Program-made: the position numbers and the translations under genes
Part shown: positions 1 to 64,000 of the stretch, piece by piece
How positions within the stretch are numbered: the stretch's first letter is position 1
Layout: each line of letters begins with the position of its first letter
The notes under the pieces: generated by a model
The model's database searches: none
What the model was told of the DNA's origin: nothing
What the model saw: the letters and a program-made list of their open reading frames with translations, nothing else
Origin: Phenylobacterium sp. NIBR 498073
GTDB taxonomy: Bacteria > Pseudomonadota > Alphaproteobacteria > Caulobacterales > Caulobacteraceae
Length of the DNA stretch: 64,000 nucleotides
Assembly: GCF_027286305.1 (NCBI RefSeq)
Contig: NZ_CP114599.1
Span: 4,074,001-4,138,000 of the forward strand
Direction of reading: 5' to 3'

Positions 1-2
1 CC

Positions 3-1919
3 GGCCGCGACACCGCCGTGGCCCCGTCGCACGACTTCTTCGAGTACGCCAACGGCACGTACATGAAGAAGCTCGAGATTCCGTCGGACCGCTCGCGCTT
101 CGGAGCCTTCGACGCCCTGCAGGACCTCTCGCAGGAGCGCATGCGCGCGGTGACCGAGAAGGCCGCCGCCAACAAGGCCGCGACCGGCGAGGAGGCCCAG
201 GTCGGCGCCTTCTACCGGAGCTACATGGATGAAGCCGCGGTCGAGGCGCTGGGCGCCAAGCCGCTGGCCGGCGACCTGGCCGCCATCGGCAAGATCAAGA
301 CCAAGGCCGAGCTGGCCGGCCTGATGGGCGCGACGATGCGCCAGTTCGGCGGCGCGTTCTTCGGAAGCTACATCCACGACGACGCCAAGGCGCCCGATCG
401 CTACACGGTCTATGTCAACCAGGGCGGGCTGGGCATGCCTGACCGCGACTACTACCTGACCGACCGCTTCAAGACCCAGAAGGCCGCCTACGAGGCCTAT
501 GTCGCCAAGCAGCTGACCCTGGCCGGCTGGGCCAAGCCGGCCGAGCACGCCGCCGCCATCGTCGCCCTGGAGACCCAGATCGCCGAGGCGTCCTGGACGC
601 GAGCCGAGAGCCGCGACGACGACAAGACCTACAACCCCTATACCGTCGCCGAGCTGCAGGCGTACGCGCCAGGCTTCGATTGGGCCGCCTACCTCAAGGG
701 CGCCAAGCTGGACAAGATCGACCGCGTCGTCGTCGCCCAGAACACCGCGTTCCCGAAGATCGCCAAGATCTTCGCCGACACGCCGATGGACACCCTGAAG
801 GCGTGGTCGGCGTTCCACCTGGTCGACCAGGCCGCGCCGTACCTGTCCAAGGACTTCGTCCAGGCCAGCTTCGAGTTCCGCAACAAGACCCTGTCGGGCC
901 AGCCCGAGCAACGCCCGCGCTGGAAGCGCGCGGTGGCGGCCACCGACAACAACCTCGGCGACCCGCTGGGCAAGCTCTATGTCGCGGCCTACTTCCCGCC
1001 GGAGAGCAAGGCGAAGATGGAGACGCTGGTCGCCAACGTCAAAATCGCCATGAAGGGCCGGATCGAGAAGCTCGAGTGGATGGGCCCGGACACCAAGGCC
1101 AAGGCCCTGGAGAAGCTGTCGAAATTCGGCGCCAAGATCGGCTATCCGGACAAGTGGCGCGACTTCTCGGGCCTGGAGGTCAAGGACGGTGACCTCTACG
1201 GCAACGTCAAGCGGGCCAGCGCCTTCGACTGGGACTATCACGTCGCGCGCCTGGGCGGCCCGGTCGACAAGGACGAGTGGCTGATGACCCCGGCCACGAT
1301 CAACGCCTACTACCTGTCGACCAAGAACGAGATCGCCTTCCCGGCCGCCATCCTTCAGCCGCCGTTCTTCGATCCCGACGGCGACCCGGCGGTGAACTAC
1401 GGCGCCATCGGCGGGGTGATCGGCCACGAGATCACCCACGGCTTCGACGACCAGGGCCGCAAGTCCGACGGCGACGGCAAGCTGACCGACTGGTGGACCG
1501 CCGAGGACGCGGCCAAGTTCGACGCCCAGGCCAAGAAGTTCGGCGCCCAGTATTCGGCGGTCGAGGTGCTGCCGGGCGCGCGCATCAACGGCGAGCTGAC
1601 CATGGGCGAGAATATCGCGGACCTGGGCGGCCTGCTGGTGGCGCTGGACGCCTATCGCCTGTCGCTGAACGGCCAGCCCTCGCCGGTGATCGAGGGCGTC
1701 ACCGGCGACCAGCGGGTGTTCCTGGGTTGGGCCCAGGTGTGGCGCGGCAAGTACCGCGACGACATGATGCGCCAGCAGCTGGTCTCGGACCCGCACTCGC
1801 CGCCCAAGTACCGCGTCGACGTGCCGGTGAAGAACATCGACGCCTTCTACGAGGCGTTCGGCGTCAAGCCGGGCGACGGCATGTACCTGGCCCCGGGCGG
1901 CCGGGTGCGGATCTGGTAG
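3..1919 (+). CDS. M13 family metallopeptidase (neprilysin/PepO-like), 5' truncated
   Basis: Zinc endopeptidase of the M13 family, which cleaves small peptides and is usually exported in Gram-negatives. Counting from the GTG at 18, the zinc motif HEITH lies at residues 470-474 and the third ligand at Glu531 in GENIADLGG. The NAYY and FPAAILQPPFFD segments typical of the substrate cleft precede it, and the C-terminus ends in the family's RVRIW-like tail. The frame stays open to the window edge and already reads family-like sequence (DFFEYANGTYMKKLEIP) from its first residues. About 50 N-terminal residues, including any signal peptide, are therefore probably outside the window, and the GTG at 18 is not the likely start. 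A terminator follows at 1943. Confidence 0.95.
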   Translation, partial: GRDTAVAPSHDFFEYANGTYMKKLEIPSDRSRFGAFDALQDLSQERMRAVTEKAAANKAATGEEAQVGAFYRSYMDEAAVEALGAKPLAGDLAAIGKIKTKAELAGLMGATMRQFGGAFFGSYIHDDAKAPDRYTVYVNQGGLGMPDRDYYLTDRFKTQKAAYEAYVAKQLTLAGWAKPAEHAAAIVALETQIAEASWTRAESRDDDKTYNPYTVAELQAYAPGFDWAAYLKGAKLDKIDRVVVAQNTAFPKIAKIFADTPMDTLKAWSAFHLVDQAAPYLSKDFVQASFEFRNKTLSGQPEQRPRWKRAVAATDNNLGDPLGKLYVAAYFPPESKAKMETLVANVKIAMKGRIEKLEWMGPDTKAKALEKLSKFGAKIGYPDKWRDFSGLEVKDGDLYGNVKRASAFDWDYHVARLGGPVDKDEWLMTPATINAYYLSTKNEIAFPAAILQPPFFDPDGDPAVNYGAIGGVIGHEITHGFDDQGRKSDGDGKLTDWWTAEDAAKFDAQAKKFGAQYSAVEVLPGARINGELTMGENIADLGGLLVALDAYRLSLNGQPSPVIEGVTGDQRVFLGWAQVWRGKYRDDMMRQQLVSDPHSPPKYRVDVPVKNIDAFYEAFGVKPGDGMYLAPGGRVRIW

Positions 1920-1942
1920 GGCGCGGCTGAGGTCGCGAGAAG

Positions 1943-1977
1943 GGCGGCGCCCCGGCCCGGGTCGCCGCCTTTTCTTT
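1943..1977 (+). terminator. Rho-independent terminator of the M13 peptidase gene
   Basis: Seven-bp GC stem GGCGGCG (1943-1949) / CGCCGCC (1963-1969) followed directly by TTTTCTTT, 23 bp after the peptidase stop codon. Confidence 0.8.
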
Positions 1978-1989
1978 GGGCTTCTGCAT

Positions 1990-2111
1990 TTTTGACATTT
2001 AAGTCAAAATTTGCGTCGGCCAAAAATTTGGCCCGCTGCGGGCGATAATCGCAGCGGGCCATATTTTGAGCAGTCGCTCTTATAGAGCGGGCGTTTCCTC
2101 CCCGAAACGCC
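1990..2111. other. Hairpin-rich intergenic region, possible small RNA
   Basis: The 357-bp gap between the peptidase and hisG (1920-2276) holds no convincing gene. It contains five successive inverted repeats: TTTGAC/GTCAAA (1991-2008), GGCCAAA/TTTGGCC (2018-2033), an 11-bp perfect stem GGCCCGCTGCG/CGCAGCGGGCC (2030-2040/2050-2060), GCTCT/AGAGC (2076-2088) and GGCGTTTC/GAAACGCC with a CTCCCC loop (2090-2111). Read on the minus strand, the 11-bp stem is followed by AAATTTTT, like an intrinsic terminator. A minus-strand TTGACT lies upstream near 2185, with a weak TTTTCT 17 bp on. The rest (2112-2276) is comparatively AT-rich and I see nothing firm in it beyond a short TTGACG/CGTCAA repeat beside the hisG stop. 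RNA status and strand are unproven. Confidence 0.4.
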
Positions 2112-2276
2112 GGAGACTGTCGGACTTGGTGGCCGTCATGTCTCTCGCAGGACTGAGAAAACGGTAATTTCTGACCCGAGTCAATGCGCCGAAATCGATG
2201 AACTCTGGATTTATCGATCAGATTTGCGCGAGCGGGATATTTTCGCCCGTTTTGGGGATTCTTTTTGACGGTATCG

Positions 2277-3227
2277 TCAATTCCTCACTCGCCTGCGTAG
2301 TTCATCGCTCGACGCACAACCCACGTCATAGACGAAGTCCGGCCGCGAGGCAGTGACCGGCCCGATTCCAGCCGCCGCCAGCGTCAAGGACGCCTCGGCC
2401 ACCTTGCCGGCCGGCACCAGCAACCCGTTGGGACGGCGGGTCGCGCCGTCCGCCACCAGGGCGTCGACGACCGGCGTCTCGCGCGGATCGGCCGGCCAGA
2501 TCAGGGTGGCGCTGTCGTGGGCGGCGGCGCGCGCCTCGATGACCCGCAGCAACCGCTCGGCCGCCGCAAGTTGATCTTGGCTCCAGGATGCACGCAACGA
2601 GGCCGTCAGATGGGCCTGGCTCTTCAGGATCACCCCATCGCCGAGCACCTTCAGGCCGTTGGCGACCAGGGTCGCGCCGGTAGTGGTGATGTCGACCACC
2701 AGCTCAGCCGAGCCGGCCGCCGGCGCCCCCTCGGTCGCGCCGCCGGATTCGGTGATCCGGTAGTCGGCGACCCCATGCCGCGCGAAAAACGCCCGGGTCT
2801 GGACCAGATACTTGGTCGCCACCCGCATGCGCCGGCCCGAGCGGGCCAGCAGGTCGTGGCCCACCTCCTCCAGGTCGGCCATGGTCTCGACGTCGATCCA
2901 GCTCTTGGGCACCGCGACGACGAGGTCGGCGCGGCCGAAGCCGAGCGCGCGCAGCAGCAGCACGCGGGCGTCGACGTCGCCGCCGCGTTCGCGCAGCAGG
3001 TCCTCGCCGGTGACGCCGAGGTGCACCTCGCCAAGGTCCAGCGCCTCGGCGATGTCGCCGGCCGACAGCAGCCGCACCTGGATGCCGGGCACGCCCTTGA
3101 GCTCAGCCATGTAGCCGCGCGATCCGCCGGCCACGGACAGTTTCAGGCCGCAGTCGCCGAGCCAGGCCTCGACCTGCTCCTTCAGGCGCCCCTTCGACGG
3201 GACGGCGAGAATAAGGGGTTCGCTCAC
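2277..3227 (-). CDS. hisG: ATP phosphoribosyltransferase, catalytic subunit
   Basis: First step of histidine biosynthesis: ATP plus PRPP gives phosphoribosyl-ATP. The N-terminus ILAVPSKGRLKEQ and the PRPP-binding segment ELVVDITTTGATLVANGLK are characteristic of HisG. The start is the GTG at 3227, with GGGAGG upstream, and it overlaps the hisZ stop as GTGA; this gives 316 aa. Organisms that also carry HisZ usually have a short HisG of about 210-230 aa. Here roughly 85 extra residues follow the catalytic part (from about residue 232), roughly where long HisG forms carry their regulatory domain. The tail is Ala-rich and only loosely resembles that domain. Last gene of the minus-strand block hisS-hisZ-hisG, probably controlled by the upstream attenuator. 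Confidence 0.95.
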   Translation of the reverse strand: MSEPLILAVPSKGRLKEQVEAWLGDCGLKLSVAGGSRGYMAELKGVPGIQVRLLSAGDIAEALDLGEVHLGVTGEDLLRERGGDVDARVLLLRALGFGRADLVVAVPKSWIDVETMADLEEVGHDLLARSGRRMRVATKYLVQTRAFFARHGVADYRITESGGATEGAPAAGSAELVVDITTTGATLVANGLKVLGDGVILKSQAHLTASLRASWSQDQLAAAERLLRVIEARAAAHDSATLIWPADPRETPVVDALVADGATRRPNGLLVPAGKVAEASLTLAAAGIGPVTASRPDFVYDVGCASSDELRRRVRN

Positions 3228-4357
3228 GACTCGCCTCCCGCCCAGGCCCGCCAGGGCCGGACCACGCATCCGACGGCGCGCGCGCCGCTCGCTCCGCCCA
3301 GCCGCGAGGGCAGGCTGTCATAGCGCCCGCCGACCGCGACGCTGCGCTCGGGATCGAGCGCGGCCGAGCGGATCTCGAAGGTCAGGCCGTCATAGTAGTC
3401 GAAGGCGTGACCCAGGGCGGTGGCGAAGTGCATCTTCGCCGCCGGCACGCCGGCCGCGGTCAGCAGCTCCAGGCGCTCGGCCCAAGCCGCCAGCGGGGCG
3501 TCCAGCGCCCCGGCGCCGGCCACCGCCCGCATCGCGTCGAAGGCCGCCTGCGGCGCATCCTCGATGGCCAGGAAACGGCGGATGCGATCGGCCTGATCGC
3601 CGGTCAGGGCCGGGGCCTGGGCCGCCTGGGCGCGGCGGATCAGCCGCTGGGCGATCTCGGCCGGACCACGGCCGCCGACCGGGTCGATCCCGGCCAGGGC
3701 CCAGACTTCCTCCAGCACCGTGGCGGCCTCGGCCTCCGACAGGCCCGAGAGCAGGCCGGCGAGCTTGCCGTCGTCGCTCGGTGCGGCGGCCGCGCCTTCG
3801 GCGCGGGCCAGTTCGGCGGCCAGCAGCCGGGGACGCGACGCGACCCGCTTCACCCGCGCCGCCAGCGGGGCCGCCAGGCCCAGGCTGTCGACGAAGGCGG
3901 CGAAGAGGGCGATGTCGCCCAGCCATAGCGAAAGGTCGCTGCGCCCGCCGGCCAGCGCCGAGCGCCAGGCCAGGACGGCGATGTCGGCGTCGGCCTGCAC
4001 GACCGAAGACCCCGCCGCATCGAAGCGCTCCAGGCCGATCTGACGGAACTCGTCGGGACGGCCCGGCTCGGGCGAGGCGCGGAAGGCCTTGCCCTCATAA
4101 AAATAGCGGCCGGAGGTGCGGCCGCTTTCCAGGTGCTGGCGCACCACCGGGACGGTGAAGTCCGGGCGCAGGCAGGTCTCCTGCCCGCCCTCGGACTGCA
4201 CGACGAACAGGCGCGGGCGCATGGCCTCGCCGACCAGTTCCAGCAGCAGGCCGAGCGGCTGCAGGATCGGGGCGTCGACGACCTCGGCGGCCAGGTCCAG
4301 GAACGGCGCGCGGATCGCGGCCAGCGGCTCGGCGGGAACGGCGGGTTCAGCGCTCAT
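3224..4357 (-). CDS. hisZ: ATP phosphoribosyltransferase regulatory subunit
   Basis: Class II aminoacyl-tRNA-synthetase paralogue that lacks aminoacylation activity and forms the allosteric subunit of the HisG-HisZ enzyme. Synthetase-like segments visible are TCLRPDFTVPVVRQHL (motif-1/2 region), YFYEGKAFR, EFRQIGLERFD and, near the C-terminus, GHAFDYYDGLTFEI and VAVGGRYDSL, as in HisRS/HisZ. The chosen ATG at 4357 gives 377 aa and overlaps the hisS stop as ATGA, with GAGG about 7 bases upstream. A 28-residue upstream extension of the open frame lies inside hisS and is rejected. The stop overlaps the hisG GTG start, so the three genes are translationally coupled. Confidence 0.95.
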   Translation of the reverse strand: MSAEPAVPAEPLAAIRAPFLDLAAEVVDAPILQPLGLLLELVGEAMRPRLFVVQSEGGQETCLRPDFTVPVVRQHLESGRTSGRYFYEGKAFRASPEPGRPDEFRQIGLERFDAAGSSVVQADADIAVLAWRSALAGGRSDLSLWLGDIALFAAFVDSLGLAAPLAARVKRVASRPRLLAAELARAEGAAAAPSDDGKLAGLLSGLSEAEAATVLEEVWALAGIDPVGGRGPAEIAQRLIRRAQAAQAPALTGDQADRIRRFLAIEDAPQAAFDAMRAVAGAGALDAPLAAWAERLELLTAAGVPAAKMHFATALGHAFDYYDGLTFEIRSAALDPERSVAVGGRYDSLPSRLGGASGARAVGCVVRPWRAWAGGES

Positions 4358-5823
4358 CGGCCGGCCTCGATGATCTTGCGCACGGCCGCGACCAGCTCGG
4401 CGCGGTCGATGGTCTGCTGGCCCGGACGCTGTTCGCGCCACTCGGCGTTGTCGGCCACGCCCGAGGAGAGCGCGCGGCCGAGGTCGAGGTCCTTGATGGT
4501 GACCTTGCCGGCGGCGATCTCGTCGCCGCCCAGCATGATCGCGGCCGGCGCCATGCGGCGGTCGGCGTACTTCATCTGGGCCTTCATGCCGGCCGAGCCG
4601 AGATAGACCTCGGCCGGGATACCGGCGGCGCGCAGCTCGCCGACCACCGAGAAGTAGTGGGTCATGTCGTCGGGGGTGAAGGCGATCACCACCACCGGGC
4701 CGCGGATGTCGTCGCCGAGGTCCTTGCCGGCCGCGCGCAGGGCCGAGACCAGGCGCGAGACGCCGAACGAGAAGCCGGTGGCGGGCACCTGCTCGCCGGT
4801 GAAGCGGGCGACGAGGTCGTCATAGCGGCCGCCGCCGCCGATCGAACCGAAGCGGACGCCGCGGCCCTTCTCGTCCTTGGTCTTGAGCAGCAGTTCGGCC
4901 TCGAACACCGCGCCGGTATAGTACTCGAGCCCACGCACGATCGAGGGGTCGAAGGCGGCCCGCTCGACGCCGACGCCGAGGCTGGTCAGGGCCTTGTCGA
5001 TCGCCGCCAGTTCGGCCAGGCCCGCGTCGCCCTCGGCCGAGCCGCCGATGATGCCGGCGATCTGGTCGAGGGTTTCGGAACGGCCGCTCAGCCCCGCGCC
5101 CACGAAGGCCAGCACCGCCTCGGCGCCGACCGCGTCGAGGCCCGCGCCCTTGGTGAAGTCGCCGGACTCGTCCTTACGGCCCTCGCCCAGCAGCAGGCGC
5201 ACGCCCTCCGGACCCAGGCGGTCCAGCTTGTCGACGGCGCGCAGCACCGCCAGCTTCTGGGCGTCGTCCTTGACGCCGGCCGTGGTCAGCAGGCCGTTCA
5301 GCAGCTTGCGATTGTTGATCTTGATGATCGCCGAGCCGGTCGGCAGGCCGGCGGCCTCCAGCCCCTCGACCGCCATGGCGATGATCTCGGCGTCGGCCTC
5401 AGGCCGGGCCGAGCCGACGGTGTCGGCGTCGCACTGGATGAACTCGCGGAAGCGGCCAGGGCCGGGCTTCTCGTTGCGCCAGACGGGGCCGAAGGCGTAG
5501 CGGCGGAACGGCTTGGGCAACCCCTCCTTGGTCTCGGCCACGAACCGGGCCAGCGGCGCGGTCAGGTCGTAGCGCAGGGCCATCCACTGCTCGTCGTCGT
5601 CCTGCAGGGCGAAGACGCCCTCGTTCGGACGGTCGGCGTCGGGCAGGAACTTGCCGAGCGCGTCGGCATACTCGAAGGCCCCGGTGTCGAAGGCCTCGAA
5701 GCCGTAGCGTTCATAGACGGCGGAGACCTTGGCCAGGATCTGGCGCTCGGCGGCCAGGTCGCGGGCGCGGCGGTCGTTGAAACCGCGCGGGGCGCGGGCC
5801 TCGGGGCGGGGAGCGTCGGTCAT
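4354..5823 (-). CDS. hisS: Histidyl-tRNA synthetase
   Basis: Charges tRNA-His in the cytoplasm. Class II core is clear: motif 1 region from GFNDRRARD, motif 2 FRRYAFGPVWRNEKPGPGRFREF, histidine-specific loop RGLEYYTGAVFE and motif 3 GFSFGVSRLV, followed by an anticodon-binding domain (about 390-489). At 489 aa it is longer than the E. coli enzyme (424 aa), as is common in alphaproteobacteria. It heads the hisS-hisZ-hisG block. The only gene-like element between it and the upstream GST gene is the His-rich leader at 5987-6064. Control of a HisRS gene together with biosynthetic genes by charged tRNA-His supply would make sense, because the enzyme sets that supply. Confidence 0.97.
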   Translation of the reverse strand: MTDAPRPEARAPRGFNDRRARDLAAERQILAKVSAVYERYGFEAFDTGAFEYADALGKFLPDADRPNEGVFALQDDDEQWMALRYDLTAPLARFVAETKEGLPKPFRRYAFGPVWRNEKPGPGRFREFIQCDADTVGSARPEADAEIIAMAVEGLEAAGLPTGSAIIKINNRKLLNGLLTTAGVKDDAQKLAVLRAVDKLDRLGPEGVRLLLGEGRKDESGDFTKGAGLDAVGAEAVLAFVGAGLSGRSETLDQIAGIIGGSAEGDAGLAELAAIDKALTSLGVGVERAAFDPSIVRGLEYYTGAVFEAELLLKTKDEKGRGVRFGSIGGGGRYDDLVARFTGEQVPATGFSFGVSRLVSALRAAGKDLGDDIRGPVVVIAFTPDDMTHYFSVVGELRAAGIPAEVYLGSAGMKAQMKYADRRMAPAAIMLGGDEIAAGKVTIKDLDLGRALSSGVADNAEWREQRPGQQTIDRAELVAAVRKIIEAGR

Positions 5824-5923
5824 GGCGCTCGCCTAGCGGGTCGCAGCGCGCGCGGCAAGGCGCGGCTGGGTTTGATAAGCGGAGATGTCCATTCGTCAGG
5901 TCCTTGAAAAGGAGAACTTCGAC

Positions 5924-5954
5924 GGATGGAGCTGGCGTGCCCGGAGCCCCATCC
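5924..5954 (-). terminator. Attenuator hairpin 3:4 (terminator-like) of the his leader
   Basis: Ten-bp stem on the minus strand: GGATGGGGCT (5954-5945) pairs with AGCTCCATCC (5933-5924, one G-U), loop 11 nt. It lies between the leader ORF stop (5987) and hisS (5823). The 5' arm is shared with the competing hairpin at 5939-5975. The downstream tract is not a proper U-run (GTCGAAGTTCTCCTTTTC), so termination strength is uncertain. Confidence 0.6.
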
Positions 5955-5975
5955 GCTGGTGCGGGTGGCTCGGGC
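5939..5975 (-). promoter_or_regulatory. Antiterminator hairpin 2:3 of the his leader
   Basis: On the minus strand, GCCCGAGCCACCCGC (5975-5961) folds back with a 4-nt ACCA loop onto GCGGATGGGGCTCCGGGC (5956-5939). Fourteen pairs form, with one mismatch and small bulges. It uses the same bases (5945-5954) as the 5' arm of the downstream hairpin, so the two structures exclude each other. A weaker 1:2 pairing is possible between GCGGG inside the leader ORF and CCCGC of this element. This is the architecture of a ribosome-dependent amino-acid attenuator. Confidence 0.6.
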
Positions 5976-5986
5976 GGGGGTCGCTT

Positions 5987-6064
5987 TTAGGCCATGCGAT
6001 CCCAGGCCGATCCCGCGTGTGCGGTCGGATGGTGATGGCCGTGATGGTGCGAAACCCGGGTCAT
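5987..6064 (-). CDS. his operon leader peptide (25 aa, seven His codons)
   Basis: Short minus-strand frame upstream of hisS that reads HHHGHHHPTAH at residues 6-16: seven His codons in eleven, mixed CAC and CAT, followed by nine residues and TAA. Such a cluster directly before hisS-hisZ-hisG, with competing hairpins downstream, is the hallmark of a histidine attenuator leader. Ribosome stalling at His codons would favour the antiterminator. No Shine-Dalgarno sequence is visible. The ATG sits in the 7-nt loop between two copies of the self-complementary ACCCGGGT (6054-6061, 6069-6076). A GTCTAAGAC sequence (6083-6075) resembling the Caulobacter -10 GCTANAWC lies just upstream, so the message could begin almost at the ATG (leaderless). 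Function is inferred from codon content and position. Confidence 0.75.
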   Translation of the reverse strand: MTRVSHHHGHHHPTAHAGSAWDRMA

Positions 6065-6114
6065 TGCGACCCGGGTCTTAGACGCAAAGTGTGAAGATGG
6101 CGAGTCGGAACGGC

Positions 6115-6765
6115 TCAGGCCGGTTCGAGCTCGACGAAGTCGCCCAGCTGGGCGGCCAGCGCCGCCTGGAAGGCCGAGCGCGCCTCGCAGCGGGCCTGAT
6201 AGGCGGCCAGGGTTGGGAACTGCGCCATCAGCTCGGTGTGGCGCAGGTTGCGCAGCACCGTGACCATCATCAGGTCGCCGGCCGTGAAGCCGCCCGCCTC
6301 CAGATAGTCCTTGCCGCCGAGACTGGCGGCGAGTTCGCCCAGCCGCTGCTCGACGAAGGCCACGACGGCGGGCCGGCGCAGACGCGCCCATTCCTGGTCG
6401 GCGTTGAAGAGGTCGAGCTCGGCCAGGTTCTGGATCGGCGGCTCGATGGAATTGAGCGCCGCGAACAGCCAGGCGGTCGCCCGGGCCCGGCCGTCCGGGT
6501 CAGCCGGCAGCAGGGCCGGGGCGCCGGCGGCGATGTGCAGAACGATGGCCCCGCTCTCGAACATCGCCAGCTCACCCTCGCGATAGGCCGGCACCTGGCC
6601 GAACGGTTGCAGCGCCCGGTAGGCGGCGGTCTCGCGGTCGTCGAAGTCGATCAGCCGGGCGCGATAGGGCAGGCCCGCCTCCTCCAGCGCCCAGCGGACG
6701 CGCAGGTCGCGAACCAGGCCGCGGGCGAAGGGCGGAACCCACTTGAAGGCGGAAACTTCGATCAT
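6115..6765 (-). CDS. Glutathione S-transferase family protein
   Basis: 216-aa cytosolic GST-like protein. The N-terminal thioredoxin-like domain (about 1-80) ends in the glutathione-contact motif FESGAIVLHIA, after the cis-Pro region GQVPAYREGE. An all-helical C-terminal domain follows (about 90-210), with AGGFTAGDLMMVTVLRN matching the N-capping motif region. Substrate unknown. Third gene of the minus-strand set arsR-SRPBCC-GST, starting two bases after the SRPBCC stop. Its stop lies 50 bases before the his leader ATG, so read-through into the his region is possible. Confidence 0.9.
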   Translation of the reverse strand: MIEVSAFKWVPPFARGLVRDLRVRWALEEAGLPYRARLIDFDDRETAAYRALQPFGQVPAYREGELAMFESGAIVLHIAAGAPALLPADPDGRARATAWLFAALNSIEPPIQNLAELDLFNADQEWARLRRPAVVAFVEQRLGELAASLGGKDYLEAGGFTAGDLMMVTVLRNLRHTELMAQFPTLAAYQARCEARSAFQAALAAQLGDFVELEPA

Positions 6766-6767
6766 GA

Positions 6768-7238
6768 TCAGGCCTCCTTGGCCAGGTAGCCGGCCAGCTT
6801 GTCGAGCAGCGAATTCCAGCCGCCGATGTGGGAGTCGCGGGCCTCGACCGTGGCGAACGACGTCTGGTGAAAGCTGAACAGGGTGCGACCGCCGGCCAGC
6901 CGCCCGAAGGTGACCGTGACGGTGTGGTCACGCACGCCCATCGCCCCGTCGGCCCAGCCGAAGCTCATGACGATGCGCTCGGCCGGCACGATCTCCTTGT
7001 AGGCGCCCTGCATCCAGTGGTCGGCGCCCTTGTCGTCGCGAATGCAGGCGCGATAGGCGCCGCCGACGCGGAAGTCCTGCTCGAAGGTGGTGGTGACGAA
7101 GTCCTTCGGACCCCACCAGCGCATTAGATGCTCGGGCGTGGTCCAGACTTCGAAGACCAGCTCGGGCGGAGCCTCGAAGATGCGCTCGATGAGCAGTTCG
7201 TCGTCCTGGAGGACGGCGGCGTTAGTCGTCGCGCTCAT
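6768..7238 (-). CDS. SRPBCC / AHSA1-like domain protein
   Basis: 156-aa START-like lipid/ligand-binding fold protein of the Aha1-C-like type. Typical features are IERIFEAPPELVFEVWT at the N-terminus, then the WWGPKDF motif, and the C-terminal segment WNSLLDKLAGYL. The ATG at 7238 is chosen because the family start MSATTNA follows; it lies 17 bp inside the arsR 3' end, so the genes are coupled. This arsR-SRPBCC pairing is common; such ArsR proteins usually autoregulate the pair. Ligand and role unknown. Confidence 0.9.
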   Translation of the reverse strand: MSATTNAAVLQDDELLIERIFEAPPELVFEVWTTPEHLMRWWGPKDFVTTTFEQDFRVGGAYRACIRDDKGADHWMQGAYKEIVPAERIVMSFGWADGAMGVRDHTVTVTFGRLAGGRTLFSFHQTSFATVEARDSHIGGWNSLLDKLAGYLAKEA

Positions 7239-7584
7239 GATCCTTGGCCTCCTTATTGGCCTGCAGTTCAGCGAGATAGGCGTCCATCCGCTCGAAGCTG
7301 CCGTCCCAGAACCGGCGGTAGTGCTCGATCCAGCCGGCGGCGTCCTTGAGCGGTCCCGCATTCAACTGACAGGGCCGCCATTGAGCTTCGCGCGTGCGTG
7401 AGACGAGGCCGGCCTGTTCGAGCACCTTCAGGTGGCGGGAGACGGCCGGCAGGCTGATCTCGAACGGCTGGGCGAGATCGCTGACGGAGGCCTCGCCCAG
7501 GGCGAGGCGCGCCAGGATCGCACGCCGGGTCGGGTCGGCCAGGGCCTGGAAGGTGGTGCTGAGAGGGTCGGACATCGTTTTCAT
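7222..7584 (-). CDS. ArsR/SmtB-family transcriptional regulator
   Basis: 120-aa winged-helix repressor: STTFQALADPTRRAIL (helix 1-2), LGEASVSDLAQPFEISLPAVSRHLKVLEQAGLV (recognition helix) and the wing SRTREAQWRPCQL. There is no CxC metal site of the classical ArsR kind, which fits the non-metal class paired with SRPBCC genes. The start is ATG 7584 or the ATG at 7575; neither has a clear Shine-Dalgarno. The first ATG lies inside the palindrome at 7582-7619, suggesting a leaderless or very short 5' end and direct autorepression. Confidence 0.93.
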   Translation of the reverse strand: MKTMSDPLSTTFQALADPTRRAILARLALGEASVSDLAQPFEISLPAVSRHLKVLEQAGLVSRTREAQWRPCQLNAGPLKDAAGWIEHYRRFWDGSFERMDAYLAELQANKEAKDHERDD

Positions 7585-7619
7585 TTAACGGACAGGTTAA
7601 TTAACATATCGGTTAAATG
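7582..7619. promoter_or_regulatory. Nested palindromic operator of arsR
   Basis: 38-bp symmetrical site: outer arms CATTTAAC (7582-7589) and GTTAAATG (7612-7619), two 6-bp spacers and a central perfect palindrome GTTAATTAAC (7596-7605). Four TTAA cores occur at 7585, 7597, 7601 and 7613. It is very AT-rich against its surroundings and overlaps the first arsR ATG. Probably bound by two ArsR dimers; inference from symmetry and position. Confidence 0.7.
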
Positions 7620-7661
7620 CAAGGGGCGCGTTTTCGGCGGCGCGAACGGCCGCCGTCGCGG

Positions 7662-8516
7662 TCAGCCCAGGGCGGGGGTGACGTACTCCATGCCTTCGAG
7701 CGCCGGGCTGGCGTCGGCGACGTCGAAGCCGGCCATGATCCGGCCGAAGCGGCCCTGGACCAGGCCGCGCATATCGGGATGGGTGAAGATGTAGCGCTCG
7801 CCTGCCTGCACCGCCTCCAGCACCCGCCGGCCGACGCGGTCCGGCTCGATGCCGCTGTCGACGGGCGAGCCGCCGGGGCTGGCGACCGGCTCGGTCGGAC
7901 CGCCGTACTTGGCCTGCCGGGTGCGGCCCGACTTGTTGATCTTGGTCTTCACGAAGCCGGGGCAGAGCACGGCGACATTGATGTTCTCGGGCGCCAGCTG
8001 CCCTGCCCAGCCCTCGGACATGCCCACCACCGCGTACTTGGTGGCGGTGTAGGGCTCCATGCCCGGCACCGAGATCATCCCGGCCATCGAGGCGGTGTTG
8101 ACGAAGCACCCGCCCTCGCCGTGGGCGCGGATGTGCGGCAGGAACGCGTCCATGCCGTAGACCACGCCCATCAGATTGACCGCGACGATCCAGTCCCAGT
8201 CAGCGGGCTTCACTTCGCCGATCGGACCGCCGGCTCCGACGCCGGCGTTGTTGCAGACCACATGCACCTTGCCGAAGGTATCGACCGTCGCCTGGGCCGC
8301 GGCGACCACGGCGGCGCGGTCGCCCACGTCGCACAGCACGCTGGCGGTGCGGACCTGCCGGGCTTCGAGATCGGCCACGGCCGCCTTCAGCGGCGCCTCC
8401 TCGATGTCGGCCAGCATGACGTTCATGCCCGCGCCGCCGAAGGCGTGCGCCATGGCCAGGCCAAGGCCGCTGGCCCCGCCGGTGATGAAGGCGGTCTTTC
8501 CGTTCAGGTCACGCAT
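7662..8516 (-). CDS. SDR family NAD(P)-dependent oxidoreductase
   Basis: 284-aa classical short-chain dehydrogenase. Cofactor motif TGGASGLG near residue 12, NNAG near residue 90, catalytic Ser in NTASMAG and YTATK for the Tyr-Lys pair, then CPGFVKT. Size and the C-terminal tail (IFTHPDMRGLVQGRFGRIM) resemble a branch common in Caulobacter and sphingomonads; substrate cannot be deduced. Start ATG 8516 has GGGGAGAGG about 6 bases upstream. Monocistronic, with arsR downstream and pgi upstream on the same strand. Confidence 0.92.
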   Translation of the reverse strand: MRDLNGKTAFITGGASGLGLAMAHAFGGAGMNVMLADIEEAPLKAAVADLEARQVRTASVLCDVGDRAAVVAAAQATVDTFGKVHVVCNNAGVGAGGPIGEVKPADWDWIVAVNLMGVVYGMDAFLPHIRAHGEGGCFVNTASMAGMISVPGMEPYTATKYAVVGMSEGWAGQLAPENINVAVLCPGFVKTKINKSGRTRQAKYGGPTEPVASPGGSPVDSGIEPDRVGRRVLEAVQAGERYIFTHPDMRGLVQGRFGRIMAGFDVADASPALEGMEYVTPALG

Positions 8517-8564
8517 ATGGGCCTCTCCCCTCGTTTCTTGTTCTGCCTCGGCCCCGGCTCAGCC

Positions 8565-10181
8565 TCAGGCCTTGAGCCGGCTCACCAGTCGCTCGGTGGA
8601 CGGATCATGCGCCCCGCGCGGCCCGCCCTCCAGTTCGCCGAGGATCCGCGTGGCGAGCGTCTTGCCCAGCTCCACGCCCCACTGGTCGAAGCTGTTGATT
8701 TCCCAGAGCGCGCCCTCGACGAAGGTCTTGTGCTCGTAGAGCGCAATCAGCGCGCCGAGCGCCCCGGGGGTCAGGCGCTGCAGCAGGATGAAGCTGGACG
8801 GGCGGTCGCCGTGGAAGGTCTTCTGCGGGGCCAGCACGTCGATGGCCGCCGCGTCCATCCCCTGCCCCGCCAGCTCGGCGCGAACTTCGCTTTCCGGCTT
8901 GCCGACCATCAGGGCTTCGGCCTGGGCGATGGCGTTGGCCAGCAGCTTAGTCTGGTTGGAAGGCTCGCCCTCGGCCGCTTCGGCGACGGCGATGATGTCC
9001 AGCGGGATGATGTCGGCCCCCTGGTGCATCAACTGGAAGAAGGCGTGCTGGACGTTGGTGCCGGCGTCGCCGAACACCGCCGCGGCGGTGGCGCGGGCGA
9101 CCGGGCGGCCATGGATGTCGACCTGCTTGCCGTTGGATTCCATCTCCAGCTGCTGGAGGAAGTTGGGCAGCAGCCGTAGGCGCTGGGCGTAGGGCACCAC
9201 CGCCCGGGTCGGCCGCCCCAGGCCGTCGCGGTTGAAGATGTGGGCGAGCGCCAGCAGCACCGGGGCGTTGGCCTCCAGCGGCGCGGCGCGGAAGTGGTCG
9301 TCCATCGCCCGGCCGCCGGCCAGGAACGCCTCGAACGCCTCGGCGCCGAGCGCGATCACGCAGGACAGCCCGACCGCCGACCACACCGAGTAGCGGCCGC
9401 CGACCCAGTCGCGGAACCCGAAGATCTGGTCGGCCGGCACGCCGAAGGCCTGGGCGACGTCCGGCGCCGCCGAGACCGCCAGCAGGTGCGCATCGCCCGC
9501 CTGACCCAAGGCGGCCCGCAGCCAGGCGCGGGCCACCAGCGCGTTGGCGATGGTCTCCTGGGTGGTGAAGGTCTTGGAGACCACGACGACCAGGGTGCTA
9601 GCCGGGTCGAGCCCGTCCAGCGCCAGGGCCATGTCGGCCGGATCGACATTGGCGGCGAAGCGCAACTCGATCTGCGGGCTGAGGGGACGCAGCGCCTCCC
9701 AGACCAGCCGCGGACCGAAGTCCGAGCCGCCGATGCCGATGTGGACGATCGCCTTGAAGGCCTGGCCGGTGGCCCCGCGCTTCTCGCCGGAGCGGACGGC
9801 GGCGGCCAGGGCGGCCATGCCCTCGCGGGTGGCGTCGATCTCGGCCGAGACCGGCTGGCCCTTGGCCTGGAAGGCCGCGCCCTTGGGCGCGCGCAGGGCC
9901 ATGTGCAGGGCGGCGCGGTCCTCGGAGGGGTTGACCGCCTCGCCGGCGAACTGGCGCTCGCGCGCGGCCTCGATCCCGCCGGCCCTGGCCAGCGCCAGGG
10001 CGATCTTCGCCTCGGCCAGCGACCAGGGCTGCTTGGACAGGTCGAGCAGCAGCTCGGGCGCCTCGACGCTGAGCCGGTCCAGCCGATCCGGCTCGGTCTT
10101 GAACAGGTCGGCGATGCGACGCGCGCGGGCGGCCTGGGCGGCGGCTTCCAACTGGGTCCAGGCGGCGGCGAGGTCGGTCAT
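8565..10181 (-). CDS. pgi: Glucose-6-phosphate isomerase
   Basis: Interconverts glucose-6-P and fructose-6-P. Signature regions: IGIGGSDFGPRLVWEAL (phosphate-binding), GGRYSVWSAVGL (PGI signature 1 region), the catalytic Glu in QLEMESNGKQVD, and SFDQWGVELGK (signature 2). 538 aa from the ATG at 10181, with AGGA 6 bases upstream; the TTG two codons further up is less likely. In organisms using the Entner-Doudoroff pathway, which is typical of Caulobacter relatives, the enzyme mainly serves recycling and polysaccharide precursors; that last point is context knowledge. Confidence 0.97.
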   Translation of the reverse strand: MTDLAAAWTQLEAAAQAARARRIADLFKTEPDRLDRLSVEAPELLLDLSKQPWSLAEAKIALALARAGGIEAARERQFAGEAVNPSEDRAALHMALRAPKGAAFQAKGQPVSAEIDATREGMAALAAAVRSGEKRGATGQAFKAIVHIGIGGSDFGPRLVWEALRPLSPQIELRFAANVDPADMALALDGLDPASTLVVVVSKTFTTQETIANALVARAWLRAALGQAGDAHLLAVSAAPDVAQAFGVPADQIFGFRDWVGGRYSVWSAVGLSCVIALGAEAFEAFLAGGRAMDDHFRAAPLEANAPVLLALAHIFNRDGLGRPTRAVVPYAQRLRLLPNFLQQLEMESNGKQVDIHGRPVARATAAAVFGDAGTNVQHAFFQLMHQGADIIPLDIIAVAEAAEGEPSNQTKLLANAIAQAEALMVGKPESEVRAELAGQGMDAAAIDVLAPQKTFHGDRPSSFILLQRLTPGALGALIALYEHKTFVEGALWEINSFDQWGVELGKTLATRILGELEGGPRGAHDPSTERLVSRLKA

Positions 10182-10248
10182 GCTCAATCCTACTTGGTGC
10201 GGGGGCCTGTTTGAGACGGTCGCGGGGCGTTTAGGGTATCGCCGTTAG

Positions 10249-10284
10249 CAAAAGGCGCCCGCCTTGCCGGAGCGTCCGGCGCCT
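10249..10284 (-). terminator. Terminator downstream of the DsbD-like gene
   Basis: Minus strand: AGGCGCC (10284-10278) and GGCGCCT (10259-10253) enclose a smaller CCGGA/TCCGG hairpin and are followed by TTTTGC. It lies just after the stop at 10295. Confidence 0.6.
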
Positions 10285-10294
10285 CCCCCGCGGG

Positions 10295-12424
10295 TCAGCG
10301 GCCTTGCGCGTCCTTCAAAGCCCGGACGACGAGGCCTTCGGTGAGGATCTGCGGCAGGATAACCCCCTCGCCGCCCTGGGCGCCATAGACGAGGTAGAGC
10401 GGAACCCCGGCCCGCCCGTGCTTGGCGAGCTCGGCCTCGATCACGGCGTCCTTCCGCGTCCAGTCGGCCTTCAGATAGACCGCGCCGGTCTGCTGAAAAG
10501 CGTCGGCGACCGCCTGGCTGGTCAGGGCGACGCGCTCGTTGACCTGGCAGGTGACGCACCAGGCGGCGGTGAAGTTCACGAACACCGGCTTGCCGGCGGC
10601 CCGGGCCGCGGCGAGCTTCTCGGGGGAATAGGCTTCATAGGGCACGTTCGCCTTGCCGCCGCCCGAGGCGGCTTCGGCGGCGGCGGGCTCGCCGTAGTTC
10701 GGCCAGACCGCGGCGGCGACGGCGACCAGGGCGAGCACTCCGCCCACGGCCAGCGCCGCGATCACCGAGGCGCCGCCGGCGCGGCGGCGCTGGGCCACGC
10801 CAAGCAGCCAGGCGCCGAGGGCCAGCACGATCGCTGCCATGAAGATCCGCGCCAGGGCGGTGTCGCCGGCCTGCAGGGTCAGCACCCAGACCAGCCAGGC
10901 GGCCGCACCGTACATCGGGAAGGCCAGCAGCTTCTTGAACCCGTCCATCCACGGCCCGGGCTTAGGCAGGCGCGACAGCAGGCCCGGCACGAACGCGGCC
11001 AGCGCGAACGGCGCGGCGAAGCCGAGGCCCAGCGCCAGGAACACCGCCAGGGCGGCGGGCGCGCTCTGGGTCAGGGCCCAGCCGAGCGCCGGGGCCATGA
11101 ACGGCGCGGTGCAGGGGGCGGCGACGACCACGGCCAGGGCGCCGGTGAAGAAGGCCCCAGCCAGGCCGCGCTTGCCGGCCAGGCCCGTGCCGACGCCCTG
11201 CAGCGACGACCCGACCTCGAACACGCCCGACAGGTTCAGGGCCACGGCCAGCATCAGCAGGGCGAGGCCCGCGACCACCGGCGGCGACTGCAGCTGGAAG
11301 CCCCAGCCCACCGCCGCCCCGCCGGCCCGCACCGCGATCAACAACAGGGCGAGCGCCAGGAAAGTGGCCAGCACCCCGACCAGGAAGGCCAGGCCCTGCG
11401 CCCGGGCGGCACGGCGCTCATGCGCATGGCCGGCCAGCGAGGCGGCCTTCATCGCCAGGATCGGGAACACGCACGGCATCAGGTTGAGGATCAGCCCGCC
11501 GAGGAAGGCGAAAGCCGCCGCCATCGGCAGGCCGAGCGCGCCGGACGCGCCGCCGCTCGCCCGGGCCGGCGGGCCGAGGCCGGAGGCGCCGGCCGGCAAC
11601 GCCCCCTCGCTGGCCGCGATCTCATAGGCCCTGTCGCCGAGCGTCAGCACCCCGGCCATCGCGGTTGGGGCCTGCGGCTGCTGGAAGGCGTAGCCGGGGG
11701 TCAGCGTCAGGGTCAGTCCGTCCGGGCCGGCCTCGATCGCCTGCGGCTTGGCGTGGTCGATCACCGTGGAGTCGAAGGGGAAGAAGTAGGCCTCTGAGAG
11801 GTCGGCGCCCTTGAGCGCCTCGCCGGTGATCGCCAGGGCCAGCGCCGGGCCCTGCTTGGAGAAGGCGGCGTTGAGCCCCGCCGGCGCCGGCGCATTGGCC
11901 AGCGTCTTGGCGATCAGGCCGCTCCATTCGGGATTCGGCTCGGCCAGGCCCTCGGCGACCGGCAGCGCCAGGGTCAGTTCAGCCTCTTCAGGGACGCAGA
12001 TCTCCTCGCACACCAGGAAGGTGGCATGGGCTTTGAGGTTCACGATCTCGCCCGGCTTGGCGCTGGCGGGCGCGGTGATCGCCACCGGCAGCAGCACCTC
12101 GTCCTTGTAGCCGTAGTTCATCAGCGGCCCGGTCGGCTGGCGCGTGGGCGCCGGCCAGACGATCTCGCCGGCGGTCCAGCCGCCGGGCAGGGTCCAGGCG
12201 ATGCGCGTCGCCTCGCCGCTGTCGCCGGAATTGCGCCAGTAGGTGTGCCAGCCCTTGTCGATCTTCTGGCGCAGGGCGACGTAGGTGGTCGCGCCCGGCG
12301 CGATCGACTGGTCGCGGGCCACCAGTTCGGCGACCAGGTGGCCGGTATCCACCGGCTGGGCGGCCGCAGGAAGCGCCCAGACGAGGGTGAAAGCCGCCAG
12401 GAGCTTCGCAAGAAGGCGCGTCAT
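10295..12424 (-). CDS. Protein-disulfide reductase, DsbD/ScsB family
   Basis: Inner-membrane electron carrier that passes reducing power from cytoplasmic thioredoxin to periplasmic thiol proteins. 709 aa: signal peptide (1-22, ending ALPAAAQ), periplasmic N-terminal domain with CEEIC (Cys139/Cys143), a central eight-helix-type membrane domain with paired cysteines in LMPCVFP and AAPCTAPFM, and a C-terminal thioredoxin-like domain with AAWCVTCQ and cis-Pro GVPLYLVY. The large N-terminal domain fits the ScsB branch studied in Caulobacter rather than E. coli DsbD. No scsC/scsD-like neighbour is present. Its partners may include the periplasmic MsrA at 24266, but that is speculation. Terminator follows at 10249. 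Confidence 0.93.
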   Translation of the reverse strand: MTRLLAKLLAAFTLVWALPAAAQPVDTGHLVAELVARDQSIAPGATTYVALRQKIDKGWHTYWRNSGDSGEATRIAWTLPGGWTAGEIVWPAPTRQPTGPLMNYGYKDEVLLPVAITAPASAKPGEIVNLKAHATFLVCEEICVPEEAELTLALPVAEGLAEPNPEWSGLIAKTLANAPAPAGLNAAFSKQGPALALAITGEALKGADLSEAYFFPFDSTVIDHAKPQAIEAGPDGLTLTLTPGYAFQQPQAPTAMAGVLTLGDRAYEIAASEGALPAGASGLGPPARASGGASGALGLPMAAAFAFLGGLILNLMPCVFPILAMKAASLAGHAHERRAARAQGLAFLVGVLATFLALALLLIAVRAGGAAVGWGFQLQSPPVVAGLALLMLAVALNLSGVFEVGSSLQGVGTGLAGKRGLAGAFFTGALAVVVAAPCTAPFMAPALGWALTQSAPAALAVFLALGLGFAAPFALAAFVPGLLSRLPKPGPWMDGFKKLLAFPMYGAAAWLVWVLTLQAGDTALARIFMAAIVLALGAWLLGVAQRRRAGGASVIAALAVGGVLALVAVAAAVWPNYGEPAAAEAASGGGKANVPYEAYSPEKLAAARAAGKPVFVNFTAAWCVTCQVNERVALTSQAVADAFQQTGAVYLKADWTRKDAVIEAELAKHGRAGVPLYLVYGAQGGEGVILPQILTEGLVVRALKDAQGR

Positions 12425-12505
12425 CCGGTCATCCCGATCAGGTACGACCCGCTATATGGCCCGCCGGCGCGCCCGCGCAAAGCGACGCTGACGTCGCGAC
12501 CGACC

Positions 12506-12796
12506 CTACTCGGCCAAGGCCAGCCAGCGGCGCGGCCATTTCCAGCCGAGCGGCCGCACCTCGCCGGGCTTCAGCGCCAGCGTCTTCACCGTGCGCGGAG
12601 CCAGCGGACCGATGACGTGCACCGGCTCCAGCCCCTTGACCGGGCTGGCCGCAACGCCGCCGATCAGCATGGCGCGGTCGATGGCTGTCCACTCGGCCTT
12701 GTTGCGATCCTCGTGTCCGACTGCGAAGAAGTGGCGCACGGGCGCCGGTTCCCCCGCCAGTTCGATCATCACTCCGATCAGCCACCCGCTCGACAT
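12506..12796 (-). CDS. Hypothetical protein, 96 aa
   Basis: Small protein without a family I recognise. It starts MSSGWLIGVMIELAGEPAPVRHFFAVG, has no signal peptide or membrane helix, and ends in a basic, Trp-rich stretch (GWKWPRRWLALAE). The ATG at 12796 has GAGG about 6 bases upstream. Third-codon positions look GC-biased as in a real gene, and the frame fills the gap between the DsbD gene and the hot-dog gene. Divergent from the gene at 12900. Probably real, function unknown. Confidence 0.55.
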   Translation of the reverse strand: MSSGWLIGVMIELAGEPAPVRHFFAVGHEDRNKAEWTAIDRAMLIGGVAASPVKGLEPVHVIGPLAPRTVKTLALKPGEVRPLGWKWPRRWLALAE

Positions 12797-12899
12797 CACC
12801 GCCTCATAGGCCGCCGCGCCCGCTCACAAAAGCTCGACTTGTCACCGTCAGGCGCGATGATCGGCGAATCAGCGTTTTTCCGAAACTGGAGTGCGTACC

Positions 12900-13292
12900 G
12901 TGCCCGCGTCGTTCGATGACATCGAAATGGGTCAGGTGGTTTCGTTGGGAGAGATCCCGGTCGAGCCCGCCGCGCTCGAGGCCTTCATCGCCGCCTTCGC
13001 GCCAGGTTGGCCCACGGAGCGGGGCGCGCCCGACGCCATGGTCTATGCGCTGTGGTGCCGGCTCGACGCCGCCTCGGCCCTGGAGTGGCCGCAGACCAAG
13101 CGCCTGGGCGTCGACGCCCTGCGCTGGGCCCGCAACCCGCCGGCCGGCGAACTGCTGCGCGGCCGGATGACGGTGATGGGCAAGGACCCGGTCGGCGACG
13201 GCAAGGGCATCGTCATCGCCCAGCACGACCTGCTCGACGAGGCCGGCCGGCTGGTCTTCTCCTGCCTGACCCGCAGCGTCTTCGCGCGCTAG
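12900..13292 (+). CDS. MaoC-like hot-dog domain protein
   Basis: 130-aa protein that looks like a short MaoC/hot-dog dehydratase-type protein: SFDDIEMGQVVSLGEIPVE at the start, RWARNPPAGELLRGRMTVMGKDP in the middle and GIVIAQHDLLDEAGRLVFSC in the last strands. The canonical (R)-hydratase D-x-N-P-x-H motif is absent, so catalysis is doubtful. The GTG at 12900 is chosen because GGAG sits 8 bases upstream; a GTG three codons earlier is too close to it. Fatty-acyl-type enzymes nearby (14369) suggest an acyl-CoA ligand. Confidence 0.7.
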   Translation: MPASFDDIEMGQVVSLGEIPVEPAALEAFIAAFAPGWPTERGAPDAMVYALWCRLDAASALEWPQTKRLGVDALRWARNPPAGELLRGRMTVMGKDPVGDGKGIVIAQHDLLDEAGRLVFSCLTRSVFAR

Positions 13293-13300
13293 ATCCCGAA

Positions 13301-13330
13301 ACGAAAACGGCGGGCCGCAAGGCCCGCCGC
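13301..13330 (-). terminator. Terminator of the SapC-family gene
   Basis: Nine-bp stem CGGCGGGCC/GGCCCGCCG with a 4-nt loop (13309-13330). On the minus strand it is followed by GTTTTCGTTT. It sits 24 bp beyond the SapC stop and could also slow transcripts from 12900. Confidence 0.75.
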
Positions 13331-13353
13331 TCCGAATTGGCTTTGCCGCGCCC

Positions 13354-14157
13354 TTAGACGTTGGCGGCGGCCGGCGTCTGCGGCGCACGGGCCATGGCCA
13401 GGGCGATCAGGCGATCCCAGCCGGCCAGCGAGACCAGGTGGGCGTAGATCTGCGCCAGGGCGCCGTTGTCGCGCAGCTCGATGAACTTGTCGTGCGGCAG
13501 GGCGTTCAGCTTCTCTTCCGAGACGCCGAAGTACTCGGCGATGGTCTGCTGCGGGCCGGCGCTGCCGTCCGGATTGGTCGGGGTGAACAGCGCCTTCTTG
13601 GTCTCGAACAGGTCCAGGCCCTTCAGCAGCTCGACGAAGCTCTGGGTGCGCTGGCGCTCCATCTCGTAGTCGTTGCAGAAGTTGATGCAGTTCTGGGTGT
13701 ACTCGGTCGGCTTGCCCTCGGCGTCGAAGAACAGCATGTCGGCGTCGGCCTTATCGACGATGAACTCGGCCGAGCGGTCGATGCAGAGCACCATCTGGCC
13801 GGCGTTGTTGTCGGTGGCGAACACGAACGGGTAGCGGCGGATATAGGCCGGGACGTAGACGCCCGGCTCGAACAGGCCGTTGTCCTGCAGGAACATGTTC
13901 TGGCCGAGGTTCAGGCCCATCACCGCCAGCGGGATCTTGTCCTCGCCGACGAAGATGATCGGGCCGCAGAGCGACGAGACGCCGAATTCGGTCACCGTCA
14001 GCGGGACCGCGTGGCCTTCCTTGGCGAAGGTGAACGGGCCCGGCAGGCTCTTCACGCCCAGGCCGCTGTGCAGGTCGATGGAGAGCGGTTCCGGCTTCGA
14101 ATAGAAAAGCACGTTGCCGGTGATCTGACCCATGCCGGTCGGGGTTTCGTTCGCCAT
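13354..14157 (-). CDS. SapC family protein
   Basis: 267-aa protein matching the SapC family by its layout: VLFYSKPEPLSIDLHSGLGV near the N-terminus, FGVSSLCGPIIFVGEDKIPLAVMGL, then EPGVYVPAYIRRYPFVFATD and the LCIDRSAEFI segment. The name comes from a Campylobacter S-layer locus; in alphaproteobacteria the biochemical role is unknown. No signal peptide. ATG 14157 has GAAGG about 8 bases upstream, and the longer open frame (53 more codons) reads low-quality sequence. Divergent from the R-hydratase at 14369 across a 211-bp gap in which I see no clear promoter. Confidence 0.85.
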   Translation of the reverse strand: MANETPTGMGQITGNVLFYSKPEPLSIDLHSGLGVKSLPGPFTFAKEGHAVPLTVTEFGVSSLCGPIIFVGEDKIPLAVMGLNLGQNMFLQDNGLFEPGVYVPAYIRRYPFVFATDNNAGQMVLCIDRSAEFIVDKADADMLFFDAEGKPTEYTQNCINFCNDYEMERQRTQSFVELLKGLDLFETKKALFTPTNPDGSAGPQQTIAEYFGVSEEKLNALPHDKFIELRDNGALAQIYAHLVSLAGWDRLIALAMARAPQTPAAANV

Positions 14158-14368
14158 GAAATACCTTCGATGATCCTGGGCGATGATAGGGTTGCTCGAG
14201 CGGGCGGGTGTTTTGGCTTGCGCGCCGTCTCGGGCGAAGTCGCCGCTTCTACCTGATCGGGCAGACGCCCGCAAACCTGCACGCAGCCGACTTGCCTCCG
14301 GCGGGGCGAACCGCTTCAATTCGTCCCATTCGATAAGGCCGCCAAGGCCACATACCGGAGGATATATT

Positions 14369-15250
14369 TTGGCTATCTTTTATCCCGACATTCTCGACCA
14401 GAAGACCGCGCCCAGGACTTTCTCCTACGGCGACAAGGACGTGATGCTCTACGCCCTGGGCGTCGGCATGGCCCGCGACCAGATGAACGAAACCGAGCTG
14501 CCGTTCGTCTACGAAAAGAACCTCAAGGTGATCCCGACCGCCGCTACGGTGCTGGCGTCGAGCATGCGCGGCACGGCGGGCCCGGCCCCGGAGATGCCGG
14601 CCGGCCACCGTCCCAGCCAGATCAATTTTCTGATGGTCGTGCATGGCGAGCAGAAGGTGGAACTGCACAAGCCGCTGAGCGCCTCGGGCACCTATACCGC
14701 CCAGGGCCGCACGGTCGGCGCCTACGACAAGGGCGCCGGCAAGGGCGCGGTGATCATCAACGAGACCGTCTGGACCGACGAGAAGGGCGAGAAGGTCGCC
14801 ACCCTGACCGGCTCCACCTTCGCCCGCGGCGACGGCGGCTTCGGCGGCCCGTCGGAAGGCGCGCCCGAGCCGCATGTGGTGCCGACCCGCGCGCCGGACA
14901 TCTCGGTCGACTTCGACACCCGTGACGACCAGGCCCTGCTCTACCGGCTCAACGGCGACCGCAACCCGCTGCACTCCGATCCGGAGGTCGCCAAGAAGGC
15001 CGGCTTCGACAAGCCGATCCTGCACGGCCTGTGCACCTACGGCATCACCTGCCGGGCGATCCTGCAGGAGGTCGTCAACTTCGACCCCGACCAGATCTAT
15101 TCGCACCAGGCCCGCTTCTCGGCCCCGGTGATCCCCGGCGACACCATCACCGTGGACATCTGGAAGGACGGCAAGAACATCTCGTTCGAGGCCCGGGTGA
15201 AGGCCCGCAACGCGACGGTCATCAAGAACGGCCTGACCGTGCTGCGGTAG
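14369..15250 (+). CDS. MaoC family (R)-specific enoyl-CoA hydratase (hydratase 2)
   Basis: 293-aa double hot-dog protein like the hydratase-2 part of eukaryotic MFE-2. It converts trans-2-enoyl-CoA to (3R)-hydroxyacyl-CoA, relevant to beta-oxidation of unusual acyl chains or supply of PHA monomers. The hydratase-2 motif is clear: YRLNGDRNPLHSDPEVAKKA with catalytic Asp and His. The start is the TTG at 14369, giving MAIFYPDILDQ. It has a strong GGAGG 8 bases upstream, while the upstream frame is a 62-codon extension without family likeness. A 12-bp hairpin follows and phoN-like 15307 lies downstream on the same strand. Confidence 0.92.
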   Translation: MAIFYPDILDQKTAPRTFSYGDKDVMLYALGVGMARDQMNETELPFVYEKNLKVIPTAATVLASSMRGTAGPAPEMPAGHRPSQINFLMVVHGEQKVELHKPLSASGTYTAQGRTVGAYDKGAGKGAVIINETVWTDEKGEKVATLTGSTFARGDGGFGGPSEGAPEPHVVPTRAPDISVDFDTRDDQALLYRLNGDRNPLHSDPEVAKKAGFDKPILHGLCTYGITCRAILQEVVNFDPDQIYSHQARFSAPVIPGDTITVDIWKDGKNISFEARVKARNATVIKNGLTVLR

Positions 15251-15265
15251 TTCGTCCGCCTCCGG

Positions 15266-15292
15266 AACGGTTCCCAAGGCTTGGGAGCCGTT
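15266..15292 (+). other. Intercistronic hairpin before the acid phosphatase gene
   Basis: Twelve-bp stem AACGGTTCCCAA/TTGGGAGCCGTT (one G-U pair on RNA) with a 3-nt loop, 14 bases before the next start codon. No U-run, so a processing or stability element is as likely as a terminator. Confidence 0.5.
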
Positions 15293-15306
15293 CTAGAGAG
15301 GCGACC

Positions 15307-16107
15307 ATGATCCGTAGCTTCAGCATTGTCGCCGGCCTGGCCATGGCCGCCGCTCTCACCGCCTGCGCCGCCACCTCTGCGCCCGACGCGCCGCCGGTGG
15401 ACGAGAGCCTGGCGCCCGCGCCGCTCAATCCGCTGCCCACCGACCTGACGGGCTATCTCGCTGAGGGCGACCTCAACGGGGCGGCCCTGCTCGGCCCGCC
15501 GCCGACGCCGCAGAGCCTGACCGGCCAGGCCGACCGCGCCCGTTACGAGGAGACCCGCGCCCTGGCCGGCTCGCCGCGGTGGAAGCAGGCCGTGGTCGAG
15601 AACGACCTGTGGGGCGGCGGGGCATTGAAGCAGTACGCCTGCAAGCTCGGCGTCTCGATCGACGAGAAGCAGACCCCGGCCACGCTGAAGATCATGCACC
15701 GCGTCGAACTCGACGTGCGCACGGTCGGCAAGCCGGCCAAGGACCACTACGACCGCCCGCGCCCGATGATCGGCGACGACAAGCCGATCTGCATCCCGCG
15801 CGAGGACTGGATGAAGACCAACGCCTCCTATCCGTCCGGGCATTCGATGACCGGCTGGGCCTGGGCGCTGATCCTGGCCGAGCTGGCCCCGGCCAAGGCC
15901 GACGCGATGCTGGACGTCGGCAAGCAGATCGGCGAGAGCCGGATCATCTGCGGCGTGCACTACGCCAGCGACATCGAAGCCGGCCGCACCCTGGCCAGCG
16001 CCATGGTCGCGCGGCTGCACGGCGACCCGCAGTTCCAGGCCGACATGAAGAAGGCCCGCAGCGAGATCGCCCGCGCCAAGTCCGCGCCGAGCGGCTGCGC
16101 CGCCTAA
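15307..16107 (+). CDS. Class A (PhoN-like) acid phosphatase lipoprotein, PAP2 fold
   Basis: 266-aa exported non-specific acid phosphatase. Signal peptide with lipobox LTAC predicts a lipoprotein. The three PAP2 motifs are present: KDHYDRPRP (K-x6-RP), SYPSGHS and GESRIICGVHYASDIEAG (SR-x5-H-x3-D). A C-terminal helix, rich in Lys and Ala, ends in SGCAA. ATG 15307 follows GAGAGG. Its TAA stop interlocks with the opposing TAG of the acetyltransferase gene (16104-16107), so transcription from both sides must overlap. Confidence 0.93.
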   Translation: MIRSFSIVAGLAMAAALTACAATSAPDAPPVDESLAPAPLNPLPTDLTGYLAEGDLNGAALLGPPPTPQSLTGQADRARYEETRALAGSPRWKQAVVENDLWGGGALKQYACKLGVSIDEKQTPATLKIMHRVELDVRTVGKPAKDHYDRPRPMIGDDKPICIPREDWMKTNASYPSGHSMTGWAWALILAELAPAKADAMLDVGKQIGESRIICGVHYASDIEAGRTLASAMVARLHGDPQFQADMKKARSEIARAKSAPSGCAA

Positions 16108-16640
16108 GGTCGGAAAGCCCGATAGAGGACGGTCCGACGCATCGGATCGTCCTTGGCATGACCAGGGCCGGGGAAGCCGCTTAGCTCGGCGTCATAGGCC
16201 ATGCCGAGCCGCTCCATCACCGCGCGCGAGCGCAGGTTGACGGCGGCGGTGATGGCGTCGATCTCCGGCAGGTCCAGGCGCGTGAAGCCGTCGTGCAGCA
16301 CGGCGCGCGCCGCCTCGGTCGCATAGCCACAGCCCCAGGCCTCGCGGCTCAGTCGCCAGCCCATGTCGATGAACGGCGGAACCGGCAGTTCCTCGAACGA
16401 GGGCATCAAGCCGCACGCCCCGATGAAGGCGCCGTCCTCGCGCCGCTCGATGGCGAAACGGCACATGCCAAGACGGGCGAAGGCGTCGTGAGCGCGCTCT
16501 ATGTAGGCGCGGGCGCGCTCGCGGGTCAGCACCCCGCCCAGCCAGCGCATCACCTCCTCGTCGCGGGACATGGCCGCGAACGGCTCAAGGTCCTCCTCAC
16601 GCCACAGGCGCAGGATCAGGCGCTCGGTCTCCAGCCTCAT
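16104..16640 (-). CDS. GNAT family N-acetyltransferase (RimJ/RimL-like)
   Basis: 178-aa acetyl-CoA-dependent N-acetyltransferase of the Acetyltransf_3 type: RLETERLILRLWREEDLEPF at the N-terminus, the acetyl-CoA loop region REAWGCGYATEAARAVL, and NLRSRAVMERLGM. Acceptor unknown. ATG 16640 overlaps the stop of the upstream paralogue (ATGA). The longer open frame upstream is noise. Stop codon interlocks with phoN-like 16107. Confidence 0.9.
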   Translation of the reverse strand: MRLETERLILRLWREEDLEPFAAMSRDEEVMRWLGGVLTRERARAYIERAHDAFARLGMCRFAIERREDGAFIGACGLMPSFEELPVPPFIDMGWRLSREAWGCGYATEAARAVLHDGFTRLDLPEIDAITAAVNLRSRAVMERLGMAYDAELSGFPGPGHAKDDPMRRTVLYRAFRP

Positions 16641-17167
16641 CGGCGGGCCGTGTAGACGACGTGGCGGTTCAGCGGGTGATCCGCCGCCAGCCGCGGATGG
16701 TCGAAGTCGCGGGACGGGTCGGCGACCATGCCGATCTTCCGCATCACCCCCTGGGACGCCAGGTTGGTGTCGGCCGTGAAGGCGAGGATCTCGGAAACAT
16801 CGAGATGGGCCAGGCCCCAGGCCAGGGCCGCGGAAGCCGCCTCGGAGGCCAGCCCTTGGCGCCAGACGGCGGGGATCATCCGCCAGGCCATCTCGATCAC
16901 AGGGCCGACTGGCAGATCGCCCGCGGGGACGGGCCGCAGGCCGCAAAACCCGATGATCCTGTCGTCAGAGTTCCGCGCCACGCCCCAGAGGCCGTAGCCG
17001 TGATCGGCGATGTGTGCGTTGAGCTGATCCATCATGGCGTCGCTGCGCGCGCGGTCCATGACGTTGGCGACCCAATAGCCGACCTGCGGATCGCCATTCA
17101 GAGCGGCGAAGTCGGCTCGGTCCTCTTCGCGGTAGGCGCGAAGGATCAGGCGCTCGGTCTGAATCAT
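16637..17167 (-). CDS. GNAT family N-acetyltransferase, paralogue of the downstream gene
   Basis: 176-aa Acetyltransf_3 type enzyme: IQTERLILRAYREEDRADF, VWRQGLASEAASAAL and NLASQGVMRKIGM align segment by segment with the next gene, pointing to tandem duplication. Closely coupled by a 4-base ATGA overlap. Substrate unknown; such pairs often acetylate small molecules or protein N-termini. Confidence 0.9.
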   Translation of the reverse strand: MIQTERLILRAYREEDRADFAALNGDPQVGYWVANVMDRARSDAMMDQLNAHIADHGYGLWGVARNSDDRIIGFCGLRPVPAGDLPVGPVIEMAWRMIPAVWRQGLASEAASAALAWGLAHLDVSEILAFTADTNLASQGVMRKIGMVADPSRDFDHPRLAADHPLNRHVVYTARR

Positions 17168-17201
17168 GCGAACGAGGTTACATGATCCAGACCTGCCGAA
17201 G

Positions 17202-18079
17202 CTAGGCCGGGCGCGGCCCCGTCAACGCCCCGTAGAGGTCGGTGCGGCGATCCCGGAAGAAACCCCAGGCGGCGCGGTGGGTCTGCAGGAAGTCCAGGTC
17301 GAAACTGGCCTGGACGATGCCTTCGTCGCCACGGCCCAGCTCCGAGACCAGGTCGCCGCGATGGTCGGCGATGAACGACGAGCCGTAGAAAGTCTGGCCG
17401 CCGTTCGGATAGCCGTCCCAGGGCTCGAAGCCGATGCGGTTGGCGCCGACCACGGGGATGACGTTGGAGACGGCATGGCCCTGCATCGCGCGCCGCCAGG
17501 GCAGCGCGGTGTCGAGGCTGGGATCATGCGGCTCCGAACCGATGGCGGTCGGGTAGAACAGCACCTCGGCGCCCATCAGCGCCATGGCGCGGGCGCATTC
17601 GGGGTACCACTGGTCCCAGCAGATGCCGACGCCCAGGCGGCCGAAGCGCGTGTCCCAGACCTTGAAGCCGGTGTCGCCCGGTCGGAAGTAGTACTTCTCC
17701 ATGTAGCCCGGGCCGTCGGGGATGTGGCTCTTGCGATAGAGCCCCATCAGCGAGCCGTCGGCGTCGATCATCACCAGGCTGTTGAAGTAGTGCGGGCCTT
17801 CCTTCTCGAAGATCGAGACCGGGATGACCACGCCGAGCTCGGCGGCCAGCGGCGCCAGGGCGATGACGGCGGGGTGTTCGCGCCAGGGATAGGCCTGCTT
17901 GAACCAGTGCTCCTCCTGCGCGACGCAGAAGTACGGCCCCTGGAACAGCTCGGACGGCAGCACCACCTGCGCGCCCTTGGCGGCCGCCTCGCGGATGAAG
18001 CCCTCGGTCTTCTTGATGTTGGCCGCCAGGTCCATGTCGTAGCTGGTCTGGATCGCGGCGACGTTGATCGTGCGGGCCA

Positions 18080-18080
<1 letters not shown>
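17202..18080 (-). CDS. aguB: N-carbamoylputrescine amidase
   Basis: 292-aa nitrilase-superfamily enzyme that splits N-carbamoylputrescine to putrescine, CO2 and ammonia. The Glu-Lys-Cys triad is visible as Glu44 (LPSELFQGPYF), Lys117 (YRKSHIPDGPGY) and Cys154 (GICWDQWYPE). The segment EKYYFRPGDTGFKVW and the length match plant and bacterial AguB. Its ATG overlaps the last base of the aguA stop (TGATG), so it is the second gene of an aguA-aguB operon for agmatine use and putrescine supply. Confidence 0.95.
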
Positions 18081-19087
<1,007 letters not shown>

Positions 19088-19154
19088 GGCCTGCCTTCAT
19101 CCAATGAACGCGCGCAGATGGGCGGACGCGGCCCCCCCGTCAAGCATCGCATAG

Positions 19155-19187
19155 AAAAAGGGGCGGCCCGTCGCCGAGCCGCCCCTT
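19155..19187 (-). terminator. Terminator of the Oar-like TonB receptor gene
   Basis: Ten-bp perfect stem AAGGGGCGGC/GCCGCCCCTT (arms 19187-19178 and 19167-19158 on the minus strand) with a run of T at the 3' side, 26 bases past the receptor stop. The cleanest intrinsic terminator in the window. Confidence 0.9.
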
Positions 19188-19212
19188 CCGATCTGGCTCT
19201 AAGCCCGAAGGT

Positions 19213-22200
19213 CTAGAACTTGTACTTCGCGCCGATCTTGATCTGCCACAGCGAGTTTTCGCTGCGCAGGAACGGCTTCACCGGCTGCTGGAAGGCGCCG
19301 TTCACGCCGGTGCCCGAGTAGGTGTAGGTCGCGCCCGGAGCCGCGCAGGCCGGAGCCCCGCCTGCACCGCACTGGACGTTCACCACCGGCACGCCGCGGT
19401 AGAAGTCGTACTGTTCGACCACGCCCCACTCGTCGTTGAGCAGGTTCCCGAGGTTCTCGATGTCCATATAGACCTCGAGCTTGGCGCCGTTCGGGAAGAA
19501 GGCCGGCAGTTCCTGGCTGAGGCGGATGTCGACCGTGGTCACGTCCGGATTGGTGAACGAGTTCCGCGGCACGATCTTGCCCGCGTAGCCGATCAGGCCC
19601 GACTGCTGCAGGAAGGCGTTGAACGCCGCCACGTCGAAGCCCGGCGCGTAGTTGACGCGCGAGTCCGAGGTCGCGGTGACCTGACCGCCGACCGCCGCCG
19701 GCACGTACAGCAGGGCGTTCGACGAGGCCTGGCGACCCGAATAGCTCGAGACCGAGTTGCCGAAGTCGTTGTCGAAGCCGCTCGTGGCGCTGTTGGCGAA
19801 GGTGTAGCTGAACGGCAGGCCTGTGCGGCTCTGCGCGAACAGGCGGATCGAGGTCTCGTTGTCGCCGAAGAACTTGCGGGCGTAGGAGACGTCGAACGCG
19901 AAGCGCTCGCGGATCTCGTAGTCCGAGGTCGCCGCCGCCGGGTTCTGGACGTTCGACGAGGCGAACCGGGTGTAGCTCGACTGGGCGATCGAGCTGGTCA
20001 TCGGGTTGGCGTCGGTCGACTCGGTGTGGGTGTAGATGAACTTGCCGCCCAGACCTTCCAGGAAGCCTTCGTTCCACTCCTTGGCGATGGTGATCGCATA
20101 GGATTCCGAGCCGCCCTTGTCGGTGTTGGCTAGCATCAGGTCGTAGGAGTTGCCGGTCGTGTCGCCGATGGTGTTGCGGCCATAGACCGGACGGCCGTCC
20201 GGCGCGGTGCCGATCTGCTTGGCGCGCAGGTCGGTCCAGTACAGCGCGTTCTGGTTCGACATGCGGACGTAGTCGGCCTGGACCAGCCAGCCGTCGCCGA
20301 AGCGGCCGAGATCGAACTCGTAGCCGACCGACAGATTGCCCTTCCAGGTCACCGGGATCTGGAACGACGGGCTGATGACGTTGGTGTTGCCGCCGCGCGG
20401 CGTAAAGGTGCAGCCCGTCGGCGCCTTGGTGATATCGACGTTGGTCAGGTTGGCGCCGGTGCAGATGGCGTTGGTCTGGTTCACGCCGTTGTTCGAGAAG
20501 GCGTTCGACACCCAGACGTTCAGGCCGGTCGACGAGAAGCCGCCGAAGCCGCCGGAGACGCGCAGGCGATCGGTGGGCTTCCAGTTGAACGACACCCGCG
20601 GCAGCACGACGTACTTGCCGTCGAGGTTCTGCTGGTTCGAGAAGCCGTTCCGCGACGCGAACGCCGAGTTGTAGGTCGGCATGTCGTCCATCGAGTAGGT
20701 GTCGAGACGAACGCCGGCCAGGATGTCGAGGTTCGGCAGCACCTGGATGCGGTCCTCGGCGTAGGCGCTGGTCAGGCGGTAGCCGAAGCTGGCCGCGCCG
20801 AGACGGGCCGTGCCGAGCGTCGCCGGGACCGTGCCGCCGTTCGGATCGACGCCGCCGGTCAGGGTGAAGCCCGAGGCGACGCGGTTCAGGTAGTTGGCGT
20901 AGCTTGAGAAGGTGTAGGTGCCGAGCGAGTTGGCGACGAAGACGTTGAAGACGTCGTCCTGCTCGGTCCGCAGGCCGACCATGAAGTCATGGATGCCCAT
21001 GTGGTAACGGGCGATCGCCTCGATCGTGTCGACCTTCACGTTCAGATAGTTGTCGTGACGGTTGATGTCCGCGCCGTAGCGGAACTGGGCGTTGCCCGCG
21101 CCCGGCAGCACGCCCGGCATGTCGTTCACGGTGACGTCGACTTGGCCGACGCTCAGGCCGCCGAGCGGCAGCTGCTGGGTGTCGGTTTCCTTGCGCGAGT
21201 AGCGCAGCTCGGTCGAGAAGGCGTCCGTCCACTGCGAGTTCAGCTGGGCGGTGTAGACCGTCAGCTCCTCGATCTTGTTGTAGTCGTTGGTCTCCAGGCC
21301 GATCCGCGGCTGGGTGACGCTGTTGCCCTGGGCGAAGGTCGAGGTGACCGAGCCGTTCAGCGAGTTGCCGGAGGTGCTCTGCCACGAAAACTCGGCGCGG
21401 TGGTTGTCGTTGATGTTCCAGTCGATCTTGACGAGCTTCTTCTCGTCCTCGACCGGGAAGGCGCCCGACAGGAAGTTGCCCGGATCGTAGCCGTAGATGC
21501 GCTTGGTGTCGGCCTGGAACTGGTCGACGGCCCCCGTGGTGATGCGCGGGATGACCACCGAGGCGCCCGAACCGACCGGACCTTCGTCGAAGCCGAGTTC
21601 GCCGTCGAACTTCTCGTAGGCGGCGAAGAAGAACAGGGTGTCCTTGATGATCGGGCCGCCCAGGGTGAAGCCCCAGGTCTTTTCCTCGAACGCCGAACCG
21701 GCGGGCTTGCCGCGCACGGTGTCGCCCTGGAAGTCACGGCCGCTCTTTTCGCCGAACAGCGAACCCGAGAAGTCGTTGCCGCCCGACTTCAGCACCGCGT
21801 TGATCTGGCCGCCGGTGAAGCCGTTGTTGATCGGGCTGTAGGGGGCGATCGAGACGTTGACCGCGCCGACCGCGTCCAGCGGGAAGGGCGAGCGCTGGGT
21901 CGGGTAGCCGTTGTTGTTCAGGCCGAAGTCGTCGTTCTGGCGGACGCCGTTGACGGTCAGCTGGTTGAAGCGGGTGTTGGTGCCGGCGAAGGACAGCGCG
22001 TCCTGGTTCGAGACGTCGATGGTCGCGAACGGGTCGAGACGGGCGAAGTCCTTGATGTCGCGGCTGATCGACGGCAGCGATTCGATCGCCGCGGCCGAGA
22101 AGTTGGTCGAGGGGCCGCCTTGGCTCGGCGCGGCCAGCGCGCCGGTCACCACCAGCTCTTCGACCGCCGCGGAACCCGCGCGGTACATGTCGAGCTGGAC

Positions 22201-22524
22201 GTTCGCCGGATCGCCGACGCCGACATTCTGCAGAGTCGCCTGGCTGCGCTCGAAATCCGCCGCGGTGGCGACGATGCGGTACGGGCCGCCGACGCGCAGG
22301 CCGCGGGCCGAGAAGTAACCGTCAGCGCCGGTGACCGAGGTCGAGGTCGCGCCGGTCGGGACGTGCGTCACCGTCACCGTGGCGCCGGCCACGCCCGCGC
22401 CGCTTTCGTCCGTAACCTGACCACGCACCGAACCGGTGGTTTCCTGCGCGTACACCGCGCTGGACATGGCGCACACGAGCGCCGTCAATGCCGCGCCGGC
22501 GGCGAGCCTATTCATCATTCGCAT
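19213..22524 (-). CDS. TonB-dependent receptor, Oar-like, with carboxypeptidase-regulatory domain
   Basis: 1103-aa outer-membrane receptor. Signal peptide (1-26, ends AVYAQ), then a CarboxypepD_reg-like beta-sandwich (about 28-110, SVRGQVTDESGAGVAGATVTV), a TonB-box-like EELVVTG (about 121), plug domain with QLTVNGVRQNDDFGLN, and a long 22-strand-type barrel ending in a C-terminal KYKF. Oar-like receptors import large or polymeric substrates; the substrate here is unknown. Transcribed alone, with a terminator at 19155. The upstream region has a Pho-box-like repeat (22618-22635), hinting at phosphate control. The window has a second, unrelated TonB receptor at 53924. Confidence 0.93.
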   Translation of the reverse strand: MRMMNRLAAGAALTALVCAMSSAVYAQETTGSVRGQVTDESGAGVAGATVTVTHVPTGATSTSVTGADGYFSARGLRVGGPYRIVATAADFERSQATLQNVGVGDPANVQLDMYRAGSAAVEELVVTGALAAPSQGGPSTNFSAAAIESLPSISRDIKDFARLDPFATIDVSNQDALSFAGTNTRFNQLTVNGVRQNDDFGLNNNGYPTQRSPFPLDAVGAVNVSIAPYSPINNGFTGGQINAVLKSGGNDFSGSLFGEKSGRDFQGDTVRGKPAGSAFEEKTWGFTLGGPIIKDTLFFFAAYEKFDGELGFDEGPVGSGASVVIPRITTGAVDQFQADTKRIYGYDPGNFLSGAFPVEDEKKLVKIDWNINDNHRAEFSWQSTSGNSLNGSVTSTFAQGNSVTQPRIGLETNDYNKIEELTVYTAQLNSQWTDAFSTELRYSRKETDTQQLPLGGLSVGQVDVTVNDMPGVLPGAGNAQFRYGADINRHDNYLNVKVDTIEAIARYHMGIHDFMVGLRTEQDDVFNVFVANSLGTYTFSSYANYLNRVASGFTLTGGVDPNGGTVPATLGTARLGAASFGYRLTSAYAEDRIQVLPNLDILAGVRLDTYSMDDMPTYNSAFASRNGFSNQQNLDGKYVVLPRVSFNWKPTDRLRVSGGFGGFSSTGLNVWVSNAFSNNGVNQTNAICTGANLTNVDITKAPTGCTFTPRGGNTNVISPSFQIPVTWKGNLSVGYEFDLGRFGDGWLVQADYVRMSNQNALYWTDLRAKQIGTAPDGRPVYGRNTIGDTTGNSYDLMLANTDKGGSESYAITIAKEWNEGFLEGLGGKFIYTHTESTDANPMTSSIAQSSYTRFASSNVQNPAAATSDYEIRERFAFDVSYARKFFGDNETSIRLFAQSRTGLPFSYTFANSATSGFDNDFGNSVSSYSGRQASSNALLYVPAAVGGQVTATSDSRVNYAPGFDVAAFNAFLQQSGLIGYAGKIVPRNSFTNPDVTTVDIRLSQELPAFFPNGAKLEVYMDIENLGNLLNDEWGVVEQYDFYRGVPVVNVQCGAGGAPACAAPGATYTYSGTGVNGAFQQPVKPFLRSENSLWQIKIGAKYKF

Positions 22525-22617
22525 TAAGGTCCCCTAATCCAACGGGAACGGGACGAACTCTAAGGTTCATGCCCCCCATTCCTGGCGGCCCCTATAGCTC
22601 GGAAACTTCGCCTGTGG

Positions 22618-22656
22618 GTGACGGAATCGTGACGGCGTGGTCACTTGACGTGACGG
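22618..22656 (-). promoter_or_regulatory. Pho-box-like direct repeats upstream of the TonB receptor gene
   Basis: On the minus strand CCGTCAC occurs at 22635-22629 and 22624-22618, separated by GATT. This is the 7+4+7 layout of a PhoB box (consensus CTGTCAT repeats), with 5-6 of 7 positions matching in each half. A third CCGTCAC lies at 22656-22650, 21 bp from the next, so all units fall on one helix face. A CTATAG -10-like sequence follows 20 bp downstream, further than the usual spacing of about 10. Putative only. Confidence 0.4.
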
Positions 22657-22740
22657 TCGCCAAATAAGCTGGCGCCTGTCGCTTTACAGACACGCTGACC
22701 CGCGCAAGTTTCCGCCCATCGACGACGCGAAGAGGCGGCT

Positions 22741-24297
22741 TTGCCCAGCACCCCACTGTCTGCGCACGGGACCGACCGCCATTGGCGCGCGGTGCTGATG
22801 ATCACCCTGGCGCTGACCGCCGTGCGGATGGTCGCGCTGTTCGCCACGCCGCTCGAGCTCTATCCCGACGAAGCGCAGTACTGGCTTTGGTCGCGCACGC
22901 TCGACTGGGGCTACTATTCGAAACCGCCGATGGTGGCCTGGCTGATCTGGGCGACGACCTCGATCGGCGGCGACGCCGAGCCCTGGGTCCGCTTCTCGGC
23001 CCCGCTGCTGCATGCGGTGACCACGTTCTGCGTGTTCGCGATCGGTCGGCGTCTCTACGACTCAAGCACCGGGTTCGCCGCGGCGGTGCTCTATCTGCTG
23101 ATGCCGGCGGTGCAGCTGTCCTCGCTGGTCGCGGCGACCGACGCGCCGCTGCTGATGTTCCTGGCCCTGGCGCTGCTGGCCTATGTGGAGATGCCGGCCG
23201 GCGACGCCCGCCGCCGCGTCTGGCTGGCCGCCGGGTTCGGCGCGGCGCTGGGGCTGGCCTTCCTGTCGAAATACGCGGCCGTGTACGGACTGATCGGCCT
23301 GGCGCTGCATCTGGCCGCCTCGCCCGACGCGCGGCGGATCTGGAACCTGAAGTCGGTGCTGGCCGCGCTGGCCGCCTTGCTGGCGATCCTGGCGCCCAAC
23401 CTGATCTGGAACGCTGCGCACGACTTTGCGACGGTCCAGCACACCGCCGCCAACGCCAACTGGAGCGGCCGCCAGCTCTTCAACCTCGGCGAGCTCGGTG
23501 ACTTCCTGGCCTCGCAGTTCGGCGTGTTCGGCCCCATCCCGTTCGCGGTGCTGCTCGGCGGCGCGGCGGTGCTGGCCTTCCGGCGCCGACTGCAACCTGC
23601 CGACGTGCTGCTGATCTGCTTTGCGCTGCCGGCGATCCTGATCGTCACCGGCCAGGCGTTCATCAGCCGCGCCAACGCCAACTGGTCGGGCGCCGGCTAC
23701 GCCCCCGGCGTGATCCTGGTCGCGGCCTGGCTGGTGCGCTGGCGGGCCCGCTGGTGGCTGATTGGGGCGCTGGCGCTGCAGGGCGCGGTCGCCGCGGTGT
23801 TCCTGGCCTGCGTGCTCAATCCCGGCTTCGCCGACCGCGTCGGCCTGTCGAACGCCTTCAAGCGGGCCAAGGGCTGGGAGCAGATGACCCAGGCCATGGC
23901 CGAGCGGGCCATGCGCGAGCCGCCCGGCGCGCTGAGCGCGATCGCGGTCAACGACCGCTTCCTGTTCAACGCCGCGGCCTATTACGGCCGCGAGTACTTC
24001 GGCCAGAACGGCGAACCGCCGCTGAAGATGTGGGTGCGCGAGGCCCACCCCCAGAACCAGGCCGAGACCGTCGCCCCGCTGACCGCGGCCGACGGCAGGC
24101 GGGTGCTGGCCGTCAGCCTGGAGCAGGTGTTCGTGGATGAGATGAAGGCCGATTTCCGCGCCACATCGGGCGAGGAGATCGTCAGCATCTGGCTGGACCG
24201 CAAGCGCAAGCGCAAGGCCGAGATGTTCATCGCCGAGGGCTTCGCGCCGGCCCCGCGCGACCCGGTCACCGGTAAGCCGATCCCCAAACAGCCTTGA
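22741..24297 (+). CDS. Glycosyltransferase family 39/ArnT-like membrane protein
   Basis: 518-aa polytopic inner-membrane protein of the PMT/ArnT class, which uses polyprenyl-phosphate sugars on the periplasmic side. The first loop carries the family's acidic motif ELYPDEAQYWLWSRTLDWGYYSKPP, with the Asp-Glu pair after a first membrane segment. About ten hydrophobic helices follow up to residue 370, then a soluble C-terminal domain and a basic stretch RKRKRKAE. The acceptor (lipid A or a glycan) is not evident. Start is the TTG at 22741 with AGAGG 6-7 bases upstream. Its 3' end overlaps the opposing msrA gene by 32 bp. Confidence 0.88.
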   Translation: MPSTPLSAHGTDRHWRAVLMITLALTAVRMVALFATPLELYPDEAQYWLWSRTLDWGYYSKPPMVAWLIWATTSIGGDAEPWVRFSAPLLHAVTTFCVFAIGRRLYDSSTGFAAAVLYLLMPAVQLSSLVAATDAPLLMFLALALLAYVEMPAGDARRRVWLAAGFGAALGLAFLSKYAAVYGLIGLALHLAASPDARRIWNLKSVLAALAALLAILAPNLIWNAAHDFATVQHTAANANWSGRQLFNLGELGDFLASQFGVFGPIPFAVLLGGAAVLAFRRRLQPADVLLICFALPAILIVTGQAFISRANANWSGAGYAPGVILVAAWLVRWRARWWLIGALALQGAVAAVFLACVLNPGFADRVGLSNAFKRAKGWEQMTQAMAERAMREPPGALSAIAVNDRFLFNAAAYYGREYFGQNGEPPLKMWVREAHPQNQAETVAPLTAADGRRVLAVSLEQVFVDEMKADFRATSGEEIVSIWLDRKRKRKAEMFIAEGFAPAPRDPVTGKPIPKQP

Positions 24298-24853
24298 GCG
24301 CCCGGTCGCGTCCACAGCCGATGCGGTAGGCCTCATAGTTGGCCGGGTTCCGCTTGGCGTAGTCCTGGTGATAGGCCTCGGCCGGCCAGAACTTGCCGCC
24401 GGTGAGGATGCGGGTGGCGACCGGCTTGCCCAACGTCTTGGCGACCTGCGCCTTCACCGCCTGAGCCGTCGCCGTCTCGGCGCCGCCGTCGACGAACACC
24501 GCGGTCGTATAGGACGGCCCACGGTCGCAGATCTGGCCGCCGGCGTCGGTCGGGTCGATGTGGTGGAAGAATCCGTCGACCAGCTTGGCGTAGCTGATCT
24601 TGGCCGGATCGTAGGTGACCTTCACCGCCTCCAGATGGCCGCGGTGGTTCTGATAGGTCGGGTTCGGCATGGCGCCGCCGGCATAACCGGACACGACGCT
24701 GGTCACGCCGGGCAGGCTCTCCATCGCCTTTTCGGTCGACCAGAAGCAGCCGCCGGCGAACACCGCGGTCGCGGCCTGCGCGACCGGGGCCAAGGCCAGC
24801 GTGCTCAGCGTCGCCAGGGCGGCAGCGGTGCGAAGGGTCTTCATGGACGTCAT
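24266..24853 (-). CDS. msrA: Peptide-methionine (S)-S-oxide reductase, exported
   Basis: Repairs oxidised methionine (S-epimer). 195 aa with catalytic motif GGCFWSTEKAMESLPGV, then SGYAGG, YDPAKISYAKLVDGFF and the FFHHIDPT region, and a resolving Cys near the end (YRIGCGRD). An N-terminal signal peptide (about 1-28, LALAPVAQA) predicts a periplasmic enzyme, unlike the cytosolic E. coli MsrA. It would need periplasmic reducing power, for which the DsbD/ScsB protein at 10295 is a candidate. GAGG lies 7 bases before the first ATG; an ATG three codons later is possible. Confidence 0.95.
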   Translation of the reverse strand: MTSMKTLRTAAALATLSTLALAPVAQAATAVFAGGCFWSTEKAMESLPGVTSVVSGYAGGAMPNPTYQNHRGHLEAVKVTYDPAKISYAKLVDGFFHHIDPTDAGGQICDRGPSYTTAVFVDGGAETATAQAVKAQVAKTLGKPVATRILTGGKFWPAEAYHQDYAKRNPANYEAYRIGCGRDRALKAVWGSAYR

Positions 24854-24930
24854 GATCTCACCTCGAGGCGGCGGAACAAGACCCGCCGCGGTCTGGTGGA
24901 GATACGGACGCCCGGCCGTCCCGGATGCCT

Positions 24931-25572
24931 TTAGAGCGCGACCTCGAAGGCGGCCTCGGTCTTGGCCGTGACCTCGTCGAGCGTGACGCCGGGGGCCAGT
25001 TCGATGAGCTTGACCGGGGTCTTGCCGCGATTGATCTCGAAGACGCCCAGCTCAGTGATCAAGAGGTCGACGACGCCGGCGCCGGTCAGCGGCAGGCTGC
25101 ATTCCTTGAGCAGCTTGGGCGCGCCCGACTTCTCGCAGTGGTCCATGACCACGACGACGCGCTTGACGCCCGCCACCAGGTCCATGGCCCCGCCCATGCC
25201 CTTGACCATCTTGCCGGGCACCATCCAGTTGGCCAGGTCGCCGTTCTGCGCCACCTGCATGCCGCCCAGGATCGACAGCGCAATGTGCCCGCCGCGGATC
25301 ATCGCGAAGGAGTCGGCGCTGGAGAAATAGGACGAGCTCGCCAGCTCGGTGATGGTCTGCTTGCCGGCGTTGATCAGGTCGGCGTCCTCTTCACCCTCAT
25401 AAGGGAAGGGGCCCATGCCCAGCATGCCGTTCTCGCTCTGCAGCGTCACATGCATGCCGTCGGGGATGTAGTTGGCGACCAGGGTCGGGATCCCGATGCC
25501 CAGGTTCACATAGAAGCCGTCGCGCAGTTCCTTGGCGGCGCGGGCGGCCATCTCGTCACGGGTCCAGGCCAT
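24931..25572 (-). CDS. scoB: Succinyl-CoA:3-ketoacid CoA-transferase, subunit B
   Basis: 213-aa beta subunit of a 3-oxoacid CoA-transferase (SCOT/AtoA type). The catalytic Glu lies in [12 protein letters not shown] (about residue 47), preceded by [19 protein letters not shown]; the [15 protein letters not shown] segment is conserved. Works with the A subunit just upstream to activate acetoacetate with succinyl-CoA, feeding acetoacetyl-CoA into thiolysis. Separated from scoA by one base. Confidence 0.95.
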
Positions 25573-25573
25573 C

Positions 25574-26293
25574 TTACGCGCTCGCCTTTTCTTCGCGGGG
25601 GCGGGTGGTGACCCGTTCGATGCGCTTCTCGTAGACCGCGCCCTTGACGATGCGGTCGACGAAGATGCCGGGGGTGTGGATGTGGTCCTTGTCGATCGAG
25701 CCGACCGGCACGAGGTTCTCGACCTCGGCGACCGTGACCTTGCCGGCCGTGGCCATCATCGGATTGAAGTTCCGGGCGGTCTTTCGGTAGACGAGATTGC
25801 CCTCGGCGTCGCCAGTATGGGCCTTGACGATGGAGAGGTCGGCGGTGAGGCCGCGCTCCATCACATAGGTCTCGCCGTCGAACTCACGGACTTCCTTGCC
25901 TTCGGCCACCAGCGTGCCGACTCCGGTCTTGGTGAAGAAGGCCGGGATCCCGGCGCCGCCGGCGCGGATGCGCTCGGCGAGCGTGCCCTGCGGATTGAAC
26001 TCCAGCTCCAGCGCGCCCGACAGATAGAGCTGCTCGAACAGTTTGTTCTCGCCGACATAGGACGAGATCATCTTCTTGATCTGGCCGCTCTCGAGCAGGA
26101 CGCCGAGGCCGAAGCCGTCGATCCCGCAATTGTTGGACACCACCGTCAGGTTCTTGACGCCGGATTCCTTGATCGCGGCGATCAGGTTCTCTGGGATGCC
26201 GCAGAGGCCGAAGCCCCCGGCCATGATGGTCATGCCGTCAAAGAGCAGCCCGGCGAGGGCGTCTGCGGCGTCGTTGCGCGTCTTACCAGCCAT
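25574..26293 (-). CDS. scoA: Succinyl-CoA:3-ketoacid CoA-transferase, subunit A
   Basis: 239-aa alpha subunit of the 3-oxoacid CoA-transferase: [53 protein letters not shown], and [17 protein letters not shown] are characteristic. First gene of scoA-scoB. Fits the fatty-acid and short-chain acid theme of the window (fadJ and thiolase at 40-43 kb, ScfR at 33 kb), though not physically linked to those. Confidence 0.95.
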
Positions 26294-26364
26294 GGGACCC
26301 TTTTAGCTGCAATCGGCCGGTTGAGAACCGGGTCACGCGAAAAAATTCATCAACTGGCGAAGAG

Positions 26365-28212
26365 TTACTCGGCCAGCGCCTTGGGCGACTTCTTCATGGC
26401 GTCGGCGGCCTCCTTGTTGCCCGCCTCCCCTTCCTTGCGGGGCACCGAGAACGGCTCCGGCGTCGGGGTCTGCATATTGCCGCGCATCAGCCAGCGGCCC
26501 TCCTGGATGCCGCCCGCCACCTGCAGCTCCAGCCGCTCGGTGTCGCGCCGGCGGACGTCGCGCGCGATCTCGGCGGCCTCCACCTCGTCGACGCCCAGCG
26601 AGATCAGGACGTTCTTGCCGAACACCAGGGCCGACTCGAAGGTCTCGCGGATCTGGTAGTCGACGCCGGCCTTGATCAGCCGCAGCGAATGGCCGCGGTC
26701 GAAGGCGCGCACGAACAGCTTGGCCAGGGGGAACTCCGACTTCACCAGTTCGACGATCTTGTCGGCGACCTCGGCGTTGTCGACGCAGACCAGGATCGCC
26801 TCGGCGTTGGTCGCGCCCGAGGCGCGCAGCACGTCGAGCCGGGTGCCGTCGCCATAGTAGACCTTGAAGCCGAAGGTGCCGGCGGCGCGGATCATCTCGA
26901 CGTCGGTCTCGATCAGCGAGACCTCCATGCCGCGGGCCAGCAGCGGCTGGCTGACCACCTGGGCGAACCGGCCGAAGCCGATCATCAGCACCCGGCCTTC
27001 GAGATTGGCGGCCAGTTCGATCCCGTCCATCGACTCCGTGGGCGGCGGCATCAGCCGGGTGAGCACGATCACCACCAACGGGGTCAGCGCCATGGAGAAG
27101 ATCACGATGGCGGTCATGGCGGCGCTGGTCCGGCCGTCCATCACCCCGGCGGCGACCGCCGCGCCATAGAGCACGAAGGCGAACTCGCCGCCCTGGGCGA
27201 ACAGGGCAGCGCGCTGGATCGCCTCGCGGTTTCCCGCCCTGAACAGCCGCGCGACGCCATAGATGCCGGCCGCCTTCACCGCCATGAAGGCCAGCACGCC
27301 GAGCACGACCAGCGCCCATTCGGCGGCCACCACCGACAGGTCCAGCGACATGCCGACGCTGAGGAAGAACAGGCCCAGCAGGATGCCGCGGAACGGCTCG
27401 ATGTCGGCCTCGAGCTGGAAGCGGAAGGTCGATTCCGAGAGCAGCACCCCGGCCAGGAACGCGCCCATCGCCATGGAGAGGCCGCCCCACTGCATGAAGA
27501 GCGCCGTCCCCAGCACCACCAGCAGGGCCGCGGCGGTCATGATTTCGCGCGCGCCGGTGCGGGCCAGGATCTGGAAGAACGGGTTCAGCAGCCAGCGGCC
27601 GGCGGCGATCACCACGGCGATGCAGCCGAGGCCGATCAGCAGGCCGAGCCAGACCGGGCGGCCGCCTTCGACGCCGCCGCCGCTCATCGTGCCCAGCACG
27701 ACCACCAGGGCCAGCAGCGGCACCACCGCCAGGTCCTCAAGCAGCAGGATCGAGACCGCGCGCTGGCCGGCCTCGGTCGCGGTCTCGCCCCGCTCGTCCA
27801 GCATCTTCATGATCACGGCGGTGGAGGACAGCACGAAGCCGCTGGCGCCGATCACCGCCGCCGCCGGCGGCAACCCCGCCAGCATGGCCACGCCCGACAG
27901 CAGCGCGCAGCAGACCAGCACCTGGGCCGCGCCGAGGCCGAAGATCTGGCCCCGCAGGCTCCACAGCTTGCTGGGTCGCATCTCCAGCCCGATGATGAAC
28001 AGGAACAGCACCACGCCGAGTTCGGCCACGTGCAGGATGGCTTCGGGGTCGGCGAACAGCTTGAGCCCGAACGGGCCGATCACGAGGCCCGCGGCCAGGT
28101 AGCCGAGCACCGATCCGAGGCCCAGCTTGCGGAACACCGGCACCGCCACCACGCCCGCCGCCAGCAGGGCGACGGCGTGCCCAAGGTTCATCCCCGCAGC
28201 CTCTGCCGCCAT
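26365..28212 (-). CDS. CPA2-family cation:proton antiporter with RCK domain (Kef-like)
   Basis: 615-aa transporter. The N-terminal Na_H_Exchanger domain has about 12 helices (about 8-390), with LGYLAAGLVIGPFGL, ELGVVLFLFIIGLEM and GFVLSSTAVIMKML typical of KefB/KefC. A cytoplasmic RCK/TrkA-N domain follows (about 412-530, VLMIGFGRFAQVVSQPLL dinucleotide motif), then a short Arg-rich tail. Likely moves K+ or Na+ in exchange for protons, with NAD(H) or nucleotide control through RCK. No KefF/KefG-type ancillary gene is adjacent. ATG 28212 has GGAG 5-6 bases upstream; an ATG seven codons on is an alternative. Confidence 0.93.
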   Translation of the reverse strand: MAAEAAGMNLGHAVALLAAGVVAVPVFRKLGLGSVLGYLAAGLVIGPFGLKLFADPEAILHVAELGVVLFLFIIGLEMRPSKLWSLRGQIFGLGAAQVLVCCALLSGVAMLAGLPPAAAVIGASGFVLSSTAVIMKMLDERGETATEAGQRAVSILLLEDLAVVPLLALVVVLGTMSGGGVEGGRPVWLGLLIGLGCIAVVIAAGRWLLNPFFQILARTGAREIMTAAALLVVLGTALFMQWGGLSMAMGAFLAGVLLSESTFRFQLEADIEPFRGILLGLFFLSVGMSLDLSVVAAEWALVVLGVLAFMAVKAAGIYGVARLFRAGNREAIQRAALFAQGGEFAFVLYGAAVAAGVMDGRTSAAMTAIVIFSMALTPLVVIVLTRLMPPPTESMDGIELAANLEGRVLMIGFGRFAQVVSQPLLARGMEVSLIETDVEMIRAAGTFGFKVYYGDGTRLDVLRASGATNAEAILVCVDNAEVADKIVELVKSEFPLAKLFVRAFDRGHSLRLIKAGVDYQIRETFESALVFGKNVLISLGVDEVEAAEIARDVRRRDTERLELQVAGGIQEGRWLMRGNMQTPTPEPFSVPRKEGEAGNKEAADAMKKSPKALAE

Positions 28213-28274
28213 CGACGCTCCAATACGCTTGGCCGCCCCTCCGAGCAGGGCGGCTCTCGCGCGTATGTGGTGTC

Positions 28275-28313
28275 AAAAGGCGCCGGGGCGCAACGGGGAG
28301 CGCCGCCGGCGCC
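28275..28313 (-). terminator. Terminator of the OmpA-family lipoprotein gene
   Basis: Minus strand stem GGCGCCGG (28313-28306) / CCGGCGCC (28286-28279) followed by TTTTG, within the 147-bp gap to the Kef-like gene. Nothing else recognisable in that gap apart from a GCCGCCC/GGGCGGC hairpin. Confidence 0.65.
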
Positions 28314-28359
28314 ACATGGGAAGCGGGCCTGCCCGAGGTCGGAGCAGGTCCGGGACGCG

Positions 28360-29034
28360 TCAGCCCGTATAGGGTCGCAGCACGATCTCGACCCGGCGGT
28401 TCTTGGCGCGGCCGGCGTCGGTCGAATTGTCGGCGATCGGCTGGGTCGACCCGCGGCCCTCGACATAGAGACGGTCGCGCAGCACCCCGCCGCGGCCGGT
28501 CAGGTAGTCGGCCACCGACAGCGCCCGGCGCTCCGAAAGCGACTGATTGTAGTCCGCGCGGCCGGTGGAGTCGGCGTGGCCGATCACGTCGACCAGGGTC
28601 TGCGGATAGTTGTTCAGGCTGCGCGCCACGTCGTCGAGCGCGCCGTAGAACTGCGGCTGGATGTCGGCGCGGTCGAAGCCGAAGGTCACGTCGCTGGGCA
28701 TCTGCAGGACGATGTTGTCGCCCTGGCGCTGGACCTCGACGCCGCTGCCGGCCAGTTCGCGGCGCAGTTCGGCCTGCTGGCGATCCATGTAGTTGCCGAC
28801 GCCCGCGCCGGCGAGCGCGCCGATGCCGGCCCCGATCAGCGCGTTCTTGCGGCCCTGCTCGCTGCGGTTGGTGTTGGTCAGATAGCCCAGCGCGGCGCCG
28901 CCGAGCGCCCCGGCGATCGCGCCGGTGCCGGTGTTGTTGCGGACGACCTGTCCGGTGTAGGGGTCGGTGGTGGTGCAGGCGGCCAGGGCCCCTGCCCCCA
29001 GGATACAGGCCCCGAGGGCGGTCAGTTTGCGCAT
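28360..29034 (-). CDS. OmpA-family lipoprotein with glycine-zipper segment (YiaD-like)
   Basis: 224 aa. Signal peptide with lipobox LAAC (Cys20). Two Gly-zipper hydrophobic stretches follow (GAIAGALGGAALGYL and ALIGAGIGALAGAGVGNYM). The C-terminal OmpA-like peptidoglycan-binding domain (about 110-220) carries VDVIGHADSTGRADYNQSLSERRA and AKNRRVEI. Anchors the outer membrane to peptidoglycan. Single gene with terminator downstream; divergent from the dioxygenase gene at 29119. Confidence 0.95.
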   Translation of the reverse strand: MRKLTALGACILGAGALAACTTTDPYTGQVVRNNTGTGAIAGALGGAALGYLTNTNRSEQGRKNALIGAGIGALAGAGVGNYMDRQQAELRRELAGSGVEVQRQGDNIVLQMPSDVTFGFDRADIQPQFYGALDDVARSLNNYPQTLVDVIGHADSTGRADYNQSLSERRALSVADYLTGRGGVLRDRLYVEGRGSTQPIADNSTDAGRAKNRRVEIVLRPYTG

Positions 29035-29118
29035 AAGCGATCTCCTCGATCGTGAAACTCAGGTGCGAACGCGAGCGCTACGGTCAAGGTTCCCGCGAGA
29101 CGGGACGAAGGTTCAGAC

Positions 29119-30054
29119 GTGACGACAGAGACGATCAAGCCGGTTTCGTTCAAGCGCTTCGGCGGCGACTTCGACGGCTTCTCGGGCGATCTGGGCGGGT
29201 CGTTCGCCCGCTACGGCTTCGCGGTGATCTCCGACCACGACCTGCCGCAGGCCCGGATCGAGGCGGCGCTGGCCGCCACCAAGGCCTTCTTCGCCCTGCC
29301 TGAGGCGGTCAAGCGCGCCTATGTCGTCGGGACAGGCGGTCAGCGCGGCTACACCCCCTTCGGCATCGAAACCGCCAAGGACGCCAAGCACTTCGACCTC
29401 AAGGAATTCTGGCACATGGGCCGCGACCTGCCGGCCGGCCATCCGTTCCGCGACTTCATGCCTGACAATGTCTGGCCGGCCGAGGTCCCGGCGTTCCACA
29501 CCGAGATCGCCTGGCTGTTCAACGCCCTGGACGGCATGGGTCGCCAGGTGCTGGAAGCCATCGCCGCCTACCTGAAGCTCGACCGCCGGTTCTTCGATCC
29601 GACCGTGAACTTCGGCAACTCGATCCTGCGGCTGCTGCACTACCCGCCGGTGCCGAAGGACGGCCCCAACATCCGCGCCGGCGCGCACGAGGACATCAAC
29701 GTCATCACCCTCCTGCTGGGCGCCGAGGAAGCCGGCCTGGAGGTGCTGGACCGCGACGGCCAGTGGCTGGCGATCAACCCGCCGCCCGGCTCGGTGGTCT
29801 GCAACATCGGCGACATGCTGCAGCGACTGACCAACCATGTGCTGCCTTCGACCACGCACCGGGTGGTCAATCCGGCGCCTGAGCGCCGCGGCTTTGCGCG
29901 CTATTCCACGCCGTTCTTCCTGCACTTCAATCCGGACTACGAGATCCGCACCCTGCCTGGTTGTATCACCCCGCAGCATCCCGATCGCGGCCTGGCGCCC
30001 ATCACCGCCGACGCGTTCCTCAAGGAGCGGCTGCGGGAGATCAAGCTTCTTTAG
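29119..30054 (+). CDS. Isopenicillin-N-synthase-like 2-oxoglutarate/Fe(II) oxygenase
   Basis: 311-aa member of the plant-type 2OG-Fe(II) dioxygenase family. N-terminal DIOX_N-like part (about 18-115, GSFARYGFAVISDHDLPQ). The C-terminal jelly roll has the iron ligands in AHEDINVITLLL (H-x-D) and STTHRVVNP (distal His), and the 2OG-binding Arg-x-Ser in ARYSTPFF. Substrate not deducible; bacterial members act on flavonoid-like, amino-acid or xenobiotic compounds. Start GTG 29119, with GAAGG about 8 bases upstream. Confidence 0.93.
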   Translation: MTTETIKPVSFKRFGGDFDGFSGDLGGSFARYGFAVISDHDLPQARIEAALAATKAFFALPEAVKRAYVVGTGGQRGYTPFGIETAKDAKHFDLKEFWHMGRDLPAGHPFRDFMPDNVWPAEVPAFHTEIAWLFNALDGMGRQVLEAIAAYLKLDRRFFDPTVNFGNSILRLLHYPPVPKDGPNIRAGAHEDINVITLLLGAEEAGLEVLDRDGQWLAINPPPGSVVCNIGDMLQRLTNHVLPSTTHRVVNPAPERRGFARYSTPFFLHFNPDYEIRTLPGCITPQHPDRGLAPITADAFLKERLREIKLL

Positions 30055-30237
30055 CTGAACCGCGGAACCCTTTTGCGGGGAGGGATTTCCCCACAGGGCG
30101 TGCGGCGGACGCGAAAAAATCCCCAAGCTTGACAGTTTTCCACAACTGATCGACCAAAGGTTGCCGAACGCCGTTCTGAAAAAGACGGAAATTTAACTGC
30201 GCGGCCCGATCTTCGGGCGCAAGAACACGGCCGGGGG

Positions 30238-31950
30238 ATGAACATGTCCAAGCCTGGATCGGCCTCGCCGGCCGAGGCCGCGCGGCTTGCCGCCATCGCC
30301 ACCCTTGATCTCGAGGAGCTGAAGCCGACCTTCGAGAGGGTCGGCCGGCTGGCCCGCGCCTATGCGCGGCTAGACCTAGGCGACGTGGTGATGGTCGGCG
30401 CCGAGCGCACCTGGCACGCCAGCGTCGGCCCCAGCTGGACCGACGAACAGATCTGCCAGGATCAGTCGTTTTCCGAGGTCGTAGTCGGGCAGGACCAGCT
30501 GCTGTGGGTCGCCGACGCGCGGGCCGACGCCCGCTTCGAGCGCCATCCGCACGTGGTCGGTCCCGAGGCGGTGCGCTTCTACGCCGGCGCACCGATCCGC
30601 ATGGCCGACGGCCAGCCGATCGGCGTGGTCTGCGTGGCCAGCCGCGACCCGCACGCCTATGACAGCGACCTGGCGAGCTACCTGATCGACCTGGCGGCGG
30701 TCGCCTCGAACGAGTGCTCGCGCCACCACGCCCAGCGCGACCTGGTGAAGTACGCCGGCGAGGCGCAGGCAGCCAACAAGGCCAAGAGCGAGTTCCTGGC
30801 CAATATGAGCCACGAGATCCGCACCCCGCTGAACGGGGTGATGGGCATCGCCGGAGCCCTGGCCAAGACCCCGCTCAGCCGACACCAGGCCGACATGGTC
30901 GAACTGATCGAGACCTCGGCCCAGACGCTCGAAGCCCTGCTGACCGACATCCTCGACCTGGCCCGGATCGAGGCCGGCCGCATGGAGATCCGGCCCGAGC
31001 CGTTCGACATGGCGACCTCGGTCAATGCCTGTGCGGCGCTGTTCGAGGCCAGCGCCCAGGCCAAGGGCCTGAAGCTTAGGGTGGAGATCGAGCCCTACGC
31101 CCAGGGAGCCTTCGAAGGCGACGGCCCGCGCATCCGCCAGATCCTGACCAACCTGCTGGGCAACGCGGTCAAGTTCACGGCCCAGGGCGAGGTCCGGCTG
31201 ACCGTCGCCGCCCGCCGCGACGAGACCACCACCCACCTGACCTTCACCGTGGCCGACACCGGCATCGGCTTCGACGAGGCGACCCACCGGCGGCTGTTCG
31301 GCCGCTTCCAACAAGCCGACGGCTCGATCACCCGGCAGTACGGCGGCACCGGGCTGGGCCTGGCGATTTCACGCTCGCTGGCCGAGGCGATGGGCGGGGA
31401 GCTGAGCGCCAGCGCCGTCGCCGGTCGGGGCGCGACGTTCGTCCTGGCCCTCGAACTGCCGCGACGCCACGGGGCGGTGGAGATGTGGGGCGAGCACGAG
31501 CACGCCGCCGGCGAGGAGGCCGAGCTCGACGCCATGCGGGTGCTGCTGGCCGAGGACCACCCGACCAACCGCCGGGTCGTGGAACTGATCCTGGGCGCGG
31601 CGGGGGTCGACCTGATCTCGGTCGAGAACGGCGCCGAGGCGGTGGACGAGGCCGCTCGCGGCTCGTTCGACCTGATCCTGATGGACATGCAGATGCCTGT
31701 GATGGACGGGCTGACGGCGATCTCGGCGATCCGCCGCCGCGAGGCGCGCGCGGGCCGGCGCACGCCGATCTTCACCCTGACGGCCAACGCCATGCCCGAG
31801 CACGCCGAGGCCTCGGCGCGGGCCGGCGCCGACGGCCACGTGACCAAGCCGATCACCGCCGAACGGCTGCTGCACGTGGTCGAACAGGTCTGGGCCGAGA
31901 AGGCGGCGCGGACCGCCCAGGACACCAACGTCGTGGCGCTACGCGCCTAG
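30238..31950 (+). CDS. Hybrid sensor histidine kinase with GAF and receiver domains
   Basis: 570-aa soluble signalling protein. GAF domain (about 28-160), HisKA with phospho-acceptor His192 in NMSHEIRTPLNG, HATPase (about 295-410; N-box LTNLLGNAVKF, G boxes ADTGIGF and GGTGLGLAIS), then a C-terminal receiver (about 433-555) with phospho-acceptor Asp483 in ILMDMQMPVMDG. No transmembrane segment, so the signal is internal or diffusible. No cognate regulator or Hpt gene next to it. The ATG at 30244 is better spaced from GGGGG than the one at 30238. The TAG stop interlocks with the opposing TetR gene. The 183-bp gap upstream shows no confident promoter. Confidence 0.93.
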   Translation: MNMSKPGSASPAEAARLAAIATLDLEELKPTFERVGRLARAYARLDLGDVVMVGAERTWHASVGPSWTDEQICQDQSFSEVVVGQDQLLWVADARADARFERHPHVVGPEAVRFYAGAPIRMADGQPIGVVCVASRDPHAYDSDLASYLIDLAAVASNECSRHHAQRDLVKYAGEAQAANKAKSEFLANMSHEIRTPLNGVMGIAGALAKTPLSRHQADMVELIETSAQTLEALLTDILDLARIEAGRMEIRPEPFDMATSVNACAALFEASAQAKGLKLRVEIEPYAQGAFEGDGPRIRQILTNLLGNAVKFTAQGEVRLTVAARRDETTTHLTFTVADTGIGFDEATHRRLFGRFQQADGSITRQYGGTGLGLAISRSLAEAMGGELSASAVAGRGATFVLALELPRRHGAVEMWGEHEHAAGEEAELDAMRVLLAEDHPTNRRVVELILGAAGVDLISVENGAEAVDEAARGSFDLILMDMQMPVMDGLTAISAIRRREARAGRRTPIFTLTANAMPEHAEASARAGADGHVTKPITAERLLHVVEQVWAEKAARTAQDTNVVALRA

Positions 31951-33176
31951 CGGGCGAAGATGCCCATCAGCTGCGGGCGGGCGAACACCGCCGGCGCCGC
32001 CTTCTGAGTGACGTCGGGCAGCCAGAAGGTCAGCTCCGAGCCCGCGTTCAGGGTGGCGTTCAGCATCTGGGCGGCGATGGCCGCGTCCACCGGCCGGATC
32101 GAGCCTTCGACGATGCCGTCGGAGATCATCGAGGCGAAGCGGTCCGACACCCGGTCCGAATGGGCGACCTGTTCGATGCGGATCTCCTCGGGCAGGGCCG
32201 AGAGCGCCGAGACCCGCAGCAGCGGGCCGTACTGCGACAGCTGGAATTCGGCCAGCGCCGCCGCGGCGCTGGAGATCCGCAGCCACTGGTCGCCGTCCAG
32301 CGCCATGGCCAGCCGCTGCACCCGGCGCATCACCTCGAAGGTGCGATCGAAGCAGGCCACCACCAGGTCGTCCTTGGCGTCGTTGTGGTGGTAGAACGAG
32401 CCCTTGGTAACGTTCAGCGCCTCGGAGATCTTGTTGACCGAAGCGCCGCGATAGCCGCGCGAGTTGATCAGCCGCGTCGCCGCCAGCAGGAACGTCTCGC
32501 GGCTCATCTCCGCGCCCTCGCCGGCCGCCAGCTCGGCCAGCGGCACCGAGGCCGGAGCCCAGGCCGCGCCGTCGGCCGCGAGCCCGCCGACCAAGATGTC
32601 GAACATCCGCTCGCGCACCCGGGCGTAGTCCTCGGGATCGTACTTGTGCAGCCAGGCCCCGGCCCAGAACAGTTGGGCCAGCAGCATGTGGGTGCGCGCG
32701 GTGCGGCGGCCGCGGTTCAGCCAGGCCAGCTCAGGCGCTTCGAACAGGGTGCGCACCTTGCGGAACACCTTGGCGAAGGCCTCAATCACCGCGGCGCGAT
32801 GCGGGTCCTTCAGCGCCCGCACGTCGGCCAGGGTCGGCATCGGCGCCCCCTCGCCGACGGCCATCAGGCGCACGCGCTCGAAATAGAGCTCCAGCAGCTT
32901 GTGCAGCCGCTCAGTCGGGGTCGGCTCGGCGACCGCAGCCTCGGCCGCCTCCTGCAGCCAGCCGATGCCCCGCATCATGCAGGCCGCCGCCAGGTCGTCC
33001 TTGCGCTTGAAGTAGTAGGTGACGCTGGTGGTCGACAGGCCGACGGCGGCGGCGGCGTCGGCCAGGGTCAGCCCCTTCACGCCGCGCTGGTTGAGCAGGA
33101 CCGTGGAGGCGTCAAGGATCGCGTCGCGCTTCTTGCGGAAGCGGTCCGTCGCCCGCACGCCCTTTCGTTCCGCCAT
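31947..33176 (-). CDS. TetR/AcrR regulator with two fused TetR units
   Basis: 409 aa holding two complete TetR-type helix-turn-helix regions in one chain. The first is near residues 12-65 (RDAILDASTVLLNQRGVKGLTLADAAAAVGLSTTSVTYYF). The second is near 225-275 (LLAATRLINSRGYRGASVNKISEALNVTKGSFYHHN). Each is followed by its own helical ligand domain, so a monomer could mimic a TetR dimer or bridge two operators. ATG 33176 has AGGGG 5 bases upstream. Located directly downstream of the ScfR-type regulator on the same strand (67-bp gap), so possibly co-transcribed. Ligand unknown. Confidence 0.9.
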   Translation of the reverse strand: MAERKGVRATDRFRKKRDAILDASTVLLNQRGVKGLTLADAAAAVGLSTTSVTYYFKRKDDLAAACMMRGIGWLQEAAEAAVAEPTPTERLHKLLELYFERVRLMAVGEGAPMPTLADVRALKDPHRAAVIEAFAKVFRKVRTLFEAPELAWLNRGRRTARTHMLLAQLFWAGAWLHKYDPEDYARVRERMFDILVGGLAADGAAWAPASVPLAELAAGEGAEMSRETFLLAATRLINSRGYRGASVNKISEALNVTKGSFYHHNDAKDDLVVACFDRTFEVMRRVQRLAMALDGDQWLRISSAAAALAEFQLSQYGPLLRVSALSALPEEIRIEQVAHSDRVSDRFASMISDGIVEGSIRPVDAAIAAQMLNATLNAGSELTFWLPDVTQKAAPAVFARPQLMGIFAR

Positions 33177-33243
33177 TCGAGCCCCTGTCGCGCCTGGCAC
33201 CGTCCCCGCCCTGTCTATCGCAAGCCCCTTGCCGCGCAAGGCG

Positions 33244-34683
33244 TCAGCCTGACGCGAACGGGTACGGCGAGATCGACTTGGTGAAGTCGTCGACCATCAG
33301 CGTCCGGTTGATCGGCTCGGCCGCCCGTTGCGGACAGGCCGCCCGCTCGCAGATCCGGCAGGCGGGACCGATGGCCGTCGCCACCGGATCGCGCAGGTCG
33401 ATGCCGCGCGAATAGACCAGCCGCTCGGCGAACTTCAGCTCGCAGCCCATGCCGATGGCCAGTTCGGTGTCGCCCTCCGAATAGGGCGTGGCGAAGCGGC
33501 TGACCGTGCGCGACAGGGTGAAGTAGCGCTGGCCGTCGGGGGTCTCGACGATCTGGGTGGCGATCCTGCCGGGGGTGCGGAAACTGGTATGGATGTTCCA
33601 GCGCGGGCAGGTGCCGCCGAAGCGCGAGAACGGGAAGGTCGCGCCGGCGAACCGCTTGGAGATGTTGCCGGCTGAATCCACCCGCAGCATGAAGAACGGC
33701 ACGCCGCGCGCGCCCGGCCGCGCCAGGGTGGTCAGCCGGTGGCAGGCCTGCTCGAACGACACCCCGAAGCGGGCGCGAACCAGCTCGATGTCGTAGGCGC
33801 TGCGCTCGGCCGCCTCGTGGAAGGCGGCGTAGGGCATCATCACCGCCGCCGCCAGATAGTTGGTCAGCGACACCTTCAGCAGGCCGCGGGTCGAACGGTC
33901 GGGCGGCCCCGAGCGGTCGACCAGCGCGTCGAGCAGCGGCCCGTATTCGAGCAGCGCCAGCTGGTAGGCCTGGGCGAAGGCGCGTCCCTCGGCGGTCAGG
34001 GCCTCGGACAGGAACAGGCGCTTGCGGTGGTGGTCGTAGCGGCGGACCGACTCCGGCAGCACCTCGACCGGCACCACGCGGACCGAGATGCCGTGCCGCC
34101 CCGAAAGCCGCTCGCGCGCGGCCAAGGCGAAGTCGAGCGGCTCGCAGGTGAGGTCGGCGGTGAGCGCGTCGGCCGCCTCCTCCAGCTCGGCGAAGTAGTT
34201 CTTCTGGGCCTGGAAGAAGTCGCGCACCCAGTCCGAGGGCAGCACCGAGGGCCCGGTCCCCGCGCCCTCCTCCGGACGGCCGATGGCCCCGAGATCGGTC
34301 AGCCGGCGCTGGTCGAGATAGGCGCGGTAGAGACGGACGATCGCCTCTGACACGCCGGGCGCGCTTTCGGCGACCTCGGCGATCTCATGGCGGGCGACGC
34401 CGAGGTCGCGGAACATCTGGTCGGAGAACACCTCGGACAGGCCCGTGGCCCCGCCGTCCTCCGGGTCGGTCGCCAGGCTCTTGAGATCCAGGTCGTAGGC
34501 CTCGGCCAGGCGCAGCAGCACCTGGGCGGTGACTGGCCGCTGGTTGCGCTCGAGCAGGTTCAGATAGCTGGGCGAGACGCCGAGGTCCTCGGCCATCCGC
34601 GTCTGGGTGAGACCCAGGTCCCGGCGCAGGCGCTTGAGGCGCGCGCCTAGGAACAGCTTCCGGTCGGTGGTGGTCACGGCCAT
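33244..34683 (-). CDS. Short-chain fatty acyl-CoA regulator (ScfR) family transcription factor
   Basis: 479 aa. N-terminal XRE helix-turn-helix (about 11-66, LKRLRRDLGLTQTRMAEDLGVSPSYLNLLERNQR), a central ImmA/IrrE-like domain (about 170-300) and the C-terminal DUF2083 region with GVPFFMLRVDSAGNISKRF and a cysteine cluster ACRICERAACPQRAAEP. This order is that of RamB, MccR and PccR, which sense acyl-CoA esters and control propionate, acetate or glyoxylate pathways. Targets here are not adjacent; the SCOT, fadJ and thiolase genes in the window are candidates. No good Shine-Dalgarno before ATG 34683. Direct repeats upstream suggest autoregulation. Confidence 0.92.
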   Translation of the reverse strand: MAVTTTDRKLFLGARLKRLRRDLGLTQTRMAEDLGVSPSYLNLLERNQRPVTAQVLLRLAEAYDLDLKSLATDPEDGGATGLSEVFSDQMFRDLGVARHEIAEVAESAPGVSEAIVRLYRAYLDQRRLTDLGAIGRPEEGAGTGPSVLPSDWVRDFFQAQKNYFAELEEAADALTADLTCEPLDFALAARERLSGRHGISVRVVPVEVLPESVRRYDHHRKRLFLSEALTAEGRAFAQAYQLALLEYGPLLDALVDRSGPPDRSTRGLLKVSLTNYLAAAVMMPYAAFHEAAERSAYDIELVRARFGVSFEQACHRLTTLARPGARGVPFFMLRVDSAGNISKRFAGATFPFSRFGGTCPRWNIHTSFRTPGRIATQIVETPDGQRYFTLSRTVSRFATPYSEGDTELAIGMGCELKFAERLVYSRGIDLRDPVATAIGPACRICERAACPQRAAEPINRTLMVDDFTKSISPYPFASG

Positions 34684-34690
34684 CTTGTCG

Positions 34691-34736
34691 ACTTGTCACA
34701 GATTTACATCATTTACAAGGTTGCGCCGTGACAAGT
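34691..34736. promoter_or_regulatory. Putative ScfR autoregulatory region
   Basis: Two TTTACA repeats at 34703-34708 and 34712-34717, 9 bp apart, recall the paired TTTGCAAA motif described for ScfR-family PccR. They are bracketed by a 9-bp perfect inverted repeat ACTTGTCAC (34691-34699) / GTGACAAGT (34728-34736). The site starts 8 bp before the scfR ATG. Inference from pattern and position. Confidence 0.45.
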
Positions 34737-34873
34737 GAGCCTTGTTGCACAAGGCGGCCCCTTCGCCGCCAGACCGCCAACGGCTAGGTTTGATCGACGG
34801 CTCGTTCAGACGGGCCGGCGAGATCGGTTTTCACAAGACTCAGTTCCGGCGCGAGCCGGGGGAGCAAGAGACC

Positions 34874-35080
34874 ATGACCAAGGAACGGTTCTGGGTTGTC
34901 GGCGGGGAGTACAGCTGCCTCGCCTTCACCAAGCTGAAGAACGGCGCGCCCCAGGTGCTGGGGCCGTACGAGAGCCGCGACGAAGCCAAGCAGGCGTGGG
35001 CGAAGGTGTCCGAAGAGACCCGCAGCCAGGCCACCATGCGCTTCGCCATCGCCTCCGAGCAGCTCGTACTGCCGGCCTAG
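34874..35080 (+). CDS. DUF4170 domain-containing protein
   Basis: 68-aa cytosolic protein: TKERFWVVGGEYSCLAFTKL, VLGPYESRDEAKQAWAKVSEETRSQATMRFAIA. This matches the DUF4170 family found in alphaproteobacteria; function unknown. ATG 34874 follows GGGGGAGCAAGAG. The open frame extends 44 codons upstream but that part is not family-like. Terminator at 35126. Confidence 0.88.
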   Translation: MTKERFWVVGGEYSCLAFTKLKNGAPQVLGPYESRDEAKQAWAKVSEETRSQATMRFAIASEQLVLPA

Positions 35081-35125
35081 GGCCATCCTTGAGTCACGGG
35101 ACCTCGCGTCCAGTTGTCTCTCCTT

Positions 35126-35166
35126 GAGCCCGTCCCGTTCTTCGGGGTGGGGCGGGCTCACTTTTT
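35126..35166 (+). terminator. Terminator of the DUF4170 gene
   Basis: GAGCCCG (35126-35132) pairs with CGGGCTC (35153-35159), with an inner CCC/GGG extension, then ACTTTTTG. The gap 35167-35304 holds nothing I can support. Confidence 0.85.
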
Positions 35167-35304
35167 GAGTTCTTGCCGCGGCGGCCAGCCCCGCGGACAC
35201 GGCATCCGGGACCTCCGAAAGGGGGGCGGATAGGGTGACGGGCGGGGAAGCTTGTATTCGGTCGCTTCCCTGCCCCGATCACCACCGGCGCGCATCCGGC
35301 GCAC

Positions 35305-35337
35305 ACGAAAAAGGGCGTCCCTCGCGGGACGCCCTTT
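35305..35337 (-). terminator. Terminator of the ydbH-ynbE-ydbL operon
   Basis: Twelve-bp perfect stem AAAGGGCGTCCC/GGGACGCCCTTT with a 4-nt loop (35310-35337). On the minus strand it is followed by TTTTTCG, 25 bp past the ydbL stop. Confidence 0.9.
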
Positions 35338-35361
35338 CGCGTTGGATGCTCGGCCGCGGGC

Positions 35362-35727
35362 CTACTTCTTGACCCAGGCGCCGCCGGCGTCCTGGTAGAA
35401 GTCGCCCGGACGCAGCTTGCCCTGAACCACGGTGCGGAAGGCCGAGGCGCCGGCCGCCGTAGGACTGACGCCGTTCTGCGTCGCGGCCTGGGCGTAGAGC
35501 TGGCGGCGGCCGGCGTTGATCTCGGCCACGGCGGCGCGGACGTCGGCGCTGGCCGCGCCGGCGTTGACGAAGCCGAGGAAGCCGTCGTTCTGCTCGCCGA
35601 CCACCCCCTGGGCCTTGGCCGCATCGACCGCGGCCTTGGCGGCCGCCGGATCGGCATGGGCCGCGCCGGCCAGCGAGAGCGTCACGACCACGGCGGCCAC
35701 AGGCGCCATCAGATTGCGAAAGGTCAT
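35362..35727 (-). CDS. ydbL: YdbL family protein (DUF1318)
   Basis: 121-aa exported protein: signal peptide ending GAAHA, then DUF1318 with ALAQGV-like AKAQGVVGEQNDGFLGF and INAGRRQLYAQAA, closing in GDFYQDAGGAWVKK. In E. coli YdbL is the chaperone-like periplasmic member of the YdbH-YnbE-YdbL system that supports phospholipid traffic to the outer membrane. The ATG at 35727 is chosen because GGGG lies 8 bases upstream; the ATG two codons earlier is too close to it. Last gene of the operon. Confidence 0.92.
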   Translation of the reverse strand: MTFRNLMAPVAAVVVTLSLAGAAHADPAAAKAAVDAAKAQGVVGEQNDGFLGFVNAGAASADVRAAVAEINAGRRQLYAQAATQNGVSPTAAGASAFRTVVQGKLRPGDFYQDAGGAWVKK

Positions 35728-35738
35728 GCTCATTCCCC

Positions 35739-35921
35739 TTAGAACAGGTTCGGATTCTGCTTGATCAGCGCCTTGACGTCGTCGTCCAGGCGCAGCCGGA
35801 CATCGGCGTCCAGCTTGGCGTAGATCGAGATCGGCGCCACCTCGACCCGCACGGTCGGCGTGCAGGCGCTGGTTAGGGCCGCTCCGGCCAGGACCGCCAC
35901 GGCTGGCAGGGTTCTCATCAT
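35739..35921 (-). CDS. ynbE: YnbE family lipoprotein
   Basis: 60-aa outer-membrane lipoprotein: signal peptide with lipobox TSAC, mature part TPTVRVEVAPISIYAKLDADVRLRLDDDVKALIKQNPNLF. In E. coli, YnbE extends the beta-sheet bridge formed by YdbH into the outer membrane. Start at the first of two adjacent ATGs, GGAG 8 bases upstream. Sits between ydbH and ydbL, with 32 and 11 bp gaps. Confidence 0.92.
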   Translation of the reverse strand: MMRTLPAVAVLAGAALTSACTPTVRVEVAPISIYAKLDADVRLRLDDDVKALIKQNPNLF

Positions 35922-35953
35922 ATGGTGGTCTCCAAATTCACAGCCAAGGTGGA

Positions 35954-38900
35954 TCATTCCGGCTGAACGGCTTGTGAACCGCGCAACGCCTGATACTCGC
36001 CGAAGTCCTTCAGGATCTGATCGAGATTCAAGCTGGTATCCAGCGTCAAGTCGACCTTGGTGCCCGACGGCAGCGGCAGCGACCGGTTGAGGAAGTTGCG
36101 GCGGATCAGGTCCATCAGGGTCAGGCGGATTTCCTGCTTCTGCGGCGGGGTGTGCTCGCCCTTCAGCCGCATGAGCACGCCCAGCCGCCCGTTCTCCAGG
36201 CTGTTGACCTCGGCGTCGAGGGTGTCGAAGGCCAGATGCTCCATGGCCTGATAGGCGAACTCGCTGAAGGCGTTGACCTCGCCAGTCTCAGTCGCGACCG
36301 GCGCGACCGGAACCGTCGGCGCGCCTTCGACCGCCGCGCCGACCACCTCGCCGCCCTGCGCCGCCACCGGCACCAGCGCCTCGCGCAGGATCGACAGCCG
36401 GCCCGGCTCGATGGCGCGCAGGCGCCCGGCGGCGACCCGCACGCCCTCCGGACGCACCTCGAACGGCACCCTGCCGGTCAGCCGCGCCTCCAGGTCGACC
36501 CGGTCGCCGAAGGGCGAGGCCTCGACCAGCTCCTTGACCTGCACGCCCTCGATATTGAGCACGCCCGACCACGGCTCGCCGGGCTTGAACGGCACGCGGA
36601 ACGGCTCGAATGACAGCGTCCCGCCGCCCATGGCCAGCCGCGCGCCGCCGACGCTCACCGCGTCGGGATCCAGGCCGAAGACGACATCGACGTCGGTCAG
36701 CGGCACGAGGCTGTTGATCGCCTGCGCCCTCAGCACCTGCCCCGGCGCGGCGGTCAGCGGGATCAGGCTGTCGAATTCGGCCCGCCCAGCGAGCCCCTGC
36801 ACCGGCCCCATCGGGCTGACGAAATCCATCCGCTCGACGTTCAGCGTCCCGTGGCTGGTCGAGCTGCCCGGCGCCCAGGCGATCTGCCCGTCGAAGCGGG
36901 CCCGTCCGTTGGCCGGCGAGGCGACGATCGCCGCCAGCGGCGACAGGCCGACCGGCTGCAGCCCGCCGTCCTCGAACGTCAGCATGCCGGTGTCGAAGGC
37001 CAGCACCCCGCGCCCGTCGGCGCCGTGTCGCAGATCGCCGGCCGCCAACCGGCGCCCGGCGAGGTCGGTCAGCGCGAAGTCCGCGGTCCAGCCGCCGTTC
37101 CGGGCCCGGGCCTGGCCGCTGGCGCGCACCGGGTGGAAGCGGGTGTCGGCGGCGGTGTCGTCCAGCCGTGCGGCGGCGACCGCGACCTGGCCGTTGATCG
37201 CTGCGCCGGCGCCGGAGAGGTCGACGGGGCCGGCGGCCTGCGAGAGGCGCGCCTCCAGGAACGGCAGCTCGGCCGCAACGCCCCGCGCCTGGCCCCGCAC
37301 CCGCCAGCCGCCGTCCTTCAGGCTCAGCAGCGGCGCGCCCGGCGTCGGGCAGAACTCGCCGGCGGCCTTTTCCAGGTCGCTGTCGCCGAGCTCGACATGG
37401 CCGGCGCTCAGGCTCATGCAGCGCGCGGCGACGAACGCGACGCCGCCGGCGGCGATCCGCACCTCTCCCGCCGCATCGAGGCTGGCCTGGCTGACCGGGG
37501 CGAAGCCGCCCTTGGCCTGCAACGCCGCAGTCGCCACGATCCCGTCCTTCGTCAGCCGGTAGCGCGACACCGCCAGGCTCGCCTCAGGCAGCCCGCCGCC
37601 GCGGACCAGCACGTCGAAGCCGCCGGCGCCGTCCGCATAGATCGGCCGTCCCGAGGCCTGGGAGAGTTTGAGCTCGCCGCCGCTGGCGGTGCGGACCACC
37701 GCCGGCTGCCCCAGGCCGACCGAAACGCCGTCGCGCGAGGCGTTGAGCGCGATCGAACTGGCGGTCAGCTGGAAGTCGGCCAGCGCCCGCTTGAGCGCCG
37801 CGGTCTCGGCCGGATCGCTCGCCGCGACCGGCCCCAGGCCCGACCAGCCGCCGCGCGAGGCCAGCGCCCCGCGCAGCGCAAGGTCCACGCGCTTGCCGTC
37901 AAACGCCGCCAGCCCGCCGAACTCGCCGCGGGCATCGCTGAGCCGGATGTCGCCGCCGCTCGCCCGGTCGGCCGCGAGGCGGCTGCTGATCTCGGCCGAG
38001 ACCACGTCGCCCGCCGCGCGCGTCCATCGCACGTCGCCCAGCGAGGCTTGCCCCGTGAGGCCCGCCAGGGTGAAGCCGGCCACCTGGCCGCCGCGCGCGC
38101 CGACCTGCAGGTCGCCGTCGCCTTCCAGCACCAGGGTCTCGATCCAGCCACGGGTCGCGCCGTCGAAATTGGCGACCAGCCGCATCTCGTCCAGGCCGTC
38201 CTGCCCGAGGGTCGCGCGGGCGGCCGAGGCCTCCAGCCGCGCCATCACCCGCCCCTCGCCGCGCTTGCGCACGGTGTCGGGATAGGGCCCCTGGACCGAC
38301 AGCCGCACGCGGCCGCCCTGCGCCTTGAACCCTTGCGCCTCCAGCGCCTCGACCGGCGCCGTCAGCAGCAGGTCGACCCGGCCGCGCGTGGTCGCCAGCC
38401 GCAGGCTGACCTCGCCCAGCCGCGCGGCGAGGCCCTCGCCCTTCAGCGCCGCGGGATCGAGCTGCGCGTCCATCGCCATCAGCCGCCCGTCGGCCAGCCG
38501 CGCGTCGGCCCGCGCTTTCAGCAGTCCGTAGTCGGTGTCGAGCCGCACGACCCCGCGATGGATCTCCACCCGCGGCTGCGGCCCTTCCGGCTTGGGCGGG
38601 CGGCTGGTGAATTCCTCGATCAGCGGGTCGAGCGTGCCGAGCTTGAGCTTGCCGTCACGGAACACGCCCTTGACCACCGGGCGGTAGAGCTTGACCGAGG
38701 TGACCCGCACGCCCGGCGCCTCGCCCGACCAGAAGCCGGTGAAGCCGTAGCGGACCTCGACCCGCTCGACCGAAACGTCGGGGTCCATCTCAGGGCCCGC
38801 GCGCACCCGCGCCGTGAAGCCGCCGAACTCGAACTCGCGGAACTGGACGTCGGCGGGCACGCCGCGCGATTCCAGCCAGCCGACCAGCAGCTCGCGGGCG

Positions 38901-39034
38901 ATGGCGCGCCGCGTCAGATAGACCACGCCGCCGACCACGACGGCCACGATCACCCCGGCGGCCATGATCGTATGGACCCGGCGCCATCTGCGCCGGGCCG
39001 CCCGTGACGGCGGGTTAGTTTCGGACTCGGTCAA
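35954..39034 (-). CDS. ydbH: YdbH family intermembrane phospholipid transport protein (AsmA-like)
   Basis: About 1026-aa periplasm-spanning protein of the AsmA-like clan. A short basic cytoplasmic N-terminus (RAARRRWRRVHTI) precedes one membrane helix (VIVAVVVGGVVYL), followed by a very long beta-rich repeat region that forms a lipid-conducting groove, and the conserved C-terminal part (LRLKGEHTPPQKQEIRLTLM, LPLPSGTKVDLTLDTSL). E. coli YdbH, TamB and YhdP share phospholipid transport to the outer membrane. The start is uncertain: TTG 39034 (AGGCG upstream) keeps the basic N-terminus and avoids overlap with the SDR gene, while ATG 38965 would remove it. First gene of ydbH-ynbE-ydbL. Confidence 0.9.
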   Translation of the reverse strand: MTESETNPPSRAARRRWRRVHTIMAAGVIVAVVVGGVVYLTRRAIARELLVGWLESRGVPADVQFREFEFGGFTARVRAGPEMDPDVSVERVEVRYGFTGFWSGEAPGVRVTSVKLYRPVVKGVFRDGKLKLGTLDPLIEEFTSRPPKPEGPQPRVEIHRGVVRLDTDYGLLKARADARLADGRLMAMDAQLDPAALKGEGLAARLGEVSLRLATTRGRVDLLLTAPVEALEAQGFKAQGGRVRLSVQGPYPDTVRKRGEGRVMARLEASAARATLGQDGLDEMRLVANFDGATRGWIETLVLEGDGDLQVGARGGQVAGFTLAGLTGQASLGDVRWTRAAGDVVSAEISSRLAADRASGGDIRLSDARGEFGGLAAFDGKRVDLALRGALASRGGWSGLGPVAASDPAETAALKRALADFQLTASSIALNASRDGVSVGLGQPAVVRTASGGELKLSQASGRPIYADGAGGFDVLVRGGGLPEASLAVSRYRLTKDGIVATAALQAKGGFAPVSQASLDAAGEVRIAAGGVAFVAARCMSLSAGHVELGDSDLEKAAGEFCPTPGAPLLSLKDGGWRVRGQARGVAAELPFLEARLSQAAGPVDLSGAGAAINGQVAVAAARLDDTAADTRFHPVRASGQARARNGGWTADFALTDLAGRRLAAGDLRHGADGRGVLAFDTGMLTFEDGGLQPVGLSPLAAIVASPANGRARFDGQIAWAPGSSTSHGTLNVERMDFVSPMGPVQGLAGRAEFDSLIPLTAAPGQVLRAQAINSLVPLTDVDVVFGLDPDAVSVGGARLAMGGGTLSFEPFRVPFKPGEPWSGVLNIEGVQVKELVEASPFGDRVDLEARLTGRVPFEVRPEGVRVAAGRLRAIEPGRLSILREALVPVAAQGGEVVGAAVEGAPTVPVAPVATETGEVNAFSEFAYQAMEHLAFDTLDAEVNSLENGRLGVLMRLKGEHTPPQKQEIRLTLMDLIRRNFLNRSLPLPSGTKVDLTLDTSLNLDQILKDFGEYQALRGSQAVQPE

Positions 39035-39104
39035 ACGCGACGCCTGCTGCTCACCAGCAGTTGATAACGCAAAACCGTCGAAAGCGTGGCCGTCTGCTGG
39101 AAGT

Positions 39105-39884
39105 TTACAGGCCCCCGGTGCTGGCCAGGGCCACGCCGCCGTCCACCGCGATGGTCTCGCCGACCACATAGTCGCCGGCCCGGCTGGCCAGGTAGATCGC
39201 CGCGGCGGCCATGTCCTCGTCGCGGCCGATGCGGCGTGAGGGGATGCGCTTGGCGATTTCGTCGCCCTGGTCGCGGGCCACGCGGTTCATCTCCGAGGCG
39301 AAGGCGCCGGGCGCGATGCCGGTGACGTTGATGGAGTCCTTGATCAGCTCGGCGGCGATCCGGCGGGTCAGGTAGATCAGGCCCGACTTCGAAGCATGAT
39401 AGGAATAGGTCTCCTGCGGGTTCAGGCGGATGCCGTCGATCGAGCAGATGTTGATGACCTTGGCCGGTTGGTCATGGCTAGCGGCGGCCTTCAGGGCGCC
39501 GTGCAGAGCCTGGGTCAGGAAGAACGGCGATTTCAGGTTCAGGTCGACGACCTTGTCCCAGCCGCTCTCGGGGAACTCATCGAAGGGCGCGCCCCAGGCC
39601 GCGCCGGCGTTGTTGACCAGGATGTCGAGCTTCGGCTCGGCGTCGGTCAGGCGTTTGGCGAGCGCCTTGCACCCCTCCACCGTCGAGACGTCCTGCGGCA
39701 GCGAGATGCAGCGCTCGCCGAGTTCGGCGGCGGTCTCGTCGCAGGCGGCCGGCTTGCGCGAGGAGATGTAGACGCGCGCCGCGCCCGCCTCGAGGAAGCC
39801 CTTGGCGATCATCTTGCCGATGCCGCGCGAGCCGCCGGTGACGAGGGCCACGCGGCCTTCCAGCGAGAACAGTCCCTGAGCCAT
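39105..39884 (-). CDS. SDR family oxidoreductase
   Basis: 259-aa classical short-chain dehydrogenase: TGGSRGIGKMIAKGF cofactor loop, NNAGAAWGAPF, catalytic Ser in NICSIDGIR and YHASK, PGAFASEMN, and a DGGVAL C-terminus. The LFSLEGRVALVTGGSRGIG opening resembles 3-oxoacyl-type reductases, and fadJ lies divergently beside it (39885-40058), so an acyl-CoA-related role is possible. Substrate unproven. Confidence 0.92.
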   Translation of the reverse strand: MAQGLFSLEGRVALVTGGSRGIGKMIAKGFLEAGAARVYISSRKPAACDETAAELGERCISLPQDVSTVEGCKALAKRLTDAEPKLDILVNNAGAAWGAPFDEFPESGWDKVVDLNLKSPFFLTQALHGALKAAASHDQPAKVINICSIDGIRLNPQETYSYHASKSGLIYLTRRIAAELIKDSINVTGIAPGAFASEMNRVARDQGDEIAKRIPSRRIGRDEDMAAAAIYLASRAGDYVVGETIAVDGGVALASTGGL

Positions 39885-39987
39885 GACTTGCTTCCCCTAA
39901 GGTGATGTCTTTAAGGCCTGATAGACCGCCGTTCGGCGCTCGAAAACCCTACGGATTTTTGACTCGCGCCGGCCAAGCGGGGCCTGT

Positions 39988-39999
39988 AAACAACCGTTT
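39988..39999. promoter_or_regulatory. AAAC-N4-GTTT palindrome between SDR and fadJ-type genes
   Basis: TAAAC-AACC-GTTTG resembles the (G/C)AAAC-N2-4-GTTT(G/C) operator of TetR-type fatty-acid regulators such as PsrA. It lies 59 bp before the fadJ-type start, in a comparatively AT-rich stretch. Weak evidence because short. Confidence 0.3.
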
Positions 40000-40058
40000 G
40001 AATCCAAGGGCGGCCACGCCACGAGCCGTCCCTCCCCAAGCAATCGAGGATGCGCCAC

Positions 40059-42140
<2,082 letters not shown>

Positions 42141-42162
42141 GGCGACGTCGATCTGAAGCCCG

Positions 42163-42184
42163 CCCCCGGCGTCCGCGCCGGGGG
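42163..42184 (+). other. Intercistronic hairpin between fadJ-type and thiolase genes
   Basis: Nine-bp perfect GC stem CCCCCGGCG/CGCCGGGGG with a TCCG loop and no U-run. Likely an mRNA-processing or partial-termination element that sets different levels of the two products. Confidence 0.5.
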
Positions 42185-42224
42185 TGAGCAGGACTCCCCT
42201 CCCAACTCGTTAGGATGCACTCCA

Positions 42225-43430
42225 ATGCGTGAAGCCGTCATCGTCTCCACCGCCCGCACCCCGATCGGCAAGGCCTATCGCGGCGCCTTCAACAACACCT
42301 ACGGCGCGACCCTCGCCGGTCACTCGATCGCCGCCGTCGTCGAGCGCGCGGGCGTCGACCCGGCCGAGATCGACGACGTCGTCTTCGGCTGCGCCCTGGA
42401 GCAAGGCACCACCGGCAACAACATCGCCCGCCAGGCCGCCCTGCGCGCCGGCCTGCCGGTCAACGTCTCGGGCATGACGCTCGACCGCCAGTGCTCGTCG
42501 GGCCTGATGGCGATCGCCACTGCGGCGAAGTACATCATCAACGACGGCGCCCCGATCGCCATCGGCGGCGGCGTGGAGTCGATCTCGCTCGTCCAGAACG
42601 ACAAGATGAACCGCTTCATGGCCGGCGACCCGTGGCTCGGCCAGCACGTGCCGGCGCTGGCGACCTCGATGATCGAGACCGCCGAAGTCGTCGCCGAGCG
42701 TTACGGCGTCAGCCGTGAGGCCCAGGACGAGTACGCCCTGCAGTCGCAGCAGCGCACCGCCCAGGCCCAGGCCGAAGGCCGCTTCACCGCCGAGATCGCG
42801 CCGATGACGACGATCATGAAGGTGCTGGTGAACAAGGAAACCGGCGAAACCGCCGACAAGGAAATCACCATCGGCATGGACGAGGGCAACCGCCCGCAGA
42901 CCACCCTGGCCGACTTGCAGAAGCTGAACCCGGTGTTCAAGGGCGGCCGCTTCGCCCCGGAAGGCAAGTTCATCACCGCCGGCAACGCCAGCCAGCTGTC
43001 GGACGGCTCGGCCGCCGTGCTGATGATGGAACGCAAGGAAGCCGAAAAGCGCGGCCTGACCCCGCTCGGCGCCTACCGCGGCATGGCCGTGGCCGGCTGC
43101 GGCCCGGAAGAAATGGGCATCGGCCCGGTGTTCGCGATCCCGAAGCTGCTGGAGCGCAACGGCCTGACCGTCGACGACATCGACCTGTGGGAGCTGAACG
43201 AGGCCTTCGCCAGCCAAGTCCTGTACTGCCGTGACAAGCTGGGCATCCCGAACGAGAAGCTGAACGTCTCGGGCGGCTCGATCTCGATCGGCCACCCCTA
43301 CGGCATGACCGGCGCCCGCTGCACCGGCCACGTCCTGCACGAAGGCAAGCGTCGCGGGGCCAAGTGGGGCGTCGTCACCATGTGCGTCGGCGGCGGCATG
43401 GGCGCGGCCGGCCTCTTCGAAATCTTCTAA
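42225..43430 (+). CDS. fadA: Acetyl-CoA C-acyltransferase (3-ketoacyl-CoA thiolase)
   Basis: 401-aa thiolase closing the beta-oxidation cycle. Nucleophile Cys90 in [26 protein letters not shown], catalytic His in [17 protein letters not shown], and the second Cys in [15 protein letters not shown]. Second gene of the fadJ-fadA pair. Odd feature: the last 31 bases of the gene plus 8 beyond the stop are repeated 91 bp downstream (43491-43529), around a hairpin. Confidence 0.95.
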
Positions 43431-43438
43431 GAGGACGG
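43400..43438 (+). repeat. 39-bp direct repeat, copy 1 (thiolase gene 3' end)
   Basis: Begins GGGCGCGGCC and runs through the thiolase stop codon to GAGGACGG. It is base-for-base identical to 43491-43529. Confidence 0.95.
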
Positions 43439-43465
43439 AAAGCCGCGCCCATCATCAGGGAGTCG

Positions 43466-43488
43466 CCGAAATCGCTCGGCGATTTCGG
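43466..43488. repeat. Palindrome in the spacer between the two 39-bp repeats
   Basis: Ten-bp perfect arms CCGAAATCGC/GCGATTTCGG with a 3-nt centre. It is framed by CCGCGCCC (43443-43450) and GGGCGCGG (43491-43498), giving a two-layer cruciform that looks like a REP-type or small mobile palindromic element. Confidence 0.75.
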
Positions 43489-43490
43489 TG

Positions 43491-43529
43491 GGGCGCGGCC
43501 GGCCTCTTCGAAATCTTCTAAGAGGACGG
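43491..43529 (+). repeat. 39-bp direct repeat, copy 2
   Basis: Exact copy of 43400-43438, 91 bp downstream, in non-coding DNA. It carries a second, non-functional copy of the thiolase C-terminal codons and stop. Confidence 0.95.
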
Positions 43530-43548
43530 TCGACCAAGACTGCAGAAG

Positions 43549-43577
43549 GGCCGCTCCCCGGGGGGGCGGCCTTTTTT
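43549..43577 (+). terminator. Terminator of the fadJ-thiolase operon
   Basis: GGCCGC (43549-43554) pairs with GCGGCC (43566-43571), with inner CCCC/GGGG, followed by TTTTTT. Lies after the duplicated segment. The remaining gap to 43715 contains GC-rich repeats (for example GCCCGCC/GGCGGG) but no gene. Confidence 0.9.
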
Positions 43578-43715
43578 CGTGGCCGGCGGGTGATCGAATA
43601 CCCGCCAGCGGAGGCGCGTACGCCCCGCCCGCCGGGCGGGAATGTCGCGCGGGCGGGCTATTCACGCTAGGGTGGCGCGGGGCTCCTAGAGGGCCTCGCC
43701 TGGACCCAACCCTTA

Positions 43716-45044
43716 ATGATCCTCTTCGCCTCGGCTGTCGTGCTCCTCCTGCTGGTGCTGAACGGCCTCTTCGCCATGTCCGAACTGGCGGTCGTTTCTT
43801 CCCGTCGAGCCAAGCTGCAGGCCCGCGCCGAGCGCGGCGACAAGGGGGCCGCGGCGGCCCTCCGGCTCTCGGAAAACCCCACGCGCTTCCTCGCCGCGGT
43901 GCAGGTCGGGATCACCCTGATCGGCATTCTCTCGGGCGCTTATGGCCAAGCGACCATCGCCGCCGAACTCGACCACATGCTGGAGACGATCCCGGCCCTG
44001 CACGACTATTCGGAGCTGATCTCCACGGCCATCGTCGTCGTGGTCATCACCTATCTCTCGCTGATCGTCGGCGAGCTGGTGCCCAAGCGTTTCGCCATGG
44101 TGTTCCCCGAGACCATCGCTTCACTGGTCGCGCGCCCGCTGACGCTGCTGGCCAAGTTGATGGGCCCGTTCGTGACGCTGCTGACCGCCTCGACGGTCGG
44201 CGTCCTGCGCCTGCTCGGCATCCGTGACGAGAAGGGCGAGCAGATCACCCACGAGGAGGTCGAGACGGTCCTGGCCGAGGGCGCCAGCGCCGGCCTGATC
44301 GAACCCGAGGAACAGGCGATGATCGGCGAGGTGCTGCGCCTGGGCGACCGCCAGGTGCGGGTGGCCATGACCCCGCGCCGCGACATCTACTGGATCTCGC
44401 TGTCCGACACCCACGAGCAACAGCTGGCCGACATCCGCGCCTGCCCCTATTCGCGCATCGTCGTCACCGAAGGCGCCGACGTCGAGGAGCCGGTCGGCGT
44501 GATCCACAAGAAGGACGTGCTAGACGCAATCCTCGACGGCAAGAAGCCGGACATCTCGGCCCTGATGGCGACCCCGATCTACCTGGTCGAGACCACCTCG
44601 CTGCTGCGGGCGCTGGAGCTGCTCAAGCAGACCCCGCTGCACATGGCCCTGGTGGTCGACGAGTTCGGCGCCCTGGAGGGCGTGGTCACCCCGACCGACC
44701 TGCTGGAAATCATCGCCGGCGACTTCGACGAGGCGCACGACGCGGCCACCCCCGAAGCGATCATCAAGCGCGAGGACGGCAGCTACCTGGTCGACGGCCG
44801 CGCCGAGGTCGATGACCTGGCCAAGGCGCTGGACGCCGACTTCACTGAGACCAGCCAGTTCCACACCGTCGCCGGCCTGGTGCTGCATGAGATCGGCCGC
44901 CTGCCGACCGAGGGCGACGTGTTCGAGATCGCCGGCTTCCGGGTCGAGGTCATCGACATGGACGACCGCCGCATCGACAAGCTGCTGTTCACCCCGCCGG
45001 CCGATCCCGACGGCCCCAGCCTGAGCGACATACTCTCGTCCTGA
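43716..45044 (+). CDS. HlyC/CorC family CNNM-CBS transporter-like protein
   Basis: 442-aa membrane protein. DUF21/CNNM domain with about four helices (about 1-185; LNGLFAMSELAVVSSRR, VGITLIGILSGAYGQA, YLSLIVGELVPKR). A CBS pair follows (about 205-330; MTPRRDIYWI and FGALEGVVTPTDLLEII), and then a CorC_HlyC domain (about 345-430). Relatives are implicated in Mg2+/Co2+ efflux or homeostasis; haemolysis is a historical misnomer. No close operon partner. No strong Shine-Dalgarno precedes ATG 43716. Confidence 0.93.
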   Translation: MILFASAVVLLLLVLNGLFAMSELAVVSSRRAKLQARAERGDKGAAAALRLSENPTRFLAAVQVGITLIGILSGAYGQATIAAELDHMLETIPALHDYSELISTAIVVVVITYLSLIVGELVPKRFAMVFPETIASLVARPLTLLAKLMGPFVTLLTASTVGVLRLLGIRDEKGEQITHEEVETVLAEGASAGLIEPEEQAMIGEVLRLGDRQVRVAMTPRRDIYWISLSDTHEQQLADIRACPYSRIVVTEGADVEEPVGVIHKKDVLDAILDGKKPDISALMATPIYLVETTSLLRALELLKQTPLHMALVVDEFGALEGVVTPTDLLEIIAGDFDEAHDAATPEAIIKREDGSYLVDGRAEVDDLAKALDADFTETSQFHTVAGLVLHEIGRLPTEGDVFEIAGFRVEVIDMDDRRIDKLLFTPPADPDGPSLSDILSS

Positions 45045-45183
45045 CCCGCGCCGGGCCCCCGCCGACGCCGTTGCGCGACGTCTGGACGCAGGCTGACAGT
45101 CAAGCTCGGCAACCCTTCCTCAACCCTGTGCGCGTGGAGTGTCCGGCGCGGGGTGGGCCTCTTTGGATTGGGAGGGGTCCGAT

Positions 45184-46089
45184 ATGGACAAGGGTTTCAA
45201 GCGCGGCCTGGCGGCCGCGGCGCTGCTCGTGCTGGCGGCGTGCGCGAGCACGCCGGTCTCCAAAGGCGGCGGCGGACCGGCCAGCGCCCAGGTCGACCGG
45301 CGGCTGGAGACCCAGGCCGCAGCGTTCGAGAGCTTCATGCGCAACGCCCGCGGCATCGACGCGACGTTCGCCAACCCTGCGGCGGTGGCTGAAGGCCTGC
45401 GCATCGGCTCGGGCTACGAGCCCAAGCAGCTCGAGGCCGGCATGGTCGCCTATGCGGCCCTCGCCGCCCTGCAGGAGCCGAAGTTCGTGGCCGGGGTGCG
45501 CAAGGCCGCGCAGGACAAGTCGGGCAAGGGACTGGCGGCGCGCCTGGCCGCGCGGCCCGACCTGGCTGCGAGCCTGCCGGGCGCCGACGCCGGAGCCGCC
45601 CGCGCCAGCGCCGCGCTCTATCGCCAGGGCGAGGCCCTGGAGGCCAGCGGCAAGCGCGTGAAAAAGGCCTCCTACGACATCCAGCGCCAGGCGTGGGCCA
45701 AGGTGTTCGTGCCCGACGCCAGGGCGCGGCTGACCCGGGTCAAGCAGATCTCCAGCGCCGGCTACCGGCCGGCCGGCGGCGACCAGGCCCAGCTCTATTC
45801 GACCCTGGCCCAGGGCGGCAAACGTGGCGGCGCAGCCAGCCCCGTGGTCTCGCGCGGACTGGCGGTCGCGGCCCTGAGCGTGATGGGCGAGAGCGGCCGC
45901 GCCGGAGCGCTGATGAGCGAGCCGCGCAGCGGCATGTGCGTGCGCGTGGCCAAGCTCAACCTCTACCAGTGCCTGGCGGCGGCCGGCCCCTACTACGAGG
46001 ACATCTACTGCCTGGCCCAGCACGCCATGCTGGAACCGGCCGGATGCGCGACCGACGCCGTGCGGCCGATCCGCACGGCGCAGCGTTGA
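45184..46089 (+). CDS. Hypothetical lipoprotein, 301 aa
   Basis: Signal peptide with lipobox LAAC (ALLVLAACAS), mature domain mostly alpha-helical and Ala/Arg-rich. The C-terminal third has four Cys in SGMCVRVAKLNLYQCLAAAGPYYEDIYCLAQHAM...GCATD, presumably two disulfides formed in the periplasm. No domain I can name. ATG 45184 has GGGAGGGG 7 bases upstream. Probably functions with the next, envelope-associated gene 74 bp downstream. Likely a Caulobacteraceae-restricted protein. Confidence 0.8.
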   Translation: MDKGFKRGLAAAALLVLAACASTPVSKGGGGPASAQVDRRLETQAAAFESFMRNARGIDATFANPAAVAEGLRIGSGYEPKQLEAGMVAYAALAALQEPKFVAGVRKAAQDKSGKGLAARLAARPDLAASLPGADAGAARASAALYRQGEALEASGKRVKKASYDIQRQAWAKVFVPDARARLTRVKQISSAGYRPAGGDQAQLYSTLAQGGKRGGAASPVVSRGLAVAALSVMGESGRAGALMSEPRSGMCVRVAKLNLYQCLAAAGPYYEDIYCLAQHAMLEPAGCATDAVRPIRTAQR

Positions 46090-46163
46090 GCGATTTCCCG
46101 CCCCACATCTGTCGAAGTCCGAGCTAAATTGGCGCGCGCGCCGCGGCGGCGCGGGAGAGCCAG

Positions 46164-47207
46164 ATGTCCGAGCGCGACCAGAACGACAACCCGTTCATCC
46201 GATCCAGCCCCTGGGGCCGGGCGAAGGGAGCGGCGCCGTTCGGCTATGCGCTGACACCGGGCCAGAGCGCCGGCGAGCCCCAGCCGGGCGCGCCGCAACC
46301 TGCCCCGCAACCCGCGCCTGAACCCCGCCCCGCCCCGCGCCCGGCGGTGCAGACCCCGACCGCCCGGCCCAGCGTCGCGCCGCAGGGCGGCATCCTGGCC
46401 GGCGGTTCGCTGGTTCCGCGCAGCCCCGCTCAACCGGCCGCCGCCGCCCAGCAGCCGCTCCGGGGCCCGCGCCCGGCCTTCGTCACGCCGATCGGCCAGC
46501 CGCCGGCTCGCGCCCCGGTTCCCCAGGCGCCGATCGTTCCCGGTCCGGTCGCGTCGGGGCCGCTCGCCGCCGGCTCCAGCACCGCCCGCCCGCCGCAGTC
46601 CAATCCGCGTCCGGCCCCGAGCCCGGCCCCGACCGTCGCCGAGGTCCTGCCCCCGAGGCCGGCGGCGAGCATCGAGCCCGAGCTGGCCCTGGCGCCGTCA
46701 CGCCCGGCCTCGGCCCGCAAGTCCTCGCCGCTGCCGCTGATCGTCGGCGGCGCCGTGGCGGTCGCCGCCGCGGCCGCAGCCGCCTTCGTGCTGATGCGCC
46801 CCGAAACGCCGCCCGCCCCCGAAGCGCCGCAGGTCGAGGCCGCGGCCCCGACCGCGGTCGAGCCCCCCGCCCCGCAAACCATCGCCCCGGAAACTGTCAC
46901 CCCGCCTGCAGCCGCCGAGGCGCCGGCCATGCGGCCGGCCGCGCAGGCTCCGGCCCCGAAGGCGGCGACCGCGGCGCCGGCCGCGAAGCCCCCAGCTTCG
47001 ACGGCGCCCTCCGCCAAGGCCGCTGCGCCGAAGTCCGCCGCCGAAGCGCCCGCGCCGGTGCTCAACGTGCCGGCCCCCGCGCCGGCGCCAGCGCCGTTGG
47101 TCCTGACCCCGCTGTCGCCGGCTCCGGCCGAGCCGCCGCTGACCCCGCGGCCGTCGGCGCCGCTGCCCACCGACCCCGACGCGCCGATGACGCTGAACCG
47201 CAACTGA
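46164..47207 (+). CDS. Pro/Ala-rich single-pass membrane protein
   Basis: 347 aa with a 180-residue Pro/Ala/Gln/Arg-rich cytoplasmic-like N-terminal half (after SERDQNDNPFIRSSPWGRAKG), one membrane helix (about 187-209, LPLIVGGAVAVAAAAAAAFVLM) and a further Pro/Ala/Lys-rich periplasmic half with no conserved fold visible. The layout recalls spacer proteins such as TonB-like or SPOR-less division scaffolds, but no defining domain is present at the C-terminus (DPDAPMTLNRN). ATG 46164 has GGGAGA upstream. Function unknown. Confidence 0.75.
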   Translation: MSERDQNDNPFIRSSPWGRAKGAAPFGYALTPGQSAGEPQPGAPQPAPQPAPEPRPAPRPAVQTPTARPSVAPQGGILAGGSLVPRSPAQPAAAAQQPLRGPRPAFVTPIGQPPARAPVPQAPIVPGPVASGPLAAGSSTARPPQSNPRPAPSPAPTVAEVLPPRPAASIEPELALAPSRPASARKSSPLPLIVGGAVAVAAAAAAAFVLMRPETPPAPEAPQVEAAAPTAVEPPAPQTIAPETVTPPAAAEAPAMRPAAQAPAPKAATAAPAAKPPASTAPSAKAAAPKSAAEAPAPVLNVPAPAPAPAPLVLTPLSPAPAEPPLTPRPSAPLPTDPDAPMTLNRN

Positions 47208-47264
47208 CGGAGCTTTCGCCCGGAGCGCTTGCGGCCTAAGCAGGACGCAACAGGGGGAACGCGC

Positions 47265-48347
47265 ATGAAGACGCTGGGTCCGGACGAGATCGCACCGCTG
47301 CTGGACGGGCATGTGGACCTGCGCTGGCGGACGGAATCGCTGCAGCCGCTGCGCCTGCCGGTCGCCGAGCTCGGCTTCTACGACGCGTTCAATCGCTGGG
47401 TTGGCTCCTGCGCCACGGCCTGCCGCCTTCGTCTGCGCACCGCCTCGACCCGCCTTGGCCTACGCGGCGCTCAGCGGCTGCTCGACCAGTCGGTCGGCGG
47501 CGAGCGGCGCGGCGCCTACGACCTCTATGTCGACGGCGTGCTCCACGCCCGCGCCTGGGCGCAGGGCGGCGCGACCATCGATCTGGAGAAGGGCGCCTTT
47601 GTGGGCGACGAGGCCTTCAACCTGACGTTCGCGGGCCTGCCGGTCGGCGACAAGACCCTCGAACTCTGGCTGCCTCAGGCCGCCACCGTCTCGATCGCGG
47701 CCCTCGACTTGGACGACGGCGCGCAAGCCGCCCCGGTCGCCGACGGCCGTCCGCGCGTCATCTTCCACGGCAGCTCGATCACCCACTGCCTGGAAGCCGA
47801 GGGCGCCAGCGCCGGCTGGCCGGCGGTGGCCGCCGGCCTGGCCGGCGTCGATCACCAGAACCTTGGCTGGGCCGGCTCGTGCCTGCTGTCGGGCCAGGCC
47901 GCGCGGATCATCCGCGACGCTCGCGCCGACGCCATCGTCCTGAAGCTCGGGATCAACGTCCATCCCGAGGGCCAGCTCAAGGAACGGGCCTTCCTAGACT
48001 CCGCCCATGCGATGATCTCGATCATCCGCGAGAAGCATGCGGCCACGCCGATCCTGGTGGTCTCGCCGATCTATTCGCCGGGCCGCGAGGACCAAGGCTC
48101 CGGCGGCGGCCTGCCGCTGACCCGCATGCGCCAGCTGCTGGTCGACGTGGTCGCCGCCCGCCTCGCCGCCGGGGACGCGAACATCGGCTATCTCGACGGC
48201 CTGTCGCTGTTCGGGGCAGCCGACGCCGACCTGCTGCCCGACGACCTGCACCCAAACACCGAGGGCTACCGGCTGATGGGCGAGCGCTTCCACGCCCTCG
48301 CCCTCAGCGGCCCCAAGGCCCTGGTCAGACCCCCAGCAGCGCCTTGA
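47265..48347 (+). CDS. SGNH/GDSL hydrolase with N-terminal GxDLY domain
   Basis: 360-aa esterase. The N-terminal jelly-roll domain holds GAYDLYVDG (GxDLY type). The C-terminal SGNH domain (about 170-350) has the nucleophile in FHGSSITHCLEA, NLGWAGSCLLSG, the GINVH segment and the catalytic Asp/His in LPDDLHPNTEG. Members act as acetylesterases on sugars or other acylated compounds. No signal peptide. Start ATG 47265 after AGGGGGAACGCGC. The 3' end overlaps the opposing FAD-oxidase gene by 23 bp. Confidence 0.9.
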   Translation: MKTLGPDEIAPLLDGHVDLRWRTESLQPLRLPVAELGFYDAFNRWVGSCATACRLRLRTASTRLGLRGAQRLLDQSVGGERRGAYDLYVDGVLHARAWAQGGATIDLEKGAFVGDEAFNLTFAGLPVGDKTLELWLPQAATVSIAALDLDDGAQAAPVADGRPRVIFHGSSITHCLEAEGASAGWPAVAAGLAGVDHQNLGWAGSCLLSGQAARIIRDARADAIVLKLGINVHPEGQLKERAFLDSAHAMISIIREKHAATPILVVSPIYSPGREDQGSGGGLPLTRMRQLLVDVVAARLAAGDANIGYLDGLSLFGAADADLLPDDLHPNTEGYRLMGERFHALALSGPKALVRPPAAP

Positions 48348-49719
48348 GGTAGGGATTGAGCAGCCGCCCTTCCGGGTCCAGCCGCGCCCGCACCGCCAGG
48401 AAGTCGTTCCAGTTCGGATAGAGCAGCGCCAACTCGCGGGCCTTCAGACTGTGCAGCTTGCCCCAGTGCGGCCGCCCGCCGTGCTTCAGGAAGATCGGCT
48501 GGATCAGGTCGAACAGGAAGTCGTACTGGTCCTTGTAGTGACAGTGCACGGCGATGGAGCCGCGCGGCCCGCCCTGGAACGGCGACAGCCAGGCGTCGTC
48601 GGCGGCGATGCGCCGGACCTCGATCGGGAAGAAGACGTCCGGCCGATTGGCCTCGATGGTCTCCACGACCTCCTTCAGGGCGGCCAGATGGTTCTCCACG
48701 GGGATGTGGAACTCCATCTCGTTGAAGCGCACCGGCCGCTCGGTCGACAGCAGCTTCCAGCCCTCGTCGATCGCCTCCTCCGGCTTGGCCGAGCCGAGCA
48801 GCGCCTTGGCCGCGGCCTTGCGCAGCGGCGTCGAGAACCGGGTCAGGTTGCGCAGCTGCTTGAGAACTTCGAGGAAGGCGGTGTCGGTGTCGGGCCCGCG
48901 CGCCAGGGCTGGGGCGTCGGTCTCGTCGTGGGTGATGTTGGCCGCCAGATCGGTGAACGGGACGGCGTAGAACTCGTAGTTGCGATGCTGGGCCCAGCGC
49001 GTCTCGGCCTTGGCCAGGGTCTCTTCGAACGGTTCGACGAACACCTTGCGGTGCAGGCGGCGGTTGGCGCTGGTCGCCAGCCGGACCTGGGTGATCACGC
49101 CCAGCGCGCCCAGCGAGACGCGCGCGGCGTTGAAGACGTCGGCGTTCTGCGTCGCGTCGCAGTCGATCAGCTCGCCGGTCGCCGTCGCCAGTCGCAGCGC
49201 CGTGACGTCGCCGTGGATGGCCTTGATGGTCGCCCCGGTCCCATGGGTGGCGGTGCCCAGGCAGCCGCCCAGCGACTGCTTGTTGATGTCGGGCAGGTTG
49301 GCCATCGCCCGGCCGCGCTCGGCCAGGGCGGGACCGAGGGCGCCGAGCCGCATGCCGGCGCGGACCACCGGCTGGTCGCCCTCCCAACGCTCGATACCGG
49401 CCAGGCCGTCGAGGGTCATCAGGGTGCCGGACGTCGGGACCAGCCCGGTGAACGAGTGCCCAGCGCCGACCACCCGCACGGGCGCGGTCGAGGCCTTCAG
49501 CGCCTGCGCCACCTCGGCCTCGGACTTCGGCGCGCTGCGCACGGCCGGATAGGCATGCTCGATCCCCGACCAGTTGCGCCAGAGCAGGCGCTTGTTCGCG
49601 TCCAGGCTCGGCGGGGCCGGCGGCTCGGGCTTGTCGCGCACGGCGAGATAGACCCCGCCCCCGGCGGCGGCCAGCACCCCGGCCGAACCGGCGAGCAGGG
49701 CGGTGCGGCGGGAGATCAC
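48325..49719 (-). CDS. FAD-linked sugar-1,4-lactone oxidase family protein (ALO/gulonolactone-oxidase-like), exported
   Basis: 464 aa. Starts MISRRTALLAGSAGVLAAAGGGVYLAV, a twin-arginine-like signal anchor. The FAD_binding_4 domain (about 50-220) has VVGAGHSFTGLVPTSGTLMTL and LGTATHGTG. The C-terminal ALO domain contains RFNEMEFHIPVE and the HWGKLHS segment with FAD-contacting residues. It probably oxidises an aldonolactone or related alcohol in the periplasm, passing electrons to the cytochrome c encoded just upstream. GTG 49719 overlaps the cytochrome stop (GTGA) and has AGGAGG 7 bases upstream. Confidence 0.88.
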   Translation of the reverse strand: MISRRTALLAGSAGVLAAAGGGVYLAVRDKPEPPAPPSLDANKRLLWRNWSGIEHAYPAVRSAPKSEAEVAQALKASTAPVRVVGAGHSFTGLVPTSGTLMTLDGLAGIERWEGDQPVVRAGMRLGALGPALAERGRAMANLPDINKQSLGGCLGTATHGTGATIKAIHGDVTALRLATATGELIDCDATQNADVFNAARVSLGALGVITQVRLATSANRRLHRKVFVEPFEETLAKAETRWAQHRNYEFYAVPFTDLAANITHDETDAPALARGPDTDTAFLEVLKQLRNLTRFSTPLRKAAAKALLGSAKPEEAIDEGWKLLSTERPVRFNEMEFHIPVENHLAALKEVVETIEANRPDVFFPIEVRRIAADDAWLSPFQGGPRGSIAVHCHYKDQYDFLFDLIQPIFLKHGGRPHWGKLHSLKARELALLYPNWNDFLAVRARLDPEGRLLNPYLKALLGV

Positions 49720-50063
49720 GACTTGCCCTCCTGGCCGGCCATGAAGCGGGTCAGGGCCTTGAAGTCGTCCGGCGTGCAGGCGGCGCATTGGCCCAGCGCC
49801 GGCATCGCCTTGTAGCCCTGCACCACGTGGTCGAGCAGCACGTCCTCGCCCTGCTTCCAGCGCGGGGCCCAGGCCTTGGCGTCATGCACCAACGGCGCGC
49901 CGGAATCGGCGACGACGTGGCAGGCCTTGCAGGAGTCGGCGTAGAGCTGGGCCAGCCGCGCATCGGCCGGGGCCAGGCTGGCGGGATCGGCGGGCGGCCC
50001 CGCCTTCGGCGAGCAGGCGGCCAGGATCAGGCCGAGGACGGCCAGGCAAGCAATCTTCTTCAA
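49716..50063 (-). CDS. c5-type cytochrome c lipoprotein
   Basis: 115-aa haem protein. Signal with lipobox LAAC (LGLILAACSP), single CKACH haem site (about 51-55), axial Met in YKAMPALGQCAAC, and a second Cys pair typical of cytochrome c5 (CAACTPDDF). The TTG at 50063 has GGGGGGAGA upstream; the long frame extending further up reads another strand's codons and is rejected. Adjacent to and translationally coupled with the FAD oxidase, suggesting a redox pair. Confidence 0.88.
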   Translation of the reverse strand: MKKIACLAVLGLILAACSPKAGPPADPASLAPADARLAQLYADSCKACHVVADSGAPLVHDAKAWAPRWKQGEDVLLDHVVQGYKAMPALGQCAACTPDDFKALTRFMAGQEGKS

Positions 50064-50113
50064 ACGTCTCCCCCCAGGGCGGCCGTGAGGCCGCCCGTCA
50101 TTACTCTCAGATG

Positions 50114-50890
50114 TTATCCCAGGCGCCCGATCGCCTGCGCCACCGCCGCCGGCTTCTCCAGCACGACCATGTGGCCGGCCTCCGGGATCGAGACCAGCTC
50201 GGCCCCGGCGATCGCCTTCTTGAACCCGTGCGCATAGAACGGCGGCACGAGGCGGTCGCTGTCGCCCCAGACCACCACGGTCTTGGCCTTGATGCGGTAG
50301 AGCCGTTGGGCGAGCCCGCGCTCGGGGATCGGGAACAGGATCCGGCCCGCCATGCCCAGCTGGCGCGCATTGGTCACCAGATAGGTCTGCAGGAAGTTCG
50401 GATCCTCGACGTTGCGGCCGGCGGTCAACATCGCCGCCCCCGCTGCGGCGTCGTGGAACAGCATCTGCGGCATCTCGTAGGGCATCAGCGAGAACAGGTC
50501 GGCGATCGGATGCGCATCGTCCCACAGCCCCGCCGGGCAGATCAGCGCCAGCCCCGAGACGTCGTTCGGGGCAATCGCCGCCATCTCGGCCGCGATCATC
50601 CCGCCCATCGAATGGCCGACCAGGATCGGGTCCTTCAGGCCCAGCGCCTCGACGACGTCCCAGCTGTGCAGGGTGAAATCCAGCATGTCGCGGATCTCGC
50701 CGCACTCCTCGCTGTCGCCGTAGCCGGGGATCAGCGGCGCATAGACGTGGTGGGTCCTGGCCAGTTCGGCCAGGAACGGATCCTCCGCCGTGACCCCGCC
50801 CGCGCCGTGCAGATAGACCAGGTCCGGTCCCGAACCGCCCTCGAGATAGCGGACCGGGACATGCCGGGTCGCAACGGTCTTCAGTTCCAT
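50114..50890 (-). CDS. Alpha/beta fold hydrolase
   Basis: 258 aa. Oxyanion region LVYLHGAGGVTAEDPF, nucleophile Ser in VGHSMGG (about residue 98), catalytic Asp in VWGDSDRLVPP and His in EAGHMVVLE. Resembles C-C bond or ester hydrolases such as MhpC-like enzymes. ATG 50890 with GGGGG 5 bases upstream, 11 bp downstream of the LLM flavin enzyme gene: a frequent pairing in alkane, terpene or ketone degradation clusters. Substrate unknown. Confidence 0.92.
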   Translation of the reverse strand: MELKTVATRHVPVRYLEGGSGPDLVYLHGAGGVTAEDPFLAELARTHHVYAPLIPGYGDSEECGEIRDMLDFTLHSWDVVEALGLKDPILVGHSMGGMIAAEMAAIAPNDVSGLALICPAGLWDDAHPIADLFSLMPYEMPQMLFHDAAAGAAMLTAGRNVEDPNFLQTYLVTNARQLGMAGRILFPIPERGLAQRLYRIKAKTVVVWGDSDRLVPPFYAHGFKKAIAGAELVSIPEAGHMVVLEKPAAVAQAIGRLG

Positions 50891-50901
50891 GTCCGCCCCC
50901 T

Positions 50902-52173
50902 TCACGCGTAGGTCTGGGCCAGCGAGGCGCTGGTCGGGATTTCCCGCGGCAGCGCGCCCGACTTGACGCGGCGGTCCAGCGGCTTGCACCAGAACCGGCC
51001 GTCGTCGGCATGCTCGGGGAACATGTTGCGCAGCTTGGGCATGACCTTCTCGGCAAACAGCCGCGTCGAGTACATGCACTTGTCGGCCGGCATGTTCCCG
51101 ACGTGCATCAGGCAGAAGATGTTGCCGACGTTCAGCCCCTTGATCAGGTCCTCCATCCGTTGGCGGACCGTCTCCGGGCTGCCGGCGATGATGTGGCCCT
51201 GCTCGACCAGGTCCTTCCAGGTCAGTTCGGTGTAGCCGCCCTTGGGCGGCGCGTACTGGCTGAGGGCCCCGGTCTGGATGGTCTTGATGGTCCGATAGCC
51301 CGGCGCGTCGGCGAAGCCCGGATAGACGTGCAGGCAGCGATTGTAAAAATAGCTGACGTGCTCGGAATAGAGCCGCTCGGCCTCCTCGTCGGTCTCGGCG
51401 ACCAGGATCGTCTGGGCGAAGCCGGCGCGGTAGGGGCTCTTGTCGACCCCGCGCTCCTCGACCCGCTTCCAGTAGCCGTTCATCAGCGCCTGGGCGCGCA
51501 GGTAGCCCGAGAAGCTGAGGTAGGAATACGAGTAGGTGTTGTCGATGCAGAAGTCGTAGGTCTCGACCGAGCCGCCGCCCGGGATGTGCACCGGCGGATG
51601 CGGCGCGTCCTGGATCGGCCGCGGCCAGATGTTCACGTGCCGCAGCTTGTTGTAGCGACCGTTCCAGGCGAACGGGTCGCGCGTGGTCCAGGCCTTGATG
51701 ATCAGGTCGTGGGCTTCCTGGTACTTCTCGCGGGTCAGCGACGGGATCTGGCCGTAGCAGTAGTTGGTGTCCATCGAGGTCCCGACCGGGAACCCGGCCA
51801 CCAGCCGCCCGCCGCTGATGCAGTCGAGCATCGCGAACTCCTCGGCCACGCGGATCGGCGGATTGTAGAGCGCGATGGAGTTGCCCAGCACCACGATGGC
51901 GGCGTTCTGGGTGCGCCGCGCCAGGCCAGCGGCGATGATGTTGGGGCTGGGCATGATGCCGTAGCCGTTCTGGTGGTGCTCGTTCACCCCGATCCCGTCG
52001 AAGCCGAGCGTGTCGGCGTATTCGAGCAGGTCCATGTAGGTGTTGTAGACTTCGTGGCTTCGCGCCGGATCGAACAGGCGCTGGTCGATATCGACCCATA
52101 CCGAGCGGTTCGTCTCCCGGAAGTCGTCCGGCAGGTACGGCCACGGCATGAGGTTGAACCAGGTGAATTTCAC
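50902..52173 (-). CDS. LLM-class flavin-dependent oxidoreductase
   Basis: 423-aa bacterial luciferase-like TIM barrel: KFTWFNLMPWPYLPDDF opening, GFDGIGVNEHHQNGYGIMPSPN (typical HHxxxY region), LDCISGGRLVAGFPVGTSMD, and HIIAGSPETVRQRM in the usual position. Probably a two-component monooxygenase using reduced FMN; no reductase gene is adjacent. GTG 52173 with GGGAGGA 8 bases upstream. First gene of the likely four-gene operon down to 48325. Confidence 0.92.
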   Translation of the reverse strand: MKFTWFNLMPWPYLPDDFRETNRSVWVDIDQRLFDPARSHEVYNTYMDLLEYADTLGFDGIGVNEHHQNGYGIMPSPNIIAAGLARRTQNAAIVVLGNSIALYNPPIRVAEEFAMLDCISGGRLVAGFPVGTSMDTNYCYGQIPSLTREKYQEAHDLIIKAWTTRDPFAWNGRYNKLRHVNIWPRPIQDAPHPPVHIPGGGSVETYDFCIDNTYSYSYLSFSGYLRAQALMNGYWKRVEERGVDKSPYRAGFAQTILVAETDEEAERLYSEHVSYFYNRCLHVYPGFADAPGYRTIKTIQTGALSQYAPPKGGYTELTWKDLVEQGHIIAGSPETVRQRMEDLIKGLNVGNIFCLMHVGNMPADKCMYSTRLFAEKVMPKLRNMFPEHADDGRFWCKPLDRRVKSGALPREIPTSASLAQTYA

Positions 52174-52298
52174 GGTCCGCTCCTCCCTATCCGCCGCCTC
52201 TCTCGGGCGGTCAGGTGAACGACGATAAGCGAATGCCGCGCGGCGCCAAGCCATAAGCTCGCCCGACGCGCCATAAGTAAATCTGACCAATATCCTTA

Positions 52299-52326
52299 TT
52301 TAGATAATCCACGATCATGATATATT
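52299..52326 (+). promoter_or_regulatory. Putative promoter of DUF2061-dps
   Basis: TTTAGA (52299-52304) and TATATT (52321-52326) with a 16-bp spacer, in an unusually AT-rich patch (about 52265-52330) that separates the LLM gene and the DUF2061 gene. It may contain divergent promoters. Confidence 0.5.
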
Positions 52327-52354
52327 GCGATCAGTTCGCAACAAGGCCCCCATC

Positions 52355-52546
52355 ATGCGCACCGCCAAGAAGACCCTCAGCTACAGCCTGATGCACCTGA
52401 CGGTGGCGATCACCGTCGCCTACGCGCTGACTCGTGATTGGCGTGCGGCGCTGGCGATCGGGATGATCGAACCAGTCTTCCAGACGCTGGCCTTCGCGAT
52501 CCACGAACGCGTCTGGGCGCGCCTCGGCGCCCCCGCCCAGGCCTGA
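52355..52546 (+). CDS. DUF2061 domain-containing small membrane protein
   Basis: 63 aa, two predicted membrane helices with the family signature KTLSYSLMHLTVAITVAYALTRDW and GMIEPVFQTLAFAIHERVW. Function unknown. ATG 52355 has AAGG upstream. 16 bp before dps and probably co-transcribed with it. Confidence 0.9.
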   Translation: MRTAKKTLSYSLMHLTVAITVAYALTRDWRAALAIGMIEPVFQTLAFAIHERVWARLGAPAQA

Positions 52547-52562
52547 CAACAGGAGCACGCCC

Positions 52563-53024
52563 ATGACCAACTCCGGCCCCAGCCCCAAGGACCGCAAGGC
52601 GGTCGCCGAGGGCCTCGCCAAGCTACTGGCCGACACCTACGCGGCCTACCTGAAGACCCACGGCTATCACTGGAACGTCCGCGGCCCGAACTTCTCCCAG
52701 CTGCACGCGCTGTTCATGGCCCAGTACACCGAGATGTGGACCGCCATCGACGAGGTCGCCGAGCGCATCCGCGCGCTGGGGGAGCTGGCCCCGCAGGGCT
52801 ATGGCGCGTTCGGCAACCTGTCGTCGATCAAGGACGGCGATCCGTCCAAGGGCGCCGAGGAGATGCTGAAGGACCTGATCTCCAGCCAGGAGACCCTGGT
52901 CGGCACCCTCTATGCGATCCTGCCGACGGCCCAGGCGGCGGGCGACGAGGTCAGCGCCAGCCTGATCTCCGACCGGCTGACCGCGCACGAGAAGCACATC
53001 TGGATGCTTCGCTCGTCGCTCTGA
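52563..53024 (+). CDS. dps: Dps-family ferritin-like protein
   Basis: 153-aa Dps: dodecameric iron-storage and DNA-protecting protein. The intersubunit ferroxidase ligands are visible in KTHGYHWNVRGPNF and MWTAIDEVAERIRALG (His, Asp, Glu). The N-terminal tail is short (SGPSPKDRKAVAEGL), with limited positive charge for DNA binding. Start has AGGAG 9 bases upstream. Follows DUF2061 and is convergent with the next SGNH gene (10-bp gap). Confidence 0.95.
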   Translation: MTNSGPSPKDRKAVAEGLAKLLADTYAAYLKTHGYHWNVRGPNFSQLHALFMAQYTEMWTAIDEVAERIRALGELAPQGYGAFGNLSSIKDGDPSKGAEEMLKDLISSQETLVGTLYAILPTAQAAGDEVSASLISDRLTAHEKHIWMLRSSL

Positions 53025-53034
53025 CCGGCAGCGG

Positions 53035-53763
53035 CTAGGGCTTGGCGGAGGCGGACGCGGCGCTGCGGCAGGCAGGCCGGTCCGCCTTCATTTCCTTTTC
53101 CATCACCGGCCGCACGGCCTGGGTCCAGATCGCATAGCCGGCGCTGTTCATATGCAGGCCGTCGGCGACGAACAGATCCTTGGGGTGGCCGTCCGCGCCC
53201 ATCATCTGCTGGACGACGTCGATATAGACGAAGTCCTTGCGGCCCTTCATCTGCGCCTTGATCTTGGCGTTGACCGCGTTCTGGTCGGGGATCTGGCGCT
53301 CACGCGCCCGCGAGGGCTTCAGCGAGATGTAGTAGACCGGCGTCGAGGCCCCCAGTTTCTGGGTCTTCAGCTTCATGAAGCGCCCGAAGTCCTCGACCAC
53401 CGAGTCCGTCGCCTCGCCGGCGTTGAGATCGTTCTCGCCGGCGTAGAACACCACCGCCCGCGGGTGATAACGCCCGACGACCTGGTCGAAGTGGGCGTTG
53501 ACGTCCGAAATCTGCGCGCCGCCGAAGCCGCGGTTGATCACCGGCATCGGCGCCATGTCCTGGCTGAGCGTGCTCCAGAAGCGGATCGACGAGGAGCCGG
53601 TGAACACGATCCTGCAGGGCGGCTGCGGCGCAGCCTTGTCCTGGGCGGCGAAGGCCTCCATCTCGCCGGCGAAACGGCCGGTCGCGGCGCTGGGCGGCGG
53701 CGACGTCGCAGGCGCAGCGGCCAGGGCGGTCATGGCGGACACGACGACGTAGCGAACCAGCAT
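53035..53763 (-). CDS. Exported SGNH/GDSL-family esterase
   Basis: 242 aa with N-terminal signal peptide (about 1-19) and an SGNH domain: FTGSSSIRFWSTL (Ser), NRGFGGAQISDV, FYAGENDLNAG (Asn), and the catalytic Asp-His in FVADGLHMNSAGY. Periplasmic lysophospholipase/acetylesterase-like, substrate unknown. Different from the GxDLY esterase at 47265. No neighbour with a shared role. ATG 53763 has GAAGG upstream. Confidence 0.92.
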   Translation of the reverse strand: MLVRYVVVSAMTALAAAPATSPPPSAATGRFAGEMEAFAAQDKAAPQPPCRIVFTGSSSIRFWSTLSQDMAPMPVINRGFGGAQISDVNAHFDQVVGRYHPRAVVFYAGENDLNAGEATDSVVEDFGRFMKLKTQKLGASTPVYYISLKPSRARERQIPDQNAVNAKIKAQMKGRKDFVYIDVVQQMMGADGHPKDLFVADGLHMNSAGYAIWTQAVRPVMEKEMKADRPACRSAASASAKP

Positions 53764-53870
53764 GGGCCTTCGCTTCCCCTTAAGGATCGCCCGCCGACCA
53801 GCGTTCGTTCAGCGGGGACGATAGGCTAATGCTTCGAAAACGCGGCCGGTTCAAGGCGCCGCTTGAAACG

Positions 53871-53902
53871 AAAAAGGCGCTGCGGGTGACCGCAGCGCCT
53901 TT
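53871..53902 (-). terminator. Terminator of the second TonB receptor gene
   Basis: Thirteen-bp perfect stem AAAGGCGCTGCGG/CCGCAGCGCCTTT with a 4-nt loop, then TTTTTCG on the minus strand, 21 bp past the stop. Confidence 0.92.
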
Positions 53903-53923
53903 CCGATCCGGAGCTGGAGGCTC

Positions 53924-56455
53924 CTAGAAGCGGTACTGGAATTCCACGCCGTAGGTGCGCGGGAAGTTCAGCTTCACGGTTTGGCGGAAAGCGCCGTTCG
54001 CGTTGAGGCTGGTCGGGGTGGAGCTCTGATAGGCCACCTCGTCGAAGGCGTTCTTCACGTAGCCGATGATCGTGAAGCGGTCCTGGCCGTCCTTCCACAG
54101 CGCCCGGAAGTCGACGATTTCGTTCGCCGGGGCGGTGTAGTTGGCCTGCGAGAAGACCGCGGTCTGCATGTCGTCGGTGTAGGTGTAGGTGCCGCCGAGC
54201 GTCAGGCTGCCGGCGTCGAAGTCGAAGGTGTAGTTGGCGCCGAGATTGAGCTTGTTCTCCGGCGTCATCGGCAGGCGATTGCCTTCCAGGTTCTGGGTGC
54301 GGGCCGCCGGCGTGCCGCCGACCGGCTTGGCGCCGGACTTGGAGGCGGTCGGGTCGTTGACGTCGACGAAGCAGCAGCCGTTGGTCACTTCCGCGTTGAT
54401 GTACGCGTAGCTGGCGAACAGCATCAGGTTGTCGATCGGGGCCCACTGGCCTTCGAGTTCGACACCCCAGTTACGGGCGTCGAGGTTCAGGAACTGGGTG
54501 CCCGTCGTCGTGCCGCTGATGATCACCCGCAGCGGCGCCTGGAAGCCCTGGTAGTCGGCGTAGAAGATCGCCGAGTTCAGCTGGAAGCGGCCGCCGAAGG
54601 TCTTCTTCAGGCCGATCTCGTAGTTGTTGACGTACTCCGGATCGGCGTACGGCACCGGGGTCAGGCCGTTCGAGGCGAGCCAGCCGCCCGACTTGTAGCC
54701 GCGGCTGTAGCGGGCGTAGGCGTTGGTGTCGCCATCCGGCTGCCACTGGACGCCGAGGGTCCCGGTCCAGGCGTCATAGTCGGCCTTCAGGTCGCGGATC
54801 AGACCGCCGCCCTGGGCTTCGCGCAGGTTCGCGTACTGCGGCAGCGCATTACAGGCCGCGATGGTCGCCCCGCCGCAGACCACGAAGGTCGTGAAGTCGA
54901 GCGCCACGCCCTGGCCGATCGCCGCCGGGATGTTGGCGAACTGCTGCAGCAGGGTGGTCGTGGTCGGGCTGCGCGAGACGTAGCGCGCGAAGTCGGTGCC
55001 GGACTTTTCGTCGACCGAGTAGCGAAGGCCGGCGGTCAGGGTCCAGTTCTCGGCGAACTCGTAGTCGATCTGGCCGAAGGCGGCGTAGGAATTCACTTCC
55101 AGGCTGCCGTCGACGAACAGGTAATTGCCGTTCGGGTTCGGCGCGGCCGGACGGCCGGTCGCCAGGCTGAGCGGGTTCTGCATGGCCGGATCGCCCAGAA
55201 CGCGCAGGCCCTGCGGCTGCGAATATTCCTGGTGGTACTGGTAGAGACCGACGATCCAGTGCAGCGGCCCGTCGGAGTTGGACGACAGGTTGATTTCGTT
55301 CGACCACCACTTCTGCTCTTCGGTGTAGAAGAAGCGCTCGTTCGGCGAGACGTTGGTCGCCGTGTAGGCGCCGAACGGGGTCGCGGTCGGAATGCTGAAC
55401 AGGCCCTGACGCGAGGAGCGGTCTTCGTCGCCGTTGGTGTTGTAGGTGTAGGCCTGGTAGCCGGCCAGATACTTCAGCGTCGCGCCGCCGAGATCCCAGG
55501 TCAGGTCGAAGTGCAGACGATTATGGTCGGAGAGCTTGCCCTCCATCGTCTGGTCCATGTTGATCTTGTACGGATCAGCGGTCGACGGGTTGACGCCGGC
55601 GTAGCCGAAGGTCGGGTTGTAGTAGAGCGCGCTGTTCTCGAGGCCGGTCGCCGAACGTGTGTCGTAGGGCGAAATCACGGCTTCGTGGATGTTGCCGACG
55701 CCGTAGCTGTCGTCCCAGTCGAACTTCGTATAGCGCAGGCGGGCGGTGATGTTTTCGCCGAGGTCGGCTTCCACCTGGGCTTCGACGATGTAGCGCTTCA
55801 GGGCGCTGGTGTCGCCGCCGGGGCCGATGTTCTCGATGAAACCTTCGTCGCGGCGCTCGACCGAGCCGCCGACCAGGAAGCGCAGGCCTTCGGTGATCGG
55901 GCCGGTGACCAGGGCGTCGGTGCGCCACGAACCGTAGTTGCCGACCGCGCCGCGGACTTCGCCCTGGAAGGTGTCGCTCGGGCGCTTGCCGATGATGTTC
56001 AGCGCGCCGCCGATCGAGTTACGGCCGTAGAGAGTGCCCTGCGGACCGCGCAGGATTTCCGTCCGCTCGATGAACAGCGACGGCGTCGACGAGTCGGCCA
56101 TCGAGTTCGAGAAGATGCCGTCCGAGTACAGGGCCACCGACGGGTCGGTGCCAATCGCGTTGGTCAGGCGGCCGAAGCCCCGGATCGAGAGACGGTCGTT
56201 GTTGGTGTAAGCCACGCTCGGCGTGACGCGGGCCAGGTCCTCGACCGTGGCCACGCCCATCAGGTCGCGCTTTTCCGAGGTGTAGGCGGTGACGGCGACC
56301 GGCACGTCCTGCAGGCTCTGCTCGCGCTTTTCAGCGGTGACGACCAGTTCCTCGATGGTGAAGGCGTCTTGGGCCGCGGCCTGAGTGGCGGCGGACATGG
56401 CCGCGACGGACGCGCCCATGATGAAGAGACTGCGCAGACGCAGCGGTTGAAACAT
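53924..56455 (-). CDS. TonB-dependent receptor (FecA-like, sphingomonad/Caulobacter type)
   Basis: 843 aa. Signal peptide (about 1-28, ending ATQAAAQ), TonB box region EELVVTAEKREQSLQDVPVAVTAY, plug domain with TPSLFIERTEILRGPQGTLYGRNSIGGALN, then the barrel up to the C-terminal YRF. This subfamily handles complex plant-derived or hydrophobic carbon sources, with no cargo named here. ATG 56455 with GGGAGG 7 bases upstream; the extra 50 upstream codons are noise. Preceded on the same strand by a TetR gene 244 bp upstream with a palindrome in between, consistent with substrate-responsive control. Confidence 0.93.
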   Translation of the reverse strand: MFQPLRLRSLFIMGASVAAMSAATQAAAQDAFTIEELVVTAEKREQSLQDVPVAVTAYTSEKRDLMGVATVEDLARVTPSVAYTNNDRLSIRGFGRLTNAIGTDPSVALYSDGIFSNSMADSSTPSLFIERTEILRGPQGTLYGRNSIGGALNIIGKRPSDTFQGEVRGAVGNYGSWRTDALVTGPITEGLRFLVGGSVERRDEGFIENIGPGGDTSALKRYIVEAQVEADLGENITARLRYTKFDWDDSYGVGNIHEAVISPYDTRSATGLENSALYYNPTFGYAGVNPSTADPYKINMDQTMEGKLSDHNRLHFDLTWDLGGATLKYLAGYQAYTYNTNGDEDRSSRQGLFSIPTATPFGAYTATNVSPNERFFYTEEQKWWSNEINLSSNSDGPLHWIVGLYQYHQEYSQPQGLRVLGDPAMQNPLSLATGRPAAPNPNGNYLFVDGSLEVNSYAAFGQIDYEFAENWTLTAGLRYSVDEKSGTDFARYVSRSPTTTTLLQQFANIPAAIGQGVALDFTTFVVCGGATIAACNALPQYANLREAQGGGLIRDLKADYDAWTGTLGVQWQPDGDTNAYARYSRGYKSGGWLASNGLTPVPYADPEYVNNYEIGLKKTFGGRFQLNSAIFYADYQGFQAPLRVIISGTTTGTQFLNLDARNWGVELEGQWAPIDNLMLFASYAYINAEVTNGCCFVDVNDPTASKSGAKPVGGTPAARTQNLEGNRLPMTPENKLNLGANYTFDFDAGSLTLGGTYTYTDDMQTAVFSQANYTAPANEIVDFRALWKDGQDRFTIIGYVKNAFDEVAYQSSTPTSLNANGAFRQTVKLNFPRTYGVEFQYRF

Positions 56456-56527
56456 ATGTAACCTCCCAGCCAGACGCGGGCGTTTAGCCGCCCGTCGCGA
56501 GTGCTTAATGTCGATAGGCTGGGTGTC

Positions 56528-56542
56528 TCGAACGGCGTTCGA
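56528..56542. promoter_or_regulatory. Palindrome upstream of the second TonB receptor gene
   Basis: Perfect 7-bp arms TCGAACG/CGTTCGA around a single G, 73 bp upstream of the receptor ATG. A candidate operator for the neighbouring TetR protein or another regulator. The wider gap 56456-56699 holds no gene I can support. Confidence 0.4.
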
Positions 56543-56699
56543 ATAGAGGGAAAAGCGCCGCCGCCGAACTTTCGTCAGCCCTTGTGGCGCAAGGGCCGCG
56601 CCCACTCTGGCTGACGAGTGTGCAATGCGAAAAAAGATACTGGTGATTCAAACACATGGGCAGAACGCAGCCTGGAGGCGAGCTGGCGCGGAGGCCCCC

Positions 56700-57302
56700 T
56701 CAGCGCACCATGATCAGCGCTTCGAGCCCCCGGACCGCCGATTCGACGGTCCGTCCCTCGGGGCCCTGGCCGGGCGATCCGCGCGACAGCGACATGGCCG
56801 CGATGCCGCGCCCCCAGGCCCAGATCGCCTCGGCGATCTCGCCCGCCAGATCGGGTGAATGCTGCTCGACGAAGTCGGCGATGATCGCCGCACGGCAGAC
56901 GGCGAACGCCTCGGCCTCGGCCGCGGCGACATCCTCGCGGCGTCCGGCGTCGAGCGCCTCGTACATCAGCTCGTAGAGCTCGGGCTTCTCGCGCAGGAAG
57001 TTCAGATAGGCCGATCCGATCGCGCGCAGGCCGCCCTCGTGGCCGCGCATCTCGTATTCGGACTTCATCGCGTCGGACAGCTGTCGGAAGCCGTCGACCG
57101 CCAGTCCCGCCAGCAGCGCGGCCTTGTCGGCGTAGTGATAATAGACGGTGCCCGGCGCCACGCCGCCGCGATCGGCGATCGCCCGCAGCGACAGGCCGGC
57201 CCGGCCTCTCTCCTGCAGGATGTCGCGAGCCGCCGCCAGAAGCTGACCGCGGACGTTGCCCACATGATAGGGGCGCCGCCGCTCAAGGCTCACGGCCGTC
57301 AT
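56700..57302 (-). CDS. TetR/AcrR family transcriptional regulator
   Basis: 200 aa. N-terminal TetR helix-turn-helix (about 20-65; LLAAARDILQERGRAGLSLRAIADRGGVAPGTVYYHY), then a TetR_C_33-like ligand domain with FLREKPELYELMYEALDAGR. Start ATG 57302; the preceding 21 codons are not family-like. Upstream gene of the TonB receptor on the same strand. Two palindromes (56528-56542, 57372-57390) fit control of both the receptor gene and itself. Confidence 0.92.
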   Translation of the reverse strand: MTAVSLERRRPYHVGNVRGQLLAAARDILQERGRAGLSLRAIADRGGVAPGTVYYHYADKAALLAGLAVDGFRQLSDAMKSEYEMRGHEGGLRAIGSAYLNFLREKPELYELMYEALDAGRREDVAAAEAEAFAVCRAAIIADFVEQHSPDLAGEIAEAIWAWGRGIAAMSLSRGSPGQGPEGRTVESAVRGLEALIMVR

Positions 57303-57371
57303 AACGCCAGTCCCATCGCAAACACTATGACCGCCCGACGCCGGTAGGACGGCCGCGCTCCCCATCGACCA

Positions 57372-57390
57372 AAGTTATCGTTGCTAACTT
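57372..57390. promoter_or_regulatory. Putative autoregulatory operator of the TetR gene
   Basis: AAGTTA/TAACTT arms around a 7-bp centre, about 70 bp upstream of the TetR start and in an AT-rich patch between it and the deacylase gene. Typical size and place of a TetR operator. Confidence 0.45.
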
Positions 57391-57422
57391 AAGGCCCTAT
57401 CCGCGCCGTTACGCAACGACAA

Positions 57423-57893
57423 TCAAGTCAGGACCGCCACCTTGGCTGGTACTGCGACCAAAAGGTCGGAGGGCGCCAGCCGCACCTGCAACCCGCGCTG
57501 GCCGCCGTTGACGAACACCTTCGCATGATCGAGGGCGGCCTGGTCGATCACCGTCGGGACCTGACGCTTCTGGCCGAACGGGCTGACCCCGCCGACCCGA
57601 TAGCCGGTCAGGCGTTCGGCGTCGGCCGGCTTCATCATCTGGGCCGACTTGCCGCCGACCGCGGCCGCCAGCTTCTTCATGGCCACCTCCTGGTCCGAGG
57701 CCAGCACCGCGCATACCGGCTTGCCGTCGACCAGCGCCATCAGGGTCTTGAGCACCTGGTCGGGACTGACGCCGAGGCTCTCGGCCGCCTGCAGCCCGAC
57801 CCGCGGCGCGTCGGGATCGTAGTCGTAGGTATGCAACTCGTAGGCGATCTTGGCCCTGTCGAGGGCGAGCGTCGCGGGCGTGGTCTTGGCCAT
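57423..57893 (-). CDS. ybaK: Cys-tRNA(Pro)/Cys-tRNA(Cys) deacylase, YbaK family
   Basis: 156-aa editing-domain protein that clears mischarged Cys-tRNA(Pro). YbaK/EbsC signatures: VFKTL-type VLKTLMALVDGKPVCAVLASDQEV, KKLAAAVGGKSAQMMKPADAERLTGYRVGGVSPFG (with the conserved Lys and GYxxGGxSPxG), and FVNGGQRGLQVRLAPSDL. ATG 57893 chosen (MAKTTPATLALD); the longer frame is spurious. Divergent from the CBS gene. Confidence 0.95.
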   Translation of the reverse strand: MAKTTPATLALDRAKIAYELHTYDYDPDAPRVGLQAAESLGVSPDQVLKTLMALVDGKPVCAVLASDQEVAMKKLAAAVGGKSAQMMKPADAERLTGYRVGGVSPFGQKRQVPTVIDQAALDHAKVFVNGGQRGLQVRLAPSDLLVAVPAKVAVLT

Positions 57894-58099
57894 GGCTCGC
57901 TTTAGCCCCGCGCGCCGCCGCTGCGAAGCGCCGCCTTCACCCGGGGCAGACGGGTTCGTTTTCGCCCGCCGGCGGCCCTCTGGCGGCGGGGCAGGCCGTC
58001 GGCATCTAGGCGAGGCGGGAAAATCGGCCATATGCTCTGGGGTATGGCGCGGAAATCGACCTCCGGGCGTTTCTGCTGAAAGGCCTCCAGGAGCCGTTC

Positions 58100-59494
58100 A
58101 TGAATGCAGACCCGCCCAAGCTCGCGCCGCCGGCCAGTTCAGCGCTCGACCTGATCGGCGACACGCCGATGCTCGAGCTGACCGGCTTCGACACCGGCCC
58201 CTGCCGGCTGTTCGTAAAGCTGGAGAGCGCCAATCCCGGCGGCTCGATCAAGGACCGCATCGCCCGCTCGATGATCGAGGCGGCCGAGGCGGACGGCTCG
58301 CTGAAGCCGGGCGGAACCATCGTCGAGGCCACCGCCGGCAACACCGGCCTCGGGCTGGCGCAGGTGGGCGTGCTGAAGGGCTACAAGATCCTGCTGGTCG
58401 TGCCCGACAAGATGAGCCGCGAGAAGATCCAGCACCTGCGGGCCATGGGGGTCGATGTCCGCATCACCCGTTCCGACGTCGGCAAGGGGCACCCCGAATA
58501 CTACCAGGACATGGCCCAGCGGCTGGCCGCCGAAATCCCGGGCGCGATCTACATCAACCAGTTCGCCAACCCGGCCAATCCAAAGGCCCACGAGACCACC
58601 ACCGGCCCGGAGATCCTGACGCAGATGGGCGGAGACCTTGACGCCATGGTGGTCGGGGTCGGCTCGGGCGGCACCCTCACCGGTCTCGGCCGCTACTTCG
58701 CCAAGGCCTCGCCGAAGACGAAGATGGTGCTGGCCGATCCGGAGGGGTCGATCCTGGCGCCGCTGGTCAACACCGGCGAGACCATCGAGCCCGGCTCCTG
58801 GGTGGTCGAGGGCATCGGCGAGGACTTCGTGCCCGACAACTGCGACCTGTCGCTGGTTTCGCGCGCCTACACCATTCCCGACGCCGAGAGCATCGCCGCC
58901 GCGCGCCTGATGCTCTCCAAGGCCGGCGTGCTGGGCGGCTCCTCGTCCGGCACCCTGCTGGCCGGGGCCCTGCGCTATTGCCGCGAACAGACGGAAGCCC
59001 AGCGGGTCGTCACCCTGGTCTGCGACACCGGCGCCAAGTACCTGTCCAAGGTCTACAACGACAGCTGGCTGGCCGAGCAGGGGCTGACCCAGCGCCGCCT
59101 GCACGGCGACCTGCGCGACCTGATCGTGCGCTCGGCCACCAATGGCGGCGCCATCGTGGTCGGGCCGCAGGACACCCTGCTGACCGCCTACAACCGCATG
59201 CGCCAGGCCGACGTCAGCCAACTGCCGGTGCTCGACGACGGGCGGCTGATCGGGCTGATCGACGAGAGCGACCTCCTGGAGGCCATCGAGGACTCCAAGC
59301 CCGACAAGCGGTTCTCCCAGCCGGTGGCGGCGGCGATGACCGCCAAGCTCGACACCCTGCAGGCCGACGCGCCGCTCGACGCGCTGCTGCCGGTCTTCGA
59401 ACGCGATCAGGTGGCCATCGTCCTCGACGGCCGCGAGTTCCTCGGGCTGATCACCCGGATCGATCTCATCAACTATCTGCGGCGGGCGGCGTGA
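58100..59494 (+). CDS. Cystathionine beta-synthase
   Basis: 464-aa PLP enzyme: serine plus homocysteine gives cystathionine. The catalytic domain (about 10-330) has the PLP lysine in ANPGGSIKDRIARSM, EATAGNTGLGLA, the GSGGTLTGLGRYF phosphate loop and GGSSSGTLLAGAL. A C-terminal pair of CBS motifs (about 345-462) ends in DGREFLGLITRIDLINYL. The regulatory CBS pair argues for CBS rather than a plain cysteine synthase. AGGAG 6 bases before ATG. Coupled to the next gene by a GTGA overlap: a reverse-transsulfuration operon. No SAM riboswitch recognisable in the 206-bp upstream gap. Confidence 0.93.
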   Translation: MNADPPKLAPPASSALDLIGDTPMLELTGFDTGPCRLFVKLESANPGGSIKDRIARSMIEAAEADGSLKPGGTIVEATAGNTGLGLAQVGVLKGYKILLVVPDKMSREKIQHLRAMGVDVRITRSDVGKGHPEYYQDMAQRLAAEIPGAIYINQFANPANPKAHETTTGPEILTQMGGDLDAMVVGVGSGGTLTGLGRYFAKASPKTKMVLADPEGSILAPLVNTGETIEPGSWVVEGIGEDFVPDNCDLSLVSRAYTIPDAESIAAARLMLSKAGVLGGSSSGTLLAGALRYCREQTEAQRVVTLVCDTGAKYLSKVYNDSWLAEQGLTQRRLHGDLRDLIVRSATNGGAIVVGPQDTLLTAYNRMRQADVSQLPVLDDGRLIGLIDESDLLEAIEDSKPDKRFSQPVAAAMTAKLDTLQADAPLDALLPVFERDQVAIVLDGREFLGLITRIDLINYLRRAA

Positions 59495-60669
59495 CCCAGG
59501 ACAACATCGGCAAGAACCGCCTGGAGTTCTCCACCCGGGTGATCCACGGCGGCCAGTCGGTCGACCCGACCACCGGGGCGGTGATGCCGCCGATCTATGC
59601 GACCTCGACCTACGCCCAGACCAGCCCGGGCGAGCACAAGGGCTTCGAGTACTCGCGCAGCCAGAACCCGACCCGCTTCGCCTTCGAACGAGCCATCGCC
59701 GACCTGGAGAGCGGGACGCGCGGCTACGCCTTCGCCTCGGGCCTGGCGGCCATCTCGACCTTCCTCGAAGTGCTCGACGCCGGATCGCACGTCATCGCCA
59801 GCGAGGACCTCTACGGCGGCTCGTTCCGGCTATTCGACAAGGTCCGTCGGCGCACCGCGGGCCTGGAGTTCAGCTTCGTCGACATGAGCGACCTGGCCGC
59901 CATCGAGGCGGCGATCCGGCCCGACACCAGGCTGCTCTGGGTCGAGACCCCGACCAACCCGCTGCTGCGGCTGGCCGACCTGGAGGCGATCGCGCAGCTC
60001 GGCAGGCGGCGCGGCCTGCTGACCGCCGCCGACAACACCTTCGCCAGCCCCTATGTGCAGCGGCCGCTGGAGTTCGGCTTCGACGCGGTGATGCACTCGA
60101 CCACCAAGTACGTCTCGGGGCATTCCGACATCGTCGGCGGCGCCCTGGTGGTCGGCCAGAACCGGGAGCTCGCCGACCAGCTCGGCTTCCTGCAGAACGC
60201 GGTCGGCGCGGTCGCTTCGCCCTTCGACTCGTTCCTGGCCCTGCGCGGGGTGAAGACGCTGGCGCTGCGGATGCAGCGCCACTGCGAGAACGGCTTGGCG
60301 ATCGCCCGCTGGCTGGAGGCGCGGCCGGACGTGGCCAAGGTCATCTATCCAGGGCTCCCGAGCCACCCGCAGCACGAGCTGGCCGGGCGGCAGATGAGCG
60401 GCGGCTTCGGCGGCATGATCTCGGCGGTGCTGGACCGCGACCTGGCCGGCACGGTGCGGATGCTGGAACGCACCCGACTGTTCACGCTCGCCGAGAGCCT
60501 GGGCGGCGTGGAGAGCCTGATCGAGCATCCGGCGATCATGACCCACGCCTCGATCCCAGCCGAGACGCGGGCCCGGATCGGCATCGCCGACGGCCTGATC
60601 CGCCTGTCGGTGGGGATCGAGGACGCCGGCGACCTGATCGCCGACCTGGAGCAGGCCCTGAGGGCCTAG
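59491..60669 (+). CDS. Cystathionine gamma-lyase/synthase (Cys/Met metabolism PLP enzyme)
   Basis: 392 aa, type I fold. Family marks: TRVIHGGQSVDPTTGAV, YSRSQNPTRFAFE, YGGSFRLFDKV, the PLP lysine in MHSTTKYVSGHSDIVGG, and SLGGVESLIEHPAIMTHAS. With the CBS gene just upstream a lyase role (cystathionine to cysteine) is most likely; gamma-synthase cannot be excluded by sequence alone. GTG 59491 overlaps the CBS stop. Its stop interlocks with the opposing EF-hand gene (60666-60669). Confidence 0.93.
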   Translation: MTQDNIGKNRLEFSTRVIHGGQSVDPTTGAVMPPIYATSTYAQTSPGEHKGFEYSRSQNPTRFAFERAIADLESGTRGYAFASGLAAISTFLEVLDAGSHVIASEDLYGGSFRLFDKVRRRTAGLEFSFVDMSDLAAIEAAIRPDTRLLWVETPTNPLLRLADLEAIAQLGRRRGLLTAADNTFASPYVQRPLEFGFDAVMHSTTKYVSGHSDIVGGALVVGQNRELADQLGFLQNAVGAVASPFDSFLALRGVKTLALRMQRHCENGLAIARWLEARPDVAKVIYPGLPSHPQHELAGRQMSGGFGGMISAVLDRDLAGTVRMLERTRLFTLAESLGGVESLIEHPAIMTHASIPAETRARIGIADGLIRLSVGIEDAGDLIADLEQALRA

Positions 60670-60920
60670 TGGCCCTTGTGGGCGGCCTTGTAGGCGGTGT
60701 CCCAGGCGACGAACTCGGGCCCGTCGATCTTGCCGTTCTTGTCCTTGTCCGCCTTGGCGAACTCGTCGGCGGGCAGCTTGTAGGCCACCCATTCGGTCTT
60801 ATCGATCCGGTCGTCCTTGGTGGTGTCGGCCGGGTGGATGAAGCGGCCTTCGGCGGCCAGGGCCATGCCCGTCGAGCCCGCGAGGGCGGCGGCGGCGAGG
60901 ATGAGGCTGGTCAGACGCAT
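60666..60920 (-). CDS. Exported EF-hand protein, 84 aa
   Basis: Signal peptide ending MALAAE (about 1-22), then two EF-hand loops: DTTKDDRIDKTEW and DKDKNGKIDGPEF. The first loop lacks one canonical oxygen ligand pattern (T at position 3), the second is canonical, so calcium binding is plausible. Function unknown; small EF-hand exports are common in Caulobacter relatives. ATG 60920 (MRLTSLILAAAALAG) is the start that yields a signal peptide; AGGAGG lies upstream. Confidence 0.88.
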   Translation of the reverse strand: MRLTSLILAAAALAGSTGMALAAEGRFIHPADTTKDDRIDKTEWVAYKLPADEFAKADKDKNGKIDGPEFVAWDTAYKAAHKGH

Positions 60921-60950
60921 GCGGGTCCTCCTGTTACGGACGCGGAGGCT

Positions 60951-60983
60951 GGCCACGGCTCATGGCGAAAATGAGCCGTGGCC
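60951..60983. other. Thirteen-bp perfect inverted repeat between the M20 and EF-hand genes
   Basis: GGCCACGGCTCAT (60951-60963) / ATGAGCCGTGGCC (60971-60983), 7-nt loop, 27 bp downstream of the M20 stop on the minus strand and 30 bp before the EF-hand start. No U-run on either strand; probably a weak terminator or mRNA 3'-end protector. Confidence 0.6.
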
Positions 60984-61010
60984 GCGGCCCGCGTCGGGCC
61001 GTCGCCAGGT

Positions 61011-62630
61011 CTAGTCGACGCGCGTCCCCTTCGGCGGGGTCAGCTCGGTCGGCGGCCACTTGATCCCGAGTTGGTCGAGATAGGTCGGGTAGCGCTCGGC
61101 GTCGTAGTAGAAGGGCGCCATCTGCGGCCTGAACCTGGCCATGACGTCAGTGTTGATCTCGATCGGCGGCTTGTCGTCCGGACCGATCATCGGGACGTAC
61201 TTCTGGTCCTTGGTCTGGACGTTGACGAAGTAGTCCTTGGCCTGGCGGCGCAGCTCCGGCTTGGTCAGCACGTCGACCATGGTCATCGCCACCACCTTGG
61301 AGCCGGCGACCACGCCCTTGTGGGCGATCGGGGTGGCCATCGAAATGGCGTTCGACCAGTGGTGCCCGGGCAGGTCCGGGATGTTCGACGGATAGACCAC
61401 GGTGATGGTCGGCAGCGTCCAGGAGATGTCGCCGATGTCGTCCGACCCGCCGCTCTCCGGCTTCTCGACCGGAGGCGTCATCTTGTCGAGCTCGGTCGCC
61501 AGCCCCTTCTCCTTGGAGCCGAGGTTCTTCTGCACCGCCTTGGCGAAGGTCTGCTCGCCGGGGGTCCACTTGGGCAGCCCGACCTGGTCGATATTGGCCT
61601 TGGCCGCCTCGGCCAGCGGGCGGTTGAAGTGACGCGGGGCGGCCGTGCCCAGCACCCGGCGCTCCATGGTGGTGTCGGTCATCTTGGCCGCGGCCTCGGC
61701 GATGGTGTCGCCGATCTCGAAGCTCTTCTTGATGCCGTCGAAGGTCTGTTCGCGGAAATAGTACCAGACGGTCGCCGTCGACGGCACGACGTTGGGCTGG
61801 TCGCCGCCGTCGGTGATCACGTAGTGCGAACGCTGCTCGGGCCGCAGGTGCTCGCGGCGCATGTTCCAGCCCATGTTCATCAGCTCGACGGCGTCCAGCG
61901 CGCTGCGCCCGCGCCAGGGCGCCCCGGCCGAGTGCGCCGCTGCGCCGTGGAACGTGTACTCGACCGACACCAGCCCGGTGCCCGAGGTCGCGCCCCACGC
62001 CGTCGCCAGGTTCGAGCCGACATGGGTGAAGATCGCCACGTCGGCGCCTTTGAACACCCCGTCGCGGACCATGTAGGCCTTGCCGCCCAGCAGCTCCTCG
62101 GCGACCCCCGGCCACAGCATCAGCGTGCCGGCGATGTTCTGCTTCTCCATCAGCTCCTTGACCGCCAGGGCGGCGACCACGTTCAGCGCCTGGCCGGAGT
62201 TGTGGCCCTCGCCGTGACCCGGCGCGCCCTCGACCAGCGGCTCGTGCCAGGGCACGCCCGGCTTCTGCGAGGCCTTCGGAATGCCGTCGATGTCGCTGCC
62301 CAGCACGATGACCGGGCCGCCCGTTCCGTGGGTCCAGGTCGCGGTCCAGCCGGTCGGCAGGCCGGCGACGCCGCGCTGGATCGTAAAGCCGTTCTTCTCC
62401 AGCACGCCGGTGACGTACTTCGAGGTCTCGACCTCCTGGAAGGCCAGTTCGCCATAGGAGAAAATCTGGTCGTTCATCTGCTGGGCCAGCTTGGCGCGGC
62501 TTTCGACCCCGGCCTCGGCCTGCGCCTTCAGGCCGGCTATCTTCGCGGCCGGATAGCTCTGGGCCAGCGCCGTCGGCGCGACCGAACAAAGCAGACCAGC
62601 CATGGCGGCCGCCGTCACGAACACACGCAT
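61011..62630 (-). CDS. Exported M20 family amidohydrolase (AbgB-like)
   Basis: 539-aa zinc hydrolase. Signal peptide (about 1-24, ends PTALAQ). Metal-site motifs: VIVLGSDIDGIP, the GHGEGHNSGQA loop, PGVAEELLGG (Glu-Glu) and a dimerisation domain with FHGAAAHSAGAPWRGRSALD. Very close in arrangement to p-aminobenzoyl-glutamate hydrolase AbgB and related N-acyl-amino-acid amidohydrolases; the long C-terminal extension (to GTRVD) is usual for exported forms. Start ATG 62630 after GGGGGGAA. No AbgA partner nearby. Confidence 0.9.
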   Translation of the reverse strand: MRVFVTAAAMAGLLCSVAPTALAQSYPAAKIAGLKAQAEAGVESRAKLAQQMNDQIFSYGELAFQEVETSKYVTGVLEKNGFTIQRGVAGLPTGWTATWTHGTGGPVIVLGSDIDGIPKASQKPGVPWHEPLVEGAPGHGEGHNSGQALNVVAALAVKELMEKQNIAGTLMLWPGVAEELLGGKAYMVRDGVFKGADVAIFTHVGSNLATAWGATSGTGLVSVEYTFHGAAAHSAGAPWRGRSALDAVELMNMGWNMRREHLRPEQRSHYVITDGGDQPNVVPSTATVWYYFREQTFDGIKKSFEIGDTIAEAAAKMTDTTMERRVLGTAAPRHFNRPLAEAAKANIDQVGLPKWTPGEQTFAKAVQKNLGSKEKGLATELDKMTPPVEKPESGGSDDIGDISWTLPTITVVYPSNIPDLPGHHWSNAISMATPIAHKGVVAGSKVVAMTMVDVLTKPELRRQAKDYFVNVQTKDQKYVPMIGPDDKPPIEINTDVMARFRPQMAPFYYDAERYPTYLDQLGIKWPPTELTPPKGTRVD

Positions 62631-62732
62631 AACAATTCCCCCCAGGGTCACTTCCCGTCACCGACAGAGGGGCACGAGAACGGCGCCGCTGGGAAGCCCC
62701 CGAAACGTCATGGACCGCATCGCAAATAGCAC

Positions 62733-62755
62733 TTGCTCCTACAGCTGCTGTAGGA
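62733..62755 (+). promoter_or_regulatory. MerR-type operator/promoter-like element
   Basis: TTG at 62733 followed by the palindrome TCCTACAGC-T-GCTGTAGGA (9-bp arms, 62737-62755). Positions agree well with CadR/ZntR-type operators, in which CCTA-AG and GCT-AGG cores follow a TTG -35 element. It lies directly before a metal-efflux-type gene set, in the expected place. The matching -10 is poor, and AGAGG overlaps its expected location. Confidence 0.5.
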
Positions 62756-62770
62756 TGCAGAGGCTGCACC

Positions 62771-63124
62771 ATGATCGGGCGACGGCTCATGGACGGTTCG
62801 CGGCGCGCCGGGGCGATGCTCGCCCTGCTGGCGGCCCTGCTGTTCGTGCTGCTGCCTGCGCCCGGTCATGCTGAGCCGATCGCGGACCTGGCGACGCCGG
62901 CCGTCGCCAGCGCCCATCACGTCGGCGACGGCGACCCCGACGCCGCCCATCATGCGCCGGGAGCCCACTGCCCCACCCATTGCGCCGGCCATGCCGCGCC
63001 GCCCCTGCTGGCGATGAGCGCCATCGACGCTGGGGCGCTCGCCGACCGCCGGCGCCCGGCCGACGACGCCGCCCCCGCGACCTTGAGCTCGGCGCCTCCG
63101 ACCCGGCCTCCCTCAGCGGCCTGA
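62771..63124 (+). CDS. Exported His/Cys-rich small protein, 117 aa
   Basis: Signal peptide (about 1-34; LALLAALLFVLLPAPGHAE), mature segment rich in His and Cys: ASAHHVGDGDPDAAHHAPGAHCPTHCAGHAAPP. It suggests metal binding in the periplasm. Small proteins of this type precede czc/cus-type RND efflux genes. AGAGG sits 7 bases before ATG 62771; an in-frame ATG at 62789 is the alternative. No domain name can be assigned. Confidence 0.7.
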   Translation: MIGRRLMDGSRRAGAMLALLAALLFVLLPAPGHAEPIADLATPAVASAHHVGDGDPDAAHHAPGAHCPTHCAGHAAPPLLAMSAIDAGALADRRRPADDAAPATLSSAPPTRPPSAA

Positions 63125-63176
63125 CGGCTCTGCGCGCCGACGCGCGCCCTCGTCCTGTCCGTTTCCGGAGATCCCG

Positions 63177-64000
63177 ATGCCTCCCCATCACGTCCGTCTG
63201 GCGGCCCTGCTGGCCGCAGGCGGCCTGACCTGCGCCGGCCCGGCCCTGGCCGCGCCCGCACCCGCCTTCCCCGACCTGCTGGCCGCCGCCGCCCAGGCGC
63301 CGCTGCGCGCCGAAAGCCAGGCCCAGGTCGCCGCCGCCCAGGGCCGCCTCGACCAGGCCGGCGCCTGGCGCAATCCCGAGCTGTCGCTCGACGTCGAGAA
63401 TTTCGCGGGCGAAGGCCCGATGGAAGGCCTCGACTCGGCCGAGACCACCCTGTCGTTCAGCCAGACCCTGGAACTGAGCGGCAAGCGCGGCGCACGCATC
63501 GACGGCGCACGCAAGGACCTGGCCCTGGCCCGCGCCCGCGACGCCCAGGCGCGAACCGACTACGCCGCCGCCCTGGCGGTCGCCTACGCAGAAGCCGAGG
63601 CTGCGCACCTCCGCGCCGCCCAGGCCCGCGAGCTGTTCGAGGCCGCCCAGAGCGACGCCCGCGCCGCCGAGCTACTGGTCGAGGCCGGCAAGGAGGCGCG
63701 CCTGCGCGGCCTACAGGCCCAGGCCGACGCCCAAGCCGCCCAGGCCGGGCTGGGCCAGGCGCTGGCCGCCCGCGACGCCGCCTTCGGGCGGCTCTCGGCC
63801 CAGGCAGGGTCAGGCGAGGCGTTCGACTCGCTGACCTCCAGCCTGCTGTCGGCCGACCTCGCCGCCTCCGACGCCGAGCTAGCCGCTGCGCCCGCCGACA
63901 CTCCGGCGGTGCTGGCCGCCCTGGCCGACCGCGACAGCGCCGCGGCCAAGGTGCGGGTCGAACAGCTGCAGGCCCGCCCGGACCTCACCGTCTCGGCCGG
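63177..64000 (+). CDS. TolC/CzcC-family outer-membrane efflux protein, 3' truncated
   Basis: The frame is open from ATG 63177 (GGAG 6 bases upstream) to the window end: about 274 codons. Signal peptide (about 1-24), then a CzcC-like N-terminal part with QAGAWRNPELSLDVENFAG and LSFSQTLELSGKRGARI, and long Ala-rich coiled-coil helices from about residue 100. CzcC-type channels link RND pumps such as CzcBA to the outer membrane for Co/Zn/Cd or Cu efflux. The adjacent MerR-like palindrome and His/Cys-rich protein support metal resistance; the pump genes are expected just beyond the window. Confidence 0.85.
   Translation, partial: MPPHHVRLAALLAAGGLTCAGPALAAPAPAFPDLLAAAAQAPLRAESQAQVAAAQGRLDQAGAWRNPELSLDVENFAGEGPMEGLDSAETTLSFSQTLELSGKRGARIDGARKDLALARARDAQARTDYAAALAVAYAEAEAAHLRAAQARELFEAAQSDARAAELLVEAGKEARLRGLQAQADAQAAQAGLGQALAARDAAFGRLSAQAGSGEAFDSLTSSLLSADLAASDAELAAAPADTPAVLAALADRDSAAAKVRVEQLQARPDLTVSA

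Follow-up and report, generated by a model that had tools for sequence, protein, structure and literature searches.

The DNA that we analyzed (the window, a 64,000-nt stretch of Phenylobacterium sp. NIBR 498073) carries a short ORF with a run of histidine codons, and comparison with related genomes gives good support for its being a His-codon leader of hisS-hisZ-hisG. We consider it probable that this leader works as a ribosome-stalling translational attenuator of the three genes, in which one RNA hairpin (4:5) would shut the start site and a competing one (3:4) would open it. Sequence comparison supports the conservation of the leader, the pairing of helices 2:3, 3:4, and 4:5, the absence of a U tract, and the position of 4:5 over the start.

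A His leader peptide ORF precedes hisS, hisZ, and hisG

The preliminary description had placed a 25-codon frame with seven His codons between a GST gene and hisS, and we confirmed this: minus-strand positions 6064–5987 encode the peptide MTRVSHHHGHHHPTAHAGSAWDRMA* (25 codons, 7 His), which is conserved 5′ of hisS in relatives. A GST-like gene (6115–6765), matched by NCBIfam models below cut-off only, flanks the leader on the side away from hisS. The hisS-hisZ-hisG set claimed downstream was borne out as well, as hisS (histidine-tRNA ligase, 4354–5823, TIGR00442), hisZ (3224–4357, NF008949), and hisG (2277–3227, TIGR00070), all on the minus strand, each scored above the curated cut-off. The hisS stop can overlap the hisZ ATG (4357) as ATGA, and the hisZ stop can overlap the hisG GTG (3227) as GTGA; the starts of hisZ and hisG were chosen by us from these overlaps.

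A search for the pattern CAY-CAY-CAY-NNN-CAY-CAY-CAY returned two occurrences in the whole 4.29 Mb genome, the second being in a 324-aa ORF, within a His-rich stretch; by our own reading, this ORF looks like a cation transporter. Given this rarity, and the recurrence of the frame at the corresponding place in relatives, a chance origin of the His frame is very unlikely. Across the leaders the choice of His codon varies (205 CAC, 122 CAT). The sequence GCGGGAUCGG is retained 3′ of the His run; it translates as RGIG in Caulobacter and as AGSA in relatives of the window. As it is kept despite the differing frames, it is the RNA that is conserved after the His run, and not the tail of the peptide.

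The leader is conserved in part of the Caulobacterales

For the survey of hisS loci we took the best 80 named loci of a longer list and looked for a leader within 450 nt upstream. A His leader of the kind seen in the window was found in 38 of these 80 loci; in four (L065, L069, L087, and L098) the upstream DNA was too short to judge. The His-containing ORFs of L052, L054, L076, L125, and L127 were judged by us not to be leader-like and were counted as absent. A comparison of the His runs across Caulobacterales had been proposed earlier, and among the best 80 loci, with titles counted by eye, the runs proved to be conserved before hisS in every locus titled Phenylobacterium (16/16) or Caulobacter (13/13). 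Of the 28 loci among the same 80 that are titled Brevundimonas (23) or Asticcacaulis (5), 26 could be assessed, and the leader was absent from all of these. Among other genomes of the order, it was present in 9/9 from the genus of the window, 16/16 from genus g4, and 1/1 from g5, and absent from all those tested of g2 (nine), g3 (two), and g6 (one). Thirty regions were taken from other families of the order; hisS could be placed in 28 of them (two with <250 nt upstream), and three of the 28 bear a different His leader.

Several observations were made on leaders in other genomes. Family f2 (L131–L133, L199–L214) has a different hisS leader, MNTxLHHHHHHA/S*, whose pattern occurs in 16 of 249 genomes, the reversed-pattern control giving none; its start, AUGAACAC, looks complementary to a downstream GUGUUC(AU). 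In a 1.2 Mb alphaproteobacterial genome (L194), the ORF MKNIVLNHTHHHTHAKHGLGN* lies 193 nt 5′ of hisS, and a tRNA-His gene (anticodon GTG, 1401–1477) sits between the two. The leader of a Caulobacter sp. MAG (L077) has an insertion that bears its own inverted repeats.

A promoter-like box lies next to the leader start codon

A −10-like box, TCTAAGAC (6075–6082, minus strand), is found near the leader ATG and is of the GCTATA type in many relatives. Using a motif list of our own choice, we found that the end of this box lies 9–14 nt 5′ of the leader ATG in 51 of 55 leaders. From its position we infer that the transcript starts at or near the AUG, and the sequence thus suggests a nearly leaderless mRNA, beginning at the leader AUG or a few bases before it. 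According to passages of PMC4117421, C. crescentus has 375 leaderless mRNAs, with a translation efficiency similar to that of other mRNAs. A promoter scan of both strands of 5000–7000 found none.

A near-perfect inverted repeat, AAACCCGGGTC / GACCCGGGTCT (6052–6078), surrounds the leader AUG and overlaps the −10-like box. We rejected it as a component of the switch: as one arm overlaps the box, the repeat should be incomplete in the transcript. In L016 a palindrome, GTTCGTGACTCGGTCACGAAC, lies 5′ of the −10-like box, and the motif GACTCG is common to several Phenylobacterium leaders.

Mutually exclusive helices follow the His codons

All helices described here are on the minus strand. Directly 3′ of the HHHGHHH codons lies hairpin 1 (CCGACCGC / GCGGGATCGG, 6007–6028), whose 5′ arm would be covered by a ribosome stalled on His. 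Two mutually exclusive hairpins had been claimed at 5939–5975 (2:3) and 5924–5954 (3:4), as antiterminator and terminator, respectively; both are present and have 5945–5954 in common. We re-read hairpin 3:4, which has no U tract, as an anti-sequestor. The sequestor would be hairpin 4:5 (5889–5929), in which arm 4 pairs with the start region (CCATCCGTC with GACGAATGG, CCTT with AAGG) and which closes over the AUG and a Shine-Dalgarno-like AAGGA (5901–5905). Finally, an alternative pairing of GCGGG (6016–6012) with CCCGC (5965–5961), spanning 5961–6016, removes arm 2 from 2:3. Its probability was summed over related positions, and it is the MFE fold in L002 and L009.

Helix tests were performed on 55 of 57 distinct leaders; we had dropped L077, which has an insertion between its arms, and L100, whose start anchor lay inside the region. 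In an arm-swap test, 0 of 5000 permutations matched the native pairing for each of 2:3, 3:4, and 4:5, indicating that their arms pair better within species than between them; these p-values are optimistic, as the leaders are related and the helices were defined after the alignment was seen. The weaker helices barely co-vary in this test (36/5000 for the alternative pairing, 301/5000 for hairpin 1). Hairpin 1 was tested without alignment columns, because the MAFFT alignment was off by one base there between clades.

The proportion of paired cells was 98.4% in 3:4, 97.2% in 2:3, and 85.9% in 4:5. One pair of 3:4 shows an exchange of U-A and C-G in 17 leaders, and one pair of 2:3 is seen as A-U, G-C, and C-G. 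A check for compensatory base changes in both hairpins had been suggested in the preliminary description; it gave changes on both sides at just one pair in each of 2:3 and 3:4. For 4:5 the covariation counts were close to those of shuffles (61/500 and 66/500). In 17 leaders an A of arm 4 is replaced by G, which preserves its pairing with the U of AUG as G-U.

The AUG under 4:5 is in the hisS frame in 36 of the 55 leaders (hisS starts estimated from the alignment), and in the other 19, the window included, it opens a short ORF that ends between 20 nt before and 8 nt after the estimated hisS start. In the window this ORF, MDISAYQTQPRLAARAATR* (5833–5892, minus strand), begins under 4:5 and stops 9 nt before the hisS ATG; it is predicted to be translationally coupled to hisS. 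In 15 relatives the start matching that of the short ORF gives an in-frame N-terminal extension of hisS, and in L047 and L073 the corresponding start reads AUG-UAG.

Stalling on His codons is predicted to favor hairpin 3:4

A terminator scan of 5000–7000 returned zero terminator-like sites. The U tract after 3:4, previously called weak, turned out to be absent altogether, the best 8-nt window never exceeding three U in the 55 leaders. After 2:3, U runs longer than three are missing from 54 of the 55, the exception being L032 with five U.

To follow the helices during translation of the leader, we blocked a ribosome footprint at successive codons and computed equilibrium folds of RNA ending after arm 4. 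The probability of 3:4 was 0.87–0.90 with the A site on the last His codons vs. 0.43–0.47 four to nine codons later. With 13 nt covered downstream, stalling raised it in 42 and lowered it in none of 55 leaders, 13 showing no shift; the result was similar with 10 nt (41 up, 1 down) or 16 nt (42 up, 1 down) covered, and for leaders at <70% identity (a rise in 17 of 22, a fall in none). As the probability was already 0.75–0.89 before the last His codons (0.66 with no ribosome), the scan reports that the ribosome has not yet passed, and not the His codons alone. In the full-length RNA the probability of 3:4 was also at its maximum at the His codons, but reached merely 0.31–0.36, vs. 0.04–0.09 three to twelve codons past His and 0.17 in the free RNA; stalling raised it in 37 leaders, left it unchanged in 17, and lowered it in one of 55. 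Hairpin 2:3, folded in RNA cut after arm 3, did not track the stall (up in 14 and down in 10 of the 55), which counts against a simple relay of arms.

In an equal scan of the E. coli hisL leader, the antiterminator formed as long as the ribosome had not gone beyond the His codons, and was lost at later codons. This is the known answer, which validates the method for that leader; the sign in our leaders is the opposite. The control was usable with RNA cut before arm F. An equilibrium fold of hisL including the terminator was rejected as a control, as the terminator had a probability of 0.94–0.98 under any stall. The predicted direction of the switch comes entirely from the folding calculation.

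The start site is predicted to open more easily under a stall

Arm 4 has a second partner, the Shine-Dalgarno/AUG region (4:5), and this points to translational control. The calculated cost of opening this region was 7.7–7.9 kcal/mol under a His stall vs. 9.6–9.9 kcal/mol after passage of the ribosome, and 9.5 kcal/mol with the ribosome at the leader stop codon. The mean change on stalling was −1.96 kcal/mol (−4.2 in the window); the cost was lower by >0.3 in 46/55 leaders and higher in 2/55. Dinucleotide shuffles of the post-His segment gave changes of −0.54 or −0.31 vs. −1.92 for the native sequences, the native change being more negative than that of the shuffles in 45 and 48 of the 55 leaders.

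A weakness of the translational model is that, in these calculations, the openness of the Shine-Dalgarno itself stays about constant (0.40–0.43), so that the stall does not free it; what mostly changes is the openness of the AUG (from 0.26–0.28 to 0.32–0.37) and of the lower stem. The mean openness of the start region, which went from 0.33 to 0.37 only, was dropped as a readout, and helix probabilities and opening energies were used instead. A Shine-Dalgarno-like sequence, loosely defined, is present in 37/55 leaders. Structure at the regulated start exceeds that at the hisS starts of 41 leader-less relatives by a small margin only (p = 0.10 on raw values, p = 0.003 on z-scores).

The leader coincides with Rfam family CC3513 on the opposite strand

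The plus strand of the same region (5951–6113) matches Rfam RF01528, Caulobacter sRNA CC3513, slightly below the gathering cut-off (38.3 vs. 40 bits; E 5.2e-5). RF01528 was detected in 18 of 249 genomes of the order (E ≤ 0.001), at one place each and over the cut-off in 13, and all 18 loci (L001–L018) hold the His leader before hisS. Over the three helices, G-U pairs on the leader strand exceed A-C 36 to 17 (9:0 in 3:4, 24:14 in 4:5, and an even 3:3 in 2:3). Judged from sequence, RF01528 may be the His leader drawn on the opposite strand, possibly through a strand error. A passage of PMC4117421 reports that two previously predicted ncRNAs are actually translated. Our literature search, incomplete in its coverage, found no paper joining CC3513 with Caulobacter.

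Proposed mechanism and alternative explanations

In the mechanism that we propose, the promoter, the coupling, and the physiological response are those we infer. Transcription would begin at most a few bases from the leader AUG. When His-tRNA is charged, the ribosome would traverse the His codons and 2:3 would form, so that arm 4 would be free to form 4:5 with the Shine-Dalgarno/AUG region and to shut the start. When it is uncharged, the ribosome would stall on the His codons and cover the 5′ arm of hairpin 1; the GCGGG freed in this way would take arm 2, arms 3 and 4 would form 3:4, and the start site would be opened more easily. Depending on the leader, the start opened would belong to hisS as such, to a hisS with an N-terminal extension or, as in the window, to the short ORF ending 9 nt before hisS, and the ATGA and GTGA overlaps may pass the effect to hisZ and hisG by coupling. 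We hold only tentatively, as a possible account, this arm relay as a whole, in which a His stall on a nearly leaderless peptide would open the hisS start, tRNA-His charging would directly control translation of hisS and, via the overlapping genes, the first step of histidine synthesis, and CC3513 would be the leader on the wrong strand.

Two alternatives place the control at transcription. The roles given in the preliminary description, with 3:4 as terminator and 2:3 as an antiterminator promoted by the stalled ribosome, are those of a classical attenuator, and they agree with a His leader followed by two exclusive hairpins in the usual order; moreover, passages of PMC4117421 describe ilvBN attenuation with a rho-independent terminator in Caulobacter. 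These roles were not supported, however: 55 leaders are without a U tract and 5000–7000 is without a terminator-like site, arm 4 pairs with the start region, and the calculated stall favors 3:4 over 2:3, the opposite of E. coli hisL. As a stall on His favors 3:4, a terminator at this position would switch hisS off during starvation, and we regard a classical attenuator as quite unlikely. Exchanging the labels, so that 2:3 is a weak or Rho-assisted terminator and 3:4 the antiterminator, would give a sign that fits induction by starvation in the stall scan, and L032 with its five U after 2:3 might be read in this way. Yet the remaining 54 leaders have no such run, and the arrangement does not account for arm 4 pairing with the start site; we consider it unlikely.

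Two further alternatives concern what the leader region encodes. A separate plus-strand small RNA (CC3513) antisense to the hisS leader, the His run being incidental or of dual use, is what the strand and the label "caulobacter sRNA" of RF01528 convey. It is made rather improbable by the preservation of His while the codon varies, by the excess of G-U over A-C on the leader strand (2:3 alone aside), and by the minus-strand −10-like box 5′ of the leader in 51 of 55 cases; an antisense transcript in addition to the leader may nevertheless exist. The short ORF might also be an upstream ORF that is translated but has no regulatory role and simply supplies hisS with ribosomes, in line with a proposal in PMC4833913 that leader ORFs raise expression by reinitiation; we find this very hard to believe, as it would explain neither the conserved His runs nor the exclusive helices, whose arms match better within a species than across species.

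Comparison with known systems

If our reading of a translational attenuator is true, a family that serves as a model among alphaproteobacteria would have an aminoacyl-tRNA synthetase whose translation is switched by a ribosome stall. The charging of tRNA-His would then govern its own charging enzyme and the first step in making histidine, and a publicly catalogued sRNA family would become a cis-regulatory leader on the other strand. In the literature found, coverage of which was incomplete so that an earlier description is possible, no paper joins Caulobacter, a leader peptide, and hisS, and none reports such a hisS leader in Caulobacterales. Among the five matches listed by an Rfam search of 5500–6600 (E up to 10), neither the His_leader family RF00514 nor a T-box family was found.

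With the enteric hisL leader (RF00514) our element shares a short peptide with a His run, sensing of tRNA-His charging by a stall, and a chain of exclusive hairpins. Two features of leader-peptide attenuators are present, namely a run of regulatory codons in a short ORF 5′ of a related gene and mutually exclusive RNA helices 3′ of that run; a third, a choice of helix set by where the ribosome stands on these codons, is predicted by the folding calculations. Two features of the classical form are not, i.e., an intrinsic U-tract terminator and, by calculation, a stall that disfavors the hairpin in the terminator position. Unlike in enteric hisL, the target is hisS-hisZ-hisG, there is no U-tract terminator, and the stall is predicted to favor the last long hairpin.

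In bacilli, His leader peptides occur 5′ of a hisS paralogue (hisS*) and of hisZ, as described in passages of Naville and Gautheret (2010; PMC2965389). These leaders have in common with ours the His leader peptide before such genes, and differ in belonging to Firmicutes and in having been predicted from a terminator search; a passage of the same paper states that firmicute and proteobacterial leaders show no similarity.

Sequestration of the RBS in place of termination is a known variant of attenuators (PMC9413887), and translational T-boxes lie 5′ of ileS in Actinobacteria (PMC1262725); the passages of these two papers on sequestering attenuators contain no hisS case with a His leader. Judging from the same passages, both types have in common with our leader a sequestor hairpin at the start site instead of a terminator, and T-boxes differ in sensing tRNA directly. 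The leader likewise has an alternative hairpin over the Shine-Dalgarno and start codon, with weak covariation by column counts. Finally, RF01528 corresponds to the same genomic element as the His leader, but is assigned to the opposite strand and labeled as an sRNA gene.
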